A stretch of DNA of 64,000 bases, from assembly GCF_000423505.1 (NCBI RefSeq), contig NZ_KE384027.1, forward strand, positions 373,140-437,139, given 5' to 3'. The translations under genes were made by a program, and so were the position numbers. Of the stretch, positions 1-64,000 are shown piece after piece. How positions within the stretch are numbered: position 1 is the first letter of the stretch; every line of letters begins with the position of its first letter. Under the pieces are notes generated by a model, which saw nothing but the letters and a program-made list of their open reading frames with translations, was not told the DNA's origin and did not search any database. The stretch is from Pseudoclavibacter soli DSM 23366 (lineage in GTDB: Bacteria; Actinomycetota; Actinomycetes; Actinomycetales; Microbacteriaceae).

Positions 1-765
1 CGACTTCTGCAGCAGGTGCAGTGCGCCGCCGCCCGCACCGACGAACACGAACTTAGCGGTGTAGGTCTCGCGTGCGCCGTTGGAGCGGTGCTTGACCGAG
101 ACCTGCCAGCGGCCGTCGTCGAGGCGCTTGAGCCCGGTGACCTCGGCGCCGTAGCTGATGGCGGTGCCGCGCTCGGCGGCGAACTTCAGCAGATCTTTGG
201 TGAGGGCGCCGAAGTCGACGTCGGTGCCGGCCACGGTATGGGTGGCCGCAACCTGCTGGTCTTTGTCGCGCCCGTTGATCAGCAGGGGAGCCCACTGACC
301 GATGGTGCGCTTGTTGCCGCTGAACTCCATGCCCTGGAACAGCGGGTTGTCTTTGAGGGCCTCGTGGCGAGCCTTCAAGAAGTCGGAGTGCTCTTTGCCG
401 ATCACGAAGCTCATGTGCGGCACGGTGTGGATGAAGTGATCGGCTTCGAGTGCACCGCGGCGTACCAGCTCGGCCCAGAACTGACGTGAGAGCTGGAACT
501 GCTCGTTAACCGAGACGGCCTTGGAGATGTTGATGCTGCCGTCTTTGGCCTGCGGCGTGTAGTTGAGCTCGCACAGGGCCGAGTGACCGGTGCCGGCGTT
601 GTGCCAGGGGTCTGAGCTCTCGCGGCCGGCGCCGGGCAGGCGCTCGAAGACCTCAAGAGACCAGTCGGGCTCGAGGATCTTCAGAAATGCGGCGAGCGTC
701 GCGCTCATGATGCCGGCGCCGATGAGCACGACATCGCGATCGTTCCGTGAAAGTGGTGTGGTCAC
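1..765 (-). CDS. mqo: Malate:quinone oxidoreductase, N-terminal part (runs off the window)
   Basis: The first 255 residues of an FAD-dependent, membrane-associated malate:quinone oxidoreductase, which oxidises malate to oxaloacetate and passes electrons to quinone. A dinucleotide-binding GAGIMS motif lies at residues 16-21. Mqo-like segments follow: a WHNAGTGHSALCELNYTP stretch near residue 55, a QFW segment, and KFVFVGAGGGALHLLQKS at the window edge. I chose the GTG at 765 because GGAG stands about 10 bases upstream and the FAD motif falls at the expected distance. The frame stays open to base 1, so the remaining half of the protein lies outside the window. Family assignment is confident from these motifs. 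Confidence 0.93.
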   Translation of the reverse strand, partial: MTTPLSRNDRDVVLIGAGIMSATLAAFLKILEPDWSLEVFERLPGAGRESSDPWHNAGTGHSALCELNYTPQAKDGSINISKAVSVNEQFQLSRQFWAELVRRGALEADHFIHTVPHMSFVIGKEHSDFLKARHEALKDNPLFQGMEFSGNKRTIGQWAPLLINGRDKDQQVAATHTVAGTDVDFGALTKDLLKFAAERGTAISYGAEVTGLKRLDDGRWQVSVKHRSNGARETYTAKFVFVGAGGGALHLLQKS

Positions 766-864
766 TGCTGGGTCTCCAGATTCGCATAGCCTCCGCTGGC
801 TGCGCTGCCAGCGCGACGCGGGCGGACGCCAGCGTCGATGTCGGCACGGGCCGACACCTTAGAC

Positions 865-870
865 ATCATA
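865..870 (-). promoter_or_regulatory. Possible -10 box for mqo
   Basis: On the minus strand a TATGAT hexamer stands about 100 bases upstream of the mqo GTG. No good -35 is visible. The rest of 771-977 shows no gene that I can support. Confidence 0.3.
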
Positions 871-977
871 CTCTTCGCGCTGACACGACTCGTTCGATCG
901 GTCGTCGACTGTGTGCTGTCAGAGGCGTCGGCGGCAGGATGCCCGGGTACGGCCAATCGCTCGGCTCGCCCGGTGCC

Positions 978-1202
978 TCACCGCGCACGGTCGGCATAGA
1001 AGCTCTCGCGCAGCTCGGTGCGTGTGCTCGCGCTGCGACCGTTGCGACGGTACTTCTCGCGACTGCGCCGCAAAAACGTGCGTGCAGTCTCGTAGGCGAC
1101 GCCGAGGTCGTCGGCGACCTCTTGAATGCTGGCGCCATCGACGAAGAGCCGCACGGCCCGAGCCTCGGACGGGCTCAGCCGTGTCTGCTGCCGTATGGCC
1201 AT
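978..1202 (-). CDS. Single-domain LuxR-type helix-turn-helix regulator
   Basis: A 74-residue protein consisting almost entirely of a GerE/LuxR DNA-binding domain: LSPSEARAVRLFVDGASIQE at residues 9-28, then EVADDLGVAYETARTFLRRS as the recognition helix region, and a basic C-terminal tail. There is no receiver or sensor domain. The ATG at 1202 follows AAAGGCAGG on the minus strand. It lies between mqo and asd on the same strand. It may act with an unlinked partner or compete with full-length regulators; its target is not visible here. Confidence 0.75.
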   Translation of the reverse strand: MAIRQQTRLSPSEARAVRLFVDGASIQEVADDLGVAYETARTFLRRSREKYRRNGRSASTRTELRESFYADRAR

Positions 1203-1314
1203 GAAAAACCTGCCTTTGTGGGATGTGCCCCCATGGTAGGCAGCCAGCCACTTTCGGCGGAGTCTCAGCGGAAGATTGCGTAACACAAGCCCCGCCGAGC
1301 ACTCAGCAGCAGGT

Positions 1315-3635
<2,321 letters not shown>

Positions 3636-3692
3636 GAATGTGTCCTTGCTTGTCTGGAGTGCGGCGTATGCCGTCTTCCAGTCTAAAGGGGA

Positions 3693-4304
3693 TCAGTGCT
3701 CGCCCGCAGCTCGTACGCTGCGGCGCCCCTCGAAGGCACGGCCCAAAGTGACCTCGTCGGCGTACTCGAGGTCGCCGCCGACTGGCAGCCCAGAGGCCAG
3801 GCGCGAGATGGTGATGTCGAGGTAGCCGAGTTGGCGGGAGAGATATGTGGCGGTGGCCTCACCCTCGAGGTTGGGGTCGGTGGCGATGATCACCTCGGTC
3901 ACCGTGCCGTCGGCGAGGCGCGGCATGAGACTCGCGATGCGCAGCTGCTCGGGGCCGACACCGTCGATGGGGCTGATAGCGCCGCCGAGCACATGGTAGA
4001 GGCCGTGATATTCGTGTGTGCGCTCGATGGCGGCAACATCTTTGGGCTCTTCGACCACGCAGATCACCGTCTGATCGCGCTTGGGGTCTTCGCACACACT
4101 GCACAGCTCGTGTTCGGTGAGGTTGCCGCACACCTTGCAGAAATGCACGTGAGTGCGCACCTGGGCGAGGATCTGCGCCAGATGCGTGGGGTCGTAGTGC
4201 TCATCTTGCACGATGAAGAACGCGATGCGCTGCGCCGACTTGGGGCCGATACCCGGCAGCTGGCCGAGTTCGTCGATCAGGTCTTGGATCAGGCCTTCGT
4301 ACAC
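3693..4304 (-). CDS. recR: Recombination mediator protein RecR
   Basis: 203 residues, the typical length. RecR acts with RecF and RecO to load RecA on gapped DNA. The helix-hairpin-helix ([15 protein letters not shown]) is at residues 16-30, the zinc-binding cysteines are 56, 59, 68 and 71 (CKVC and CSVC), and a Toprim domain starts at [10 protein letters not shown] near residue 80. It begins only 6 bases after dnaX, the widely conserved dnaX-recR pairing, and is followed by lysC on the same strand. Confidence 0.97.
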
Positions 4305-4310
4305 GGCGGG

Positions 4311-6488
4311 CTACTTCTCGTCGACGGGCTTGGCGCCCAGGATGTCGCGGATCACCGGTTCGCCGTACTGGGCCCGATGCCGGGTGCCGTTCGGCGGCGC
4401 TGGCGATGTCGGGGTCGCAGGCGGGGCCTGGCGAGGCTTTGCCGGTGTCGTGGGAGCCGGGTGCTGCGGTTCGTCGGCAGGATGCCCGGGCTCGTATTCG
4501 TCGTCGGCCGGCGGTTCGGTGGGCAGGTCGTCGGGCCACGGCTCGGCCGCGGCAGGCGATGGCTGTGTCGGCTGCGCCTGGGCGCGTGGTGCTGCGGGAG
4601 ATGCCGGTGTCGGAGATGCCGGTGCTGCCGGAGATGCCGGTGCTGTCGGAGTCGAAGCGCTGCGCGGGGCAGCGTCGGGCTGCGGCGTTGGTGTGGTCTG
4701 TGGTGCCTGTGCGGCAGCAGCGGGTTGGGTATTCGGGTGCTCGGGTGCTGCCTGCTGCTGCGGCGCAGCAGCCCGCTGCAGGGCAGGCCGCTGCGAGCCG
4801 GCGGCATGAGCACGGAACTTCATGCGCACCCCGAACAGCTGATGCAGTGCCTCGCGCACGGCATCGGCGGTGGTGTTCTGTGTGCCGGGCGTGCCTTTGA
4901 AACTGTCGGCGTCGGTGTGCGAGCGGAACTCGAGGGTGAGTACATCGTCGGCGTAGGCCTGCGGGGTGGCGTTGATGGCGACCACCCACGCACGACGGTT
5001 GGTGTCGGCGAGGCGGGTGAGCACCTGCTCCCAGCCATTGCGAATCTGCTCGATGCTGAGTGCTCTCGGTGCGGCCGTCGGCGCCGGCTGGGAGGGCTCT
5101 GCCAGCTGCGGCTGCGGCTGTGCTGCGGCGGGCTGCGTCGTGGGTTTGGCTTTCACGGGAGCTGCGGCCTTCGGCGCGGGGTGCTGGGGCTCGGTCTGGG
5201 GTGTTCGGGGAGCCTCGGCAGAGGCAGGCGCATGTGCTGCCGATGCGGCAGGCTGTGCTGGTGCAGCTGGTTGCGCAGGCGGTGTTGTGGTGATGCGTTG
5301 CGCTGGCGCTGCGGAAGGAGCATCCGTGACGCCGATGCGGCGCTCGAGGCGATCGATGCGGCTGAGCGCGCCGAGCTCATCGTCGCTGGAGGCCGGCACC
5401 AGCAGACGCGCGATCATCAGCTCGAGCTGCATGCGCGGGCTGGTGGTGCCGGTCATGCGGTTGACGGCGTCGTCGACGATCTGCGCGGCTCGGGTGAGCT
5501 CGGCGTTGCCGAACTGGCCGGCCTCGCGCTGCAGGGTCTCGATCTCGTCGTGGCTGATGCCGCGCAGGATGGCCGGGGCCTGTTCGCCGGCGGCCTGCAC
5601 CACGATCACATCGCGCAGTCGCTCGAGCACATCTTCGGCGAAGCGGCGTGGGTCTTGCCCGGTCTGCACGACCTTGTCGACGGCCAGGAACAGTCGCTCT
5701 GACACTCCGGCGCCGATGGCGTCGACTACCTCGGTGATCAGGTCGGTGGGGGTGTAGCCGAGCAGGCCGATGGTGCGCTCGTAAGAGATGGTGCCTGCCT
5801 CGGAACCGGCGATGAGCTGATCGAGCACCGAGAGGGTGTCACGCACCGAGCCGCCGCCGGCGCGCACTGCCAGAGGCAGCACGCCGGGCTCGGCCGTGAT
5901 CTGCTCGGAATCGAGGATCTTGTCGAGGAAGGGGAGCATGGTCGCTGGCGGCACCAGACGGAATGGGTAGTGGTGGGTGCGCGAGCGGATGGTGCCGAGC
6001 ACCTTCTCGGGCTCGGTGGTGGCGAAGATGAACTTCACGTGCTCGGGAGGCTCTTCAACAAGTTTCAGCAGCGCGTTGAACCCACCCGAGGTGACCATAT
6101 GCGCCTCGTCGATGATGAAGATCTTGAAGCGATCGCGGGCGGGGGCGAACACGGCGCGCTCGCGCAGGTCGCGGGCGTCGTCGACGCCACCGTGGCTGGC
6201 CGCGTCGATCTCGATGACGTCGAGTGAGCCGGCCCCGCCGGTGGCGAGTTCGACACAGCTCGGGCAGACGCCGCACGGGCTGTCGGTGGGGCCCTCGGCG
6301 CAGTTGAGGCAACGGGCAAGGATGCGCGCAGAGGTGGTTTTGCCACACCCGCGCGGGCCGGAGAACAGATAGGCGTGATTGACGCGATCGGTGCGCAGCG
6401 CGGTCGACAGCGGAGCCGTCACCTGCTCTTGACCGATGAGGTCGGCGAAGGTGTCGGGACGATAGCGTCGATACAGTGCAGTGGCCAC
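4311..6488 (-). CDS. dnaX: DNA polymerase III subunits gamma/tau
   Basis: 725 residues. This clamp-loader ATPase carries the Walker A motif SGPRGCGKTT near residue 38, a zinc-binding cysteine cluster (CLNC, CGVCPSC), the Walker B-like IIDEAHM near residue 115, and a sensor region before KVLGTIRSRTHH. Residues from about 390 onward include a Pro/Ala/Gln-rich linker as in other actinobacterial tau subunits. I chose the GTG at 6488 because VATALYRRYRP is the standard N-terminus and a TACTCT -10 box lies 6 bases upstream, which suggests a leaderless transcript. No slippery frameshift heptamer was recognised, so a single product is expected. Confidence 0.95.
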   Translation of the reverse strand: MATALYRRYRPDTFADLIGQEQVTAPLSTALRTDRVNHAYLFSGPRGCGKTTSARILARCLNCAEGPTDSPCGVCPSCVELATGGAGSLDVIEIDAASHGGVDDARDLRERAVFAPARDRFKIFIIDEAHMVTSGGFNALLKLVEEPPEHVKFIFATTEPEKVLGTIRSRTHHYPFRLVPPATMLPFLDKILDSEQITAEPGVLPLAVRAGGGSVRDTLSVLDQLIAGSEAGTISYERTIGLLGYTPTDLITEVVDAIGAGVSERLFLAVDKVVQTGQDPRRFAEDVLERLRDVIVVQAAGEQAPAILRGISHDEIETLQREAGQFGNAELTRAAQIVDDAVNRMTGTTSPRMQLELMIARLLVPASSDDELGALSRIDRLERRIGVTDAPSAAPAQRITTTPPAQPAAPAQPAASAAHAPASAEAPRTPQTEPQHPAPKAAAPVKAKPTTQPAAAQPQPQLAEPSQPAPTAAPRALSIEQIRNGWEQVLTRLADTNRRAWVVAINATPQAYADDVLTLEFRSHTDADSFKGTPGTQNTTADAVREALHQLFGVRMKFRAHAAGSQRPALQRAAAPQQQAAPEHPNTQPAAAAQAPQTTPTPQPDAAPRSASTPTAPASPAAPASPTPASPAAPRAQAQPTQPSPAAAEPWPDDLPTEPPADDEYEPGHPADEPQHPAPTTPAKPRQAPPATPTSPAPPNGTRHRAQYGEPVIRDILGAKPVDEK

Positions 6489-6535
6489 ACGACAAGAGTA
6501 GCCGCTCCCACCGACACGCACCGAGGCAGAGAAAA

Positions 6536-6624
6536 GACTCCTCGTGCACCCGACAGAGCCCGGTTACCCTTGCTGCGTTTCCGCCCTGGGGGAGTTGGCC
6601 TGGATGTCGTCACACGAGGAGCCG
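6536..6624 (-). ncRNA. ffs: Small signal recognition particle RNA (4.5S type)
   Basis: On the minus strand the conserved SRP domain IV core is present: GGGCGGAAACGCAGCAAGGG with the GGAA tetraloop and the asymmetric internal loop. The outer ends pair (GGCTCCTCGTG with CACGAGGAGTC), which defines a molecule of about 88 bases followed by TTTT. The RNA binds Ffh and guides co-translational export. Its location directly upstream of dnaX-recR is common in Gram-positive bacteria. Confidence 0.93.
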
Positions 6625-6630
6625 CCACTC

Positions 6631-6636
6631 AGTCTA
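6631..6636 (-). promoter_or_regulatory. -10 box of the SRP RNA gene
   Basis: TAGACT on the minus strand ends about 7 bases before the predicted 5' end of the RNA, the correct distance for transcription start. No convincing -35 is seen. Confidence 0.5.
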
Positions 6637-6842
6637 GGAGATAACGGGGCGTCACGCGAGCCGGGCCGCTTCTCCAGCCGGAACGCGAGGACGGGTGAGA
6701 ACTTTCCGGAACAGGGTGAGGTGGCAAGTCAACACGGGTGAGAGCTGAATCGGCGACCGGGTGAGTGAGGGTGAAACCTCGGATGAAAATCCATCGTTTC
6801 GACAATTCCGGCGCTCGCCTCCATGAATACTGACTGCTGATC

Positions 6843-6883
6843 AGGCGCGTTCGTGCGCCCTGAACGGTCGTTTCCGCGGCCGT
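6843..6883 (+). promoter_or_regulatory. Two hairpins in the leader of the giant surface-protein gene
   Basis: The 280 bases between the SRP RNA and the next gene hold no supported ORF. Close to the gene are two adjacent inverted repeats: GGCGC/GCGCC (6844-6859) and ACGGTCG/CGGCCGT (6864-6883, one G-T pair). They lie 23 bases upstream of the ATG and just before the AGGGGAG ribosome-binding site. A weak promoter (TCGACA at 6799, TGAATA at 6824) may lie upstream. A regulatory role is inference. Confidence 0.35.
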
Positions 6884-6906
6884 GAGACACCTTAGGGGAG
6901 CAGTCC

Positions 6907-9900
6907 ATGTCCACTCTGTTCATGCCGAGCCTGCATGCGTCCGTCGACGCTCGAGTCGCCTGGTACCGGAGGCCGATGGCCATGCTGCTGGCCCTGCTCA
7001 TCGCAGTGGCCGGGCTCGGCACCCTGCCCGATGCCGTGGCCGCCAGCGCCGATGAGACCTCTCCGCTGCAGGTGACCAAGAGCGGGCCGTCGAATGCGGC
7101 TCCCGGCGACACCGTCACGTATCGGGTGAAGCTCGAGAACACCGGCTCCAACACGCTGTACAACGTGCTGCTGGCCGACTTGCTGCCGGCAGGGGAGACC
7201 TATCAGGCGAATTCGACCAAGGTGGATTCCCCGTATGCCTTCGGCAACCCTTCGACGTACGCGGTGACCGAGACCACGGGCGAGCCGGCGCAGACGACCG
7301 AGACAGGGCAGACGCTGCTGGTATGGCCCAATGAGCTGGATCTTGCTGCAGGGCAGTCGATCCAGCTTGAATACACCGTGACCCTCGGCGCTGATGTGGA
7401 GACGGGCAGCACAGTCACCAACAGCCTGCAGGCCTTTGCCAGCAGCAATCCGCGAACCATCCCCGAAGTGGACACCAGCAAGGTCACCGCGGGCGCAATC
7501 GACCAGAGCGCGCTGGGCAGCGCGATCACGAACAGCGACCTTTCGAGCGATGTCGCCGAACAGGCGACGACGCTCAGTTCGGTCACTCTGTTGAAAGACA
7601 AGAGCTCGGCGACGTCTGACGAACCGGCGAGCGGCGGCACGGCGTGGCTGCGTGGCGTGCACGAGAACAAGCGTGAGGTGCCGCTGACGGTCAAGAACTC
7701 CGGCACCAGCGAGGTGAGCTACCAGCTGGTCGACTTCCTGCCGGCGGCCTTCGAATTCCTCGACGGCACGTCGACCTCAACGGAGTCGGAGCCCGAATGG
7801 GCCGACGGCACCGACGGTCAGACGCAGGCCGACAGCACCGGTGCGGGAACGTCATCCTCGGTGACCACCGACCCCACGTCACCTGCCGCGACCGCTGCCG
7901 TCGCCTCCGTCGAGACGTTGGTCGCCACCGCTGAGGATGCCGCGAAGTACGGAGTGACCGAGGGATCCACCTACACGAAGATCACCTGGAACGTGACGGT
8001 GCCGGCGCAGTCGACGGCCACGGTCACATACTGGGCGGGCATCCCGCTGCAGGAGAACACCACCGACTGGAATGGCGAGGACTCAGGAGAAGGCACTGCG
8101 CCGACCGGCACCGCGCAGGCGTCCAACCTCGACAACAACTCGGGCACGTACACCCGAGACCTCGTGGGTGAGAGCCGCACGAACGTCGCCGCGCTCGTCG
8201 CGGCCGATGATTCCGTCGTGGTCACAGACTCGCAGATCTACACGATCGCCGATGCCGTCGAGAGCAAGAGCGTCGTCAATGAGAGCGGCAACGCGGTGGA
8301 CGCCCCCAACACGCGTATCGGTCAGGATGCCGCCTGGGACTTCCGCCCCGGGCAGATCACGTACTTCAGCCTGACAACGACGCTCAGCGAGTACGTCGGT
8401 GCGGATGCCGGCGACGGCACCACACCATCCATCGTGATCACCGATGAGCTGCCCGACGGCATGCAGCCGATCGCTCAGGCCGATGGCGACGCCGTGGACC
8501 AGGCACTGGATGCGGCATTCGGCGCCAGCGGTGCGCTCAGCTCGATCAGCGACCAACGCTACAGCGGAACGAAATCGCTCGTCACGACGACGGATCCGAC
8601 TACGGACCCGGCACTGACGCTGGAGTACACGAGCGCCACGTTCGACTCCGCAACGGGCAAATGGACCATCACCCTGGAGCCGACGAGCAGCACTCAGGAT
8701 CTCGTGCGCGGCGAGACCGTGACGGTGCGCATCCCGGTGTACCAGCAGACGGAGTACTCGGGCGCAGACGATTCGCGTCTGGGGCAGGACATCGTCGCCT
8801 ACGATCAGTTCACGAACAGCGCCTCGGCGACGGTGCAGACAGAGGCCGGGGTCGACGAGGAGACAACGGGCGTCAAAGAGCTCACGGCGACTGACTCCGC
8901 CGATCTGCAGGCGATCACGCCGACCATCGACAAGCGGGTGCTCTCTCGTGACGCCACGAGCGATTTCACCACCAAGTTCGGCGCCGGAACACTCACAGCC
9001 ACCGATGAGAGCGCGTTCGCTGACTCGACATCGACGACGTTCGAGCAGGGGGATCTTGTCTGGTTCAAGATCTCGTTCGACCTGGCCGACCCGACGCTGT
9101 CGCTGCGCGACACGCAGCTCACCGACTTCCTGCCACAGGGCTCGAAGCTCTATGGTTGGACGTTCGCCACAGACAACACCGCACCGACAGACAACTGGAC
9201 GGCCACCGGTGACGATACCAAGGCGGTGGGTGCGGGCTCGGTCGTCGCAGATCAGAACATCACGAGCACACTGGTGTGGAAGGCCGGCGATACATACCAA
9301 GAGCTCAGTGGAACCGAGAACCGCAAGCTCTCGGTGATCGTGGGCGTGGAACTCACCCAATCCGGTGCTTCTCTCGACAATCTCGCCAAGGCATCGGTCA
9401 CCAACACGAAGGCCGCCGTGGTGACCTTCCGCGACGAGGCCGCCTTCGAGGTCGATGAGGCGCCCAGCGTGGCGCTCATCAAGGATGTCGTCGGGATCGG
9501 CAGCGGCTCGTGCACCGCTGGTTCGGTGATCTCCGATGGCGCGCAGGTCACCAGCGGCCAATGCGTCACCTACAAGGTGACGGCGACCAATACCGGTGCC
9601 CAGACCGTTCTCGACCCGACCATCTGGGATGTGCTGCCCACTGGGTTCACGAACGGCGCGGTGTACTCGAACTCGTCGCTTAGCTCCGCGGTGACGACCA
9701 ACTCCGATTCAGATCCAGACTCGACGCTGAAATGGGCGCACTCGGGAACGATCGCAGCAGGTGCATCGGTCACCTACTACGTCACGGCCACGGCACCGGC
9801 AGATCCCGAAGTCAACACGACCTTCACGAACACCGCCGGCGTACGCGATTTCGCGACAGAACTCGACTACGACGGCAGCGACGCCGACACTGACCTCGAT

Positions 9901-12900
9901 CAAACCACCTGGTACCCTGCTGAGAACATCGACTCCTCGGTGGTGGACAGCAACGCATCGAAGGCGAAGGACACCGCCACGGTGAAATCGCCGAACGTGT
10001 CACTGTCGAAGACGGTGACCAGCGGCCTCAGCCAGAACAACAACAACCAGGCGAGCAACCCCGACACCAATGGCTATGGGCCAAGCGCCCAGGCAGTGGT
10101 CGGCGAGAAGGTGACGTTCAAGATCACGCTCACCGTTCCTGCGAACACCACGGTGACCGGTGGGTCGCTCAAGGATGCAGTGGCGAACGCGGCCTCCACG
10201 TATCCGCAGATCACCATCGACCCGAACACCATCACTGTCACGAAGGACAGCAGTGCGATCACGACCCCGTTGTTTACCGGCACGAGTTCGACGGACTTCA
10301 CCTGGGGTCAGGACTTCAGCAATACGACTGATGCTGATGTGACATATGTGCTCACGGTACCGGGCACGGTCACCGGCTACTCTCCAGTGACCAATGGCAG
10401 CAGCAAGAACGTCACCACCTCGGCAAAGAACACCGCGACATTCACCTCGAAGAACAACAGCGGCATCAGCAGGACCGCCACGGTGCAGATCGTCAATCCG
10501 AACCTGACCGCGTCAAAGACAGCCTCACCAGACACCAGCATCGGAGCCGGACAGACCGTCACCTTCACCGTGAAGGGCACGAACCAGTCCACCAACAGCG
10601 GGGTCAATACGCCCGGGCTGAAATCGGCAAAGCTCGTCGACACCCTGCCGGGGGGACTCACCTATACAGGCGTCGGCACGGTGACCCTCGGGTCCAGCAC
10701 GTTGACTGAGAATACTGACTACACCGTCGTCACCTCGAACATCGGCACCGGCGGGGCGACCTCGACGGATGCGGGCAGCCCGAGCACGGTCACCATCCAG
10801 CTGAAGCCCGGGGTGGTCGTTGCCGCCGGACAGACCCTCAGCGCCACGTTGACGGTCACCACCCCAGACCCGGTCACCGCATCGGCGACCTATGACAACA
10901 GCGTCTCCTTCGAGGGCGACTCACTCACCGCTGACGAGGCGACCGCGCAGAGTGGCACCGCACAGCACTACGCCACCACAGCATCCAAGCAGATCACGGT
11001 CAACGGCGCCACCAGCGACAAGGCCATCACGAGCGTCTCGCCGAGTGCCGACGGCACCGGGCTGACCGACGCCAGCGGAAACATCACCACGGACACCTCC
11101 AGCAGCACGGCGAAGGTCACACCCGGGCAGACCGTCACCTACCAGGTGAGCGGCACCATCCCCGCGAACACCGAGACATTCGACACCACCATCGTCGACA
11201 CCCTGCCGGCGGGAGCCGAGTTCGTCAGCGCGACCATCACTGGCCCCGCCGGAGCGCTGAATATCGGCTCCGGCGACAGCGACGTGACGCAGATCGTCAA
11301 CGGCCAGACCATCGGCTGGGCGGTCGGTCATGTCGCCGCGGCCGCCACGGAACAGACATACACGGTCACCGTGCAGGTGCGATTCACAGCTGACCTCAAC
11401 GGGTCGACCAACAGCGCGGTCGTCGCGGGCAAGACGCTGACCAACACCGCGCAGACGAAGTGGAACCTGAGCGACAAGACCGACCCCACCGACCCGACGG
11501 CGAGCCTCGACAAGTCCTCGAGCACATCCCAGGCGAGCGTGACCGTCGTTGAGCCGAAGGTGACCCTCGGCAAGACGGTGAGCAGCAGTCAGGTCGAACT
11601 CGGCAGCACCGTCACGTTCGCACTGACCGCGACGAACACCGGCACCTCGACCGCCTACGACTTCGTCGGCACAGATACCCTGCCCGAGCAGTTCGACGCC
11701 TCGACGCTGAAGTTCTACAACGGCGCGACCCAGGTCACGGATCTCTCGTCACTCGGCGTGACCGTTGACACTGCGACACGGACGATCACGTGGAACGCCG
11801 GAGACATCGCCGTCGGCACGGCGAACGCGAAGACGCTGACGTTCACGGTCGTCTTCGGCGCGGATTCCTCGAAGATCGCTGACGACTCCGACGACAGCAC
11901 GACCGGTCTGAGCGCGAAGTACACGAACACGTTCACCGGCACGTACAGCTCACTCGACGGGGATGACACGGATGCGAGCTATGAGCGCGACTACACGCCG
12001 ACGCCCGCCACCGCTGACGTGCAGGCGAAGCTCCCACACCTCAGCCTGACGAAGACACCGACCAGCGGTGTCGCCTACCGCGGCCAGAACTACACCTGGA
12101 CACTCACGGCGACCAACTCTGGGCAGGGCACGGCGAACGACGTGCAGGTGCTCGACCGGCTGCCGGATCAGTGGAGCTACGTCTCCACGGGCACGGTGAC
12201 TGTCGCCGGCAGCGCTGTCGACGCCTCGACGATCAGCACGCCGAGCAGCGGGGATACGGGCAGGCTCACCTGGAGCGCGACCTCCGGCAGCGGCTGGACT
12301 CTCGCATCCGGCCAGTCGATCAGCATCCAGGTGACGGCGAAGCCCGCCGAGGACGCAGCGCTGAGCACGTACACGAACACACTCGGCGTCTCGCTCACTG
12401 ATGCGAACGGCAGCCAGACGAATGCCTCTGCGGGCACGAACGGCGGCACGAGCTCGACTTGGGGCACCGACAGCTCCTACGCCGATGAAGATGCCACGGC
12501 AGACGTGACGCTGCAGTCCGCGGATCTGCAGGTGGCCAAGACCGCTCAGGGCGATTGGACGCCAGGGCAGACCTTCGGCGGGGACGGCAGCGCCCCCAGC
12601 TGGCTGGTGACCGTCACCAACAAGCAGAGTAGCTCGGCTGCGGCCGTCGGCCCGTTCACGCTGACGGATCTCGCTGATCTCAGCGGTCTGACCGCCGGCA
12701 CCGTGACCGCTGCGCAGGTGAGCGGGTGGACGGTGACCGCGCCGGACGGCTCCACCGGATCCATCAGCGGCTCCGGAACCGACAGCGACCCGTACCTGGT
12801 GACGTGGGGGTCTGCCACTCCGACGCTCGCGCAGGGCGCATCGTTCACCGTGCGCATTCCGGTGACCGTCGACGCCGCGGCGGTCGGCACCGCGAAGAAC

Positions 12901-15900
12901 ACCGCGACGGCGACCGCACAGACGGCGGATCCCACGCCGAGTGACAACACCGACACTGCGGAGAAGACGCTTGCGCCAGTCGCCGACTTGGGCATCAGCA
13001 AGACGACGAGTGCACCGACCAGCGGCGTCAAAGCCGGGCAGTCGGTCACCTGGACCATCACGGTGACGAACCACGGTCCGTCTCGTTCCGTCGCGAGCAG
13101 CGCTGCACCGATCACCGTGACCGATGCGCTGCCCGACGCCCTCGATCTCACGAAGGATGTCACCCTCACCTGGCAGGGCGACTCGGCGGGCACACTGACC
13201 CGTGATGCCGCAGCGGTGACCGCGCAGATCACGCAGAGCCTCGATGCGGGTCAGTCCGTGAGCTTCACGGTCACCGGCACGCTCAAGAGCTCCTCCACCG
13301 GCACGGTGGAGAACACCGCGACGGTCACTCCGGGTACCACGCCCGAGGATGCGACCGGGGGCGCCGGCACGCAGCCGAACCAGGACACGGCATCCGATGC
13401 CATCGACACGACGACCACGCTGCAGGCGGGCAAGGATTTCGCGCAGGGCACGACCCAGCTGACCGCCGGATCCACCGGCACCTATCGGCTGAGCGTGACC
13501 AACACCGGCACAGCGGATGCCGTGAACGTCACCCTCGATGACACCCTGCCCAGCGAGCTCACATACCAGTCATGGAGCGCGGTCACCGGCGGTGGCACAT
13601 GGACGTTCGCTCAAGACGGTGCGAACGCCCGGCACCTGACCTGGACGCTCAGTGGCTCTCTCGCCCCCGGCGAGACCCGCAGCGTCGAGGTGACCGTTCT
13701 CGTGGCCGCCGATGTGGCCGCCAGCACGACGATCACCAACACGGTGACCGCCGACGCGGACAACGCCGAACCCGATGACTCGGGGAAGAACTCCGACTCT
13801 GACGCGAAGGCCGACCTGTCGATCGCCAAGACGCACAGCGGCAACGCGATCGCCGGCCAGGATCTCACCTACACCCTGACCGTCACGAACAACGGGCCGT
13901 CCGTCGTGCCCGTGGGCAAGACGATCACGGTCGCCGACACTCTTCCTGCAGGGCTCACCTACGTGAGCTCCGAGGGAGCGGGCTGGACGGTGTCACAGGG
14001 CGCGGATGACGCGCAGGCGCTCACCTGGACGAGCACTTCGGGGCTCGCGGTGAACGCGACCAGCACCATCCAGGTCACCGTGCACCTTGACACCGAACTG
14101 CAGGGTGCGGTCGACAACACCGCCACGGTGGACGGCCCGACCGACCTGCCCGATCCCGACCCGAGCAACAACTCCAGCACAGATCCGGCGACGGTGATCA
14201 GCAGTGCCGATGTCACGATCGACAAGACGGTGACCTCCTTCGACCCGAGTCGAGACGGCAAGCCGGTCGCCGGCGGCCAAGTCACCTACACGCTGAAGGT
14301 CACCAACAACGGGCCCTCTACGGCGCGGAACGTGACGGTGACCGACCCGTCGATCACTGGTCTGCAGATCACCTCGATCAGCGGCGGCAGCGACTGGACG
14401 CTCACGGGCGGCACGCTGACCTACACCGGCAATGGCGGGCTGCTCGAACCCGGCGTCGGTGTCGCCAGCGACATCACTGTCACCGGAACGATCGCCGCGG
14501 ATTATGCCGCCGGCCTCGCCGCCGACGCGTCGAAGGCGCTCGTGAACACGGCGAACCTCGGCTGGGATGACTCCAGCGGCCCGCACACCGACTCGGATGA
14601 CGCATCCGTCGACGTGGTGGCCGACGCCGATCTGCAGATCGTCAAGACCGCAGTCGATGAGAGCGGGCAGGAGATCTCCTCCGTCACCGCGGGCACCAGC
14701 CTGCGCTACCAGCTGCAGGTGAAGAACAACGGCCTCTCCGACGCTGACGGCCCGGTGACGATCATCGACACCCTGCCAGCAGGCACGACCTATGTGTCGT
14801 TTGCGGACACGACCGGCACCTGGACGCTCGCGGGCAGCCCGGCGGTCTCCGTCGACGGCACCACGACCCTCGCGTTCACCAGCGCGAGCGGACTGGGCGC
14901 CGGCCAGAGCGCTCCCGTTCTCGTGATCGCCACCGAGGTCGCCGCTGACGCGTACCTGACCAGCGCGACCACGGCGGGCACTGAGACGCATGCACTGACG
15001 AACACCGCGACGGTCAGCTCGAACACTCCGGACACTGACACGACCAACAACACCGATGACGCCACGGTCGACGTCACCGAGCAGGCCGACCTGTCGGTGA
15101 CCAAGACGCACGAGGCATCTGCAGTGCACATCGGCGACACGCTTCCGTTCACGATCACAGTGACCAACCACGGGCCCTCTGCCGCCCGCGGTGTGACAGT
15201 GAAAGAGACTCTGCCGGCCGGCCTGACCTTCGTCGGCCTGCAGACGCCAGCCGAGGGGCAATCCTCGGCATGGCAGCTGATCGGTGATCCGGTCACGAAC
15301 GAGGACGGCACCACCACGGTGGAGTTCGAGCTCGTGACTGACGCCGGCACGCTCTCCCCTGGCGTGACGGCGCCCGAGCTGAAGCTCGACACCGCGGTCG
15401 CGGTTGGCTCCTATCCACGGGTGGTCAACAGCGTCGACGTGGCCAGCGACACCCCTGAAGCGGACATCCCGGATGGACAGGATGATCCGTACCCCAACCA
15501 CGCCGACGACCCCGTCGACGTGCCGTCGCTGGCCACGCTCGGCGTCACCAAGACGCATGAGGGCGAGCTGAAGATCGGGCAGAAGGCCGTCTATGTCATC
15601 ACGGTGACCAACAGCGGGCCGACCGAGGACACCGGGGCGGTCACCGTCACCGATGAGCTGCCTCAGGGGCTGACCTACCGCAGCGCCGACCAGAGCGGCG
15701 TCTCGGTCTCGGGTCAGACGGTGACCTGGCTGCCGGATGCCCCGATCGGCGTCGGCGAGTCCCGCACGCTGCGTCTGACCGTGTCTGTGGGCGAAGCCGC
15801 CGGCGACCATGTGGTCAACACCGTGACGGTGACCAGCGACGCCGAGCAGACGCCGGATGCCGTGCTCACCGCGAGTGACGCGGCTGACGTGGCCGCAGCA

Positions 15901-16026
15901 GACCCGCTGGCCCGCACCGGGCTCGAGTTCAGCATCCTGCTGAGTGGATTCCTGCTGCTGGTCGGTGGTGCCGCCGTGACGATGCTGCGCGATGCGGGCC
16001 GCTCCCGCGGGCGACGCGCACGTTGA
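6907..16026 (+). CDS. Giant DUF11-repeat cell-wall-anchored surface protein
   Basis: 3039 residues. An N-terminal signal segment (hydrophobic MAMLLALLIAVAGLG at about residues 24-38) is followed by about 18 successive units of 110-190 residues that begin with motifs such as LSLTKTPTSG or DLSIAKTHSG and continue with TYTLTVTNNGPS and DTLPAGLTY. These are typical of DUF11-type beta-sandwich domains. The C-terminus has the sorting signal LARTG (residues 3001-3005), a hydrophobic stretch and an Arg-rich tail, so it should be anchored by a class E-type sortase that recognises LAxTG. The repeats after about residue 2000 are the most regular. Only two cysteines were found, both in repeat 5. The start has AGGGGAG seven bases upstream. 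It is probably a stalk-like adhesin or envelope protein; the ligand is unknown. Confidence 0.9.
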   Translation: MSTLFMPSLHASVDARVAWYRRPMAMLLALLIAVAGLGTLPDAVAASADETSPLQVTKSGPSNAAPGDTVTYRVKLENTGSNTLYNVLLADLLPAGETYQANSTKVDSPYAFGNPSTYAVTETTGEPAQTTETGQTLLVWPNELDLAAGQSIQLEYTVTLGADVETGSTVTNSLQAFASSNPRTIPEVDTSKVTAGAIDQSALGSAITNSDLSSDVAEQATTLSSVTLLKDKSSATSDEPASGGTAWLRGVHENKREVPLTVKNSGTSEVSYQLVDFLPAAFEFLDGTSTSTESEPEWADGTDGQTQADSTGAGTSSSVTTDPTSPAATAAVASVETLVATAEDAAKYGVTEGSTYTKITWNVTVPAQSTATVTYWAGIPLQENTTDWNGEDSGEGTAPTGTAQASNLDNNSGTYTRDLVGESRTNVAALVAADDSVVVTDSQIYTIADAVESKSVVNESGNAVDAPNTRIGQDAAWDFRPGQITYFSLTTTLSEYVGADAGDGTTPSIVITDELPDGMQPIAQADGDAVDQALDAAFGASGALSSISDQRYSGTKSLVTTTDPTTDPALTLEYTSATFDSATGKWTITLEPTSSTQDLVRGETVTVRIPVYQQTEYSGADDSRLGQDIVAYDQFTNSASATVQTEAGVDEETTGVKELTATDSADLQAITPTIDKRVLSRDATSDFTTKFGAGTLTATDESAFADSTSTTFEQGDLVWFKISFDLADPTLSLRDTQLTDFLPQGSKLYGWTFATDNTAPTDNWTATGDDTKAVGAGSVVADQNITSTLVWKAGDTYQELSGTENRKLSVIVGVELTQSGASLDNLAKASVTNTKAAVVTFRDEAAFEVDEAPSVALIKDVVGIGSGSCTAGSVISDGAQVTSGQCVTYKVTATNTGAQTVLDPTIWDVLPTGFTNGAVYSNSSLSSAVTTNSDSDPDSTLKWAHSGTIAAGASVTYYVTATAPADPEVNTTFTNTAGVRDFATELDYDGSDADTDLDQTTWYPAENIDSSVVDSNASKAKDTATVKSPNVSLSKTVTSGLSQNNNNQASNPDTNGYGPSAQAVVGEKVTFKITLTVPANTTVTGGSLKDAVANAASTYPQITIDPNTITVTKDSSAITTPLFTGTSSTDFTWGQDFSNTTDADVTYVLTVPGTVTGYSPVTNGSSKNVTTSAKNTATFTSKNNSGISRTATVQIVNPNLTASKTASPDTSIGAGQTVTFTVKGTNQSTNSGVNTPGLKSAKLVDTLPGGLTYTGVGTVTLGSSTLTENTDYTVVTSNIGTGGATSTDAGSPSTVTIQLKPGVVVAAGQTLSATLTVTTPDPVTASATYDNSVSFEGDSLTADEATAQSGTAQHYATTASKQITVNGATSDKAITSVSPSADGTGLTDASGNITTDTSSSTAKVTPGQTVTYQVSGTIPANTETFDTTIVDTLPAGAEFVSATITGPAGALNIGSGDSDVTQIVNGQTIGWAVGHVAAAATEQTYTVTVQVRFTADLNGSTNSAVVAGKTLTNTAQTKWNLSDKTDPTDPTASLDKSSSTSQASVTVVEPKVTLGKTVSSSQVELGSTVTFALTATNTGTSTAYDFVGTDTLPEQFDASTLKFYNGATQVTDLSSLGVTVDTATRTITWNAGDIAVGTANAKTLTFTVVFGADSSKIADDSDDSTTGLSAKYTNTFTGTYSSLDGDDTDASYERDYTPTPATADVQAKLPHLSLTKTPTSGVAYRGQNYTWTLTATNSGQGTANDVQVLDRLPDQWSYVSTGTVTVAGSAVDASTISTPSSGDTGRLTWSATSGSGWTLASGQSISIQVTAKPAEDAALSTYTNTLGVSLTDANGSQTNASAGTNGGTSSTWGTDSSYADEDATADVTLQSADLQVAKTAQGDWTPGQTFGGDGSAPSWLVTVTNKQSSSAAAVGPFTLTDLADLSGLTAGTVTAAQVSGWTVTAPDGSTGSISGSGTDSDPYLVTWGSATPTLAQGASFTVRIPVTVDAAAVGTAKNTATATAQTADPTPSDNTDTAEKTLAPVADLGISKTTSAPTSGVKAGQSVTWTITVTNHGPSRSVASSAAPITVTDALPDALDLTKDVTLTWQGDSAGTLTRDAAAVTAQITQSLDAGQSVSFTVTGTLKSSSTGTVENTATVTPGTTPEDATGGAGTQPNQDTASDAIDTTTTLQAGKDFAQGTTQLTAGSTGTYRLSVTNTGTADAVNVTLDDTLPSELTYQSWSAVTGGGTWTFAQDGANARHLTWTLSGSLAPGETRSVEVTVLVAADVAASTTITNTVTADADNAEPDDSGKNSDSDAKADLSIAKTHSGNAIAGQDLTYTLTVTNNGPSVVPVGKTITVADTLPAGLTYVSSEGAGWTVSQGADDAQALTWTSTSGLAVNATSTIQVTVHLDTELQGAVDNTATVDGPTDLPDPDPSNNSSTDPATVISSADVTIDKTVTSFDPSRDGKPVAGGQVTYTLKVTNNGPSTARNVTVTDPSITGLQITSISGGSDWTLTGGTLTYTGNGGLLEPGVGVASDITVTGTIAADYAAGLAADASKALVNTANLGWDDSSGPHTDSDDASVDVVADADLQIVKTAVDESGQEISSVTAGTSLRYQLQVKNNGLSDADGPVTIIDTLPAGTTYVSFADTTGTWTLAGSPAVSVDGTTTLAFTSASGLGAGQSAPVLVIATEVAADAYLTSATTAGTETHALTNTATVSSNTPDTDTTNNTDDATVDVTEQADLSVTKTHEASAVHIGDTLPFTITVTNHGPSAARGVTVKETLPAGLTFVGLQTPAEGQSSAWQLIGDPVTNEDGTTTVEFELVTDAGTLSPGVTAPELKLDTAVAVGSYPRVVNSVDVASDTPEADIPDGQDDPYPNHADDPVDVPSLATLGVTKTHEGELKIGQKAVYVITVTNSGPTEDTGAVTVTDELPQGLTYRSADQSGVSVSGQTVTWLPDAPIGVGESRTLRLTVSVGEAAGDHVVNTVTVTSDAEQTPDAVLTASDAADVAAADPLARTGLEFSILLSGFLLLVGGAAVTMLRDAGRSRGRRAR

Positions 16027-16041
16027 GTGCCGGCCGATGCC

Positions 16042-16076
16042 GGAGACGGGCCGATCTCCCCTGTCGGCTCGTCTCC
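16042..16076 (+). terminator. Hairpin after the giant surface-protein gene
   Basis: GGAGACGGGCCGA pairs with TCGGCTCGTCTCC (one G-T pair, 9-base loop) 15 bases after the stop codon. There is no T-run, so it is either a U-less terminator or an mRNA 3' stabiliser. Confidence 0.55.
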
Positions 16077-16098
16077 TGCAGCATCGCTGCAAGTCCGG

Positions 16099-16104
16099 TA
16101 GACT
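16099..16104 (+). promoter_or_regulatory. Possible -10 box for tRNA-Ser
   Basis: TAGACT stands 36 bases upstream of the tRNA, downstream of the preceding hairpin. It is the same hexamer used before the SRP RNA. Confidence 0.35.
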
Positions 16105-16140
16105 TGTGGGGTTGAGCTGCGATGTCCGGCGGCTCGAACT

Positions 16141-16228
16141 GGAGGATTCGCCTAGAGGCCTATGGCGCACGCTTGGAAAGCGTGTTGGGTTCACGCCCTC
16201 ACGAGTTCGAATCTCGTATCCTCCGCCA
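16141..16228 (+). tRNA. tRNA-Ser (GGA anticodon)
   Basis: 88 bases with an encoded CCA end. The acceptor stem is GGAGGAT/ATCCTCC with discriminator G. The anticodon stem CACGC/GCGTG closes the loop TTGGAAA, giving anticodon GGA at 16175-16177 for UCC/UCU. A long variable arm (type II tRNA) and a TTCGAAT T-loop are present. These features fit tRNA-Ser. Confidence 0.95.
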
Positions 16229-16311
16229 CATCTGCAGCAGACCGCCGCATGGCGGTCTCAGGCTTGGACGCGCGCGGTGGCAGGCGCGCTGAGCTGAAGG
16301 AGACGCCAACC

Positions 16312-19101
16312 ATGGACTATCCCGGAAGCCGCCCCGAGGGCCGGGCCGTGCGACAGCGCGTGCTCGAGCAGCTCGATGCGTCGGCACCGCTGACCATCAT
16401 CGAAGGCGTGCCCGGCAGCGGCAAACAGGCTCTCATTCGTCAGCGTTGCGAGCAGCTGCGGCAGATCAGCACCTGCGCGGCGGCGGATTCGCCCGCCGGG
16501 CCGCATGCGGCCCGGCGCAAGGCCCCGATCGTGCTGATCGAGTTTCCGCAACGGGCCCTGGGCGACGCGCACGCGCTGGGCTTCGCGGCCGCTGCGTTCG
16601 CCGAGCAGCTGGGCGTGCCCGCATCCTCCGCCATGCGACACCACGCCACGCTCGACGCGCTGCTTCGCGGGCAGGTCGACGCGTCTCAGCTGGAACGCGC
16701 TCTGCCGAGCTTTCTGCGTGACCTGCAGGGGCTGCAGCTCTGTCTGGTCAACTACGAATGGCAGGCCTCGTCCGCGATCGACCGATTGATCGTCGCCTCG
16801 GTCGCCGCCGGAGCCGACGTGCTCTGCTCTCTTGTCGATGCCTCGGATCTGCGCGCGGCAGCCTCCGTGTCCTCTGTCGCGACCACCGTCATCACCGATG
16901 ACCAGCTGGTGTTCACCCCGCAGGAGATCGGCCTTCTGGCGGCGTCCTTCGGGCTCGACCCCACGCCGGAGCTCACAGCGCGGGTGCACGAGCTGACCGC
17001 GGGGCATCCGCTCGCCTCCTCGATGCTCATGCTGCGCGCGCTCGGCATCGAGCGCATGGTGCTGGACGGCTCCCAGGTGCGAGCGGTTATCGGCGGCGTG
17101 GAGCGAGAGTGGCGTCAGGTCATCGATCTGCGCACACCGACCTCGGAGGGTGCATCGGCGCGCCGCCACATCGACGCAGACACGGTGAACCTCGCACTGC
17201 TGCGATCCGCCGGTGGCATGCTCAGCTACGCGGTCATCCCGTTCATGGAACTGCTCGCGACCAGGCAGGGGCGAAGCCAGTTCATGAGCATGCTGCGCGA
17301 CTTGGTCGCCGTGCCAGCGGTCGATCTCGACGCCCTCGCCTCGGTGCTTCCGGGGGCCCTGCGCGCCGTCGAGCGGCTGCGCCTGGCCGGCTACGCGCGC
17401 ATCGAATACGTGGCGGGAACCGCCGGCATCGTGCACTGGCATGAAGGCATGCACATGGTGCTGCGCGACTGGCTGCACAACCTGCCGCGCGCCGAGCACC
17501 AACAGCCGGGCAGTGGTTTCGCGATGCGGCTGGTGAGCTGGTACGGCGAGCACGGGAGGCCGCAGGACGGCGCCCAGCTGCTGCAAGACCTCGGCGACGT
17601 CGACGTGCTCGAGAGCTTCGTGGGTGCACACCTGATCGACATGGTGTGGACCCGCCGGGTGCAGGGGTTCACCCCCGTGCTCGCACTGCCAGATGCCCAG
17701 CGGGCGCAGCTGCCGACAGCGACGGTGCTTGCGGCACTCGAGTCGTACCGCAGCATCCGACAGGATCGAGAACTGGCGCGCCGCACGCTGTCGATCTTCC
17801 CGCTGCTTGAACAGCGCATGCGCACCGGGAGCGTGCTGCAGCGGCTCAACAGCGCGCTGGCGCTGAGCGTCGGAGCCGCGGCGCTCGACCGGTGGGAGTC
17901 GTATGGCTCTGCATTGCGCTGCTGCGCGGACGCAGTGGCCGAGGCCGGCCTCGCCGGCCAGCTCGACAGCCACTCCGCGGCACGCGCAGACCTGATCCTG
18001 GGCGTGCTCGCACTCATCCGCGCAGACGTCTCCCTTGCGCGAACGCTGCTGCTGCGCGCGCTCGCCGAGGGTGTGCAGCACCAGGGGCGGGCCGTCGCCG
18101 TGCTCTGCCTGCGCGTGCTGGAAGGCTATTTCGGGCAGCGACTTCTAGGCGGTTCGGAAAGCGCGCAGGCCGTGCAACGAGCGGAAGATCTCACCGGTGG
18201 CCCCCGAGACGGCGCCAGCTGGGGCGCCATCGACGAATTCGTGGCGCTGGCGCAGGCCTGGCAGGCCGTCTGGAACGGAGAACCCGGGAGCGGCCTTGAA
18301 GCACTGCGTCAGCTGATCGAGCGCAACGGACGTCTGCTGACACAACCATTCATCGCGTGGAGCTACACGCTGCTTCTGCTGCTCGACGGGCAGGCCCAGG
18401 CCGCATACGGGGTCTGGGAGGAGGTGGAGCGGCGCCTCGGCGCCGATGCCCCGATGTCGGGCCGCAGACTGCTGGGGATGGCCCTGGCCGGGTTCGCCTC
18501 CGGGCACGCGGCGGAGGCGGTGGCGCTGGTCGAGCGCCATGGTGACGGCACGGGGCTGCACGCCGTTCTGGCGAGGGGACTCGTCGCCTTCTCAACCGGC
18601 CGGCCCCTTGACGAGTCGGAGCTCTCCGTCGACGCGGGCCCGGCTATGGTGTCGAGGGCCGAGACCCTGCTGCAGGTGCTGCTCGCCGGTCGCAGCATCC
18701 AAGACGGCGACACCTCCGGCGCCCTCGCCCGGCTGCGGTCGGTCGAGGCGTCGTCATCGGAGGCCGATATGGCGTTCGCCCTGCGCTTCGCGCCGCGCGA
18801 GTGCCTGGCGGCGATGCGGCAGCACCTCGGCGATCAGCTGCCCGGTGATCTGCTGCGGCTCACCGACGAGCTCATGGACGCTCCCCATGTGCTGGTCGTG
18901 TCAGCGCCTCGGCCCCAGCTCACCCCGGCCGAGCAGCAGGTGCTCGCGCTGGTGACGGAGGGGCTCACCAACAAGGCGATCGCAGAGCGCCTGTTCTTGT
19001 CGGTGAACACGGTGAAGTCTCACATGCGGTCGCTGTTCCGCAAGCTCGGCGTCAGCAGCCGGGCTGAGGCGCGAGCCATTGGCCGCTCGCTGCTGCAGTG
19101 A
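16312..19101 (+). CDS. Large LuxR-family transcriptional regulator with degenerate ATPase domain
   Basis: 929 residues in the layout of large ATP-binding LuxR (LAL/MalT-like) regulators: an N-terminal nucleotide-binding region, a helical repeat-rich middle, and a C-terminal GerE HTH (LTPAEQQVLALVTEGLTNKA and SVNTVKSHMRSLFRKLGVSS, about residues 866-922). The Walker A-like motif is GVPGSGKQ at residues 32-39, with Gln where Thr/Ser should bind Mg-ATP. The expected acidic Walker B reads LCLVNYEW. The protein may therefore not hydrolyse ATP. The ATG at 16312 has GAAGGAG about 9 bases upstream. It lies just beyond the tRNA and the giant surface-protein gene, which makes that gene a plausible target; this is inference. 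Confidence 0.85.
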   Translation: MDYPGSRPEGRAVRQRVLEQLDASAPLTIIEGVPGSGKQALIRQRCEQLRQISTCAAADSPAGPHAARRKAPIVLIEFPQRALGDAHALGFAAAAFAEQLGVPASSAMRHHATLDALLRGQVDASQLERALPSFLRDLQGLQLCLVNYEWQASSAIDRLIVASVAAGADVLCSLVDASDLRAAASVSSVATTVITDDQLVFTPQEIGLLAASFGLDPTPELTARVHELTAGHPLASSMLMLRALGIERMVLDGSQVRAVIGGVEREWRQVIDLRTPTSEGASARRHIDADTVNLALLRSAGGMLSYAVIPFMELLATRQGRSQFMSMLRDLVAVPAVDLDALASVLPGALRAVERLRLAGYARIEYVAGTAGIVHWHEGMHMVLRDWLHNLPRAEHQQPGSGFAMRLVSWYGEHGRPQDGAQLLQDLGDVDVLESFVGAHLIDMVWTRRVQGFTPVLALPDAQRAQLPTATVLAALESYRSIRQDRELARRTLSIFPLLEQRMRTGSVLQRLNSALALSVGAAALDRWESYGSALRCCADAVAEAGLAGQLDSHSAARADLILGVLALIRADVSLARTLLLRALAEGVQHQGRAVAVLCLRVLEGYFGQRLLGGSESAQAVQRAEDLTGGPRDGASWGAIDEFVALAQAWQAVWNGEPGSGLEALRQLIERNGRLLTQPFIAWSYTLLLLLDGQAQAAYGVWEEVERRLGADAPMSGRRLLGMALAGFASGHAAEAVALVERHGDGTGLHAVLARGLVAFSTGRPLDESELSVDAGPAMVSRAETLLQVLLAGRSIQDGDTSGALARLRSVEASSSEADMAFALRFAPRECLAAMRQHLGDQLPGDLLRLTDELMDAPHVLVVSAPRPQLTPAEQQVLALVTEGLTNKAIAERLFLSVNTVKSHMRSLFRKLGVSSRAEARAIGRSLLQ

Positions 19102-19113
19102 GCGCGTGGCCGA

Positions 19114-20103
19114 TCAGCGCTGGGGGCGCAGCAGGAAGTTCACGACGCCCAGCCCGATGAACACCAGGCCCATCAGCAGCACGAGCACCGTGCCGGCACC
19201 GATCGAGACGCCGTAGCCGGAGTATGAACTGATCTGCGAGATGGCCACCAGCGCCACGATCACGGAGACCGCACCGGTCACCAGCGTGACGACTCCGAAG
19301 GCGGTCTTCGTCCAGGGCGCGTGCACCGCGAAGGTCACCACGCTCGCCGCGATCGCCAGCAGGTACAGCGGCAGCAGGAAGACACCGTCGCCCTGGATGA
19401 AACTCGCGGAGAAGCTCGCCGAGTTGCCGAATATTGAGTAGCTCGCCGAGACCGCGGGCAGGAAGAGACTGATGAAGCCCAGCAGCGATGCGGCGATCAC
19501 GCCGAGTTCGGGCCAGTGCGCCTTGATGAAGCCGCCGGGGTCTTTCTGCAGCTGCCCGAACGACTGCTGCAGGTTGGCACCCGCCTGGCTGTAGTCGTAC
19601 TGGGGCTGCTGGCCGTACTGCTGCTGATCAAACTGCTGCTGGCCGTACTGGGGCTGGCTGTACTGCGGCTGCTGGGCCTGGCCGTATGGCTGCTGTTGCT
19701 GCTGCCCGTACTGGGGCTGGCTGAACTGGGGTTGCCCGTACTGCGGCTGCCCGGGATAAGCCTGCGGCTGGGTGGGCTGCTGCGGCTGTGCTGTCGGCGT
19801 CGCGGGCTGAGTCTGCGGATCGCCAACGCCCGACTGCTCGGTTGCCGACTGCGCGGTTGCCGACTGTGCAGGGCCCGACTGCGCTGTGACGGACTGCGCT
19901 GGGTCTGCCGGCTCAGTCGCCGCAGGGGCCACAGTGCCGCGCTGGTGGATCCAGGCGGCCAGCTCCGGATAGATGTTGGGGTTGGCGAGGATGGCCTGAT
20001 GCAGATCGGGGCGCACATTGGCGATGTGCGCCAGCGTCGTGGCGTCGGTCTCGGCACTGCTCGCCTCGGCTGCGGTGAAGCTCTCTGGCTGTCGCTCGGT
20101 CAT
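19114..20103 (-). CDS. Membrane protein with N-terminal variant leucine-rich-repeat-like segment and Q/P-rich linker
   Basis: 329 residues. Residues 18-55 (TLAHIANVRPDLHQAILANP, PELAAWIHQRG) resemble the short helical LRV-like unit found in many actinobacterial membrane proteins. A low-complexity Gln/Pro/Tyr linker follows (about residues 60-190; repeated QYGQPQ-type units). Four hydrophobic segments then end at the C-terminus. I chose the ATG at 20103 because GGAG lies 8-11 bases upstream and the LRV-like segment begins directly after it. It is convergent with the large LuxR gene, only 12 bases apart. Function unknown. Confidence 0.75.
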   Translation of the reverse strand: MTERQPESFTAAEASSAETDATTLAHIANVRPDLHQAILANPNIYPELAAWIHQRGTVAPAATEPADPAQSVTAQSGPAQSATAQSATEQSGVGDPQTQPATPTAQPQQPTQPQAYPGQPQYGQPQFSQPQYGQQQQQPYGQAQQPQYSQPQYGQQQFDQQQYGQQPQYDYSQAGANLQQSFGQLQKDPGGFIKAHWPELGVIAASLLGFISLFLPAVSASYSIFGNSASFSASFIQGDGVFLLPLYLLAIAASVVTFAVHAPWTKTAFGVVTLVTGAVSVIVALVAISQISSYSGYGVSIGAGTVLVLLMGLVFIGLGVVNFLLRPQR

Positions 20104-20246
20104 CCCATGTCTCCGTTCGCTCGGGTGTGTGGCATTCGGGGCGCTGCGCAGGCTGAGGGGCGTCAACGGCATCCGCTGCCAAGGGTAGCCTAACAGCGGG
20201 AGCCGACACGGCATCCCTGCGAACGTCTTCGGGCCGCGCGGCTGCG

Positions 20247-20762
20247 TCAGGCGCGGTCGCCGGCGGGGAGTGCCGCCTCGATGGCGGCGATCACCTCGGG
20301 CGCGTCGGGGCGGGTGCGTGGCCGGAAGCGGCGGATGACCGGGGCGGCGTCGCCGACGGCCGGCGCGATCACGAACTTCTCGAAGTTCCACTGCACGCGG
20401 CCGGCCTTGCCGGCATCGTCCGGCACCTGAGTGAGCGCCTGATACAGCGGGCTGCGGTCGCGACCGTTCACCTTCGTCTTCTCGAACATCGGGAAGGTCA
20501 CGCCATACGTGGTCGAGCAGAACGTCTGGATCTGCTCGGCGTCGCCGGGCTCCTGACCCAAGAACTGATTGCAGGGGAACCCCAGCACCGTGAACCCGCG
20601 GTCTGCGTAGTCGCGCTGCAGCTGTTCAAGCTGTTCGTACTGCGGGGTCAGGCCGCACTTGGAGGCCACGTTGACGATCAGCAGCACGCGGTCGCGCCAG
20701 TGCGCCAGCGTGGTCGGGGTGCCGTCGATGAGGGTGAGGGGAATGTCGAAGATGTCGGCCAT
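20247..20762 (-). CDS. Glutathione peroxidase-family thiol peroxidase
   Basis: 171 residues with the family signature NVASKCGLT, peroxidatic Cys36, then GFPCNQFLGQEPG near residue 81 and WNFEKFVI near residue 134, where catalytic Gln and Trp normally sit. Bacterial members usually reduce peroxides with thioredoxin instead of glutathione, especially in actinomycetes that lack glutathione; this point is from family knowledge. A TAGACT -10 box ends 6 bases before the ATG, so the mRNA is probably leaderless. Confidence 0.93.
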   Translation of the reverse strand: MADIFDIPLTLIDGTPTTLAHWRDRVLLIVNVASKCGLTPQYEQLEQLQRDYADRGFTVLGFPCNQFLGQEPGDAEQIQTFCSTTYGVTFPMFEKTKVNGRDRSPLYQALTQVPDDAGKAGRVQWNFEKFVIAPAVGDAAPVIRRFRPRTRPDAPEVIAAIEAALPAGDRA

Positions 20763-20829
20763 GCGGGGAGTCTACGCGCCGGAGGCCCGCCCGCAGAAGT
20801 CATGGCGCCGGCCGGTGCGGCACAGGCAC

Positions 20830-22698
20830 TCAGAAGTCTGCGACGATCTCGAGGATGGCCTCGCCGTAGACGGCCAGCTTGGCCTCACCGACGCCGCTGA
20901 CCTGGCTCAGCGCCTGGGTGGACGCCGGCTGCGCCGCGGCGATCGCCCGGAGCGTCGCGTCGGTGAACACGATGTAGGCGGGCACGCCCTGCGCCTTCGC
21001 CGTCTCGGAGCGCCAGTGCCGCAGGCGCTCGAACAATGGATGCAGCGCCTCGGGCAGGTCGGCCACGGCTGCGGCCGATCTGGGGCCGCGTCGTGAGCCC
21101 CGCTGGGCGGCGGCGCCCAGATCGCGGCGCAGCTCGAGCGCCTGTTCGCCCTTCAGCACGGGGATGGCCGCCTCGGTGATGCCGAGGGTCGCGTAGCGGT
21201 CGGGGCTGGTGCGCAGATAGCCCAGCGCGAGCAGCTGACGGATGACCGCCCGCCACTGCGCCGGCTGCAGCTCGGTGCCGATGCCGAACGTGGAGAGCTC
21301 ATCGTGGTGATAGCCGTGCACCCGGTCGGTCTCGTGGCCGAGCAGGATGTCGATCAGGTGCCCGGCGCCGAAGTGCTGGCCCCGTTCGCGCTGCAGGCGC
21401 ACGATGGTCGACAGCAGCTTCTGCGCCGGCACGGTGGCGTCGAAGCGCTCGGGCGGGGTGAGGCACGTGTCGCAGTTGCCGCAGGGGGCGCTCGCCTCGC
21501 CGAAGTGGGCGAGCAGGCGCACGCGTCGGCACTCGAGGGTCTCGCACAGCGCCAGCATCGCGTCGAGCGCGCGGGTCTGCGCGCGCTTGTGCATGGGGTC
21601 GCCGGCGCCCCGTTCGATCATCTGGCGCTGTTGCACCACATCTTGCAGCCCATAGGCCAGCCACGCGGTGGCGGGCAGTCCGTCGCGGCCGGCTCGGCCG
21701 GTCTCTTGGTAGTATCCCTCGATGCTCTTGGGCAGGTCGAGGTGGGCGACGAAGCGCACATCGGGTTTGTCGATACCCATGCCGAAGGCAATGGTGGCCA
21801 CCATGACCAGGCCGTCTTCTTGCAGAAACCTCGCCTGATTGGCTGCCCGCAGCTCATTTGGCAGGCCGGCGTGGTAGATGAGTGCGGCGATGCCTCGTTC
21901 GTTGAGCGCATCAGCCGTGCGCTCAACACTGGCTCGGGAGAGACAGTAGACGATGCCCGCCTCGCCGGCATGCTCGTCGCGGATGAAGCTCACCAATTGC
22001 TCGACTGGGCGGTGCTTGGGCACGATGCGGTATTGAATGTTGGGGCGATCGAAGCTCGAGACGAAGACCTGCGCGTCTTCGAGGTGCAGCCGATCGACGA
22101 TCTCGGCGCGAGTGGCCGGGGTGGCAGTTGCCGTGAGTGCGATGCGCGGCACGGTCGGCCAGCGCTCGTGCAGCACCTCGAGCTGCAGGTAGTCGGGGCG
22201 AAAGTCGTGGCCCCACTGCGCGACGCAATGCGCCTCGTCGATGGCGAACACCGAGATGGCGAGCCGGTCGAGCAGCTCGAGCGTGCGCTCGGTCGATAGG
22301 CGTTCGGGGGCGAGGTAGAGCAGATCGAGCTCGCCGGTCAGGGCCGCCTGCTCGATGCGGCGCTGCTCGCCGACGTCGAGCGACGAGTTGAGCGCGGCGG
22401 CGCGCACCCCGTTGGCCCGCAGGGCCTCGACCTGATCTTGCATCAGGGCGATGAGCGGTGAGATGACCACACCGACGCCGCCGCGCAGCAGTGCGGGCAC
22501 CTGGTAGCAGATCGATTTGCCGCCGCCGGTGGGCATGAGCACGAGAGCGTCGCCGCCCTTGGCCACGCGCTGCACGATCTCGCCCTGCTGCCCCCGAAAC
22601 GCGTCATAGCCATAGACCTGGTGCAGCACCCGGCGGGCGCGCTGCATCAGGGGCGATGCAGTGGGCGCTGCAGCCGAGGCGGGGAGATCTGAGGGCAT
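20830..22698 (-). CDS. recQ: ATP-dependent DNA helicase RecQ
   Basis: 622 residues. The superfamily 2 helicase core shows GGGKS at residues 58-62 and [17 protein letters not shown] from residue 154, then the RecQ-C zinc cysteines (CETLEC, CGNCDTC), a winged-helix region, and a C-terminal HRDC domain ([21 protein letters not shown]). It unwinds recombination intermediates 3' to 5'. I placed the start at the ATG at 22698 because TACGAT stands 6 bases upstream, giving a leaderless promoter, and upstream in-frame sequence lacks helicase similarity. Confidence 0.95.
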
Positions 22699-22744
22699 GG
22701 GGACATCGTACGCGGGGCATCCGACATGCGGGGAGTGCAGCACG

Positions 22745-22880
22745 ATGTCTGCAGGGGCAGCGCGATGTCTGCAGCGGTGTCGGCGTGGCTGCGGACATCT
22801 GGTCGGTGGTGCAGACATTGCGTTGGCCTCCGGCGCTTGGCATCCGGTGCTTAGTGGTCGGTGCCCGGTGCTGCAGACAT
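22745..22880. repeat. Cluster of ATGTCTGCA repeats in both orientations
   Basis: In the 300-base gap between divergent recQ and the monooxygenase gene, ATGTCTGCAG occurs at 22745-22754 and 22765-22774, and its inverse TGCAGACAT at 22810-22818 and 22872-22880. A weaker inverse half (GGACAT) is at 22793. Each inverse copy is followed by TGCGTTGG. This looks like an array of binding sites or a local repeat. Confidence 0.6.
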
Positions 22881-22928
22881 TGCGTTGGTGTCAACCGAGG
22901 CCGAGCGCATCCACCCGTCAAGGTATAT

Positions 22929-22948
22929 GCACATGCATGTAAATGTGC
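22929..22948. promoter_or_regulatory. Candidate MarR operator upstream of the monooxygenase operon
   Basis: GCACAT (22929-22934) and ATGTGC (22943-22948) form an inverted repeat that encloses the perfect palindrome ACATGCATGT (22931-22940). It lies 54 bases upstream of the start of an operon whose second gene encodes a MarR regulator, so autoregulation is a reasonable inference. Confidence 0.5.
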
Positions 22949-23001
22949 TACCGTGAGCGAAGAGGTTGTGTCGACAATCGATGAGAGGGAAAGGACCACT
23001 C

Positions 23002-24186
23002 ATGCAGTACGGACTCTTCAGCGTCAGCGACGTCACCCGCGATCCGGTCAGCGGGGTCACCCCCACAGAGCACGAGCGCGTCAAGGCGCTGGTCACCATC
23101 GCCGAGAAAGCCGAAGACATCGGCCTCGACGTATTTGCGGTGGGCGAGCATCACAACCCTCCGTTCATCTCGTCGTCACCCACGACGCTGCTGGCCAATA
23201 TCGCCGGGCGCACCAAGCGCATCCTGCTGTCGACATCGACCACGCTGATCACGACCAACGACCCAGTGCGCATCGCTGAGGAGTACGCGATGCTGCAGCA
23301 CGTGGCCGACGGGCGCATGGATCTCATGCTGGGCCGCGGCAACACGGCCCCGGTCTACCCGTGGTTCGGCAAAGACATCGCCGAGTCGCTGCCGATGGCG
23401 CTCGAGAACTACAACCTGCTGCACCGCCTGTGGACCGAAGACCGCGTCGACTGGAGCGGCCAGTACCGCACCCCGCTGCGCGGGTTCACCTCGACACCGC
23501 GCCCGCTCGACGGGGTGCCGCCGTTCGTGTGGCACGGCTCGATTCGCACGCCCGAGATCGCTGAGCAGGCGGCATACTACGGCGACGGCTTCTTCGCCAA
23601 CAACATCTTCTGGCCCAAGGGTCACTACCAGCGCTTGATCCGCTTCTATCGGCAGCGCTTCGCCCATTATGGCCACGGCACCGAGGCGCAGGCGATCGTC
23701 GGCCTCGGCGGGCAGTTCTTCATGCGGCGCAATTCGCAGGATGCGGTGCGCGAGTTCCGTCCATACTTCGACAATGCGCCGGTGTACGGCCACGGCCCCA
23801 CGATGGAGGAATTCACCTCGCAGACGCCGCTGACGGTGGGCAGCCCGCAGCAGGTCATCGACAGCACGCTCGAGTTTCGCGAGGCCTTCGGCGACTACCA
23901 GCGTCAGCTGTTCTTGATCGATCACGCCGGGCTGCCGCTGAAGATCGTGCTCGAACAGCTCGATTTGTTGGGCGAGATTCTGCCGACGCTGCGTGCCGAA
24001 ACGGCAGCGAGGCAGGCGCCGGGCACGCCCGAGGGGCCCACGCACGCGTCGCTGGTCGCCGCGAAGTATGGCGACGGCCCGGTGCCCGAGTTTCGGCCGA
24101 GCGCGAACCGCGGCGACAACGTCACAGGTGGTTCGCCCTATATCGGTGAGCGCTCCAGCATCGACCTCGACGCGGAGCAGGCGTGA
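23002..24186 (+). CDS. FMN-dependent luciferase-like monooxygenase (CE1758 type)
   Basis: 394 residues of the bacterial luciferase-like TIM-barrel family. It starts MQYGLFSVSDV and contains DVFAVGEHHNPPFISSSP, TTLITTNDPVRIAEEYAMLQ and the GRMDLMLGRGN signature. It should use reduced FMN supplied by a partner reductase. The ATG at 23002 was preferred over an upstream ATG because AGGGAAAGGA lies directly upstream. The stop overlaps the next gene, a MarR regulator, and a flavin reductase follows. This trio is known from Corynebacterium efficiens-type CE1758/CE1759 families. The substrate is unknown. Confidence 0.88.
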   Translation: MQYGLFSVSDVTRDPVSGVTPTEHERVKALVTIAEKAEDIGLDVFAVGEHHNPPFISSSPTTLLANIAGRTKRILLSTSTTLITTNDPVRIAEEYAMLQHVADGRMDLMLGRGNTAPVYPWFGKDIAESLPMALENYNLLHRLWTEDRVDWSGQYRTPLRGFTSTPRPLDGVPPFVWHGSIRTPEIAEQAAYYGDGFFANNIFWPKGHYQRLIRFYRQRFAHYGHGTEAQAIVGLGGQFFMRRNSQDAVREFRPYFDNAPVYGHGPTMEEFTSQTPLTVGSPQQVIDSTLEFREAFGDYQRQLFLIDHAGLPLKIVLEQLDLLGEILPTLRAETAARQAPGTPEGPTHASLVAAKYGDGPVPEFRPSANRGDNVTGGSPYIGERSSIDLDAEQA

Positions 24187-24668
24187 GCACAGCTGCCGAT
24201 CGAGCGGCGGTCGGCGCCTGGGAGTCGCTGCTGCGAGCCCAGGTCGCCCTGTGGCGACGCTTCGGCGCAGAGCCGATCTGGTCTGAGCTCTCAATGAAGG
24301 AGTACGACGTGCTCTACACGCTGGCTGGCAGCGCGTCGGGCCTGCGACTGAGCGAGCTGGTGGATGCGGTGCTCGCGCCCCAGCCCTCGCTCTCGCGCAT
24401 GGTCGACCGGCTGGTGGCCCGGGGGCTGGTGGTCAAGCAGCGCGATGCCGACGATGCGCGCGGAGTGCGTATTCAGCTGACCGATGCTGGGCGTGCGGCG
24501 CAGCGCAGGGTTGGCCGGGCTCACGCGCGCAACATCGCTGAGGTGGTGGGCGGTGCCCTCGACGAGGCTGAGCTGGCGAATCTGAGCGAGCTGTGCCGCA
24601 GGCTGCGCACCGCGGTGACCGCAGAAGGCGCCAAAGATGCCCAGGCAGATCGAGAGACTCAGAAGTAG
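24183..24668 (+). CDS. MarR-family transcriptional regulator
   Basis: 161 residues with the winged-helix MarR core: LSELVDAVLAPQPSLSRMVD as the DNA-reading helices and the wing KQRDADDARGVRIQLTDAG. The GTG start overlaps the monooxygenase stop by four bases (GTGA), so the two are translationally coupled. It probably represses this operon through the palindrome at 22929-22948 and is released by a small aromatic or oxidising ligand; both points are inference. Confidence 0.9.
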   Translation: MSTAADRAAVGAWESLLRAQVALWRRFGAEPIWSELSMKEYDVLYTLAGSASGLRLSELVDAVLAPQPSLSRMVDRLVARGLVVKQRDADDARGVRIQLTDAGRAAQRRVGRAHARNIAEVVGGALDEAELANLSELCRRLRTAVTAEGAKDAQADRETQK

Positions 24669-24680
24669 AGGAGTGGTGAG

Positions 24681-25412
24681 ATGACGACGAAAGACGAGGC
24701 TGGTGCCGAGGTGCGGCATCCATTGGTGGTGCTGGTGTCTGCTGGCAGCGGGGTGCCCTCGAGCACCGACATGCTGCTGCAGGCGATCGCTCAGCAGGTG
24801 CAGGCACGATTCGGCGAGGTGCGCATCGAGACGGTTTCGCTGCGCGAACTGGCGATCGACATCGCGAAGGGCTTGGTGTCGAACTACGTCTCGCCCGAGC
24901 TGCAGCAGGCGTTCGACCAGGTGGCTGCGGCCGACGCGCTGGTGGTCGCCACGCCGATTTATAAGGCGACCTTCAGTGGGCTGTTCAAGTCGTTTTTCGA
25001 CCTGCTCGACAAAGATGCGTTGTATCTGACTCCCGTGCTGCTGGCGGCCACTGGGCAGTCGACGCGACATGCGCTGGCGCTGGACGACGGCATCCGGCCG
25101 CTGTTCGCGTTCATGCGGGCGCTCAGCGTACCCACCTCGATTTACGCGACGCCGGGTGACTGGAACAACGGTGCGGCGGCGCTGCATGCTCGCATTGAGC
25201 TGGCCGTCGCCGAGCTGGGGCGTCTGCTGTCAGGTGCTGGTGGTGCGGGGGTCACTCGCGGCGTTGATGCTGAAGCGGCAGATGCTCAGGGCAGCGCTTC
25301 GGTGGATGCCCCGGTGCGGCACGCTGATCGCGAGCAGTCGGTCTCGGGCGACGACGAGATTCGGCTCGACACCGACCTGATGCGACTCGCGACCGGTGGT
25401 GGCGCGGAATAA
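24681..25412 (+). CDS. NADPH-dependent FMN reductase (CE1759 type)
   Basis: 243 residues. The flavodoxin-like N-terminal 190 residues carry VLVSAGSGVPSSTDMLLQAI and the flavin-site motif TPIYKATFSGLFKSFFDLLD. The last 50 residues are a variable, hydrophilic extension. It starts 12 bases after the MarR gene with GAGGAGTGGTGAG upstream and should supply reduced FMN to the monooxygenase two genes upstream. A shorter paralogue is encoded at 61229-61795. Confidence 0.87.
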   Translation: MTTKDEAGAEVRHPLVVLVSAGSGVPSSTDMLLQAIAQQVQARFGEVRIETVSLRELAIDIAKGLVSNYVSPELQQAFDQVAAADALVVATPIYKATFSGLFKSFFDLLDKDALYLTPVLLAATGQSTRHALALDDGIRPLFAFMRALSVPTSIYATPGDWNNGAAALHARIELAVAELGRLLSGAGGAGVTRGVDAEAADAQGSASVDAPVRHADREQSVSGDDEIRLDTDLMRLATGGGAE

Positions 25413-25456
25413 GCGCCAGAAGGCTTTGCACGGGGTGCAGTGGGTGTTTCGCAATT

Positions 25457-25494
25457 CGTGACACCTGTGTGTGCTGCGGGTCTGAGGTGTCACG
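25457..25494. repeat. Inverted repeat CGTGACACCT / AGGTGTCACG
   Basis: Perfect 10-base arms at 25457-25466 and 25485-25494 with an 18-base loop, between two convergent genes. It belongs to a repeat family also seen at 25518-25579, 26672-26811 and 61836-61888. It could also stop transcription from both sides. Confidence 0.75.
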
Positions 25495-25517
25495 GATTGT
25501 TGTTTTGGCGCCGGTTT

Positions 25518-25579
25518 CTCGCGTCTCGTGACACCTGTGTGTGGTGCGGTGGGTCTTTCTCGCGTCTCGTGACACCGGT
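25518..25579. repeat. Direct repeat of TTCTCGCGTCTCGTGACACC
   Basis: Two copies of the 20-base sequence TTCTCGCGTCTCGTGACACC, about 41 bases apart (starting near 25516 and 25557), each followed by a GT-rich tail. They carry the same TCGTGACACC core as the neighbouring inverted repeat and end at the 3' end of the nuclease gene. Confidence 0.7.
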
Positions 25580-25583
25580 GTGG

Positions 25584-26537
25584 TCAGTTGGGGCGCCATC
25601 CGCGCGAGAGCAGGGCGTCAGTGATGCGTGCGACGGCCTCGGCGCCATCGTCGCGCATCGCAGGGGCGTCGATGCGAACGACCAGGATGCCGCTTGCAGT
25701 GAAGCGCTCATAACGCCGCAGGTCGGCAGCGAACTGCTCGGGCCCGCGGTGATGGGCGCCTTCGTATTCGATGCCCACGCGGAAGGCTCGAAGGAAGAGA
25801 TCGAGGACTCCGAGCAGTCGACCCGCGCTGTCGAAGACCGCGGTGTTGATCTCTGGTTCGGGCAGACCTGCGCGAAGCATCATCAGACGCAGCTGTGTCT
25901 CACGCGGAGACTCGACACCCGGCCTGATCAGCGGCAGTGCGGCGCGCAGCTGTCGAATGCCGATCATGCGCGAGCCGTCGGCGACTGCTTGCGCGAGTTG
26001 GTCCTGCGTGGCGAGCGGGCGTCGGTGCCCGGGCACGATCGTCGCGGCGACTTCTGCCAAAGGATCGCAGATCAGATAGTCGGCTGCGGCGACGAGTTCG
26101 TCGCAGGTGAGCCAGCGGGCGAGCCCCAGCCACGTGTCGACGGGGCTGCAGACGGGCAGACCCCTGATGGAATGCGTTGCGAGTGCGCTACGGCCTCGAT
26201 GTCCGCTGACTTGTGACAGGCGCAGGGGACGCTGTTCGTTGGGGGTCGTCACATGCAGCGGAAGCGTCTGCTCATATCGGCGGGGCAACGGGATGTGCCA
26301 CAGCTGCGCGGCGGTCAGATGGCTGAACGCTGCGTTGTCGGGGAGTGCGAGCGAACATGCCCGGCACCAGTTCTCGAGGGTTGCAGGAAGTGTCTTGGCT
26401 ACACGCACCCCGGGGAACGGCTGTTCGAGATCTGCCGCTCTCAAGCGAGAAGGGGTGATGTCGTGCGCAAATGCCTCGTGCACATGAAAAGGTCGAGCAC
26501 TCAGCAGCGGCGGCAGCGGGCGAGGTGTGCGGGTCAT
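25584..26537 (-). CDS. DUF559-type endonuclease-domain protein with AbiEi-like N-terminal region
   Basis: 317 residues. The C-terminal third (residues 210-317) has the Vsr-like DUF559 pattern: PRETQLRLMMLRAGLPEPE, a core GVLDLFLRAFRVGIEYEGAHH and RYERFTASGILVVRI. The N-terminal part (HVHEAFAHDITPSRLRAADL, NAAFSHLTAAQLWHIPLP) looks like the winged-helix plus linker found in many actinobacterial members related to AbiEi antitoxins. The ATG at 26537 is the first that gives this architecture; an upstream extension is possible. Repeats with a GTGACACC core flank both ends. Function in defence is suspected but unproven. Confidence 0.75.
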   Translation of the reverse strand: MTRTPRPLPPLLSARPFHVHEAFAHDITPSRLRAADLEQPFPGVRVAKTLPATLENWCRACSLALPDNAAFSHLTAAQLWHIPLPRRYEQTLPLHVTTPNEQRPLRLSQVSGHRGRSALATHSIRGLPVCSPVDTWLGLARWLTCDELVAAADYLICDPLAEVAATIVPGHRRPLATQDQLAQAVADGSRMIGIRQLRAALPLIRPGVESPRETQLRLMMLRAGLPEPEINTAVFDSAGRLLGVLDLFLRAFRVGIEYEGAHHRGPEQFAADLRRYERFTASGILVVRIDAPAMRDDGAEAVARITDALLSRGWRPN

Positions 26538-26671
26538 CGCATCAGCATCGTTCGTTCTGAGATGGTGCACCGGCAGAGTCCCGGAGCTGTGGAGAGATTC
26601 GGCGCCGACCACGCCTGTGTGAAACGTCTGTGCGTGACGTGGCGGGGCGGGGGATGGGCGCGCATCGTTGC

Positions 26672-26811
26672 GGTGTCACGAAGTGTGGGAATAGTGAAGT
26701 CTGAGTCGCATTTCGTGACACCTGTGTGTGCTTCTGCGGGGCATGGTCCCAGGGGTGTCACGAAGTGTGGGAATGGTGGGCTCTGAGTCGCATTTTGTGA
26801 CACGTGTGTGG
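26672..26811. repeat. Tandem pair of palindromic elements (82-base period)
   Basis: Two near-identical units starting at 26672 and 26754. Each begins GGTGTCACGAAGTGTGGGAA and ends near TTTCGTGACACCTGTGTG (second copy TTTTGTGACACGTGTGTG), with TCTGAGTCGCAT shared in the middle. The ends of each unit are inverted repeats. They lie between the nuclease gene and the dnaK promoter. Confidence 0.8.
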
Positions 26812-26869
26812 GGCTCGAGGCTCGAGGTACCCCTGTAATCACGCGCCCAGTCGGGCTACTTCTCTGAAA

Positions 26870-26890
26870 CATGAGTGAACTATGCTCAAC
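26870..26890. promoter_or_regulatory. Distal, imperfect HAIR (HspR-binding) element
   Basis: CATGAGT-N7-GCTCAAC matches the HAIR consensus CTTGAGT-N7-ACTCAAG at 11 of 14 positions. It lies 16 bases upstream of the -35 box of the dnaK promoter. Confidence 0.55.
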
Positions 26891-26905
26891 TTTTTGTCAC
26901 GAGCC

Positions 26906-26933
26906 TTGACAAATGGATGCGCATGCGTAAAGT
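26906..26933 (+). promoter_or_regulatory. dnaK operon promoter
   Basis: A perfect -35 TTGACA (26906-26911) and a -10 TAAAGT (26928-26933) are separated by 16 bases. The HAIR operator overlaps the end of the -10 and the transcription start region, so HspR binding would block RNA polymerase. Confidence 0.8.
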
Positions 26934-26952
26934 TGAGTGCAGGCGACTCAAG
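26932..26952. promoter_or_regulatory. Proximal HAIR (HspR-binding) operator of dnaK
   Basis: GTTGAGT-N7-ACTCAAG matches the HAIR consensus at all but the first base. HspR, encoded by the last gene of the operon, is known to bind such sites with DnaK as corepressor. Confidence 0.85.
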
Positions 26953-27018
26953 GAGGGTCGCTGAACGAGACTTCACGACAGACAGAGGCCCGGGGCACCG
27001 GGCAAGAAAGGACACAGA

Positions 27019-28884
<1,866 letters not shown>

Positions 28885-28895
28885 GGCGGTCACTG

Positions 28896-29510
28896 ATGGC
28901 TGACGACAACAAGAACGAACAGCAGTCAGCCGGTGTCGATCCTGCCGATGTGCAGGGTGCTGAGGAGGCGCTGGATGCTCAAACGGCATCCGGCGCCCCC
29001 GGCGCATCTGAGCCGGAGACCGAAGAGGTCACCGAGGCGCAGGAGCCCACTGGCGAAGCCGCTGACGCGGCTGAGGGCGCCCAGCCCGCGAGCCGCGAAG
29101 ACAAGCTGCTCGACGAGCTGCAGCGTCTCGCCGCAGAATACAAAAACTATCGTGCTCGCACTGAGGCCCAGGCAGTCATCGAGCGGCAGCGTGCTGCCGG
29201 TGAGACTGCCAAGCGCCTGTTCCCCGTGTTCGACGATCTCGATCGTGCCGAACAAGCCGGCGACCTGGCCGAGGGGTCAGCGTTCGCAACCATCGCATCC
29301 AAACTGCGTGGCGTGGCCGAGGGGCTGGGGCTGGAACGCTTCGGCGCCAAGGGCGAGCCGTTCGACCCCAAGGTGCACGAGGCAGTGCTGCAGCAGCCCA
29401 ACCCCGATGTCACCGAATTGGTGATCGGCGAGGTGGTGACTCCCGGGTATCGCATCGGCGAGACCCTGCTGCGCGCGGCCAAGGTGGTCGTGTTCGCACC
29501 CGCGGAATGA
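28896..29510 (+). CDS. grpE: Nucleotide exchange factor GrpE
   Basis: 204 residues: an acidic, low-complexity N-terminal 65 residues, a long helix (DELQRLAAEYKNYRARTEAQ) and the C-terminal beta domain with the GrpE signature VHEAVLQQPNPDVTELVIGE and GYRIGETLLRAAKV. It releases ADP from DnaK. It starts 11 bases after dnaK with an AAGGCGG-type ribosome-binding site. Confidence 0.97.
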   Translation: MADDNKNEQQSAGVDPADVQGAEEALDAQTASGAPGASEPETEEVTEAQEPTGEAADAAEGAQPASREDKLLDELQRLAAEYKNYRARTEAQAVIERQRAAGETAKRLFPVFDDLDRAEQAGDLAEGSAFATIASKLRGVAEGLGLERFGAKGEPFDPKVHEAVLQQPNPDVTELVIGEVVTPGYRIGETLLRAAKVVVFAPAE

Positions 29511-29528
29511 CAGAAGGAGGCGGAACGC

Positions 29529-30527
29529 ATGGCAAGTCAGGATTGGCTTGATAAAGACTTCTATGCCGTGCTCGGAGTGTCGAAAGACATCTCCGACGCC
29601 GACCTGAAGAAGGAGTATCGCAAGCTCGCTCGCAAGTATCACCCCGATGCGAATCAGGGTGATGCGAAGGCCGAGGCGAAGTTCAAAGAGATCTCCGAGG
29701 CGTACAGCGTGCTCTCTGACCCGAAAGAGCGCAAGGAGTACGACTCGCTTCGTGCCATGGGCGCCGGGGCCCGGTTCAGTGCCGGCTCCGGCGGCCCAGG
29801 CGGCCAGGCGGGGTTCGACGATCTGTTCGGCGGCCTGTTCAACCAAGGTGGCGGCGGAGGCGGGCAGCGAGTGCGCTTCTCAACCGGCGGCGCACCGGGC
29901 GCTGGCGGCTACGAAGATCTCTTCGGCGGCCTGTTCGGTCAGGCCGGTGGGTCTGCCGGGTTCTCGCGTGGGTCTGCGCCTGGTGAAGACGTTGAGGCGC
30001 GTGCTCGCCTGAGCTTCGAACAGGCGGTCAACGGCGCGACGGTCTCGCTCGGCACTCCGCAGGGCAAGACGGTCAAGACCAAGATCCCCGCCGGGGTGCA
30101 TGACGGGCAGAAGATTCGTCTGCGCGGCAAGGGCAACCCCGGGCGAGGCGGGGGCCCCGCCGGTGACCTGATCGTGCACATCTCGGTGGGCACGCACCCA
30201 GTGTTCACCCGCGAGGGCGACAACCTCAAGGTAGTGTTGCCGGTGACCTTTGCAGAGGCCACGCTCGGTGCCACCGTCGAGGTGCCCACGTTCGGTGGCG
30301 CACGCGTCAAGGTCAAGGTGAAACCCGGCACACCCTCTGGGCGCGTGCTGCGCATCAAGGGTCGTGGGGTGAAAACCGCCAAGCGCACCGGCGACCTGCT
30401 CGCCGAGGTGCAGGTGGTGGTGCCCACCTCACTCAAGCCGAAGGCTCGTGAGGCACTTGATGAGTTCGTTAAGGCCGTTGCCGAAGACGACCCCAGAGCC
30501 GAGCTGTTTGAACGCGCAGGGGAGTAG
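29529..30527 (+). CDS. dnaJ: J-domain co-chaperone DnaJ, lacking the zinc-finger domain
   Basis: 332 residues. The J domain holds HPD at residues 38-40 (LARKYHPDANQGD), followed by a Gly/Phe-rich linker (about 75-150) and the C-terminal substrate-binding domains with KTKIPAGVHDGQKIRLRGKG. No cysteine was found, so the four CxxCxGxG repeats of classical DnaJ are absent; the domain plan is that of CbpA/DnaJ2. It nevertheless occupies the dnaJ position in the operon, preceded by AAGGAGG. Confidence 0.93.
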   Translation: MASQDWLDKDFYAVLGVSKDISDADLKKEYRKLARKYHPDANQGDAKAEAKFKEISEAYSVLSDPKERKEYDSLRAMGAGARFSAGSGGPGGQAGFDDLFGGLFNQGGGGGGQRVRFSTGGAPGAGGYEDLFGGLFGQAGGSAGFSRGSAPGEDVEARARLSFEQAVNGATVSLGTPQGKTVKTKIPAGVHDGQKIRLRGKGNPGRGGGPAGDLIVHISVGTHPVFTREGDNLKVVLPVTFAEATLGATVEVPTFGGARVKVKVKPGTPSGRVLRIKGRGVKTAKRTGDLLAEVQVVVPTSLKPKAREALDEFVKAVAEDDPRAELFERAGE

Positions 30528-30533
30528 TCAGCC

Positions 30534-30983
30534 ATGACTGACGAGACCACTGCACTGTTCGGCATCTCGGCTGCAGCCGAGCTGGCCGGCATGCACCCGC
30601 AGACGCTGCGCCAGTACGACCGCATCGGTCTCGTGCGCCCACAGCGCACGGCCGGGCGGTCACGCCGGTACACGCTGCGCGATGTCGTGGTGCTGCGGGA
30701 GGTGCAGCGACTCTCGAATGAGGGTGTGAGTCTTGAGGGCATCCGCCGGGTCATTGAGCTCGAAAACCAGGTGCACGCGCTGCAGCAGCGGGTCAGCGAG
30801 CTGCAGACCGCACTGGCTGACGCGCTCATTTACCGGCCCGGTGGGCGCACCTTTGCCGCGGGTGCCGAAGGCGAGATCGTCACCCTCGACCAGGGGCGGC
30901 GCCGAGTGCAGACCAACGGCGGCGAACTGGTGATCTACCGGCCGATCAGCGTCGAGGTGCACACCACCGAGACGTCGGTCTGA
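30534..30983 (+). CDS. hspR: Heat-shock repressor HspR (MerR family)
   Basis: 149 residues with a MerR-type HTH at the N-terminus (FGISAAAELAGMHPQTLRQYDRIGLVRP, and TAGRSRRYTLRDV as the wing), a coiled-coil ENQVHALQQRVSELQTALAD and a C-terminal tail. HspR binds HAIR operators with DnaK as corepressor. It starts 6 bases after dnaJ. HAIR elements before dnaK (26870-26890, 26932-26952) and before hsp20 (42444-42464) are its expected targets in this window. Confidence 0.95.
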   Translation: MTDETTALFGISAAAELAGMHPQTLRQYDRIGLVRPQRTAGRSRRYTLRDVVVLREVQRLSNEGVSLEGIRRVIELENQVHALQQRVSELQTALADALIYRPGGRTFAAGAEGEIVTLDQGRRRVQTNGGELVIYRPISVEVHTTETSV

Positions 30984-31001
30984 TGCGGTGACACAGAGCA
31001 C

Positions 31002-31035
31002 AGGGCGGTGGCGCAACAAGCGCTGCCGCCCTTTC
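31002..31035 (+). terminator. Terminator of the dnaK operon
   Basis: AGGGCGGTGGCGC and GCGCTGCCGCCCT form a 13-base stem (two G-T pairs) around AACAA, followed by TTT. It starts 18 bases after the hspR stop codon. Confidence 0.85.
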
Positions 31036-31092
31036 TGCGTGTCTCTGTGCGCTGAGGGGGAGGAGGCGCTGCATCATCACCCGTGCACGCCA

Positions 31093-32385
31093 TCACCCGT
31101 GCACGCGGTCGTACGACCACTCGCGCTCGGTGAGCATGCGCGCAGCCGTCAGGCCCACAGCGAGCGCGACCACCGTGAACAGCGCCTGCACCCCGTAGGT
31201 GCCTGCGGCGACCATGTCGCCCTGGTTGAGATACACGAGCGCGCGGTACGCGCTCGACCCCGGCACCATAATCAGCACGGCGGGCACGGTGAGCGCGATG
31301 CGAGCCGCGTCGAGCCTCGTTGCCACCACATAGGCGAGCAGCCCCACCAGCAGCGCGCCGCAGAGGGTGGCAACCTGGTTCGGCCATCCTGCGTCGGTTG
31401 TGGTCAGGCGCAGGGTGTTTGCCACCGTGCCGATGCCCGCCGCACCCAGTGCGAGCGTGAACGGGGTGTTGAACATCATGGCGAAGCCGGTCACTGCGAC
31501 GAAACCGGCCAGCACTCGCGAGGCGATCAGCACCCACAGCGGCCATTCGGGTGCGGGAGCCACCGTCGGCTGCAGATTGAAGGTCAGCGCCACCGCCCAG
31601 GCCCCGAGTGAACTCGAGAGCAGCACGAGCACGGCGAAGATGAGCCGGCCGATGCCAGCGCTCAGGTCAAGGCGCCCGAGATCGAGCGCGGCGGTCATCA
31701 GCGGAAAACCCGGCACCAGCAGCAGCAGCGCCGAGGTGAACCCGGCGTCATGCAGCGCGCTCTGCTGTCCGCTGACCACCGAGAGCAGCCCAGTGAACAG
31801 CACGTAGCCGAGTGCGGCGGTTAGGCCGCACAGCGCGTACATGGCTAGCTGGTTGATGCGTGCGCGAATGAGCATGGTGCGCAGCCACTGAGTGATCGCG
31901 ACCGACAGGGCGACGCCGACGCACTCCTGCCAGCCGCCGTTGTTGAGAAAGGCGAACCCCGAGCAGGCCATGATCGCTGCGACCATGGTCAGCCAGGTGG
32001 GGTAGTGGCGTGGTCGCGCCGCGATGCGGTCGAGCCGACGATTGAGCTCTTCGGGCAGCATGCCGGCGGGCATGTGATGCGAGAGGCGTTCGAGCTCGAC
32101 GATGCGGTCGGCGTCGACGGTGCCGATGCGCACCTGTGCGACGCGGGTGCGAAAGATCTCGCCGCGGAAGAACGTGGTGACGATCTCCGTGGCGGTGATC
32201 TGGGTGTGCAGATTCGTGATGCCCAAGGCACGCGCTGCGCGGCTCATCGCCTGTTTAATGCGAAACGACCCGGCTCCCGCCTGCAGCATCATCGACCCGA
32301 GCCGCATCACCGCATTGGATTTGCCGATGAGGTGGATGGGTTCGAGGGAGATCTCGTTGGTGGGAGTCGGGTCGTTGGGGGACAT
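31093..32385 (-). CDS. Threonine/serine exporter family protein (ThrE type)
   Basis: 430 residues. The N-terminal soluble half contains SNAVMRLGSMMLQAGAGSFR and THITATEIVTTFFR-type sequence (QITATEIVTTFFRGE), as in ThrE/YjjP proteins. About ten hydrophobic segments follow, with a central loop rich in small residues. Family members export threonine and serine using the proton gradient. The ATG at 32385 is preceded by CACAAT 7 bases upstream, possibly a leaderless -10. No linked biosynthetic gene is present, so the substrate is inferred from the family only. Confidence 0.88.
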   Translation of the reverse strand: MSPNDPTPTNEISLEPIHLIGKSNAVMRLGSMMLQAGAGSFRIKQAMSRAARALGITNLHTQITATEIVTTFFRGEIFRTRVAQVRIGTVDADRIVELERLSHHMPAGMLPEELNRRLDRIAARPRHYPTWLTMVAAIMACSGFAFLNNGGWQECVGVALSVAITQWLRTMLIRARINQLAMYALCGLTAALGYVLFTGLLSVVSGQQSALHDAGFTSALLLLVPGFPLMTAALDLGRLDLSAGIGRLIFAVLVLLSSSLGAWAVALTFNLQPTVAPAPEWPLWVLIASRVLAGFVAVTGFAMMFNTPFTLALGAAGIGTVANTLRLTTTDAGWPNQVATLCGALLVGLLAYVVATRLDAARIALTVPAVLIMVPGSSAYRALVYLNQGDMVAAGTYGVQALFTVVALAVGLTAARMLTEREWSYDRVHG

Positions 32386-32411
32386 GCCTCATATTGTGGC
32401 ACCCCAGCGGG

Positions 32412-32972
32412 TCACTCGGAGGCCGGAGCCTGTCCGCCGCCCGGGAAGGAGTCGGTCGCATCACCGGTGGTGATCGACTGCGCAGTGATGCTGTCGTTGT
32501 CACTCTCGCCACGCACGCTGATGGTGTCACCTGTGCTCAGTGCGTCGACGCTGCTCGACGTGCTCTCAGTCACAGAAGTGTCGCTGCCGACAGTGATCGT
32601 CTTGGTCTCGCCGTCATCGGTCTCGATGGTGATCGTGTCGCCGTCGATCGAAGTGATGGTGCCCGAAGTGAACCCGGACATAGCAGCCTGGCCGCCGCCC
32701 TCGCCGGATTCGCCGCGCGGCGCGCCGCCCTCGCCCTGACCGCCGCTCGGCATGCTGCCGCCCTGGCCGCTGGGCACCTGTGAGGCCTGCGTCGACGAAT
32801 TCTGCGCCACGAGCGTGCCGCCGAGGAAGCCCAAGCCGATCAGCACGACGGCGGTGAGCCCGCCGGTGAGCCATTTCCCCACCTTGGACTTCTTGGCCTT
32901 CGCCCCGGGTGTGGGCTGAACGGGTGTGGGGGCCGCCGCGTTCGCGGGCTGCTGTGGAGTCTGGTCAGTCAT
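32412..32972 (-). CDS. Membrane-anchored protein with DUF5666-like beta domain
   Basis: 186 residues. A short cytoplasmic N-terminus rich in Gln, Pro and Lys precedes one membrane segment (WLTGGLTAVVLIGLGFLGGT, residues 34-53), a Gly/Ser/Gln linker and an extracellular beta-rich domain (GTITSIDGDTITIETDDGET). That domain resembles DUF5666/OB-like modules. It follows the MacB-type permease by 93 bases on the same strand and may be the last gene of that cassette. Function unknown. Confidence 0.7.
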   Translation of the reverse strand: MTDQTPQQPANAAAPTPVQPTPGAKAKKSKVGKWLTGGLTAVVLIGLGFLGGTLVAQNSSTQASQVPSGQGGSMPSGGQGEGGAPRGESGEGGGQAAMSGFTSGTITSIDGDTITIETDDGETKTITVGSDTSVTESTSSSVDALSTGDTISVRGESDNDSITAQSITTGDATDSFPGGGQAPASE

Positions 32973-33065
32973 GGTGTTCCTTGCTGTGTTCTGGGGGTCT
33001 GGATGAAAAGTGTGCTCGTCGCTGCCGTCACCGTGATGTGCGTTGGCTGCGATCCTGCTGTGCGC

Positions 33066-34297
<1,232 letters not shown>

Positions 34298-34301
<4 letters not shown>

Positions 34302-35110
34302 GCGTGGGCCTCCAGCCGGCGGGTGGCGCGCTCGGCGGCGCGCGCAGTGGTGCGATCGGCGACGATGCGACCGTCGCGCAGGGTGAGCACGCGGTCGGTG
34401 TGCTCGGCCACGTCGTCTTCGTGGGTGATCATGACGATGGTCTTGCCGGCGACGGCGAGCTCGTCGACGAGGGCGAGCACATCGTTGGTCGACACGCTGT
34501 CGAGGTTGCCGGTGGGCTCGTCGGCGAACAGGATGGCCGGCTCACCGACCAGCGCCCGCGCGATTGCCACGCGCTGCTGTTGACCACCCGAGAGCTGTTG
34601 CGGCAGATGGTCGGCGCGCTCGGCGAGCCCCACCCGGCCCAGCGCTGCGGCAGCGCGCCGGTGTCGCTCGGCGCGAGCCACCCCGGCGTAGACCAGGGGC
34701 AACTCGACATTGGCCTGAGCGCTCATGCGCGGAATCAGGTTGAACGACTGAAACACGAAGCCGATCTTGCGGTTGCGCACATGCGCCAGGTCGTTCTCGC
34801 TGAGGTCGTGCACGTCGATGCCGTCGAGCAGATAGGTGCCTGACGAGGCCACGTCAAGGCAGCCGAGCACATTCATGATCGTCGACTTGCCCGAGCCGGA
34901 GGGGCCCATGATCGACACGTACTCGCCGCGGTGCACGGTGAGGTCGATGCCTTTCAGGGCATGCACGGCGTTCTCGCCGCGCCCGTAGACCTGCTGCACG
35001 TCGTGCAGCTCGAGTACCACGTCATCGGCTGGATGCTCCTCGGTCGCCACGCCGGCCACCTCGATCACCTGCGTCTGTGCGAGCTGCTCGAACAGATCGT
35101 CACTGGCCAC
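34298..35110 (-). CDS. MacB/LolD-type ABC transporter ATP-binding protein
   Basis: 270 residues with Walker A GPSGSGKST near residue 70, signature LSGGQQQRVAIARAL near residue 165, and Walker B ILFADEPTGNLD near residue 188. A 25-residue N-terminal extension (MASDDLFEQLAQTQVIEVAG) precedes the domain; the first GTG/ATG codon lies within the end of the adaptor gene, overlapping by 11 bases. It energises the permease encoded directly downstream. Confidence 0.95.
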
Positions 35111-36428
35111 CGGGGCCTCCGCCCTGAGGCATCGAGCCAGAGCCGGAGCCGCCGCTGAAGCCGCCGCCGCTGCCGCTGTTGGGCATCGAACCGCCGCTGA
35201 AGCCTGATCCGCTGCCTGACGAGCCGCTAGAGCCGGAGCTCGAGCTGCTCGACTCGGTCACCGTGCCGATCACGATGGTCTGCCCCGAAGTCAGCCCTGA
35301 CGTGATCACGGTGCCCTCGTCGCCGACGAGCCCCGTGGTCACGGTGACGGTCTGTGAGGTGCCGTCGTCGCCGACCACCTCGACCGTTGAGGTGCCTTCG
35401 GTGCCAGTGGTCACTGCAGCGGCCGGCACGTAGAGCGCGTCGGCGTCGGAGCTCGCGGTGGTGATGGTCACGTCGGCCGTCGACCCGATGTGCGCGCCCT
35501 CGGGCACGCTGTTGAGGGTGATCGTGGTGGCGAAGGTCACCACTGAGTTACTGGTGGTGCCGGTGGGCGAGATCGCGGTCACTGTGGCGTCGACTTCGGT
35601 GTCGTCAACGGCGGGCAGCGTGACCTTCGCCGCCTGGCCGACCGACACGGTCGAGATGTCGGCCTCGGGGATGGTCGCTGCGACGGTATAGGCCGACACG
35701 TCGGCAATGGTCACCACAGATGAGCCGCTCGATGAGCTTGAGCTGCTGGTGGTGCCGCTCGACTGCGTGCTGCCACTGGCCGATGACCCGCTTGACGAGT
35801 TTGACGATCCGCTGCCGCTGGTTGAGCCGACGCTGCCGTTGACGGCGATCACTAAACCAGAGATGGGCGCGGTCAGAGTTGCTGCGGCGAGGTCTTCTTT
35901 GGCCTCGGTCAGGGCGCGGGTGGCGGTGGTGACGGTGCTCTGGGCCTGCTCGACGCTGCTCTGTGCTGAGTTCACCTCTTGCGTGCTCACTGTGGTCGTG
36001 CTCGTGCCGGTGCGCTCGTCAGTGGTCGTGGTACCCGCCTGTGCACTGGCAAGGGTCGATTTGGCTCGACTCAGTGCGCTGTTCGCATTGGTAAGCGTGG
36101 TTTGTGCGTCGCTCACCGCGGTTTTCAGATCGTCTGTCTCGAGCGTGGCAATGGACTGCCCCTTGGTGACGGTGTCGCCAACAGCCACATCAATGGAGGC
36201 GATAGTGCCAGAGGTGGCGAAGCTCGCCTCAGATTCACTGGCAGCGGCGAGGTTGCCGCTGGCGGTTATGCTCGTGGTCACCGTGCCCTGCTGCACCGTT
36301 GAGGTCAGTTGGGTGGCGCTCGACGTGGTCGAGGAGCTCGGATGCAGCACGAACCAGGTCACGGTGCCGATGACGAGCACGCCGGCGACGAGGCCGCTGT
36401 TGATCAGCAGGGGTCGGGAAAGTCTCAT
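35100..36428 (-). CDS. Membrane-fusion/adaptor subunit of the MacB-type ABC system
   Basis: 442 residues. One N-terminal membrane helix (LLINSGLVAGVLVIGTVTWF) is followed by the lipoyl-like half (ASGNLAAASESEASFATSGT, VGDTVTKGQSIATLE), a coiled-coil hairpin (about residues 110-190), a Ser/Gly-rich insertion (190-250), a beta-barrel, and a C-terminal low-complexity tail of about 50 residues rich in Gly and Ser. The ATG at 36428 gives the expected short cytoplasmic start MRLSRP. First gene of the cassette; the downstream ATPase overlaps it. Confidence 0.88.
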   Translation of the reverse strand: MRLSRPLLINSGLVAGVLVIGTVTWFVLHPSSSTTSSATQLTSTVQQGTVTTSITASGNLAAASESEASFATSGTIASIDVAVGDTVTKGQSIATLETDDLKTAVSDAQTTLTNANSALSRAKSTLASAQAGTTTTDERTGTSTTTVSTQEVNSAQSSVEQAQSTVTTATRALTEAKEDLAAATLTAPISGLVIAVNGSVGSTSGSGSSNSSSGSSASGSTQSSGTTSSSSSSSGSSVVTIADVSAYTVAATIPEADISTVSVGQAAKVTLPAVDDTEVDATVTAISPTGTTSNSVVTFATTITLNSVPEGAHIGSTADVTITTASSDADALYVPAAAVTTGTEGTSTVEVVGDDGTSQTVTVTTGLVGDEGTVITSGLTSGQTIVIGTVTESSSSSSGSSGSSGSGSGFSGGSMPNSGSGGGFSGGSGSGSMPQGGGPGGQ

Positions 36429-36594
36429 GCTGCCAGCGTGGGGTGCCTGGCTGTCACCATCTTCGCGACAGCATATAGGCAGGCTGTGAGTATGGCCGTG
36501 ATGGCATATGAATCTCGGCACACTCAGGGCACGCACAGCCGCAACCTGCGCATTCGGGGCGAGAATAGTCGCTCCCCGTGTGCAAGGAGGACGC

Positions 36595-37344
36595 ATGAAG
36601 GCTTCGCAGCTGGTGCAACAGGTTGACCGCGAACACCGCCGACGCGAGCGCTTTGGACGCGGTCTCGACACCGTGATGATCCCGGCGCGCAACTTCTCAT
36701 ATGAGTGGGGCGTGATTCTCTACGACTGGATGAGCGGAGCTCCCGTGCCCACCCGCGCGAGACTCGGGGCACTGAGCACCGCATATGTCGAGTGGTTCGA
36801 GGCGACCGCCGATACACTCACCGCTCAGCTGGCCGCGACCCAGGGCATCCTCGGTGATGACGACCTGCTGCAGGCGATGGCAGAGTTCGGCTTTCATCGC
36901 CTGAACGCGCGCTGCCAGCCCATGTGGGCGGCCCTGCTGCATCGCCAGGCCACCGGGGTGCGGCGAGAGGATGCGCTGGTTGCGCAGCGCGATCTGCGTC
37001 GCGATCTCGTCGCGCTGCGGGCAGCACATGCTCAAGTGCGCATGGTGTTGGCCGACGACGAGCAGACGCTGGCCGAGCTGGCCCGTTGGAGTGAGACCGT
37101 CGAGCATCAGCTCGAGACCTTCATCGCGCTGCTCGACGTGTGCGGCCGCGCCGAGCCGATGATCGTGCTGCCGGCTCCAGTGCAGTTCAGCGACAACGGT
37201 GAGCATTCCATCGACGCAGTAGTCGTCGATCTGCGCACGTCATCGGTGGTGGGGCTGCGCAGCGATCAGGCAGATGCTGTGATCGCGTCGCTGCGGCCGG
37301 TGGCGGCGATCTCGGCGAGCAGCTCGTCGCGCGTGACGGCGTAG
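36595..37344 (+). CDS. Conserved-looking protein of unknown function
   Basis: 249 residues, soluble and mostly helical, with no motif I recognise. The start at 36595 has a perfect AAGGAGG ribosome-binding site 5 bases upstream. It is basic at the N-terminus (DREHRRRERFGRG), and the middle contains Arg/Leu-rich helices (RREDALVAQRDLRRDLVALR). Its last 79 bases overlap the 3' end of the convergent CYTH-CHAD gene. It is divergent from the adaptor gene at 36428, with a 166-base gap. Confidence 0.65.
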   Translation: MKASQLVQQVDREHRRRERFGRGLDTVMIPARNFSYEWGVILYDWMSGAPVPTRARLGALSTAYVEWFEATADTLTAQLAATQGILGDDDLLQAMAEFGFHRLNARCQPMWAALLHRQATGVRREDALVAQRDLRRDLVALRAAHAQVRMVLADDEQTLAELARWSETVEHQLETFIALLDVCGRAEPMIVLPAPVQFSDNGEHSIDAVVVDLRTSSVVGLRSDQADAVIASLRPVAAISASSSSRVTA

Positions 37345-38855
37345 TCGCTCAGTGCAGCTGCGGCTCGGTTGCGGGCGGCTTCGGCCAGCAAATAGTAGGG
37401 CAGCGCCGCCTGCTGAGTTTCGCGAGCCTGACGGTCGGTGACGGCGACTGCCAGCACGTGGTCGGCGAACAGCAGGTCGTCGCGGTGATCGCCCAGCAGA
37501 TCTTGCAAGGCCTTTGCCGCGGCAATGACCGCAGGATGTTCGGGCGCGATGGCCTCGTAGGAGTACCGCAGGGCGCGGGCATCTTTGCGTACCAGATGCA
37601 GCGCCGCTTCGAATGCGGCCAGTTGCGCGGGCTCGCCCCCGACCTCGTCAAGGGTGCGCCAGATCGCCACGGCGTCGGCATCGTGTGCGATCAGGCGCGC
37701 GGTGGCCTCGGCCAACAGGTCGGGCAGCACCTCGGCAGCCGGTCTGCGGCCCATGGCGCTGGCACGGTCGGTGTCGTCGAGCGCCGCCAGTGAGAGGTGC
37801 ACGCGGGTGAGTCGCCCGCTGTCGAGCTGGGTGGCCAGGCGGCGCTGCGCAGCATCGTGCGCCTGCCATGCCGGCTCGGCCAGGCGCCCGACGAGGCGTC
37901 GTGTCTTCGGCACCTCGGGCAGACGGCGCAGCTGTTGCTCGGCATAGCGGGCGCGCACCTCAGCATCGCGCACCGCACCCAGATCGCGACCCACTGCCCG
38001 CAGGCGATGCAATGCACGAGTGACCGCTGCCGTCTCGAACACGCTGCCGAACACGTCGAGCAGGCTGCGCAGGCGGCGCACCAGAATACGCGCCTGATGC
38101 ACGGCGTCGGGCTGATCGGCGACGGCTTCGCGCACGCGGGGGTCGAGTGCTGCGGCGATCTCGTCGAGGGAGTGAGCGACTGTCTGAGCAGCGGTGCGTG
38201 TGCTCGGTTGGTCAGCCGGGTCGAGACCGAGCGCTCGCTGCAGCTTGGCCACCGCACTCGACGGGCGGGCGCCAGCGCGGGCCAGGCGATGCTGCAGGCG
38301 GTCGAGCAGCAGTGCACCGGGGCTACCGGCCTGATCGTCGAGGCGTTCGGCCAGCTCGGTTTCCCACTCGCGCCACTGCCGCACGGTACCGTCGCGCAGA
38401 TCATCGGTGTGCACCTGGTCGTCGGCGATCTCGGCCAGCTGGCGGTCGTGCGCATCGAAGAGCACCGTCGCGGTGCGGGTGGTGCGAATGCGGGCAACCG
38501 GGCGCAGGGTAGCTGCGTCAACCCATTCAGACACGGCTTCGATGAGTCCGGCGGGCGGCTGTTCGGGCGCTTCGTCATCGATCGGCCAGTGCCGCTCGAT
38601 GCGCCCGTGTGCACCAGTGGTCTTCAGATGCCAGCCGGCGTCGTGGCCACCGGTGCGTCGCCGCACGGCGATGCGCCCGGTGATCAGCGTGAGGCCGTCG
38701 GTGTCGTAGTAGGTGGCATCAAGGTGAGCCGGAGCATCCTGCCGAATGCGGGCGACGCCCGCGACCGTGCTGAGGTCGGGCAGCACCGCATCGATCGGCA
38801 CATCGAACTTGCGCTCGATCTCAACGTGGCGTTCACCGGCGACAGGGGTGCTCAT
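37266..38855 (-). CDS. CYTH and CHAD domain protein
   Basis: 529 residues. The N-terminal CYTH domain starts with VEIERKFDV (the ExExK metal/phosphate-binding motif) and shows alternating basic strands (ITGRIAVRRRTGG, AGWHLKTTG). From about residue 220 a CHAD domain follows with repeated histidines and basic residues (AVHQARILVRRLRSLLDVFG, RDLGAVRDAEVRARYAEQQL). CYTH handles triphosphates and CHAD binds polyphosphate, so a role in polyphosphate metabolism or granules is likely. TACGCT stands 7 bases before the ATG. The 3' end overlaps the gene on the plus strand. Confidence 0.9.
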   Translation of the reverse strand: MSTPVAGERHVEIERKFDVPIDAVLPDLSTVAGVARIRQDAPAHLDATYYDTDGLTLITGRIAVRRRTGGHDAGWHLKTTGAHGRIERHWPIDDEAPEQPPAGLIEAVSEWVDAATLRPVARIRTTRTATVLFDAHDRQLAEIADDQVHTDDLRDGTVRQWREWETELAERLDDQAGSPGALLLDRLQHRLARAGARPSSAVAKLQRALGLDPADQPSTRTAAQTVAHSLDEIAAALDPRVREAVADQPDAVHQARILVRRLRSLLDVFGSVFETAAVTRALHRLRAVGRDLGAVRDAEVRARYAEQQLRRLPEVPKTRRLVGRLAEPAWQAHDAAQRRLATQLDSGRLTRVHLSLAALDDTDRASAMGRRPAAEVLPDLLAEATARLIAHDADAVAIWRTLDEVGGEPAQLAAFEAALHLVRKDARALRYSYEAIAPEHPAVIAAAKALQDLLGDHRDDLLFADHVLAVAVTDRQARETQQAALPYYLLAEAARNRAAAALSDYAVTRDELLAEIAATGRSDAITASA

Positions 38856-38966
38856 GTCTCTCAGCGTAGTCGGGTGCGCAGGTCATGCAAGCACGCGTGT
38901 TACCAGCTGGCAACATCGCTCTGCGACACTGAGCCTCAGCAGGCGGTCTTCGATCGGGGGACAGTG

Positions 38967-40652
38967 ATGAGTGAACTCTTCGCAGGGTACGACGAGTGCG
39001 TCAGAACGCACGCCTTCGGTGGCGAGGCGTGGGATGAGATGTTCACGTCTCTGCCCGATGCCTCGGGGGCGCACGGCCAGGTGCGCGACCGCTACCGCAG
39101 CGTGCACGACGTGTTCGAACAGCTGAGCCGCGAAGAACTGCAGGCCCGCGTCGACTCACTGGCCAACTCGTATCTGACCCAGGGCGTGACCTTCGACTTT
39201 GCGGGTGAGGAGCGGCCGTTTCCGATCGACCCGGTGCCGCGCATCATCGAGGCGCAGGAGTGGCAGCGGCTGGAGCGCGGCATCGCCCAGCGAGTGCGGG
39301 CGCTCGAGGCGCTGCTCGACGATGTGTACGGGCCGCAGCTGTCAGTGGCCGACGGGGTCATTCCCGCGCATCTGATCGCTTCGTCAAAGCACTTTCACCG
39401 GCAGGCCGTCGGGGTGCAGCCACCGAACGGCGTGCGCATCCAGGTGGCCGGCATCGACCTCATTCGTGATGAGCAGGGCACGCTGCGCGTGCTTGAAGAC
39501 AACGTGCGAGTGCCCTCTGGGGTCAGCTACGTGATCTCGAATCGCAGCGTGATGGCCCAGTCGCTGCCCGAGCTGTTCGCTCAGCAGACCGTGCGACCGG
39601 TGACCGAGTACGCTACCCGGCTGCTCGGGGCACTGCGCGCCGCCGCGCCAGATCCGGCGGCCGACCCCACGATCGTGGTGCTCACACCGGGCATCTACAA
39701 CTCGGCCTACTTCGAGCACGCGCTGCTTGCTCGGCTGATGGGCGTCGAGCTGGTTGAGGGCCGCGACCTGTTCTGCACGGGCGGGCGGGTCTACATGCGC
39801 ACCACGGCCGGCCCGCAGCGCGTCGACGTCATTTACAAGCGCGTCGACGACGAGTTCATCGACCCGCTGAACTTCCGCGCCGACTCGGTGCTGGGCTCGC
39901 CGGGCATCATGCTAGCCGCACGGCTCGGTAACGTGACCCTCGCCAACGCCGTCGGCAACGGGGTGGCCGACGACAAACTGATGTACACATACGTGCCCGA
40001 CCTCATTCGCTACTTTCTGCACGAAGAGCCGCTGCTGCCCAACGTGCCCACCTGGCGGCTCGAAGACCCCGAGCAACTTGAAGAGGTGCTCGATCGACTC
40101 GACGAGCTCGTGGTCAAACCCGTCGACGGGTCGGGCGGCAAGGGGCTGGTGCTCGGCCCCCAGGCCAGCCCGCACGAGCTTGCAGTGCTCAAAGAGAAGC
40201 TGCTGCACGACCCGCGCGGGTGGATCGCCCAACCGGTTGTGATGCTCTCGACCATTCCCAGCGTGGTCGGCGGGGGCATCCGGCCGAGGCATGTCGATTT
40301 GCGACCCTTCGCCGTCAATGATGGCAACGACGTCTGGGTGCTGCCCGGAGGCCTCACCAGGGTGGCGCTGCCCGAGGGGCAGCTGGTGGTCAACTCGTCG
40401 CAGGGCGGCGGCTCGAAAGACACGTGGGTGCTGGCCGGTCCGCTTGACGAGCTGCGTCTGTCGGGGGCTGTGACTTCGCCACGCAGTGTGCCGGAACCCG
40501 GGCGAGAGGCCGTGCCGCTGACCGGGCTGCTCGACCCCGAACAGGGCCCGGCCGCAGAGCCAGGGCTGCGCCGTCAGCAAGAGCAGGAGCAGCAGCAGGC
40601 CGCTGCCGCACCATGTCGAAGGGAGGACGACCATGCTGTCACGAATCGCTGA
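38967..40652 (+). CDS. Circularly permuted ATP-grasp type 2 protein
   Basis: 561 residues related to the DUF404/DUF407 ATP-grasp family: AWDEMFTSLPDASGAHGQVR near the start, PIDPVPRIIEAQEWQRLERG, a nucleotide-site region DLIRDEQGTLRVLEDNVRVPSG, and PVDGSGGKGLVLGP near residue 395. It probably makes an amide/peptide-like bond at the cost of ATP. The start was placed at ATG 38967 (GGGGGACAGTG upstream). It overlaps the alpha-E gene by 20 bases. The last 40 residues are Gln-rich. The trio with alpha-E and transglutaminase genes is a known conserved operon; its product is unknown. Confidence 0.9.
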   Translation: MSELFAGYDECVRTHAFGGEAWDEMFTSLPDASGAHGQVRDRYRSVHDVFEQLSREELQARVDSLANSYLTQGVTFDFAGEERPFPIDPVPRIIEAQEWQRLERGIAQRVRALEALLDDVYGPQLSVADGVIPAHLIASSKHFHRQAVGVQPPNGVRIQVAGIDLIRDEQGTLRVLEDNVRVPSGVSYVISNRSVMAQSLPELFAQQTVRPVTEYATRLLGALRAAAPDPAADPTIVVLTPGIYNSAYFEHALLARLMGVELVEGRDLFCTGGRVYMRTTAGPQRVDVIYKRVDDEFIDPLNFRADSVLGSPGIMLAARLGNVTLANAVGNGVADDKLMYTYVPDLIRYFLHEEPLLPNVPTWRLEDPEQLEEVLDRLDELVVKPVDGSGGKGLVLGPQASPHELAVLKEKLLHDPRGWIAQPVVMLSTIPSVVGGGIRPRHVDLRPFAVNDGNDVWVLPGGLTRVALPEGQLVVNSSQGGGSKDTWVLAGPLDELRLSGAVTSPRSVPEPGREAVPLTGLLDPEQGPAAEPGLRRQQEQEQQQAAAAPCRREDDHAVTNR

Positions 40653-41562
40653 GAGTCTGTTCTGGATCGGCCGCTATATCGAGCGCTCCGACGGCACGGC
40701 GCGTCTGCTCGACGTGCACCTGCAGCTGCTGCTCGAAGACCCCTGGGTCGAAGAGTCGAGCGCCTGCGAGGCGCTGCTCGGCGTGATGGGCTCAGCACCG
40801 CAAACGTTCGCCACCCTGCGTCGCAGCGACGTGCTGCGGCTGCTCGGCACCGACCGCACCCAGCCCTCGTCGATCGGCTCGTCGTTGTGGGCGGCCCGCG
40901 AGAATGCCCGTGGCGCTCGTGACGTGCTGCCGACCGAGGTGTGGGAGGCGATCAACACCACCGTCACCCGCTCGCCGCGACAGGTGCAGCAAGAGAAAGC
41001 GCACGACTACTTCAGGTGGGTGCGCGAGCGTGCCGCGCTGGTGTTCGGGCTCATCGAGTCGAACGTCAGTCGTGATGACGCTTGGCGACTGATCACCTTG
41101 GGGCGCTGCCTCGAACATGTCGACATGACGGCGAGACTGCTGGCCACGCGGTCGCTGACTGAAGCCAGCGGACCGTCGTGGACGACCATCCTGCGGTCGT
41201 GTGGAGGCTACCAGGCGTACCAGCACACCTATCGCGGGCTGCCGAGCGCGCAGCATGCCGCAGAGTTCCTGCTGCTCGACCGCTTGTTTCCCCGCTCGAT
41301 CGTGTTCTCGCTGAATCTGGCCTCAGAGTGTCTGCGCGGGCTTGACCCCACGCCTACTCGAGTCGGGGTCGGCGCCCGGGCCCAGCGCGCCTTGGGGCAG
41401 ATTCGCAGCGAACTCGAGTATGCCGCCATCGACGATGTGCTCGCTGATCTGCCGGGGTACATGGCGCTGGTGCAGACCGCGACATTGGGGGCAGCCGAGG
41501 GTATTCGCGACCGGTTCTTCCCGGTGAATCCGGATCCGAGCTGGGTGGGAGAGAGCGCATGA
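40633..41562 (+). CDS. Alpha-E domain protein
   Basis: 309 residues, all-helical, with the family start MLSRIAESLFWIGRYIERSDGTARLLDVH and a later GRCLEHVDMTARLL segment. Alpha-E (DUF403) proteins always occur with the ATP-grasp and transglutaminase-like partners seen here and are thought to be a second component of the same ligase. The ATG follows GGGAGG. It overlaps its upstream neighbour by 20 bases and its downstream neighbour by 4. Confidence 0.93.
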   Translation: MLSRIAESLFWIGRYIERSDGTARLLDVHLQLLLEDPWVEESSACEALLGVMGSAPQTFATLRRSDVLRLLGTDRTQPSSIGSSLWAARENARGARDVLPTEVWEAINTTVTRSPRQVQQEKAHDYFRWVRERAALVFGLIESNVSRDDAWRLITLGRCLEHVDMTARLLATRSLTEASGPSWTTILRSCGGYQAYQHTYRGLPSAQHAAEFLLLDRLFPRSIVFSLNLASECLRGLDPTPTRVGVGARAQRALGQIRSELEYAAIDDVLADLPGYMALVQTATLGAAEGIRDRFFPVNPDPSWVGESA

Positions 41563-42404
41563 GAAGACTTCGCATCGTACATCGCACGGGGTACACCTAC
41601 GACGCACCGGCCAACGCCTCGTACAACGAGGCCCGTATGCTGCCGGCCAACGGCGGCGGCCAGTTCGTGATCTCGTCGCGGCTGAGTGTGCCCAACCGGG
41701 TGTCGCAGCACGACTACGTCGACTACTTCGGCACCCGAGTCAGCAGTTTCGAGGTGCTCGCACCGCATGACGAGCTCACCCTGGTGGCGTCGAGCCTGGT
41801 CGAGGTGCGCCCGCCCGAGCCGGTGACCGGCGGCGCCGGATGGGGTGACCTGGCTCGCCTGTCGCAGGCCACCGTCACCGTCAGCGAGCAGCTGCTGCAG
41901 ACTGATCGCACCCGCCCGCCGGCCGAGTTGGTGGCACTGGCCGAGCAGGAGCGGGGGCGAAGTGCGACTCCGGCTGAAGCGGCCATGGGCATCCTGACTC
42001 GGGTGGGTGACGCGGTCGAGTACGTGCAGGGTGTGACGGGCGTGACCACCAGCGCCGCACAGGCGTGGTCGAAGCGCAAGGGTGTGTGCCAAGACATTAC
42101 GCATATCGCGCTGGGTGCACTGCGATCGGCGGGCATTCCGGCCCGGTATGTGTCGGGGTACCTGCACCCGAAGGCCGATGCCGCCATCGGCGAGACGGTC
42201 GAGGGTGAGTCGCATGCCTGGGTCGAGTGGTTCGACGGGGTGTGGCACGGGTTCGACGCGACCAACGGCATCGACATCTGCGACAGGCATGTGCAGGTCG
42301 GGCGCGGGCGCGACTACACCGATGTGGCGCCATTGCGTGGGGTGTACTCAGGTGAAGGCGCGTCGCATCTGTTCGTGTCGGTGCAGATCACGCAGGAGGG
42401 GTGA
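41559..42404 (+). CDS. Transglutaminase-like cysteine peptidase family protein
   Basis: 281 residues: an N-terminal beta domain (IVHRTGYTYDAPANASYNEA), then the papain-like triad in GVCQDITHIALGALRS (Cys near 173), SHAWVEWFDG (His near 216) and FDATNGID (Asp near 231). It ends YSGEGASHLFVSVQI. Within the conserved trio it may cleave or transfer the ligated product. ATGA overlap with the alpha-E stop indicates coupling. Confidence 0.93.
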   Translation: MRRLRIVHRTGYTYDAPANASYNEARMLPANGGGQFVISSRLSVPNRVSQHDYVDYFGTRVSSFEVLAPHDELTLVASSLVEVRPPEPVTGGAGWGDLARLSQATVTVSEQLLQTDRTRPPAELVALAEQERGRSATPAEAAMGILTRVGDAVEYVQGVTGVTTSAAQAWSKRKGVCQDITHIALGALRSAGIPARYVSGYLHPKADAAIGETVEGESHAWVEWFDGVWHGFDATNGIDICDRHVQVGRGRDYTDVAPLRGVYSGEGASHLFVSVQITQEG

Positions 42405-42443
42405 GCCGAGCCGATCAGCTGAGCCGAGCATCCTGCCAAAAAA

Positions 42444-42464
42444 GTTGAGTCACTTTCGCTCAAG
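42444..42464. promoter_or_regulatory. HAIR operator of the hsp20 gene
   Basis: GTTGAGT-N7-GCTCAAG differs from the HAIR consensus CTTGAGT-N7-ACTCAAG at two positions. TTGAGT could also be a -35 box, with AATAAT at 42470-42475 as the -10, so HspR would block this promoter. Confidence 0.75.
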
Positions 42465-42555
42465 TTGGGAATAATTGCTGCGAGCGCACGTTGTGTTCTT
42501 CTGTACGTCACACACGTGGCAGCGACCACCGGTGACACAGAAAGGATGATTCATC

Positions 42556-43050
42556 ATGGCAATGGTTTTTGACCCGTTCCGCGAGATCGATCGTCTCGTC
42601 ACGGGAGCAGCGCAGCAGGGCCCCAAGGGCATGCCCGTCGATCTGTATCGGGAGGGTGACCACTATGTTCTGGTCGCCGATATTCCCGGTGTCGACCCGG
42701 GGTCGATTGACGTCGACCTTGACGGCCAGCAGCTGTCGATTCGCGCCGAACGCTCGGCACGCAGCGGAGAGGCGGTGCAGTGGATCGCGCATGAGCGCCC
42801 GGCCGGCACCTATCTGCGGCAGTTGACCTTAGGCGACGGGCTCGACGTCGAGCGCATCGCGGCCACCTACGAGAACGGTGTGCTCACCCTCACCATTCCG
42901 GTGAGCGCGAAGGCGCGCCCGCGCAAGATTCAGGTCACCAGCTCGCCGGCCGCTGAAGTGCCCACTGTGGTGTCAGCAGAACCCCACGAGGCAGTGGCTG
43001 AGGCCGACGGCAGCGCTGACGCTGCGGTCGAGGCAGATGCCGCACACTGA
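42556..43050 (+). CDS. Small heat-shock protein (Hsp20/alpha-crystallin)
   Basis: 164 residues. The alpha-crystallin domain begins near residue 22 (MPVDLYREGDHYVLVADIPG, VDPGSIDVDLDGQQLSIRAE) and ends with the ENGVLTLTIPVS motif (near residue 106). An acidic Ala-rich tail follows. It holds unfolding proteins for DnaK. AGAAAGGATG precedes the start. The HAIR element at 42444-42464 ties it to HspR. Confidence 0.96.
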   Translation: MAMVFDPFREIDRLVTGAAQQGPKGMPVDLYREGDHYVLVADIPGVDPGSIDVDLDGQQLSIRAERSARSGEAVQWIAHERPAGTYLRQLTLGDGLDVERIAATYENGVLTLTIPVSAKARPRKIQVTSSPAAEVPTVVSAEPHEAVAEADGSADAAVEADAAH

Positions 43051-43107
43051 GTGGTAGCGCGCGAGCACTGAGACTTCTGCGAGGTTCCCCCTCCTCGCAG
43101 AACAGGC

Positions 43108-43143
43108 AGAGACGGGAGTCGGCTTCGGCTGACTCCCGTCTCT
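43108..43143 (+). terminator. Terminator after hsp20
   Basis: AGAGACGGGAGTCGGC and GCTGACTCCCGTCTCT form a 16-base stem with a TTCG tetraloop, followed by a short GTGTCTG tail. A second small hairpin may lie just upstream (GCGAGG/CCTCGC, 43079-43098). Confidence 0.85.
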
Positions 43144-43288
43144 GTGTCTGTAGCTGCCTTCGCGCCCGATGTCAGCGGGCCTGTGTTGCACTGTGTTGCG
43201 CTGAGTGTCGCCCGCGGTCGTGCGACGTTGAGGCGTCTTTGGCAGGATGCCCGGTGCCGGTTCGCCTCCAGCACGTAAGATTCCTCTG

Positions 43289-45046
43289 ATGAGCTCCTCA
43301 CTGCTGCACAACCTGCGTCGGCTGCGCGAACCCGCGCGAGGATTCTGGCCGTACTTTTTCGCCGGACTGCTCAGCGCACTGGTGGCCGGGCTGATCGCAT
43401 TGGCCATTCCGCAGGTGCTGCGCTGGATGGTCAACGGCCCCCTTGCCGCCGATGTGACAGGTGCTTCGCTGTGGTGGGGTGTGGCCCTCGTGCTCGGTCT
43501 CGGCATCGGTGAAGCGGCACTGATCACCGCACGTCGACGGCTGCTCATCACGCCTGGCGGAGTGTTCGAACGCAACCTGCGTGTGCAGCTGTATCGGCAT
43601 TTGATGACACTGCCACCGAGCACCGAGCAGCGCTGGAGCCCCGGGCAGCTGCTGTCCCGATCGATGGGCGACATTCGCCGCTTCAAACGCTGGCTGACCT
43701 TCGGCGCGGTCATGATCGTCGTCAACATCAGCACCATCGCGGTCGGTATCGTCGTGCTGCTGGCCGCAGACTGGATGCTCGGCGCGGTTTTCGTGGCGGC
43801 GGCCGTGCCCGCGTTCGCGATCAGCCTGCGTGCCCGTCGTGAGTACCACCTGCTCGCGCGCCGCAGCATGCAGCAGAGCGGCGACATCGCCAACACCGTC
43901 GAGGAGTCGGTGCACGGCATTCGCGTGCTCAAAGCATTCGGGCGCAGCAGCGAGGTGCTCGCCGCCTTCACCGATCAGGCAGCCGAGTTTCGCGGCACCG
44001 AGCTGGCGAAAGCACGCTCGCGGGCGATCGTCACCCTCGTGATGACGCTGCTGCCGCAGATTGCTCTCGGCGTGATTCTCGTCATCGGGCTGCTGCAGCT
44101 GGCAGACGGCACACTGAGCGTCGGCGCCCTGCTGGCGTTTTTCGCCACTGCTGCGCTGCTGTCCGGCCCACTCGAGCGACTGAGCGAGCAGTTCGCAATG
44201 ACCCAAGACGCAGCATCGGCAAGCGACCGCTATCTCGAGGTGCTCGACGCCCCTGACCCGCTGCCCGACCCTGCGCATCCGATGCCGGTGCCGAGCGGCC
44301 CGGGCCGGGTCGAGTTCGATCACGTCAGCTATCGCTTCCACGATGAGCCTCCGGGGCACAGCGTGCTGACCGACATCGACCTGACCATTCGCGGCGGAGA
44401 GACGCTGGCGCTCATCGGGGCCACGGGCTCGGGAAAGACGACGCTCGCTCAGCTCATCCCGCGTTTCGCCGATGTCACTGCCGGCGGCATCCGGATTGAC
44501 GGGGTGGATGTGCGCGCGCTCACTCGGCACGATCTGCGCGGTCTGATCTCGATCGCGTTCGAAGATCCGGTGCTGTTCTCGGCCACCGTGGCCGAGAACG
44601 TGCGATTTGGCGCACCGGAGGCCTCTGACGCCGAGGTGCGCGAGGCGCTCGAGGTGGCCAGTGCCGATTTCGTCGACGACTTGCCCAATGGGCTCGATAC
44701 CCGCATCGGCGAAGAGGGGCTGAGCCTCTCTGGTGGGCAGCGGCAGCGGCTGTCGCTGGCCCGGGCCGTCATCGGCCGACCGCGTGTGCTGGTGCTCGAT
44801 GATCCGCTGAGCGCCCTCGATGTGCGCACCGAGGCTGCGGTCACCGAGCGGCTGACGGGCTTTCTGCAGCAGACGACCACTTTGGTGATCGCCCACCGGC
44901 CATCGACGGTGGCGCTGGCCGACCGGGTGGCGCTGCTTGACGGCGGCCGCATCATGCATGTCGGTGCCCATCGAGAGCTGCTGCGCGCCAGTGCCCGCTA
45001 TCGCGAGCTGGTCACTGGTCTCGCCGAGCCAGTCGGTGGCCGATGA
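43289..45046 (+). CDS. ABC transporter, fused permease/ATPase (first subunit)
   Basis: 585 residues: six membrane helices (residues 15-300), then an ATPase with Walker A GATGSGKTT, signature LSLSGGQRQRLSLARAV and Walker B VLVLDDPLSALD. The D-loop region and the Walker B end in Asp where the catalytic Glu normally stands (LDDP), a typical degenerate half of a heterodimeric exporter. I placed the start at 43289 because TAAGAT ends 7 bases upstream (leaderless). The next gene overlaps by four bases and encodes the partner. Confidence 0.92.
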   Translation: MSSSLLHNLRRLREPARGFWPYFFAGLLSALVAGLIALAIPQVLRWMVNGPLAADVTGASLWWGVALVLGLGIGEAALITARRRLLITPGGVFERNLRVQLYRHLMTLPPSTEQRWSPGQLLSRSMGDIRRFKRWLTFGAVMIVVNISTIAVGIVVLLAADWMLGAVFVAAAVPAFAISLRARREYHLLARRSMQQSGDIANTVEESVHGIRVLKAFGRSSEVLAAFTDQAAEFRGTELAKARSRAIVTLVMTLLPQIALGVILVIGLLQLADGTLSVGALLAFFATAALLSGPLERLSEQFAMTQDAASASDRYLEVLDAPDPLPDPAHPMPVPSGPGRVEFDHVSYRFHDEPPGHSVLTDIDLTIRGGETLALIGATGSGKTTLAQLIPRFADVTAGGIRIDGVDVRALTRHDLRGLISIAFEDPVLFSATVAENVRFGAPEASDAEVREALEVASADFVDDLPNGLDTRIGEEGLSLSGGQRQRLSLARAVIGRPRVLVLDDPLSALDVRTEAAVTERLTGFLQQTTTLVIAHRPSTVALADRVALLDGGRIMHVGAHRELLRASARYRELVTGLAEPVGGR

Positions 45047-46869
45047 TGAGCGTGATGACCGGTGTCGAAGGCGAGGACCGCATCCAGCTGGGGCGACAGG
45101 ATGCTCGAACCGTGCGCCGTCGCTCCTTCCGCCTGTTGGGCTCGTTGCTGCGCCCCCAACGTGCGCGGGTGGTATGGCTGGCCGTGGTTATCCTCGTGGC
45201 GCAGGGAGCCAAGGCTGCTGGGCCACTGATCCTCTCGATCGCGATCGACCAGGCGCTGCCCAGAGTGATCGCCGGAGACGAGCGGTGGGCCTGGTGGTCG
45301 GGCGGAGCGTATGTGCTGGCCGGCGTGCTGGCCGCCGTGGCCGGGTGGCAGGGCATCATGCTGACCGCTCGGGTGAGTCAGAATGCGCTGCTCGATCTGC
45401 GCCGCAGGGTCTTTCTGCAGGTGCAGCGGCTCGACCTGGGGTTCCACGAGACCTATACGTCGGGTCGGGCGATCTCTCGGCAGACCTCCGACCTCGACTC
45501 GATCCGCGAGCTGCTCGACGGCGGGGTCAACCAGCTGCTCTCGAGCTTTGTCTACATGGCCTTCGTTGCGGTGACGCTGGTGAGCATCGACCCGGTCAGT
45601 GGCCTGGTGCTCGCCGTGGCCGTGCTGCCGGTGGTGTTGGTGACCCGGTGGTTCCATCGCGTTTCACAGGTGCATTACCGCCGCACTCGTGTGGCCAGCG
45701 CCAACCTCATCGTGCAGTTCGTTGAGACGATCACCGGCATCCGTGCCGTGCAGGCGTTCCGTCGGGAGGCGGCAGTCACCGCCGAGCATACCCGGCTGGC
45801 CGACGAATACCGCTCAGCCGATCAGCGGGCGCTTGCCGCCAACGGCACCTATGACCCGGCGCTGGTGCTCATCGGCAACGTCACCGTCGCCGTGATGCTC
45901 GCCGTCGACGGGCTGCGGGTGGCCGGTGGGCACATCGCCATCGGCGTGCTCATCGCTGCGGTGCTCTACGCCAAGCAGTTCTTCACACCGGTCGAGCAGA
46001 TGGCGCGGTTCTACAACTCGCTGCAGTCAGCGGTCGCCTCTCTGGAGAAGATCTCCGGGCTGCTCGAACAGCGGTCGGCGGTCACCGAACCCGTGCACCC
46101 GAGAGCCCTGCCCTCTGGTGCAGACGTGGTCGAGCTCGACGCGGTGACCTTCCGCTATCCGTCGGCTGATGCGGCCCAGCCAGCCCAGCTGCGCGATGTC
46201 ACCGTGCGCATTCCCGCCGGGCAGGTGGTGGCACTGGTCGGCAGCACGGGAGCGGGCAAATCAACCGTGGCCAAGCTCGTGGCCAGGTTCTACGATCCGA
46301 GTGCCGGGCAGGTGCGCATCGGCGGCGTCGACCTGCGCGAAGTCGCCGACGACCAGCTGCGCCGCTCGGTCGTGCTCGTCACGCAGGAGGCGTATCTGTT
46401 CAGCGGCACGATCGCCGAGAACATCGCCATGGGCAGGCCAGGCGCGTCGCGTGACGAGATCGAGCGTGCCGCCGGGCAGGTCGGGCTCGACGAATTCGTG
46501 CGCGGACTGCCCGACGGCTACGACACCGACTTGGGGCAGCGCGGGGCGCGTCTTTCCGCTGGTCAGCGCCAGCTGCTCTCCTTCGCACGGGCGGTGCTGG
46601 CCGACCCGCAGGTGCTGATTCTCGACGAGGCGACCAGCTCACTGGATCTCCCTGGAGAGGCGCTTGTGCAGCGCGCCCTGCACACCCTGCTGGCCGGGCG
46701 CACTGCGGTGATCATCGCGCATCGGCTGTCGACGGTTGAGGTGTCTGATCGCGTGCTGGTCATCGAAAGCGGGCGCATCGTCGAAGACGGGGCGCCAGCT
46801 GAGCTGGTCGCCGCCGGCGGGCGGTACGCCGAGCTGCATGCCGAGTGGGTAGCCAGCACCGGAGGCTGA
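45043..46869 (+). CDS. ABC transporter, fused permease/ATPase (second subunit)
   Basis: 608 residues: six membrane helices, Walker A GSTGAGKST, signature LSAGQRQLLSFARAVL and Walker B VLILDEATSSLD with the catalytic Glu intact. With the preceding gene it makes a heterodimeric exporter in which only one ATP site is canonical. The ATG overlaps the previous stop (ATGATG/TGATGA). Substrate not indicated; such pairs often export drugs, lipids or peptides. Confidence 0.95.
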   Translation: MMSVMTGVEGEDRIQLGRQDARTVRRRSFRLLGSLLRPQRARVVWLAVVILVAQGAKAAGPLILSIAIDQALPRVIAGDERWAWWSGGAYVLAGVLAAVAGWQGIMLTARVSQNALLDLRRRVFLQVQRLDLGFHETYTSGRAISRQTSDLDSIRELLDGGVNQLLSSFVYMAFVAVTLVSIDPVSGLVLAVAVLPVVLVTRWFHRVSQVHYRRTRVASANLIVQFVETITGIRAVQAFRREAAVTAEHTRLADEYRSADQRALAANGTYDPALVLIGNVTVAVMLAVDGLRVAGGHIAIGVLIAAVLYAKQFFTPVEQMARFYNSLQSAVASLEKISGLLEQRSAVTEPVHPRALPSGADVVELDAVTFRYPSADAAQPAQLRDVTVRIPAGQVVALVGSTGAGKSTVAKLVARFYDPSAGQVRIGGVDLREVADDQLRRSVVLVTQEAYLFSGTIAENIAMGRPGASRDEIERAAGQVGLDEFVRGLPDGYDTDLGQRGARLSAGQRQLLSFARAVLADPQVLILDEATSSLDLPGEALVQRALHTLLAGRTAVIIAHRLSTVEVSDRVLVIESGRIVEDGAPAELVAAGGRYAELHAEWVASTGG

Positions 46870-46925
46870 GCGTCGGTCGACCCAATAAACTGGCAGCATC
46901 CACATCTCAGTGACAGGAGCGCCCG

Positions 46926-48653
46926 GTGAGCTTCAAAACCACGTTCGCCCGCGCGAGCATTCGCACCTACCGCTGGATCACCACGGTGCTGGGCGCGCGC
47001 TTCGACCTGGTCGGGTTGGTCTTCGGGCTCAACCTCTTCTGGATGTCGCTGACACCCTCGCTCATGCCGCGCGACTGGTACTGGCAGGGGCTGATCAGCG
47101 GCGTGCTCATGATCGTCGGCTACGCGATCGGCGTCGCGGTGCGCCAGGTGGTGCGTTGGATCATCCCGCTGTTGTGCCGTTGGTGGCCCACCGCGTGGCG
47201 CTGGTCGCCGCGCACGTCGCGGCGCATCGGGCTGGGCTTCATTCTGGGCATGTTCCTGATCAACCTGTACTGGCTGATCGTCTATGTGCGGTGGCAGCAG
47301 AGCGTGTATCCCTCCAGCGGGTTCGTCCGCCCCGACGACAGCACGGTCGGCAGCATGGTGACGACCACGCTGATGGTGTGCACCACCCTCGCGCTGGCCT
47401 GGGGCGTGCTCGCGGTGTTCCGACTGGTCACCAGGCTCATCGGCGTGCTCTGGCACTTTCTGCTGGGCCGCCACGGCATCCACCGGCTGCCATCATTCAT
47501 CGGCTACACCGTCAGCGTGCTGGCCGTTGCGTTGGTGGCGATGCTCGTGTTCAACACTGCGCTGCGCCCCTTCGTGCTCAACGTGGTCGACGGGTTCTAC
47601 ACCGCCAAGAACTCACGCACGGCCGAGGGCGTCCAGCAACCGACAAGTCCGTTGAAATCCGGCAGCGATGCGTCGCTGGTGTCGTGGGACGAGCTCGGCT
47701 GGCCGGGCAAGCAGTTCGTGGCGGGGTCGCCCACGACCGACGACATCCAGCAGTTCAACCCCGGTGAGCCCACCACCGAGCCGATCCGCGTCTATGTGGG
47801 CAAAGAGTTCTCTGACAACATCACGGCCCAGGCGCGCATCGCCGTGGCCGAGCTCGAGCGCACCGGGGCGTTCGACCGCGAGGCCGTGCAAATCGTCGTC
47901 ACCACCGGCACCGGCTGGGTGAACTCGAAGGCTGCTCGGCCGCTTGAGTACCTGTACAACGGTGATATCGCGACCGTCGCCATTCAGTACTCGTATCTGC
48001 CCAGCGCGTTCTCGCTGCTGCTCGACCGTGATCGTGTGGCCGAGGCGGCCACACAGACGATCACCGGGGTCAAGCAGGCCATCGCCGATCATGCGGCGGC
48101 CTCCGGGCACTCGCCCAAGCTGTACATCTTCGGCGAGAGCCTGGGCAGCAACGGCATCGAGCAGTCGGCGCCGAGTCTGGCCGACCTCGTCGCAGACACC
48201 GACGGGGTGCTGCTGGCCGGCCCGCCCGGGTTCAACCCGCTGCATCAGCGGCTGACGGATGCCCGCGACGGCACCGCTGCGTGCGTCCAGAGCGAGGGCG
48301 TGCAGGTGCAGTTCATCAGCGGGTCGGATGAGCCGGACGACTGCAGCTCGCCCACGCAGCTGCTCTACCTGCAGAACACCTCCGACGCTGTGGTCAAGTG
48401 GAATGCGAGCCTGGCCTGGCGCGAGCCCGCCTGGATCACGGCGGAGCAGGCGGCGGGGCAGCTGAGCCCCTATGTGGTGTGGCGACCGGGCATCACGTGG
48501 GTGCAGGTCACGCTCGACATGCTCATCTCGAGCTGGGCACCCGATCGGTACGGGCACAACTACGGCTCCTCCGCGGTGCGCGCCTGGCTGCATCTGACCG
48601 ACGCGCAGTGGAGCGAGGAGCGGATCGAGCAGCTGGAGGCCACCATTCAGTGA
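46926..48653 (+). CDS. Membrane-anchored alpha/beta hydrolase
   Basis: 575 residues. Four or five hydrophobic helices fill the first 225 residues (Abhydrolase_9_N-like). The soluble part then carries the nucleophile elbow FGESLGSNG (Ser near residue 404). GPPGFNP and RWRPGITWVQ-like WRPGITWVQVTLDM segments follow. These match the actinobacterial Abhydrolase_9 family of unknown substrate. The GTG start has AGGAGCGCCC upstream and a TAAACT -10-like box at 46887. Confidence 0.85.
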   Translation: MSFKTTFARASIRTYRWITTVLGARFDLVGLVFGLNLFWMSLTPSLMPRDWYWQGLISGVLMIVGYAIGVAVRQVVRWIIPLLCRWWPTAWRWSPRTSRRIGLGFILGMFLINLYWLIVYVRWQQSVYPSSGFVRPDDSTVGSMVTTTLMVCTTLALAWGVLAVFRLVTRLIGVLWHFLLGRHGIHRLPSFIGYTVSVLAVALVAMLVFNTALRPFVLNVVDGFYTAKNSRTAEGVQQPTSPLKSGSDASLVSWDELGWPGKQFVAGSPTTDDIQQFNPGEPTTEPIRVYVGKEFSDNITAQARIAVAELERTGAFDREAVQIVVTTGTGWVNSKAARPLEYLYNGDIATVAIQYSYLPSAFSLLLDRDRVAEAATQTITGVKQAIADHAAASGHSPKLYIFGESLGSNGIEQSAPSLADLVADTDGVLLAGPPGFNPLHQRLTDARDGTAACVQSEGVQVQFISGSDEPDDCSSPTQLLYLQNTSDAVVKWNASLAWREPAWITAEQAAGQLSPYVVWRPGITWVQVTLDMLISSWAPDRYGHNYGSSAVRAWLHLTDAQWSEERIEQLEATIQ

Positions 48654-48818
48654 GCTGGGCGGGCCGGGGGCCTTCCCGCTCGTTCGAGTCCCACGCCCCA
48701 AGTCGGTTGCGCTCGCCGCGGAGGCCAGTGCTCCGCGACCTGTCACCGGGTACGTGACGCACTGTTGCAACTCGGTTCGAGGTGCACGGGTGACCTGTTT
48801 ATTCTCGGTTCACGAAGC

Positions 48819-48836
48819 CTGATCGACAACGATCAG
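48819..48836. repeat. Inverted repeat CTGATCG/CGATCAG
   Basis: Perfect 7-base arms around ACAA, in the 255-base gap before the truncated monooxygenase. No gene is supported in 48654-48908. The repeat may be an old operator of the truncated gene. Confidence 0.45.
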
Positions 48837-48908
48837 CGAACCACCAGCTCCGCGCCAGTGACTCGCCCCGCCGGGCGAGGCGTTCACGGCGCCGGAAGAG
48901 AGGCAGCA

Positions 48909-49575
48909 GTGAGCCAGAGCGTCGAACGCGTCATCCCCGTCGCCGGGGTGATCACTGCGGGCACCTACCCGGCGGATGACCCCGTGGGCGGGCTCGAGCG
49001 CGTGCTGCGCCTGATCGAACGTGTCGAGCGGCTCGGCTTCGACACCGTGGGGGTGAGGCAGCGTCATCTCGAGCGCGGCATCTCCTCGGCACTGACCGTG
49101 CTGGCCGCGGCATCCCAGCGCACCACGCGCATCACCCTCGAGACCAACGTGGTGCCGCTGGGCTTCGAGACGCCCTTCAGACTCGCCGAGGACTTCGCCA
49201 CCGTCTGGGCGCTGGCCGCGGGCCGCCTGCACGTGGGGGTGAGCTCCTCGGCCCCGCACGCCGACCTGCTCGCCTCCCTCAACCGCATCGCCGCGCTCGC
49301 CGACACCGACCCGTACCCGTTGATCGAGCGATTCCTCGAGGCTCTGCGCGGTCACACGCTCGGCGCCCAGCCGCTGCCGACACCCTATGGCGCAGAGGAG
49401 CACCCGCATGTGCAGCCGCACGTGCCGGGGCTCGCCGACCAGGCCTGGCTCGGCGGGGGCTCGAACCGCTCGGTCGACTGGGCGGCCGCCCACGGGCTCA
49501 ATCTGCTGCTCGGCAATCTGACGGATGCGGAGGGCGACGCCGGGTTCCACGCCTCGCAGCGGCTGCGCATCGAGG
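48909..49575 (+). pseudogene. Truncated luciferase-like monooxygenase
   Basis: About 222 residues of an LLM-class flavin-dependent oxidoreductase: VIPVAGVITAGTYPADDPVG, then GFDTVGVRQRHLERGISSAL and TTRITLETNVVPLGFETPFR, AAGRLHVGVSSSAPHADLLA and a WLGGGSNRSVDWAAAHGLNL segment. At about base 49575 similarity stops and a piece of an acetyltransferase gene starts in another frame. The original frame then runs on meaninglessly to 50024. The last third of the enzyme is missing, so it is probably inactive. A GTG start with GAGAGG upstream remains. Confidence 0.8.
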
Positions 49576-49743
49576 CTGGTTCTCGATGTGGCGCACCACA
49601 TCCGCGCTCGCGGCGATCGTGCGCTGCTGCATGCGGCCGCGGCCAACACCGGGGCGATCGCCGCCTACGAGAAGCTCGGCTTCGCGCTGCGCCGGCGCAA
49701 CGCCTCGAAGGCGTACCGCATCCCCGGTGTCGCGGGGGAGTGA
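49576..49743 (+). pseudogene. 3' fragment of a GNAT acetyltransferase gene
   Basis: The frame reading LVLDVAHHIRARGDRALLHA, then AAANTGAIAAYEKLGFALRR to the stop at 49741 is the C-terminal half of an acetyltransferase, with the coenzyme-A-side motif NxxAxxxYEKLGF. No N-terminal half is present upstream. It is joined directly to the truncated monooxygenase, which suggests a deletion fused two genes. Confidence 0.78.
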
Positions 49744-49773
49744 GCACGCCGGCGGTCTCTCGCATCATGCCCT

Positions 49774-50211
49774 TCAGCGTGAGGAGCGCTGCCGGATCCA
49801 GTCTTCGACGACCTCGGCAGCCCGGGTCGGGTCCTCATGCTCCCAGAAGCGGAGAACCGTCCAACCGGCCTGCTCCAGCAGTGTCCGGTCCCTCAGGTCA
49901 CGTTCTCGGTTTCGAGCGAACTTGCGAGCCCAGAAATCGACATTCGACTTGGGCATCGTGGCGTGGATCGGGCAGGAGTGCCAGTAGCAGCCATCGACGA
50001 AGATGGCCAGCCGGCGATGAGTGAAGACGATGTCCGGACGAACGTGGGCGGTCGGATCGACAGTGATTCGATAGTCGACGCGAAATCGGAGGCCTCGGCG
50101 GAACAGCTCGCGCCTCAGAGCGATCTCGGGAGCGGTGTCTCTTCGTCGGTTGGCTCGCATCGTGGCCCTCGCGTTGGCCGATGAAGTGCCGGGCGTCTCC
50201 TCTGCAGTCAC
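49774..50211 (-). CDS. vsr: Very short patch repair endonuclease (Vsr)
   Basis: 145 residues with the Vsr hallmarks RRDTAPEIALRRELFRRGLR, RPDIVF (residues 58-63) and FVDGCYWHSCP (from 71), then FWARKFARNRERD and GWTVLRFWEHE. Vsr nicks T:G mismatches that arise by deamination of 5-methylcytosine at Dcm sites. It is divergent from the restriction gene and belongs to the same module as the Dcm-like enzyme. The GTG at 50211 has a TACCGT -10 box 6 bases upstream, so it may be leaderless; an internal ATG (MRANRRRD) is an alternative. Confidence 0.93.
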   Translation of the reverse strand: MTAEETPGTSSANARATMRANRRRDTAPEIALRRELFRRGLRFRVDYRITVDPTAHVRPDIVFTHRRLAIFVDGCYWHSCPIHATMPKSNVDFWARKFARNRERDLRDRTLLEQAGWTVLRFWEHEDPTRAAEVVEDWIRQRSSR

Positions 50212-50215
50212 CCTC

Positions 50216-50235
50216 CCACGGTACTGCTACCGTGG
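50216..50235. promoter_or_regulatory. Palindrome spanning divergent -10 boxes of vsr and the restriction gene
   Basis: CCACGGTA-ctgc-TACCGTGG is a perfect inverted repeat. Each arm contains a TACCGT -10 hexamer: one reads toward vsr (6 bases before its GTG), the other toward the restriction endonuclease gene. A single protein bound here could control both promoters. Confidence 0.65.
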
Positions 50236-50274
50236 ACGCATTCATGGCACGACCGTTCTCGAGGAGGAAACGAG

Positions 50275-51492
50275 ATGACGAATTCCGACGCGCGCGGATA
50301 CTCGATGGAGTCGACGGCACCATCACCGCTGGCGGAGCGCGCCCTCGCGGAGGTGGAGAAGTCGGAGCTCTCATTCGCGAAGACACTCGCGGCGAACGAC
50401 ACCGGGGCCACCGGTGGTCACCAATCAGGTGTCCTGATAAACAAGCGCGGCGGCCGAGTGCTCTTCCCCCAAGGGGAGCCCGAGACCTCTCCAGTCACGG
50501 AGGACATCGAGATCGCCTGGCAGCCGGCAGGCACGGTCACTCAGTCCAAGGCGAAGTGGTATTCCTCGAAAGGCGAGTATCGCGTCACCGGCGGTTTCGG
50601 CAAGGTGATCGGAGCGGAGAACGCGGGAGACCTCTTCATCCTGATCCGCGTGGACGAATCCGAGTACCTCGCATTCGTGCTCTCCACCGAGGCCGATATC
50701 GAGTTCTTCCGCTCCAGCACGGGCATCTCCCCGGCGGAGTCGAGCGCTCTACTTGAGGCCGGTGCAAGGAGCGATAATGGCGGGATCGGAGCCGAGATCG
50801 ACGAGGATACGCTGATCTCCCTCTTCGTCAGCGGTCTGGATGATGCGTTCCCCGCGGGTTCGCAGGTCGCGGCGGAGGCGCGGAGGATCTGCGAGCTGCT
50901 CGGCGGAGGCGTCGGGGACGCGATCGCGCGACCGGATCGGCGTCTTCTCGAATGGGTGGATCTCGAATACCGTCTCTTCCAGCGCATCGAGGAGCATAAC
51001 CTGCTGCCAGTCGTCAGGAGCGGGTTCCGCACGCTGCAGGAGTTCATCGATCTCGCGAACAGCGTCAAGAATCGGAGAGCTTCGAGGGCGGGGCATTCCC
51101 TCGAGTACCACGTCGAGGCCCTTCTGATCGCGAATCGGGTGGCCTATACCGCGCAGGGGAGGACGGAGCTGCACAAGCGACCGGACTTCCTCCTGCCGTC
51201 CGAGGACGCCTACCACGATCCGGCCTATCCATCGAAGGCTCTCTCGATGCTCGCGGTCAAGACCACGTGCAAGGACAGATGGAGGCAGGTGATCTCCGAG
51301 GCCGATCGCATCCAGGTGAAGCACCTGCTGACGCTGCAGCAGAGCATCAGCGCGCACCAGATCGAGGAGATGACCGACGCTGGCATTCAGCTGGTGGTGC
51401 CGCGGCGATTCCATCCGATGTACCCTGCGGAGTCTCGCAGTCGACTGATGTCGGTGGAGGCCTTTCTGCGCGACGCTCCGAAACTGAGCTGA
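50275..51492 (+). CDS. EcoRII-like type II restriction endonuclease
   Basis: 405 residues, the same length as EcoRII. The N-terminal half corresponds to the effector domain (WQPAGTVTQSKAKWYSSKGE). The C-terminal catalytic domain has HSLEYHVEALLIANRVAYTA, then KRPDFLLPSEDAYHDPAY and the PD-(D/E)xK strand MLAVKTTCKDRWRQV with the EcoRII-type active-site residues. The expected recognition sequence is CCWGG, known for this family; specificity here is inferred. GAGGAGG precedes the ATG. Its partner methyltransferase follows 47-110 bases downstream on the same strand. Confidence 0.9.
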   Translation: MTNSDARGYSMESTAPSPLAERALAEVEKSELSFAKTLAANDTGATGGHQSGVLINKRGGRVLFPQGEPETSPVTEDIEIAWQPAGTVTQSKAKWYSSKGEYRVTGGFGKVIGAENAGDLFILIRVDESEYLAFVLSTEADIEFFRSSTGISPAESSALLEAGARSDNGGIGAEIDEDTLISLFVSGLDDAFPAGSQVAAEARRICELLGGGVGDAIARPDRRLLEWVDLEYRLFQRIEEHNLLPVVRSGFRTLQEFIDLANSVKNRRASRAGHSLEYHVEALLIANRVAYTAQGRTELHKRPDFLLPSEDAYHDPAYPSKALSMLAVKTTCKDRWRQVISEADRIQVKHLLTLQQSISAHQIEEMTDAGIQLVVPRRFHPMYPAESRSRLMSVEAFLRDAPKLS

Positions 51493-51573
51493 CGCACTGA
51501 CCTTCAGCCGTGTCGGTGGTCTGTGCCACGATTCGGACATGACTCCTCGACACTCCGCAGCCCCTGCCCTCAT

Positions 51574-51612
51574 GGGGAAGATCATGGGACATAATGTCGG
51601 TATGATTTCCCC
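51574..51612. promoter_or_regulatory. Nested palindrome over the methyltransferase promoter and start
   Basis: GGGGAAGATCAT (51574-51585) mirrors ATGATTTCCCC (51602-51612) with one bulged base. At its centre GACATAATGTC (51588-51598) is a perfect palindrome that contains a CATAAT -10 box (51590-51595). The ATG at 51602 follows the -10 by 6 bases, which implies a leaderless mRNA and an operator that would shut it off. Confidence 0.72.
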
Positions 51613-52948
51613 AGATATGCTCCAGTCCGCGCCCTCCGCAGTGGAGATGCTCGCGGAGCTGAGAACCATCTACAGCGTCGAACAGATCGCCTCCAGACTC
51701 GGTGTCAGCCCGAAGACCGTGGAGCGATGGTCTCAGGGGACCTCCTCGTGCCGCAGCGGTTATCTGCCGGCGCTTCGAGAACTGCTCGACCCCCCCTTCG
51801 CACATGAACTCTCCACGGGGAGGTTCCGCACGATCGATCTGTTCGCGGGCATCGGCGGCATCCGCGCGGCATTCGCGCAGCACGGGGGCGAGTGCGTCTT
51901 CACCAGCGAGTGGAACACGTTCGCGCAGAAGACCTACCGTGCGAACTACGCCGATGGCGAGCCCCTGGTCGGTGACATCGTTCCGTATCCGGCGTCGCAG
52001 ATCCCGGATCACGACGTGCTTCTGGCGGGCTTCCCTTGCCAGCCGTTCTCTATCGCGGGCGTGAGCAAGAAGAACTCGCTCGGGCGCGCACACGGGTTCA
52101 AAGACAAGACGCAGGGCACGCTCTTCTTCGACGTCGCGAGAATCATCGACGAGAAGAGGCCGAAGGCCTTCCTGCTCGAGAACGTGAAGAACCTCCGCTC
52201 GCATGACAAAGGACGCACCTTTGAAGTGATCCGCTCGACGCTCGTCGAAGAGCTCGGCTACGATCTGCACGTTCAAGTGCTCGATGGACGTGACTTCGTG
52301 CCGCAGCATCGAGAGCGCATCATGATCGTGGGCTTCCGAGAGCCGCAGTCCGATTTCAGCTTCGATGACATCCGCCGACCGGAGCGTCGTCCGATCCTGG
52401 CCGACATCCTCCACCGCACTGATGGCACCGAACCGTACCTGCCATGGGACGGTGACCGATTCTTCGACCATGAACACGCGCGGGTGCTCGAGAAGTACAC
52501 GCTGACTCCTCGGCTGTGGGCCTATCTGCAGGGTTATGCTGCAAAGCACCGAGCAGCCGGAAACGGCTTCGGCTTCGGCCTCGTGGGGCCGCAGGACACG
52601 TCGCGGACGCTCAGCGCCCGCTACTACAAAGACGGCTCCGAGATCCTGATCTCACAGGGTGACGACCGTCGTCCTCGGCGCCTCACCCCACGAGAGTGCG
52701 CCCGTCTGATGGGGTATCCAGACACCTTCCAGATCCCGGTCTCCGATACGCAGGCCTACCGTCAATTCGGCAACTCGGTCGTGGTTCCCATGATCAGCGA
52801 GGTCGCCCGACTCATCGCGGAGCGAATCGCCCCCTCCAGCGCCGATGGCGCCCGTGGCGCGGGGCGTGATGTGGTGGCGCGCATGCGAGGCACAGCCGGG
52901 CCGGGTCCCTCGAGCGATGAGGTGCTCGAACTGCTGCGCGGGGAGTGA
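51602..52948 (+). CDS. Dcm-like DNA (cytosine-5) methyltransferase with N-terminal HTH
   Basis: 448 residues from ATG 51602 (upstream ATGs at 51539 and 51572 lie before the promoter). An HTH (EQIASRLGVSPKTVERWSQG, residues 28-47) precedes the methyltransferase: SAM motif DLFAGIGG (79-86), catalytic Cys146 in GFPCQPF, ENV (193-195), QHRERIMIVG and the GNSVVVP motif near residue 400. M.EcoRII/M.SsoII-type enzymes use such HTH domains to repress their own promoters. The last 35 residues after AERIAPSS exceed the usual end and resemble an antitoxin tail (see findings). It protects host DNA from the adjacent endonuclease. Confidence 0.92.
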   Translation: MISPDMLQSAPSAVEMLAELRTIYSVEQIASRLGVSPKTVERWSQGTSSCRSGYLPALRELLDPPFAHELSTGRFRTIDLFAGIGGIRAAFAQHGGECVFTSEWNTFAQKTYRANYADGEPLVGDIVPYPASQIPDHDVLLAGFPCQPFSIAGVSKKNSLGRAHGFKDKTQGTLFFDVARIIDEKRPKAFLLENVKNLRSHDKGRTFEVIRSTLVEELGYDLHVQVLDGRDFVPQHRERIMIVGFREPQSDFSFDDIRRPERRPILADILHRTDGTEPYLPWDGDRFFDHEHARVLEKYTLTPRLWAYLQGYAAKHRAAGNGFGFGLVGPQDTSRTLSARYYKDGSEILISQGDDRRPRRLTPRECARLMGYPDTFQIPVSDTQAYRQFGNSVVVPMISEVARLIAERIAPSSADGARGAGRDVVARMRGTAGPGPSSDEVLELLRGE

Positions 52949-52974
52949 CCGGATGAGCTGGGCGTGATGACCCC

Positions 52975-52996
52975 GTTCACCCGGCGTTCACCCGGC
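52975..52996 (+). promoter_or_regulatory. Two perfect 11-base direct repeats resembling a PHO box
   Basis: GTTCACCCGGC occurs twice head to tail (52975-52985, 52986-52996). The PhoP boxes of Streptomyces and relatives are built of 11-base units of the same GTTCACC type. A TACGCT -10-like box lies at 53046-53051. The next gene starts at 53144. Confidence 0.65.
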
Positions 52997-53143
52997 CGGC
53001 GGCGCGGCGCCACCTGGTGCTCGCCTGCGTGCCACCGCCGGCTCCTACGCTGAGCGCGCGGTCGCCCGAGACCGCCGCGGTCGACTGAGGCCGCGCAGCC
53101 ACCCGCGCGCCGCCATCGGCCGCGCCATCGCCGGAGGTTCCGA

Positions 53144-54793
53144 GTGTTCCAGCGCCGCAGACCCACCACCATCGCCCATCGCGCCCTTGCCGCCGCGGCC
53201 ATCGCGCTGCTCACCGGCGGCGGAGCACTGCTCGGCCCCGTGGCGGCGCAGGCCGACGCGCTGGCCGAGACCGGCGCATCCACCGGGGAGGGCAGCGTGC
53301 AGTACCTGGCTGCGCAGGCCGATGACTTGGTCGATGTGCGCATCAGCGATGTGCATCCGACGCAGCCTTCGCTCGGCTATGACGAGGTCTATTACAAGCT
53401 GGGCCGCTACACGCTCGGCAAAGACGAAGACAGTGGGAAGTCCAACAAGAAGTTCGACGACTGGTGCGAGACCAACGGCCAAGGGGAGGCCGCCTCAGTG
53501 TCTGAGGGAGCAACTTTGGCAGACACCTCCTCGTTCAGCTGTGAGATCGCAATCGGGGAGGAGACCGAAGACAGTATCGCCGAGATGAAGACGGTCGTGA
53601 TCGGCCCCGGCGGCACGCTGTATCTCACCGATGGACACCACACGCTCACCTCCTTCGCAGAGCTGACTTCCGACGGCGGCGAAGACATCCACGTGCGCCT
53701 AAAGGTTCTCGCCAACCTCAGCGACCTCTCGTCACGCGAGTTCTGGCAGACGATGGTCGACAACAAGTGGACCTGGCTGAAAGACGCCAGTGGCAACACC
53801 ATCACGCCGGCACAGCTGCCGACCAGTGTCGGGCTGAGCAACTTCCAGAACGACGAGTACCGCAGCCTGCTCTACTTCGGCCGTGACATCGGCTATGAAG
53901 CCGGGTCGATTCCGTTCCAGGAGTTCTACTGGGGCGACTGGCTGGCCAACACTGCGCAAGTCGACATTGACGACTGGGACAGCGATGCCGAAACTGCGCT
54001 CGCGACGGTGGAATCGGTGACTGAAAAGCAGGTGGCCCTGGCTGGTGACGAGCCGGTCAGCGGCGGTTTCACGGCGTCAGCTCTTGGGGTATTGAGCAAA
54101 TGGAACAACGGCAAGAACGCCACCAAGGGTGAGTTCGGTGATCTCGCTGCGCCGTACAGCGAGTCGAAGCCGGGCAAGATCGCCTACATGTTGCAGTACC
54201 GAGCCGCACTGCAGGCCAAGGGCATCAACCCGGACAGCGGGGCAGCACTCATCACCGTTGACGCCTCGCGCGGCACGCTCGTGGCTCCGGCGCAGAGCAG
54301 CCCGGGCGCGACAGTGACGGTCAGCGGCACGACCAACACACCTGAGGCTGTGGCCGACATCGAGCTGCACTCCGACCCGATTGTGCTTGCCACCGTCGTC
54401 ACTGACGATCACGGCGCGTTCAGCACTCAGATCACGTTGCCGAACACTGTGGCGCTCGGCACCCATGAGCTGGTCGCCACGGTTGCTGGTCAGGCGGTGA
54501 CTCAGACGGTGCGGGTTGCCCTGACCGACCCACCGACCAGCAGTGATGGCACGAGCAGTGACCAGGATTCGGCAGCGGTCGCGGCCGGTGATGAGACGAC
54601 CGCCGTGGCTGGTGCGGCTGCAGCCTCCGGCGAGCAGCGGTTGGCTGCTACAGGCACTGATGCCGACGCGATCTCGATCGTGCTGGCTCTAGGCATGCTC
54701 GTCGTGACCCTTGGCGTGGCGCTGGTGGTTGCCGCGCGCTGTGAGCAGACTGCTCAAGAGAGCCACGACGTTGCCCCAGTCAGTGGGGCGTGA
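53144..54793 (+). CDS. Secreted, LAxTG-anchored ParB-like nuclease-family protein
   Basis: 549 residues. A signal peptide (ALAAAAIALLTGGGALLGPV, cleavage near AQADA) precedes a domain with the ParBc_2 pattern: ISDVHPTQPSLGYDEVYYKL (residues 67-86), KTVVIGPGGTLYLTDGHHTL (149-168) and a long helical part. From about residue 365 an Ig-like beta domain follows (GATVTVSGTTNTPEAVADIE). The C-terminus has LAATG (500-504), a membrane helix and a polar tail, the same sorting class as the giant protein. Two cysteines at 108 and 133 could pair. GGAGG lies before the GTG start. Enzymatic activity is not proven. Confidence 0.8.
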   Translation: MFQRRRPTTIAHRALAAAAIALLTGGGALLGPVAAQADALAETGASTGEGSVQYLAAQADDLVDVRISDVHPTQPSLGYDEVYYKLGRYTLGKDEDSGKSNKKFDDWCETNGQGEAASVSEGATLADTSSFSCEIAIGEETEDSIAEMKTVVIGPGGTLYLTDGHHTLTSFAELTSDGGEDIHVRLKVLANLSDLSSREFWQTMVDNKWTWLKDASGNTITPAQLPTSVGLSNFQNDEYRSLLYFGRDIGYEAGSIPFQEFYWGDWLANTAQVDIDDWDSDAETALATVESVTEKQVALAGDEPVSGGFTASALGVLSKWNNGKNATKGEFGDLAAPYSESKPGKIAYMLQYRAALQAKGINPDSGAALITVDASRGTLVAPAQSSPGATVTVSGTTNTPEAVADIELHSDPIVLATVVTDDHGAFSTQITLPNTVALGTHELVATVAGQAVTQTVRVALTDPPTSSDGTSSDQDSAAVAAGDETTAVAGAAAASGEQRLAATGTDADAISIVLALGMLVVTLGVALVVAARCEQTAQESHDVAPVSGA

Positions 54794-54853
54794 CAGGCTG
54801 GAGATGCGCAGCGTGCACCAGACTCGCTGCTTTGCCAAACTGAGGAGGCCGTT

Positions 54854-55168
54854 GTGTCTGTTGTCGTCATCAATGCCCTGACCGTTCCCGAGGGCCAGGG
54901 GCTCGAACTCGAGAAGCGCTTCGCCGCACGCAAGCACGCTGTCGACGGGCAGCCCGGGTTCGAAGGCTTCCAATTGCTGCGACCCACTGCTGGCGAGTCG
55001 CGCTACTTCGTGGTGACGCAGTGGGCCACACAGGCCGATTTCGAGGCGTGGCGCGACAGCGAGGCCAATCAGAAGGCTCATGCACACAGCGGCGGAAAGA
55101 CCCCGGTCGCGCATGGCGCCGAGCTGCTCGAGTTCGAGGTCGTCGATCTCGCCGCGCTTGCAGAGTGA
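54854..55168 (+). CDS. Heme-degrading monooxygenase, MhuD/IsdG-like
   Basis: 104 residues of the antibiotic-biosynthesis-monooxygenase (ABM) fold. It matches mycobacterial MhuD closely in layout: Asn7, LEKRFAARKHAVDGQPGFEG, FQLLRPTAGESRYFVVTQW and Trp66, followed by His76/His78 where MhuD has the heme-ligand His75. It would cleave heme to release iron. GTG start after TGAGGAGG. It is not linked to heme-uptake genes in this window. Confidence 0.82.
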   Translation: MSVVVINALTVPEGQGLELEKRFAARKHAVDGQPGFEGFQLLRPTAGESRYFVVTQWATQADFEAWRDSEANQKAHAHSGGKTPVAHGAELLEFEVVDLAALAE

Positions 55169-55284
55169 AATCCTGCATCTGTGTAATGGCTGCTCGTGTG
55201 CCGCTGACGACCTCACGCTCGCGGCACGCCCATGAGTGAGCGACGTCGAGCGGCCTTACCTGAGGCCTTCGGAACTCGGGGGCC

Positions 55285-56514
55285 TCACCTGTCTCTGAGC
55301 GCTCCCGGGTTGAGGAACTGGCGGCCCCACAGGGAGCTCCGCTGGGTGTCGGTGAGGTGCGCGAAGTCTGCAGCCTCACTCCAGTTGTCTCGAATGGTGC
55401 CCACAATATAGTCGATTTCATCGTGAGCTTCGGCGCGAGTGACGCTCATATCGGCAGCATGTTTGGCGAGCAGGTTGAGGTTGCTTTCCCTCTCTCCGTT
55501 GCGCCCATAGGCGATCGCCTGTGATGCGGTCTCCCCTGAGCGTGACGTGGGGCTCAAGTCATATGCTGGCGTGAGGGTGAGTGCTGCCCCGTTCCAGAAT
55601 GCAGAATGGTTGCGGACATGATCGTCCGTGTTGCCAATCGCGATGTTGAATGCCACACGACGAAACAGTTCACGCGCGGGATCATTATCCGAGTGGGTGC
55701 GAAGCGCTTCCAAGATGTCCGGATACGTTCCGTATCGCGCTGATACTTCATCCAGCCCCAGAAAAGTCAACGCGGTGACCACATGCTTTCGAGTGCCATC
55801 TGGCGGGCGGTCAAAACGGCGCATGAGGATCACCTCTTTTCCGAGCGATCGAACCACGGTTGTGTCTACCGTCTCGATTCCCACCTTCTTGGCAAGGAAC
55901 ATGCTTGCCGCTTCGGCACCAACCACTGGGTAGTGATCACTGCTTGAAGAGAACTTTGCCATCCACGGCTGACCGTCTACGGTGATAGTCGCTTTCGGGC
56001 GTGCGCCACCAACGCTTGTCCCATGCACAAGCGCGCGGTCAAGCTCCGCGGGAAGGGGCACACCCTCTTCTATGAGTTCAGCGGCTCGTTGAAGCTGCTC
56101 CAAGGTTGCAGGGTCTGGCGAGCGCGGCACATACTCAGCCGAAGATCGCTGCACATCGAGTGCGCCAATTCGGTCAGAGCCGGACCGCAGCAGATAATCG
56201 AGTTCACGGAGACCGGCGCTGTTGTCGGGAACTGCGCCGTGTTGCCCGGTCGTTTCGAGAATCACTCTGCGCCCCCACCCGTCAGGCGCTGCGTCTTGTA
56301 CTTCGCCGGGAATCAGTGCATACCCCGATGACAGATACCGTGTCGGCGCAAGTGGCAGGCCAAATAGCGCCATTGCGTCGCCCCGCTCAAGGTAATGCCT
56401 CCCGTACTGGAATGCGAGACTCCCGTTGCTTTGTTCTGTGAGCATGCCGCATGGCACGGGAGACGTCTCCCCGGGTAACCAAGTCCAGACGAATCCGGTT
56501 CGTTCAGAAGTCAA
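55285..56514 (-). CDS. hipA: HipA-family serine/threonine kinase toxin
   Basis: 409 residues. The HipA fold is visible in VHGTSVGGARPKATITVDGQ near residue 170, AKFSSSSDHYPVVGAEAASM, ILMRRFDRP, the catalytic loop IGNTDDHVRNHSAFW and PAYDLSPT. Related HipA kinases phosphorylate glutamyl-tRNA synthetase or other targets and arrest growth. I prefer the TTG at 56514, since AAGGAG stands 7 bases upstream; a GTG at 56532 is also open. It overlaps the antitoxin gene's end, the standard hipBA arrangement. Codon use is less GC-rich than in neighbours, which suggests acquisition. Confidence 0.9.
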   Translation of the reverse strand: MTSERTGFVWTWLPGETSPVPCGMLTEQSNGSLAFQYGRHYLERGDAMALFGLPLAPTRYLSSGYALIPGEVQDAAPDGWGRRVILETTGQHGAVPDNSAGLRELDYLLRSGSDRIGALDVQRSSAEYVPRSPDPATLEQLQRAAELIEEGVPLPAELDRALVHGTSVGGARPKATITVDGQPWMAKFSSSSDHYPVVGAEAASMFLAKKVGIETVDTTVVRSLGKEVILMRRFDRPPDGTRKHVVTALTFLGLDEVSARYGTYPDILEALRTHSDNDPARELFRRVAFNIAIGNTDDHVRNHSAFWNGAALTLTPAYDLSPTSRSGETASQAIAYGRNGERESNLNLLAKHAADMSVTRAEAHDEIDYIVGTIRDNWSEAADFAHLTDTQRSSLWGRQFLNPGALRDR

Positions 56515-56848
56515 GGTCGGACTCCTTGACACGTGTCGTTGGTGGGCGAACTCTGCTGGGCATCAGGGCGACAGTCTTGCGCAGCTGGTCAACAAACCGG
56601 CCGACTTCCTGCGGGCCAGACGATGAGAACAGGGGGTACCCAGCGGCCTCGGCGACAGCGAACGCGCTGCCCATAGTGATGTTCGGGCTCCCCTGCTCCA
56701 CCTGAGCGACCGTATACCGGGAGACTCCAGCACGCACACCCACCTGAGCCTGCGTGAGATGGCGCTCGATGCGGTGGAATTTCACCTGCGCGCCGAACAC
56801 CCCGAGCGCATCACGCACATAGGGGGAGGGGGAGAGTTTCTTCTGCAT
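56504..56848 (-). CDS. hipB: HipB-like antitoxin (XRE-type HTH)
   Basis: 114 residues. The Cro/C1-type HTH is at residues 31-53 (LTQAQVGVRAGVSRYTVAQV). The C-terminal part contains a helix and a flexible end (RPPTTRVKESDLDF), which in HipB-like proteins contacts HipA. GGAGGTG precedes the ATG. It neutralises the toxin and represses the operon through the palindrome at 56878-56898. Confidence 0.88.
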   Translation of the reverse strand: MQKKLSPSPYVRDALGVFGAQVKFHRIERHLTQAQVGVRAGVSRYTVAQVEQGSPNITMGSAFAVAEAAGYPLFSSSGPQEVGRFVDQLRKTVALMPSRVRPPTTRVKESDLDF

Positions 56849-56877
56849 TGTCTACACCTCCAATGTGGCGTTATTTT

Positions 56878-56898
56878 AGCATAAGCTGCCTATATGCT
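56878..56898. promoter_or_regulatory. Candidate hipBA operator
   Basis: AGCATA (56878-56883) and TATGCT (56893-56898) form an inverted repeat with 9 bases between. On the minus strand a TAAAAT -10 box lies directly next to it (about 56873-56878), so HipB binding would cover the promoter. The layout is like the TATCC-N8-GGATA hip operators of enterobacteria. Confidence 0.6.
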
Positions 56899-57062
56899 CA
56901 TGTCACACCATACACAGTGCATGCTACCCGCACGGCTCTGGCTCGGCCTGCCCCGCATCGTGACACAACAAGGTCATCTGCGCGCTGATCGCGGCGGTGG
57001 ATTGCTACGTTGGTTTCGCATTCGCCAACCCGCAGCATTCTGATGAGAAGAGCAGCAAGACC

Positions 57063-58136
57063 ATGACCGAAGACGCCAGCACGATCCGCCGAGTCCCCCT
57101 GCCCCAGGCATTCCCCGACGCCAGCGAGGCGAAGACCTACGCCGGGCCGCTGGGGCTCGTCGGCAACACCCCGCTGGTGCGGGTGAATCGCCTGACCGAG
57201 GGGCTGCCGGGCGAGGTCTACGTCAAGCTCGACCAGTACAACTTCGGCGGCTCGTCGAAAGACCGCATCGGCATCAACATCGTGCGAGAGGCCGAGGCGC
57301 ATGGCGAACTCGCGCCCGGGCAGCGCATCATCGACAACGGTCGCGGCAACACCGTGCTCGGCTTGGCCTTTGCCGGCATCGCAACCGGACATCCAGTGAC
57401 CATCGTGAAGACCACATATCTGTCTCCCGAGAAAGAGCGGCTGCTGCGCTTCTTGGGCGCGGATGTGGTGCCCGGTCGATCCGACGTCCCGCTTTCTCAT
57501 CCCGATAACTGGCAGGCTGTGGCCAAACGTCATGCGGATGAAGACCCCGAGACCTGGTGGTCGCATCAGAGCGATATCTCGTATAACCCCGCAGCTCACT
57601 ATCAGTCGACCGGGCCCGAGATCTGGCGGCAGACCGAGGGGCGAGTGACCCATTTTCTCGCGGCGCTCGGCACTGGCGGCACCACGAAAGGCGTCGGCAC
57701 TTACCTCAAAGAGCGCAACCCAGATGTCACGATCATCGGCACCGAATTCGCCGAGAAGCTCAACGACCCGAACTTCAACCTGCTGCCCGCGTTTCGTCGC
57801 GATCCAGGGTGGGAGCAGCTCGAACGCAACTGGTCAGCCAACACCGACCTCGACGTGCTCGACGACATCCGCTCACTGCCGACCGCCGAGGTGATCGACT
57901 TCGGCTGGCACGTCGCACGCACCGAGGGCCTGGTGCTCGGCATTACTTCGATTCTCAGCTTGAAGATTGCGCTCGATCTGGCTCGCTCAGCCGGCCCTGA
58001 GTCAGTCATCGTTTCGTTCTCGGCTGACTCGGGGCGCGACTATCTCGAGCAGCAGTACAATGCTGATTGGCTGCGTGAGAACGGGTATGCCGAGATCGCC
58101 GACAAGTACGATCCGCAGCTACACTCACAGGTATGA
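57063..58136 (+). CDS. PLP-dependent cysteine synthase/cystathionine synthase-like enzyme with altered substrate loop
   Basis: 357 residues of fold-type II PLP enzymes. The PLP lysine is Lys66 in GGSSKDR, the phosphate loop GTGGTTKG lies near 210, and SADSGRDYL is near the end. The usual TSGNTG substrate-binding loop is NGRGNT at residues 92-97, so the classical carboxylate-binding residues are changed. The start ATG at 57063 is chosen over an upstream ATG that lacks a ribosome-binding site. It overlaps a 58-residue membrane-protein gene by four bases. A canonical cysteine synthase is encoded 2 kb downstream; this paralogue probably uses a different substrate. Confidence 0.82.
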   Translation: MTEDASTIRRVPLPQAFPDASEAKTYAGPLGLVGNTPLVRVNRLTEGLPGEVYVKLDQYNFGGSSKDRIGINIVREAEAHGELAPGQRIIDNGRGNTVLGLAFAGIATGHPVTIVKTTYLSPEKERLLRFLGADVVPGRSDVPLSHPDNWQAVAKRHADEDPETWWSHQSDISYNPAAHYQSTGPEIWRQTEGRVTHFLAALGTGGTTKGVGTYLKERNPDVTIIGTEFAEKLNDPNFNLLPAFRRDPGWEQLERNWSANTDLDVLDDIRSLPTAEVIDFGWHVARTEGLVLGITSILSLKIALDLARSAGPESVIVSFSADSGRDYLEQQYNADWLRENGYAEIADKYDPQLHSQV

Positions 58137-58309
58137 TCGAACGCCGCCGACTCCAGATCAAGGGGTTCATCGGGGTGCTTGTGGGCATCCTCGCCGGACT
58201 TTTGGTGCGCAATGCTCTCGTGGGCGTGGTGGTCGGCGTCATTGCAGCGTTCATCTTATGGATGCTCGATCCAGATTCCGACGACTACCATTCCCAGCGC
58301 ACGCGCTGA
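58133..58309 (+). CDS. Small membrane protein (58 residues)
   Basis: The frame starts with ATG overlapping the previous stop (ATGA) and reads MIERRRLQIKGFIGVLVGIL, then hydrophobic helices with AFILWMLDPDSDDYHSQRTR at the end. It has a basic start, two hydrophobic segments separated by VRNA, and a polar tail. Translational coupling supports that it is expressed with the PLP enzyme. No family recognised. Confidence 0.65.
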   Translation: MIERRRLQIKGFIGVLVGILAGLLVRNALVGVVVGVIAAFILWMLDPDSDDYHSQRTR

Positions 58310-58369
58310 GCGTGCTCTGAGCATCAGTCGTTGGTGCAACAAAAAAAGATGGTGCACAATCTAATCGCG

Positions 58370-58385
58370 TGCCATACTTATGGCA
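58370..58385. promoter_or_regulatory. Palindromic operator over the ohrR -10 box
   Basis: TGCCATACTTATGGCA has perfect 7-base arms with two bases between. It contains a CATACT -10 box (58373-58378) placed 6 bases before the ohrR ATG, and its last base is the A of that ATG. OhrR-type autorepression of a leaderless mRNA is inferred. Confidence 0.7.
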
Positions 58386-58834
58386 TGACCGAATCACCGG
58401 CAGCCGCCCGTCTCGACACGATGCTCTGCTTCGCGGTGTACTCGCTGCGTCGCGACTTCGACCACGCATACCGTGAGATTCTGCGCCCGTTCGGACTCAG
58501 CTATACGCAGTATGTGGTGCTTGTGGCGTTGCTGCGTGAGAGCGGGCTGACCGTCGGCCGATTGAGCGAGCTGCTCGGCCTCGACTCGGGTACGCTTTCG
58601 CCGCTGCTGAAACGCCTTGAGGCCCGAGGGTTGCTTGAGCGTTGCCGCGACAGCGAAGACGAGCGCATCGTGCACGTCGAACTCACCGAAGCGGGTGAGG
58701 CGCTGCGCGCCGACCTCGATGACGTACCCCGTTGTTTCGGCCAGAAACTTGGCATCACTCGAGAAGAGGCAGATGCCTTGATCGCCCAGGCACACGGTCT
58801 GAGCGAGCATTTGAAAGAAGGTACCCCCGCATGA
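58385..58834 (+). CDS. ohrR: OhrR, peroxide-sensing MarR-family repressor
   Basis: 149 residues with MLCFAVYSLRRDF at the N-terminus, where Cys15 is the reactive cysteine known from OhrR, then LSYTQYVVLVALLRESGLTV and the wing RCRDSEDERIVHVELTEAGE. Organic hydroperoxides oxidise Cys15 and release the repressor from DNA. The start is set by the operator/-10 structure; an upstream TTG at 58331 is open but lies before the promoter. It overlaps ohr by four bases. Confidence 0.92.
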   Translation: MTESPAAARLDTMLCFAVYSLRRDFDHAYREILRPFGLSYTQYVVLVALLRESGLTVGRLSELLGLDSGTLSPLLKRLEARGLLERCRDSEDERIVHVELTEAGEALRADLDDVPRCFGQKLGITREEADALIAQAHGLSEHLKEGTPA

Positions 58835-59265
58835 GTGCTCCCGAAAAGATCCTCTACACCGCCGAAGCGCTGTCGACCGGAGACGGCCGCAACGGCCACG
58901 TCGCCACCACCGACGGCCGCATCGATCTCGACTTGGCCATTCCCGCAGAAATGGGTGGGTCGGGCAAGGGCGTCAACCCCGAGCTGCTGTTCGCCGCTGG
59001 TTATGCCGGCTGCTTCCACTCGGCACTGCTGTCGGTCGCGCGCCAGCAAAAAGTCACCCTCGAAGACGAGACCGTCGGCACCCGCGTGGGCATCGGCCCC
59101 AACCGCCAGGGTGGCTTCGCTCTCGCGGTTGAGCTCGAGGTCACCATTCCGAACCTGCCGCACGAGCAGGCTCAGGCGCTCGCCGAGACGGCGCACCAGG
59201 TGTGCCCCTACTCGAACGCGACTCGCGGCAACATCGACGTGAAGCTCACCGTGACCGACGACTGA
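58831..59265 (+). CDS. ohr: Organic hydroperoxide resistance protein Ohr
   Basis: 144 residues of the OsmC/Ohr fold with the two catalytic cysteines at the classical positions Cys61 (GYAGCFHSAL) and Cys125 (HQVCPYSNAT). It reduces organic hydroperoxides using lipoyl-dependent thiols. ATGA overlap with ohrR; a strong terminator follows at 59298. Confidence 0.96.
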   Translation: MSAPEKILYTAEALSTGDGRNGHVATTDGRIDLDLAIPAEMGGSGKGVNPELLFAAGYAGCFHSALLSVARQQKVTLEDETVGTRVGIGPNRQGGFALAVELEVTIPNLPHEQAQALAETAHQVCPYSNATRGNIDVKLTVTDD

Positions 59266-59297
59266 TCGGCCAGACTCGCGCCTTTCCCGTTCAACCC

Positions 59298-59343
59298 AAC
59301 GCGCCCGCTGCGTAGGCATTGCCTACTCCAGCGGGCGCGTTTT
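59298..59343 (+). terminator. Terminator of ohrR-ohr
   Basis: AACGCGCCCGCTG and CAGCGGGCGCGTT form a long stem, with a second inner stem GTAGGCA/TGCCTAC, followed by TTTTG. It lies 33 bases after the ohr stop. Confidence 0.9.
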
Positions 59344-59661
59344 GTCGGTACGAGCTTCGGTCGCCATGCCCGCTACAGCGCTGGCATACCGTCCTGCCCA
59401 GCGATCACATGAATCGTGCGCGTGACGGCCACAAGATTCGCGTAAACGCGCGGGTATGTCTCGCAAAACGAGTGCAGGAATGCCCATCGCTGGGCAGGGC
59501 GGTACGGCTAATCGCACGGTGGCCGCGCCAGCACGGGTTCGGGCTGCGCTGACGCTTGATTGCAGAGCGTTTCACCGAGACTGTCGTCAGCCACAGTCGC
59601 GGAGTACGGTAGCGCTCGTCGTGCGTGAGGGCACGAGCAATCGAGGCGAAAGGGGCCGAGC
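59344..59661. other. 318-base gap without a supported gene
   Basis: No ORF with a ribosome-binding site and plausible composition was found. A TACGGT hexamer at about 59604 may be the -10 of the following operon. I see no RNA gene. Confidence 0.4.
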
Positions 59662-60185
59662 TTGGCTGACGAAGAGATCGCGGTGCGTCTGATCAAATCA
59701 GGCGAAGAGCAAGAGGTCGCCGAGAGTCTGTTGGCCGCATACGAATCAAGCTACGAGATCAACGCCGAGTACCGCGCCTGGATTCTCGACGTGCCGGCCC
59801 GCGTGGCAGACAACGAGGTGTGGGTCGCTCGAGGCGTCACCAGCGGGCAGCTGTACGGGTCGTTCGTCGTGCGTCGACCGGGCGCCGAGGCGCTGCTCGA
59901 TCACACTCAGCCAGACGAGTTCGACTTCAAACTGTTGGGTGTTGACCCTGGCGTGCGTCGTCACGGCATCGGCGCCTACCTGGTCGGTCAGATCATCGAG
60001 CTGGCCCGTCAGCGGGGCTTCACCCGTGTGGTGCTCAACAGCGTCGACTACATGAGGCCCGCGCATCGCCTCTACGAGCGGCTCGGCTTCGAACGGCTGC
60101 CCGAGCGCACCAAGGTCAAAGACGACGGCACCGTCGTCTACGTGTTCGGGCGCGACATCGGCGCGTCGACAGAAGGAGATCGCTC

Positions 60186-60189
<4 letters not shown>
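59662..60189 (+). CDS. GNAT-family N-acetyltransferase
   Basis: 175 residues with the coenzyme-A loop VDPGVRRHGIGAYLVGQIIE (near residue 96) and the C-terminal YMRPAHRLYERLGFERLPE. The start is a TTG with AAAGGGG 7 bases upstream. It overlaps the cysteine synthase gene by four bases. Although the pairing recalls cysE-cysK, this is a GNAT enzyme and not a left-handed beta-helix serine acetyltransferase; its substrate is unknown. Confidence 0.85.
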
Positions 60190-61139
<950 letters not shown>

Positions 61140-61228
61140 AGCGCTGCACGTGTTGATAAGTGTGACGCCATCTCGACACCGGGGCTGGCGGAACACTTAG
61201 GCTCGCTAAGATCACGAAAGGATGCCAC

Positions 61229-61795
61229 ATGAATTCCGCCCCGCAGATCGCCCTGGTATCGGGTACTTTCAGCTCGCCCTCGAAGACTTCGGCGCTGGGT
61301 CAGGCTGTCGCCTCCGCGGTGCAGCGCACCTATGGCGGTGCGGTGCACACGACAGAGGTTGCCGGGCTGCTGCGGGAGTTCGGCATCTCGTTGACTACCG
61401 GCTCGACCACAGCGACGCTGCAGCGCCACATCAGCGCGGTTGAGCAGGCCGACATCGTGATCGCGGTATCACCGGTGTTCAAAGGCAGCTACTCAGGGCT
61501 GTTCAAGCACTTCTTTGACCTGCTCGACCCCTACGCGCTCACTGGGCGTCCGGTGATCTTGGGCGCCACTGGGGGCAGCGAGCGCCATTCGTTGGTGGTC
61601 GACTATGAGCTGCGCCCCTTGTTCAACTACTTCAACGCGCACGTCTCTCCTGTGGGGCTGTTCGCCACCGACGCCGATTTCGTCGACTACGAGATCATCA
61701 CACCTGCACTGGTGCAGCGGATTGACCGTGCGGTGAACTCCCTCGCCCCGTTGCTGCAGCGCGACGACGAACCGATCGCGGCGGCTGAGCGGTAA
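61229..61795 (+). CDS. NADPH-dependent FMN reductase
   Basis: 188 residues. The flavodoxin-like start is VSGTFSSPSKTSALGQAVAS, and the flavin motif SPVFKGSYSGLFKHFFDLLD is followed by VILGATGGSERHSLVVDYEL. It is a shorter relative of the reductase at 24681-25412 but has no monooxygenase gene next to it. It could supply reduced flavin to sulfonate- or sulfide-related enzymes given the sulfur genes nearby; this is inference. GAAAGGATG upstream; TAAGAT -10-like box at 61207. Confidence 0.9.
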   Translation: MNSAPQIALVSGTFSSPSKTSALGQAVASAVQRTYGGAVHTTEVAGLLREFGISLTTGSTTATLQRHISAVEQADIVIAVSPVFKGSYSGLFKHFFDLLDPYALTGRPVILGATGGSERHSLVVDYELRPLFNYFNAHVSPVGLFATDADFVDYEIITPALVQRIDRAVNSLAPLLQRDDEPIAAAER

Positions 61796-61835
61796 GTATT
61801 TCATCGCGCACGATGCGGCGCGCGACCCACCACAC

Positions 61836-61888
61836 AGGTGTCACCGATTGCGGATAACCGCGGGGAGTTATCGCATTCGGTGACACCT
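61836..61888. repeat. Long imperfect palindrome AGGTGTCACCGA...TCGGTGACACCT
   Basis: About 22-base arms with one bulge (AGGTGTCACCGATTGCGGAT on the left, its mirror ending TCGGTGACACCT on the right) around a CGCGGGGA loop. It sits between the stops of two convergent genes, so it may terminate both. Its GTGTCAC core links it to the repeats at 25.5 and 26.7 kb. Confidence 0.8.
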
Positions 61889-61896
61889 CTATTGGG

Positions 61897-62919
61897 TTAA
61901 CGAGCCAATGCCGACAGCTCGTCGCGCTCGGCGGCGGTCAGCGGAGCCACCTCGAGTGCGGCGATGTCGTGCTGCAACTGGCCGACCGAACTCGCGCCGA
62001 GAATCACCGAGGTCACTTCGTCGAAGGCGAGCAGCCAACGCAGGGCGAGTTGGGCGATGGAAGCTCCACGGGCATCCGCAGCCTGCTGCAGCGCCTGGAC
62101 GACTCGCAGGTAGTGATCGTCGATGAATCCGGGCTTCAGGAAGTCGCTCCACGTTGAGCGTGACCCCTCGGGCACCGTGCCATCAAGATACTTATCGGTG
62201 AGCAAACCCTGGGCCAATGGTGAGTAGGTGGCTGCACCGATGCCGTGCTCGCGCAGCACATCGAAGAGTGGGCGATCGTCGAGGGTATCTGCGGCGCCGA
62301 ATGCCGCGCGCTGATCAAGCAGCGAGAACCGCGTTTGATGGATGAGTAATGGCACTCCAACCTCATTCAGCCCGGACGCGATTTGCGCAGTTTGTCCAGC
62401 GGAATAGTTTGAGACCCCGATGTAGAGGGCCTTGCCTTGCTCGTGGATCCAGCGGAGCGCATCTACGGTCTCTTCGATCGGCGTCTCGGTATCGGGGCTG
62501 TGGTGGTAGAAAACATCAACGTAGTCAAGGCGCAGGCGGCGAAGGCTGTCATCGATCGATGAACGCAGGTGCTTGCGAGTGCCGCCACGCCCATACGGGC
62601 CGTCGAAGATTGGATTGCCGGCCTTGGTGGTGATGATCAGTTCATTGCGGTGGTGCTGCAGATCACGCTGCAGAATATCGCCGAGAGCTATTTCTGCGCT
62701 GCCTTGTGGTGGCCCATAACGGTTCGCATTGTCAAGATGTGTGATGCCGGAATCGACTGCGGTCAGCACGAGATCTCGCTGCAGGTCTCGTGAATGCGTA
62801 TGGCCAAAAGTGTGCCAGAATCCGAGTGCGAATTCGCTCAGTGGCAGACCTGAAGACCCGGCGCGTCTGAGACCGACGTGAGGCGGTGTTGACGGTGATT
62901 CTGCGGTGGACGGTGACAT
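61897..62919 (-). CDS. Aldo/keto reductase
   Basis: 340 residues of the AKR TIM barrel, close in layout to the YghZ/potassium-channel beta type: THLDNANRYGPPQGSAEIAL with catalytic Asp and Tyr, the catalytic Lys in IITTKAG, His in DVFYHHSPDTETP, and IGAATYSPLAQGLLTDKYLD. It reduces aldehydes or ketones with NADPH. GAGAGG precedes the ATG. It is convergent with the flavin reductase. Confidence 0.94.
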   Translation of the reverse strand: MSPSTAESPSTPPHVGLRRAGSSGLPLSEFALGFWHTFGHTHSRDLQRDLVLTAVDSGITHLDNANRYGPPQGSAEIALGDILQRDLQHHRNELIITTKAGNPIFDGPYGRGGTRKHLRSSIDDSLRRLRLDYVDVFYHHSPDTETPIEETVDALRWIHEQGKALYIGVSNYSAGQTAQIASGLNEVGVPLLIHQTRFSLLDQRAAFGAADTLDDRPLFDVLREHGIGAATYSPLAQGLLTDKYLDGTVPEGSRSTWSDFLKPGFIDDHYLRVVQALQQAADARGASIAQLALRWLLAFDEVTSVILGASSVGQLQHDIAALEVAPLTAAERDELSALAR

Positions 62920-63134
62920 CTGGCTACCTCTCTGTCGATGGAGAATGCGAACGCACTCGTATCGAACCTTACGGTCATCTGGATTGCGAAGCCGCAGTAT
63001 TGCGCGAGAATATGCGAGAGAAATCTACTGTTTCTGGGGAGATGGTGTGTACCCCAAGAGGAATAGGAAAATGGAACGAAATACACGTACACTGTTGACA
63101 TCGAAATACCGATCACCAACTGAGAGGAGTGCGC

Positions 63135-63377
63135 ATGGCTCGCACCAAGGCAGACCCCAACCGCACATACGAAGTGGTCATCAACGAGTTCCAGATCGCG
63201 CGCGCTGAGGCTGACACACTCAAAGAGCAGAGCAAAGCGGCCAACGCCAAGGCTGCGAAGCTGAAGGCAGAGGCAACGCGTTTGAAGAAGCGTGCCGTGG
63301 CCGTGGCTGAGAAGAAGCTGGCGCAAGCCAAGAACGAGTACGAACGAGTGCTCACCCTCGTCGACAAAGAGAAGTGA
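63135..63377 (+). CDS. Short Lys/Ala-rich helical protein
   Basis: 80 residues, starting MARTKADPNRTYEVVINEFQ and continuing as a long charged helix rich in Ala, Lys and Glu (KEQSKAANAKAAKLKAEATR). It is predicted coiled coil with no membrane segment. GAGAGGAG lies 5 bases before the ATG at 63135. The 215 bases upstream are visibly poorer in GC than the surroundings and contain TACACT (63087) as a possible -10. No family recognised. Confidence 0.65.
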   Translation: MARTKADPNRTYEVVINEFQIARAEADTLKEQSKAANAKAAKLKAEATRLKKRAVAVAEKKLAQAKNEYERVLTLVDKEK

Positions 63378-63386
63378 GACTCGCGT

Positions 63387-64000
63387 TCACCGCTCGCGCA
63401 CCGCAGTCGCGAGTCGGTGAACGATCTCGCTGATCACCGGGCGTGGTGTGGCGAAATTGACGCGCACGAACTGTTCGTAGCCTTCGCCACACTGCTCACC
63501 GGCGGTCAGCGCTACTTTTGCGTTTCGTGAGAAGAACGTACGCAGACTGGGCGTGATCTGGTACGCGCTCAGATCGATCCAAGCAAGATACGTCGCCTGC
63601 GGAATGACGATGTGTGCCTCTGGCAGAAAGTCGGAAACGAGGCGCACAAACAGATCTCGGTTGCCCTGAAGGTGTGTGCGCAATTCATCGAGCCATTCTC
63701 GGCCGTCGTTCAGCGCAGCCGCTGTCGCAATGATTCCTAAGAACCCGGTGGTGTGCTCGATCCATCTGCCGGTGCGGCGCCACACTTCGAGATCGTGGTC
63801 ATTCGTATACACGAGCTGAGCGGTTTTCAACCCGGGGATATTCCATCCTTTCGACACCGAAGTAGTGGTGATCGTGTGCCGAGCGGTTGCTTCAGAGAGC
63901 GAGGCATAGGGGATGAAAGGGCGATCATCGAAAATCAGGGGTGCCCATACCTCGTCAGCCCAGACACGTGCCTCATGGGCCGATACCACCTGTGACAGCG
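63387..64000 (-). CDS. MalY/PatB-type C-S lyase (aminotransferase fold), C-terminal part
   Basis: The last 204 residues of a fold-type I PLP enzyme. The PLP lysine region is TTTSVSKGWNIPGLKTAQLV, with the PLP-binding Lys in SKGWN, and WADEVWAPLIFDDRPFIPYA upstream is the DEI(W)-type cofactor region. FVRVNFATPR near the end holds the carboxylate-binding Arg. MalY/PatB enzymes cleave cystathionine or cysteine conjugates, which fits the nearby cysteine synthase genes. The frame is open to the window end, so the N-terminal half is missing. Confidence 0.9.
   Translation of the reverse strand, partial: LSQVVSAHEARVWADEVWAPLIFDDRPFIPYASLSEATARHTITTTSVSKGWNIPGLKTAQLVYTNDHDLEVWRRTGRWIEHTTGFLGIIATAAALNDGREWLDELRTHLQGNRDLFVRLVSDFLPEAHIVIPQATYLAWIDLSAYQITPSLRTFFSRNAKVALTAGEQCGEGYEQFVRVNFATPRPVISEIVHRLATAVRER

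Follow-up and report, generated by a model that had tools for sequence, protein, structure and literature searches.

What controls the ParBc_2 gene of this Pseudoclavibacter genome, and what does its product do at the cell surface? The window, by which we mean the whole 64-kb stretch of DNA that was analysed, carries two tandem 11-bp units before a gene for a protein that appears to be exported, and the original prediction took the two together for a surface enzyme made under phosphate limitation. The observation itself was confirmed and its interpretation was partly supported. PF08857 genes are named 'putative ParB-like nuclease' without a known function. A PHO-type promoter would tie the exported actinobacterial branch of this family to phosphate acquisition; it makes the function of ParBc_2 testable and cautions against the nuclease name.

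The repeat and promoter before the ParBc_2 gene

The gene and its upstream region contain the following features:

52975..52996, + strand: two perfect tandem 11-bp PHO-type units GTTCACCCGGC (exact matches at 52975-52985 and 52986-52996)
53008..53040, + strand: three weaker in-phase 11-bp units (CGCCACCTGGT, GCTCGCCTGCG and TGCCACCGCCG), assigned by hand
53046..53051, + strand: predicted -10 hexamer TACGCT, 5 nt past the last in-phase unit (offset 82, which is 5 modulo 11)
53133..53138, + strand: ribosome-binding site GGAGGT, read from the sequence
53144..54793, + strand: gene for a ParBc_2 protein of 549 aa, predicted to be exported and probably wall-anchored, with a GTG start (ORF and Pfam)

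The two perfect PhoP-type repeats were located as claimed, and they are the only exact copies of GTTCACCCGGC in the window, adjacent to each other. With up to two mismatches allowed, the window contained 40 matches against 32.9 expected, and 40 was reached in 11 of 100 shuffles. Since such imperfect copies are not enriched in the window, it is the perfect tandem alone that is notable. The pattern GTTCACC-N4-GTTCACC has a single perfect match in the 2.22-Mb genome, at 52975-52996, and the next best match has two mismatches. Read by hand, the three weaker units retain 4, 5 and 4 of the 7 core letters, respectively. The distance from the box to the start codon is 147 bp, and the in-phase -10 and GGAGGT lie within that gap.

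Two or more head-to-tail 11-nt direct repeats with a GTTCACC-like core, the arrangement that defines a PHO operator, are present at the locus and conserved in relatives. Core, unit length and head-to-tail order are the same as in the PHO boxes of Streptomyces, as these are described in excerpts of PMC4415409. Unlike there, the PhoP site is a predicted one, and the 5-nt step to the -10 is a prediction derived here from sequence.

Relatives were collected with a profile, made from an alignment of four relatives, that was run against genome contigs; it gave 84 encoding loci, and the best 80 were retained. One of these (L065) has no upstream sequence, leaving 79 for the upstream analysis. On the coding strand, 19 of the 79 loci had a two-core score of at least 12 out of 14 when the spacing was 11, compared with 0-3 loci for each of 13 other combinations of spacing (8-14) and strand. 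The loci were then thinned to 48 according to the 8-mers that they share. Scored over three units on the coding strand, these 48 averaged 11.3 at spacing 11; controls drawn from spacings 8-15 on both strands had averages of 4.0-6.5. In 46 of the 48 loci the spacing-11 score was higher than the mean of its 14 controls. Upstream regions of other ORFs at the same loci (n=293, rough gene calls) had a mean of 4.4; the P value for this difference is about 2e-21, and P values serve as guides here, as thinning lowers relatedness without removing it. Because 27 of 48 ParBc_2 upstream regions scored at least 10, against 14 of 293 control regions, we conclude that about half of the relatives have a clear array and that the others have a weak one or none.

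The predicted -10 keeps step with the repeats. In two Pseudoclavibacter relatives a -10-like hexamer (TATGCT, TATTCT) lies 5 nt past an in-phase unit, the same phase as TACGCT in the window. Of the 48 loci, 39 scored at least 8 (the window is not among them), and 21 of these have the relaxed motif (C/T)AnnnT at phase 5; the ten other phases had 0-5 loci each. This number includes the two relatives from which the rule was taken; leaving them out gives 19 of 37. The runner-up, with 5 loci, is the phase at which CACC is read from the unit core itself. Few loci have the strict form TAnnnT: three at phase 5 and two elsewhere, out of 40 including the window. A step of this phase puts the unit core 9 nt upstream of the -10, which is near the layout of E. 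coli pho promoters. Because the 11-bp phasing, the orientation and the coupling to the -10 recur across actinobacterial relatives, the repeat before the ParBc_2 gene looks like a PHO operator. The phosphate-starvation signal claimed for this site thus gains support from the phased arrays and the -10 coupling in relatives, as well as from the phoU arrays described below. Together they make a strong computational case, and we regard phosphate control of the ParBc_2 gene as very likely.

PhoB-type boxes (CTGTCAT, 11-bp) were not prominent before the genes of 12 proteobacterial relatives (12 of 26 plasmid records), with scores of 7-11 out of 14 against 7-11 for other spacings. The highest score, 11, was on the reverse strand of L125, whose own controls reached 10. 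Seven of these 12 records (L126-L132) encode short proteins of the Atu1540 type.

The same element at pho genes and across the genome

If the repeat is a PHO operator, similar arrays would be expected at the pho genes of this genome, and their absence had been named as a finding that would speak against the prediction. The region between phoU and a divergent two-component system contains three units oriented to phoU. Upstream of phoU the score at spacing 11 was 12 out of 14, while other spacings gave up to 10 on the same strand and up to 11 on the other. In four relatives the scores were 11-13 out of 14, and no control spacing on the same strand came up to them. At pstS the array of the window's genome scored 10 out of 14 and one control spacing reached 11. 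Among relatives, G001 and G003 scored 11 at pstS, with one control of 11 and 12, respectively, and G002 and G029 scored 13, with controls up to 11 and 10. A PHO-like array is therefore clear at phoU (five of five genomes) and mixed at pstS (clear in two of five); at phoU, then, the prediction survives the check on pho genes.

Similar direct repeats are read by other OmpR-family regulators, and none of the 25 NCBIfam models listed is matched above its cut-off by the OmpR-type regulator adjoining phoU, the YycF and MtrA models outscoring PhoB. The repeats could accordingly belong to an MtrA- or AfsR-like protein, for instance, that has nothing to do with phosphate. Such a regulator would have to be reconciled with arrays of the same kind before phoU in all five genomes and with a PF08857 protein that is Pi-responsive in Pseudomonas according to excerpts of PMC5082522, and we consider it very unlikely. 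PhoP remains the regulator that we propose.

Across the whole genome, the two-unit pattern with up to three mismatches had 302 matches versus 117 for a reversed control, and 25 of 30 listed loci fell within a predicted ORF (rough gene call). As a regulon predictor the two-unit pattern was rejected on account of these intragenic loci. Combined with a -10 it had 30 matches versus 14 in the control, 19 of the 30 within ORFs. Two candidate PHO sites are given as leads only. One precedes ppk, the polyphosphate kinase gene, on contig 4 of the window's genome (L037:8987-9019), with three mismatches to the pattern with -10 and 6 bp before the likely ATG. The other lies upstream of an ugpC-type gene on contig 1 (L150:1501-1533), also with three mismatches; the product, an ABC transporter ATPase, passes the cut-off set for the UgpC subfamily.

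The ParBc_2 protein and its fold

The product has these features:

53144..53260, + strand: predicted signal peptide, about residues 1-39, assigned by eye
53333..53947, + strand: PF08857 ParBc_2 domain, residues 64-268 (Pfam); the conserved block extends to about residue 360
53630..53641, + strand: DGHH motif, residues 163-166; D, H and H are invariant in a wider family sample
54641..54655, + strand: putative LAATG sorting motif, residues 500-504 (sequence, with sortase-family matches in the genome)
54668..54736, + strand: hydrophobic stretch past the sorting motif, assigned by eye

The ParB-like nuclease-family domain with TDGHH that had been recognized by eye is PF08857, matched at E 1.1e-41 with 143 bits against a cut-off of 23.6. 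The protein contains LYLTDGHHTLTSF. For attachment to the wall, another part of the prediction, most of the expected sequence elements were seen: an export signal, LAATG and a hydrophobic stretch, besides five matches to the sortase family in the window's genome. The basic tail of a sortase substrate is reduced to one Arg, and the C-terminus past the hydrophobic stretch is otherwise not basic. A loose composition test placed a hydrophobic stretch close to where the domain begins in 76 of the 80 homologue ORFs, and 15 of the 80 have an LAxTG anchor at the C-terminus.

All four residues of DGHH, together with Cys108 and Cys133 (window numbering), were invariant in an alignment of the window with 37 of the 80 loci. 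This was also the case in a larger alignment of 76 of the 80 loci, which omits L053, L065, L087 and L116 as their frames are broken or cut. Across 16 long and short relatives the residues T, Q, G, P, D, H, H, F, G and W were invariant. The cysteine pair would fit an extracellular disulphide. No second enzyme domain was detected at E 0.001 in the 76 aligned members, which carry only fn3, PKD and similar modules. In L053, L087 and L116 the ParBc_2 frame is broken inside the domain, by a frameshift, a stop or a sequencing error.

An AlphaFold2 model of the domain, based on the alignment of the window and 37 loci, had a pLDDT of 96.1, and Foldseek gave 2hwj as the sole confident match. This is Atu1540 of Agrobacterium, a PF08857 protein that has the same fold and is related by sequence at E 1e-9. 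A second structural aligner gave Z 18.7 for 2hwj (over 188 residues), followed by sulfiredoxin (5.3), Noc (5.2), ParB (5.0), SerK (4.2) and SbnI (3.3); values near 5 are weak singly, and the tool warns that Z below 8 may reflect a mere common arrangement. The 26 rows listed under 2hwj all appear, judging by their titles, to be of one superfamily, and no nuclease was among the listed matches of this aligner. Atu1540 has 205 aa, lacks the insertion of the window protein and has no known function. Seven short relatives (L126-L132) differ from the window protein in that no export signal was seen by eye.

By sequence the protein stands apart from ParB. At E 0.01 Pfam matched PF08857 only, and up to E 10 nothing credible besides; ParB_N (PF02195) and HTH domains were not matched in the window protein. 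A profile comparison of ParBc_2 with ParB_N (hhalign, 16 versus 7 sequences) showed no similarity (probability 0.1). ParB proper, the DNA-segregation CTPase, was therefore rejected as the identity of the protein. Since the listed weak matches share one superfamily while a profile link to ParB_N is missing, the model suggests, at weak Z, a domain that is ParB/sulfiredoxin-like in fold but not ParB. The core fold resembles that of the ParB/Srx nucleotide-binding superfamily (ParB CTPase, sulfiredoxin, SerK, SbnI; Z about 3-5), from which the window protein differs by its exported appearance, its conserved insertion and its Cys pair.

Possible function and spread of exported ParBc_2 proteins

A hint to the function comes from Pseudomonas fluorescens SBW25, where a Pfam08857 lipoprotein was found in the exoproteome of Pi-starved cells and a UshA-like role was suggested by the authors (excerpts of PMC5082522). 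Like the protein proposed here it is exported and phosphate-responsive; it is a Gram-negative lipoprotein and ours is putatively wall-anchored, and the two are likened by family and description. In the literature searched, Pfam08857 was mentioned in PMC5082522 only, the name PF08857 had no matches, and no catalytic activity was found for a PF08857 member. Other 'ParB-like nuclease' mentions among the papers listed concerned Pyrococcus PF0380, E. coli YbdM and Staphylococcus antitoxin predictions, none of them called PF08857 in the excerpts of PMC3824201, PMC12147183 and PMC11609420. We think that the product is probably an exported phosphate-acquisition protein.

The DNase of the original prediction, a domain that would cut extracellular DNA to harvest phosphate, did not find support. 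PHO control would suit a nuclease, and according to reports cited in excerpts of PMC5120207, RK2 ParB and the SerK relative PF0380 of Pyrococcus have nuclease activity. However, 'nuclease' is here a family name; no known nuclease domain accompanies PF08857, and the listed fold matches are of the ParB/sulfiredoxin type. According to the same excerpts, TK0378, a protein annotated as ParB and close to PF0380, turned out to be an ADP-dependent serine kinase. A DNase thus seems improbable.

We give no better chance to a non-enzymatic surface protein that binds phosphate or nucleotide and concentrates it for uptake. Such a binder would be well served by a wall anchor and a conserved pocket, and ParB/Srx folds bind CTP, ATP or GTP, depending on the member (excerpts of PMC12704722), with the caution that the fold match here is weak; 'secreted', 'extracellular', 'signal peptide' and 'ParBc_2' are absent from the main text of that paper. 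The invariant D-x-H-H, Q and W, and the pyrophosphatase fusion described next, look more enzyme-like.

A plasmid of Vibrio pelagius (L122:2917-4461) encodes a single protein, annotated only as ParB-like, in which ParBc_2 is preceded by a signal-like N-terminus and fused to an inorganic pyrophosphatase (PF00719, E 2e-34). The latter contains DGDPLDV, which we take to be the inorganic pyrophosphatase signature. The fusion was found in a single species: among 40 plasmid records with a match, the two that cover at least 80% of it are both from V. pelagius. It hints that the ParBc_2 step may yield pyrophosphate. When inorganic pyrophosphatase was added to the literature search, 'ParB-like' was absent among the matches listed, and 'ParB' was absent from PMC7244524. 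An extracellular phosphotransferase resembling the free serine kinases SerK and SbnI, whose structures gave the fold matches 5x0b (Z 4.2), 5ujd (Z 3.3) and 6nr6 (Z 3.2), is hardly plausible, as these Z values are weak and a phosphate-starved cell would be expected to find scant phosphate donor outside.

Since a ParB-annotated serine kinase, a nucleotide-binding fold, the SBW25 lipoprotein and the pyrophosphatase fusion point together in one direction, we favour over a DNase an exoenzyme that releases phosphate or cleaves nucleotides. On balance we lean towards a PhoP-controlled, wall-anchored phosphate-acquisition exoenzyme for nucleotides or similar compounds; that its activity is nucleotide or phosphoester cleavage has about an even chance.

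From the computed operator, promoter phase, fold model and conserved residues we infer the following course of events. At low phosphate, phosphorylated PhoP, presumably the OmpR-type regulator encoded beside phoU, would bind the 11-bp direct repeats and aid RNA polymerase at the -10 at 53046, so that the gene is induced. The product would be exported, which would place the ParBc_2 domain with its probable disulphide outside the membrane, and a sortase would link it to the wall at LAATG. The DGHH loop would most likely bind a nucleotide or a similar phosphorylated compound and cleave it, and the phosphate or pyrophosphate released could then lead to uptake by Pst. A bolder proposal sees in the exported ParBc_2 proteins a class of phosphate-starvation exoenzymes that has gone unrecognised, in which a ParB/sulfiredoxin fold cuts extracellular nucleotides to pyrophosphate and a fused or separate pyrophosphatase produces phosphate; the gene would move singly among actinobacteria and bring a PHO promoter of its own. 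We consider this rather unlikely as a whole; if pyrophosphate is indeed released, it would be a new fold among bacterial phosphate-scavenging exoenzymes.

Short ParBc_2 genes on Ensifer and Sphingomonas plasmids lie directly 3' of, and slightly overlap, a gene for a SulP-family anion transporter (L129:1274-3468, L130:1209-3465), hinting at an anion-linked role of the short proteins.

The PF08857 gene is sporadic: it was found in 4 of 149 relatives and, across the phylum, in 2 of 396 genomes (the window's own genome is counted in both). ORF clustering gave no neighbour family that is widespread across lineages, the largest covering 9 loci, and no phosphate theme appeared among 25 listed of 140 Pfam families in 95 adjacent proteins of the 48 thinned loci. 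It seems that the gene is passed on or maintained by itself, while many relatives keep a PHO-type promoter before it. Directly 5' of the gene in the window is a restriction-modification cluster of the EcoRII type, a place that a DUF4190 gene takes in the two nearest relatives. The cluster (49774-52948) consists of an EcoRII-like endonuclease (50275-51492, + strand), a Dcm-type methyltransferase (51539-52948, + strand) and Vsr (49774-50211, - strand), and ends 26 bp upstream of the PHO-type box. On the other side, the minus strand of 55285-56848 encodes a HipA-family protein (HipA_C, Couple_hipA) and, upstream of it, an HTH_3 protein, which are likely a toxin-antitoxin pair.
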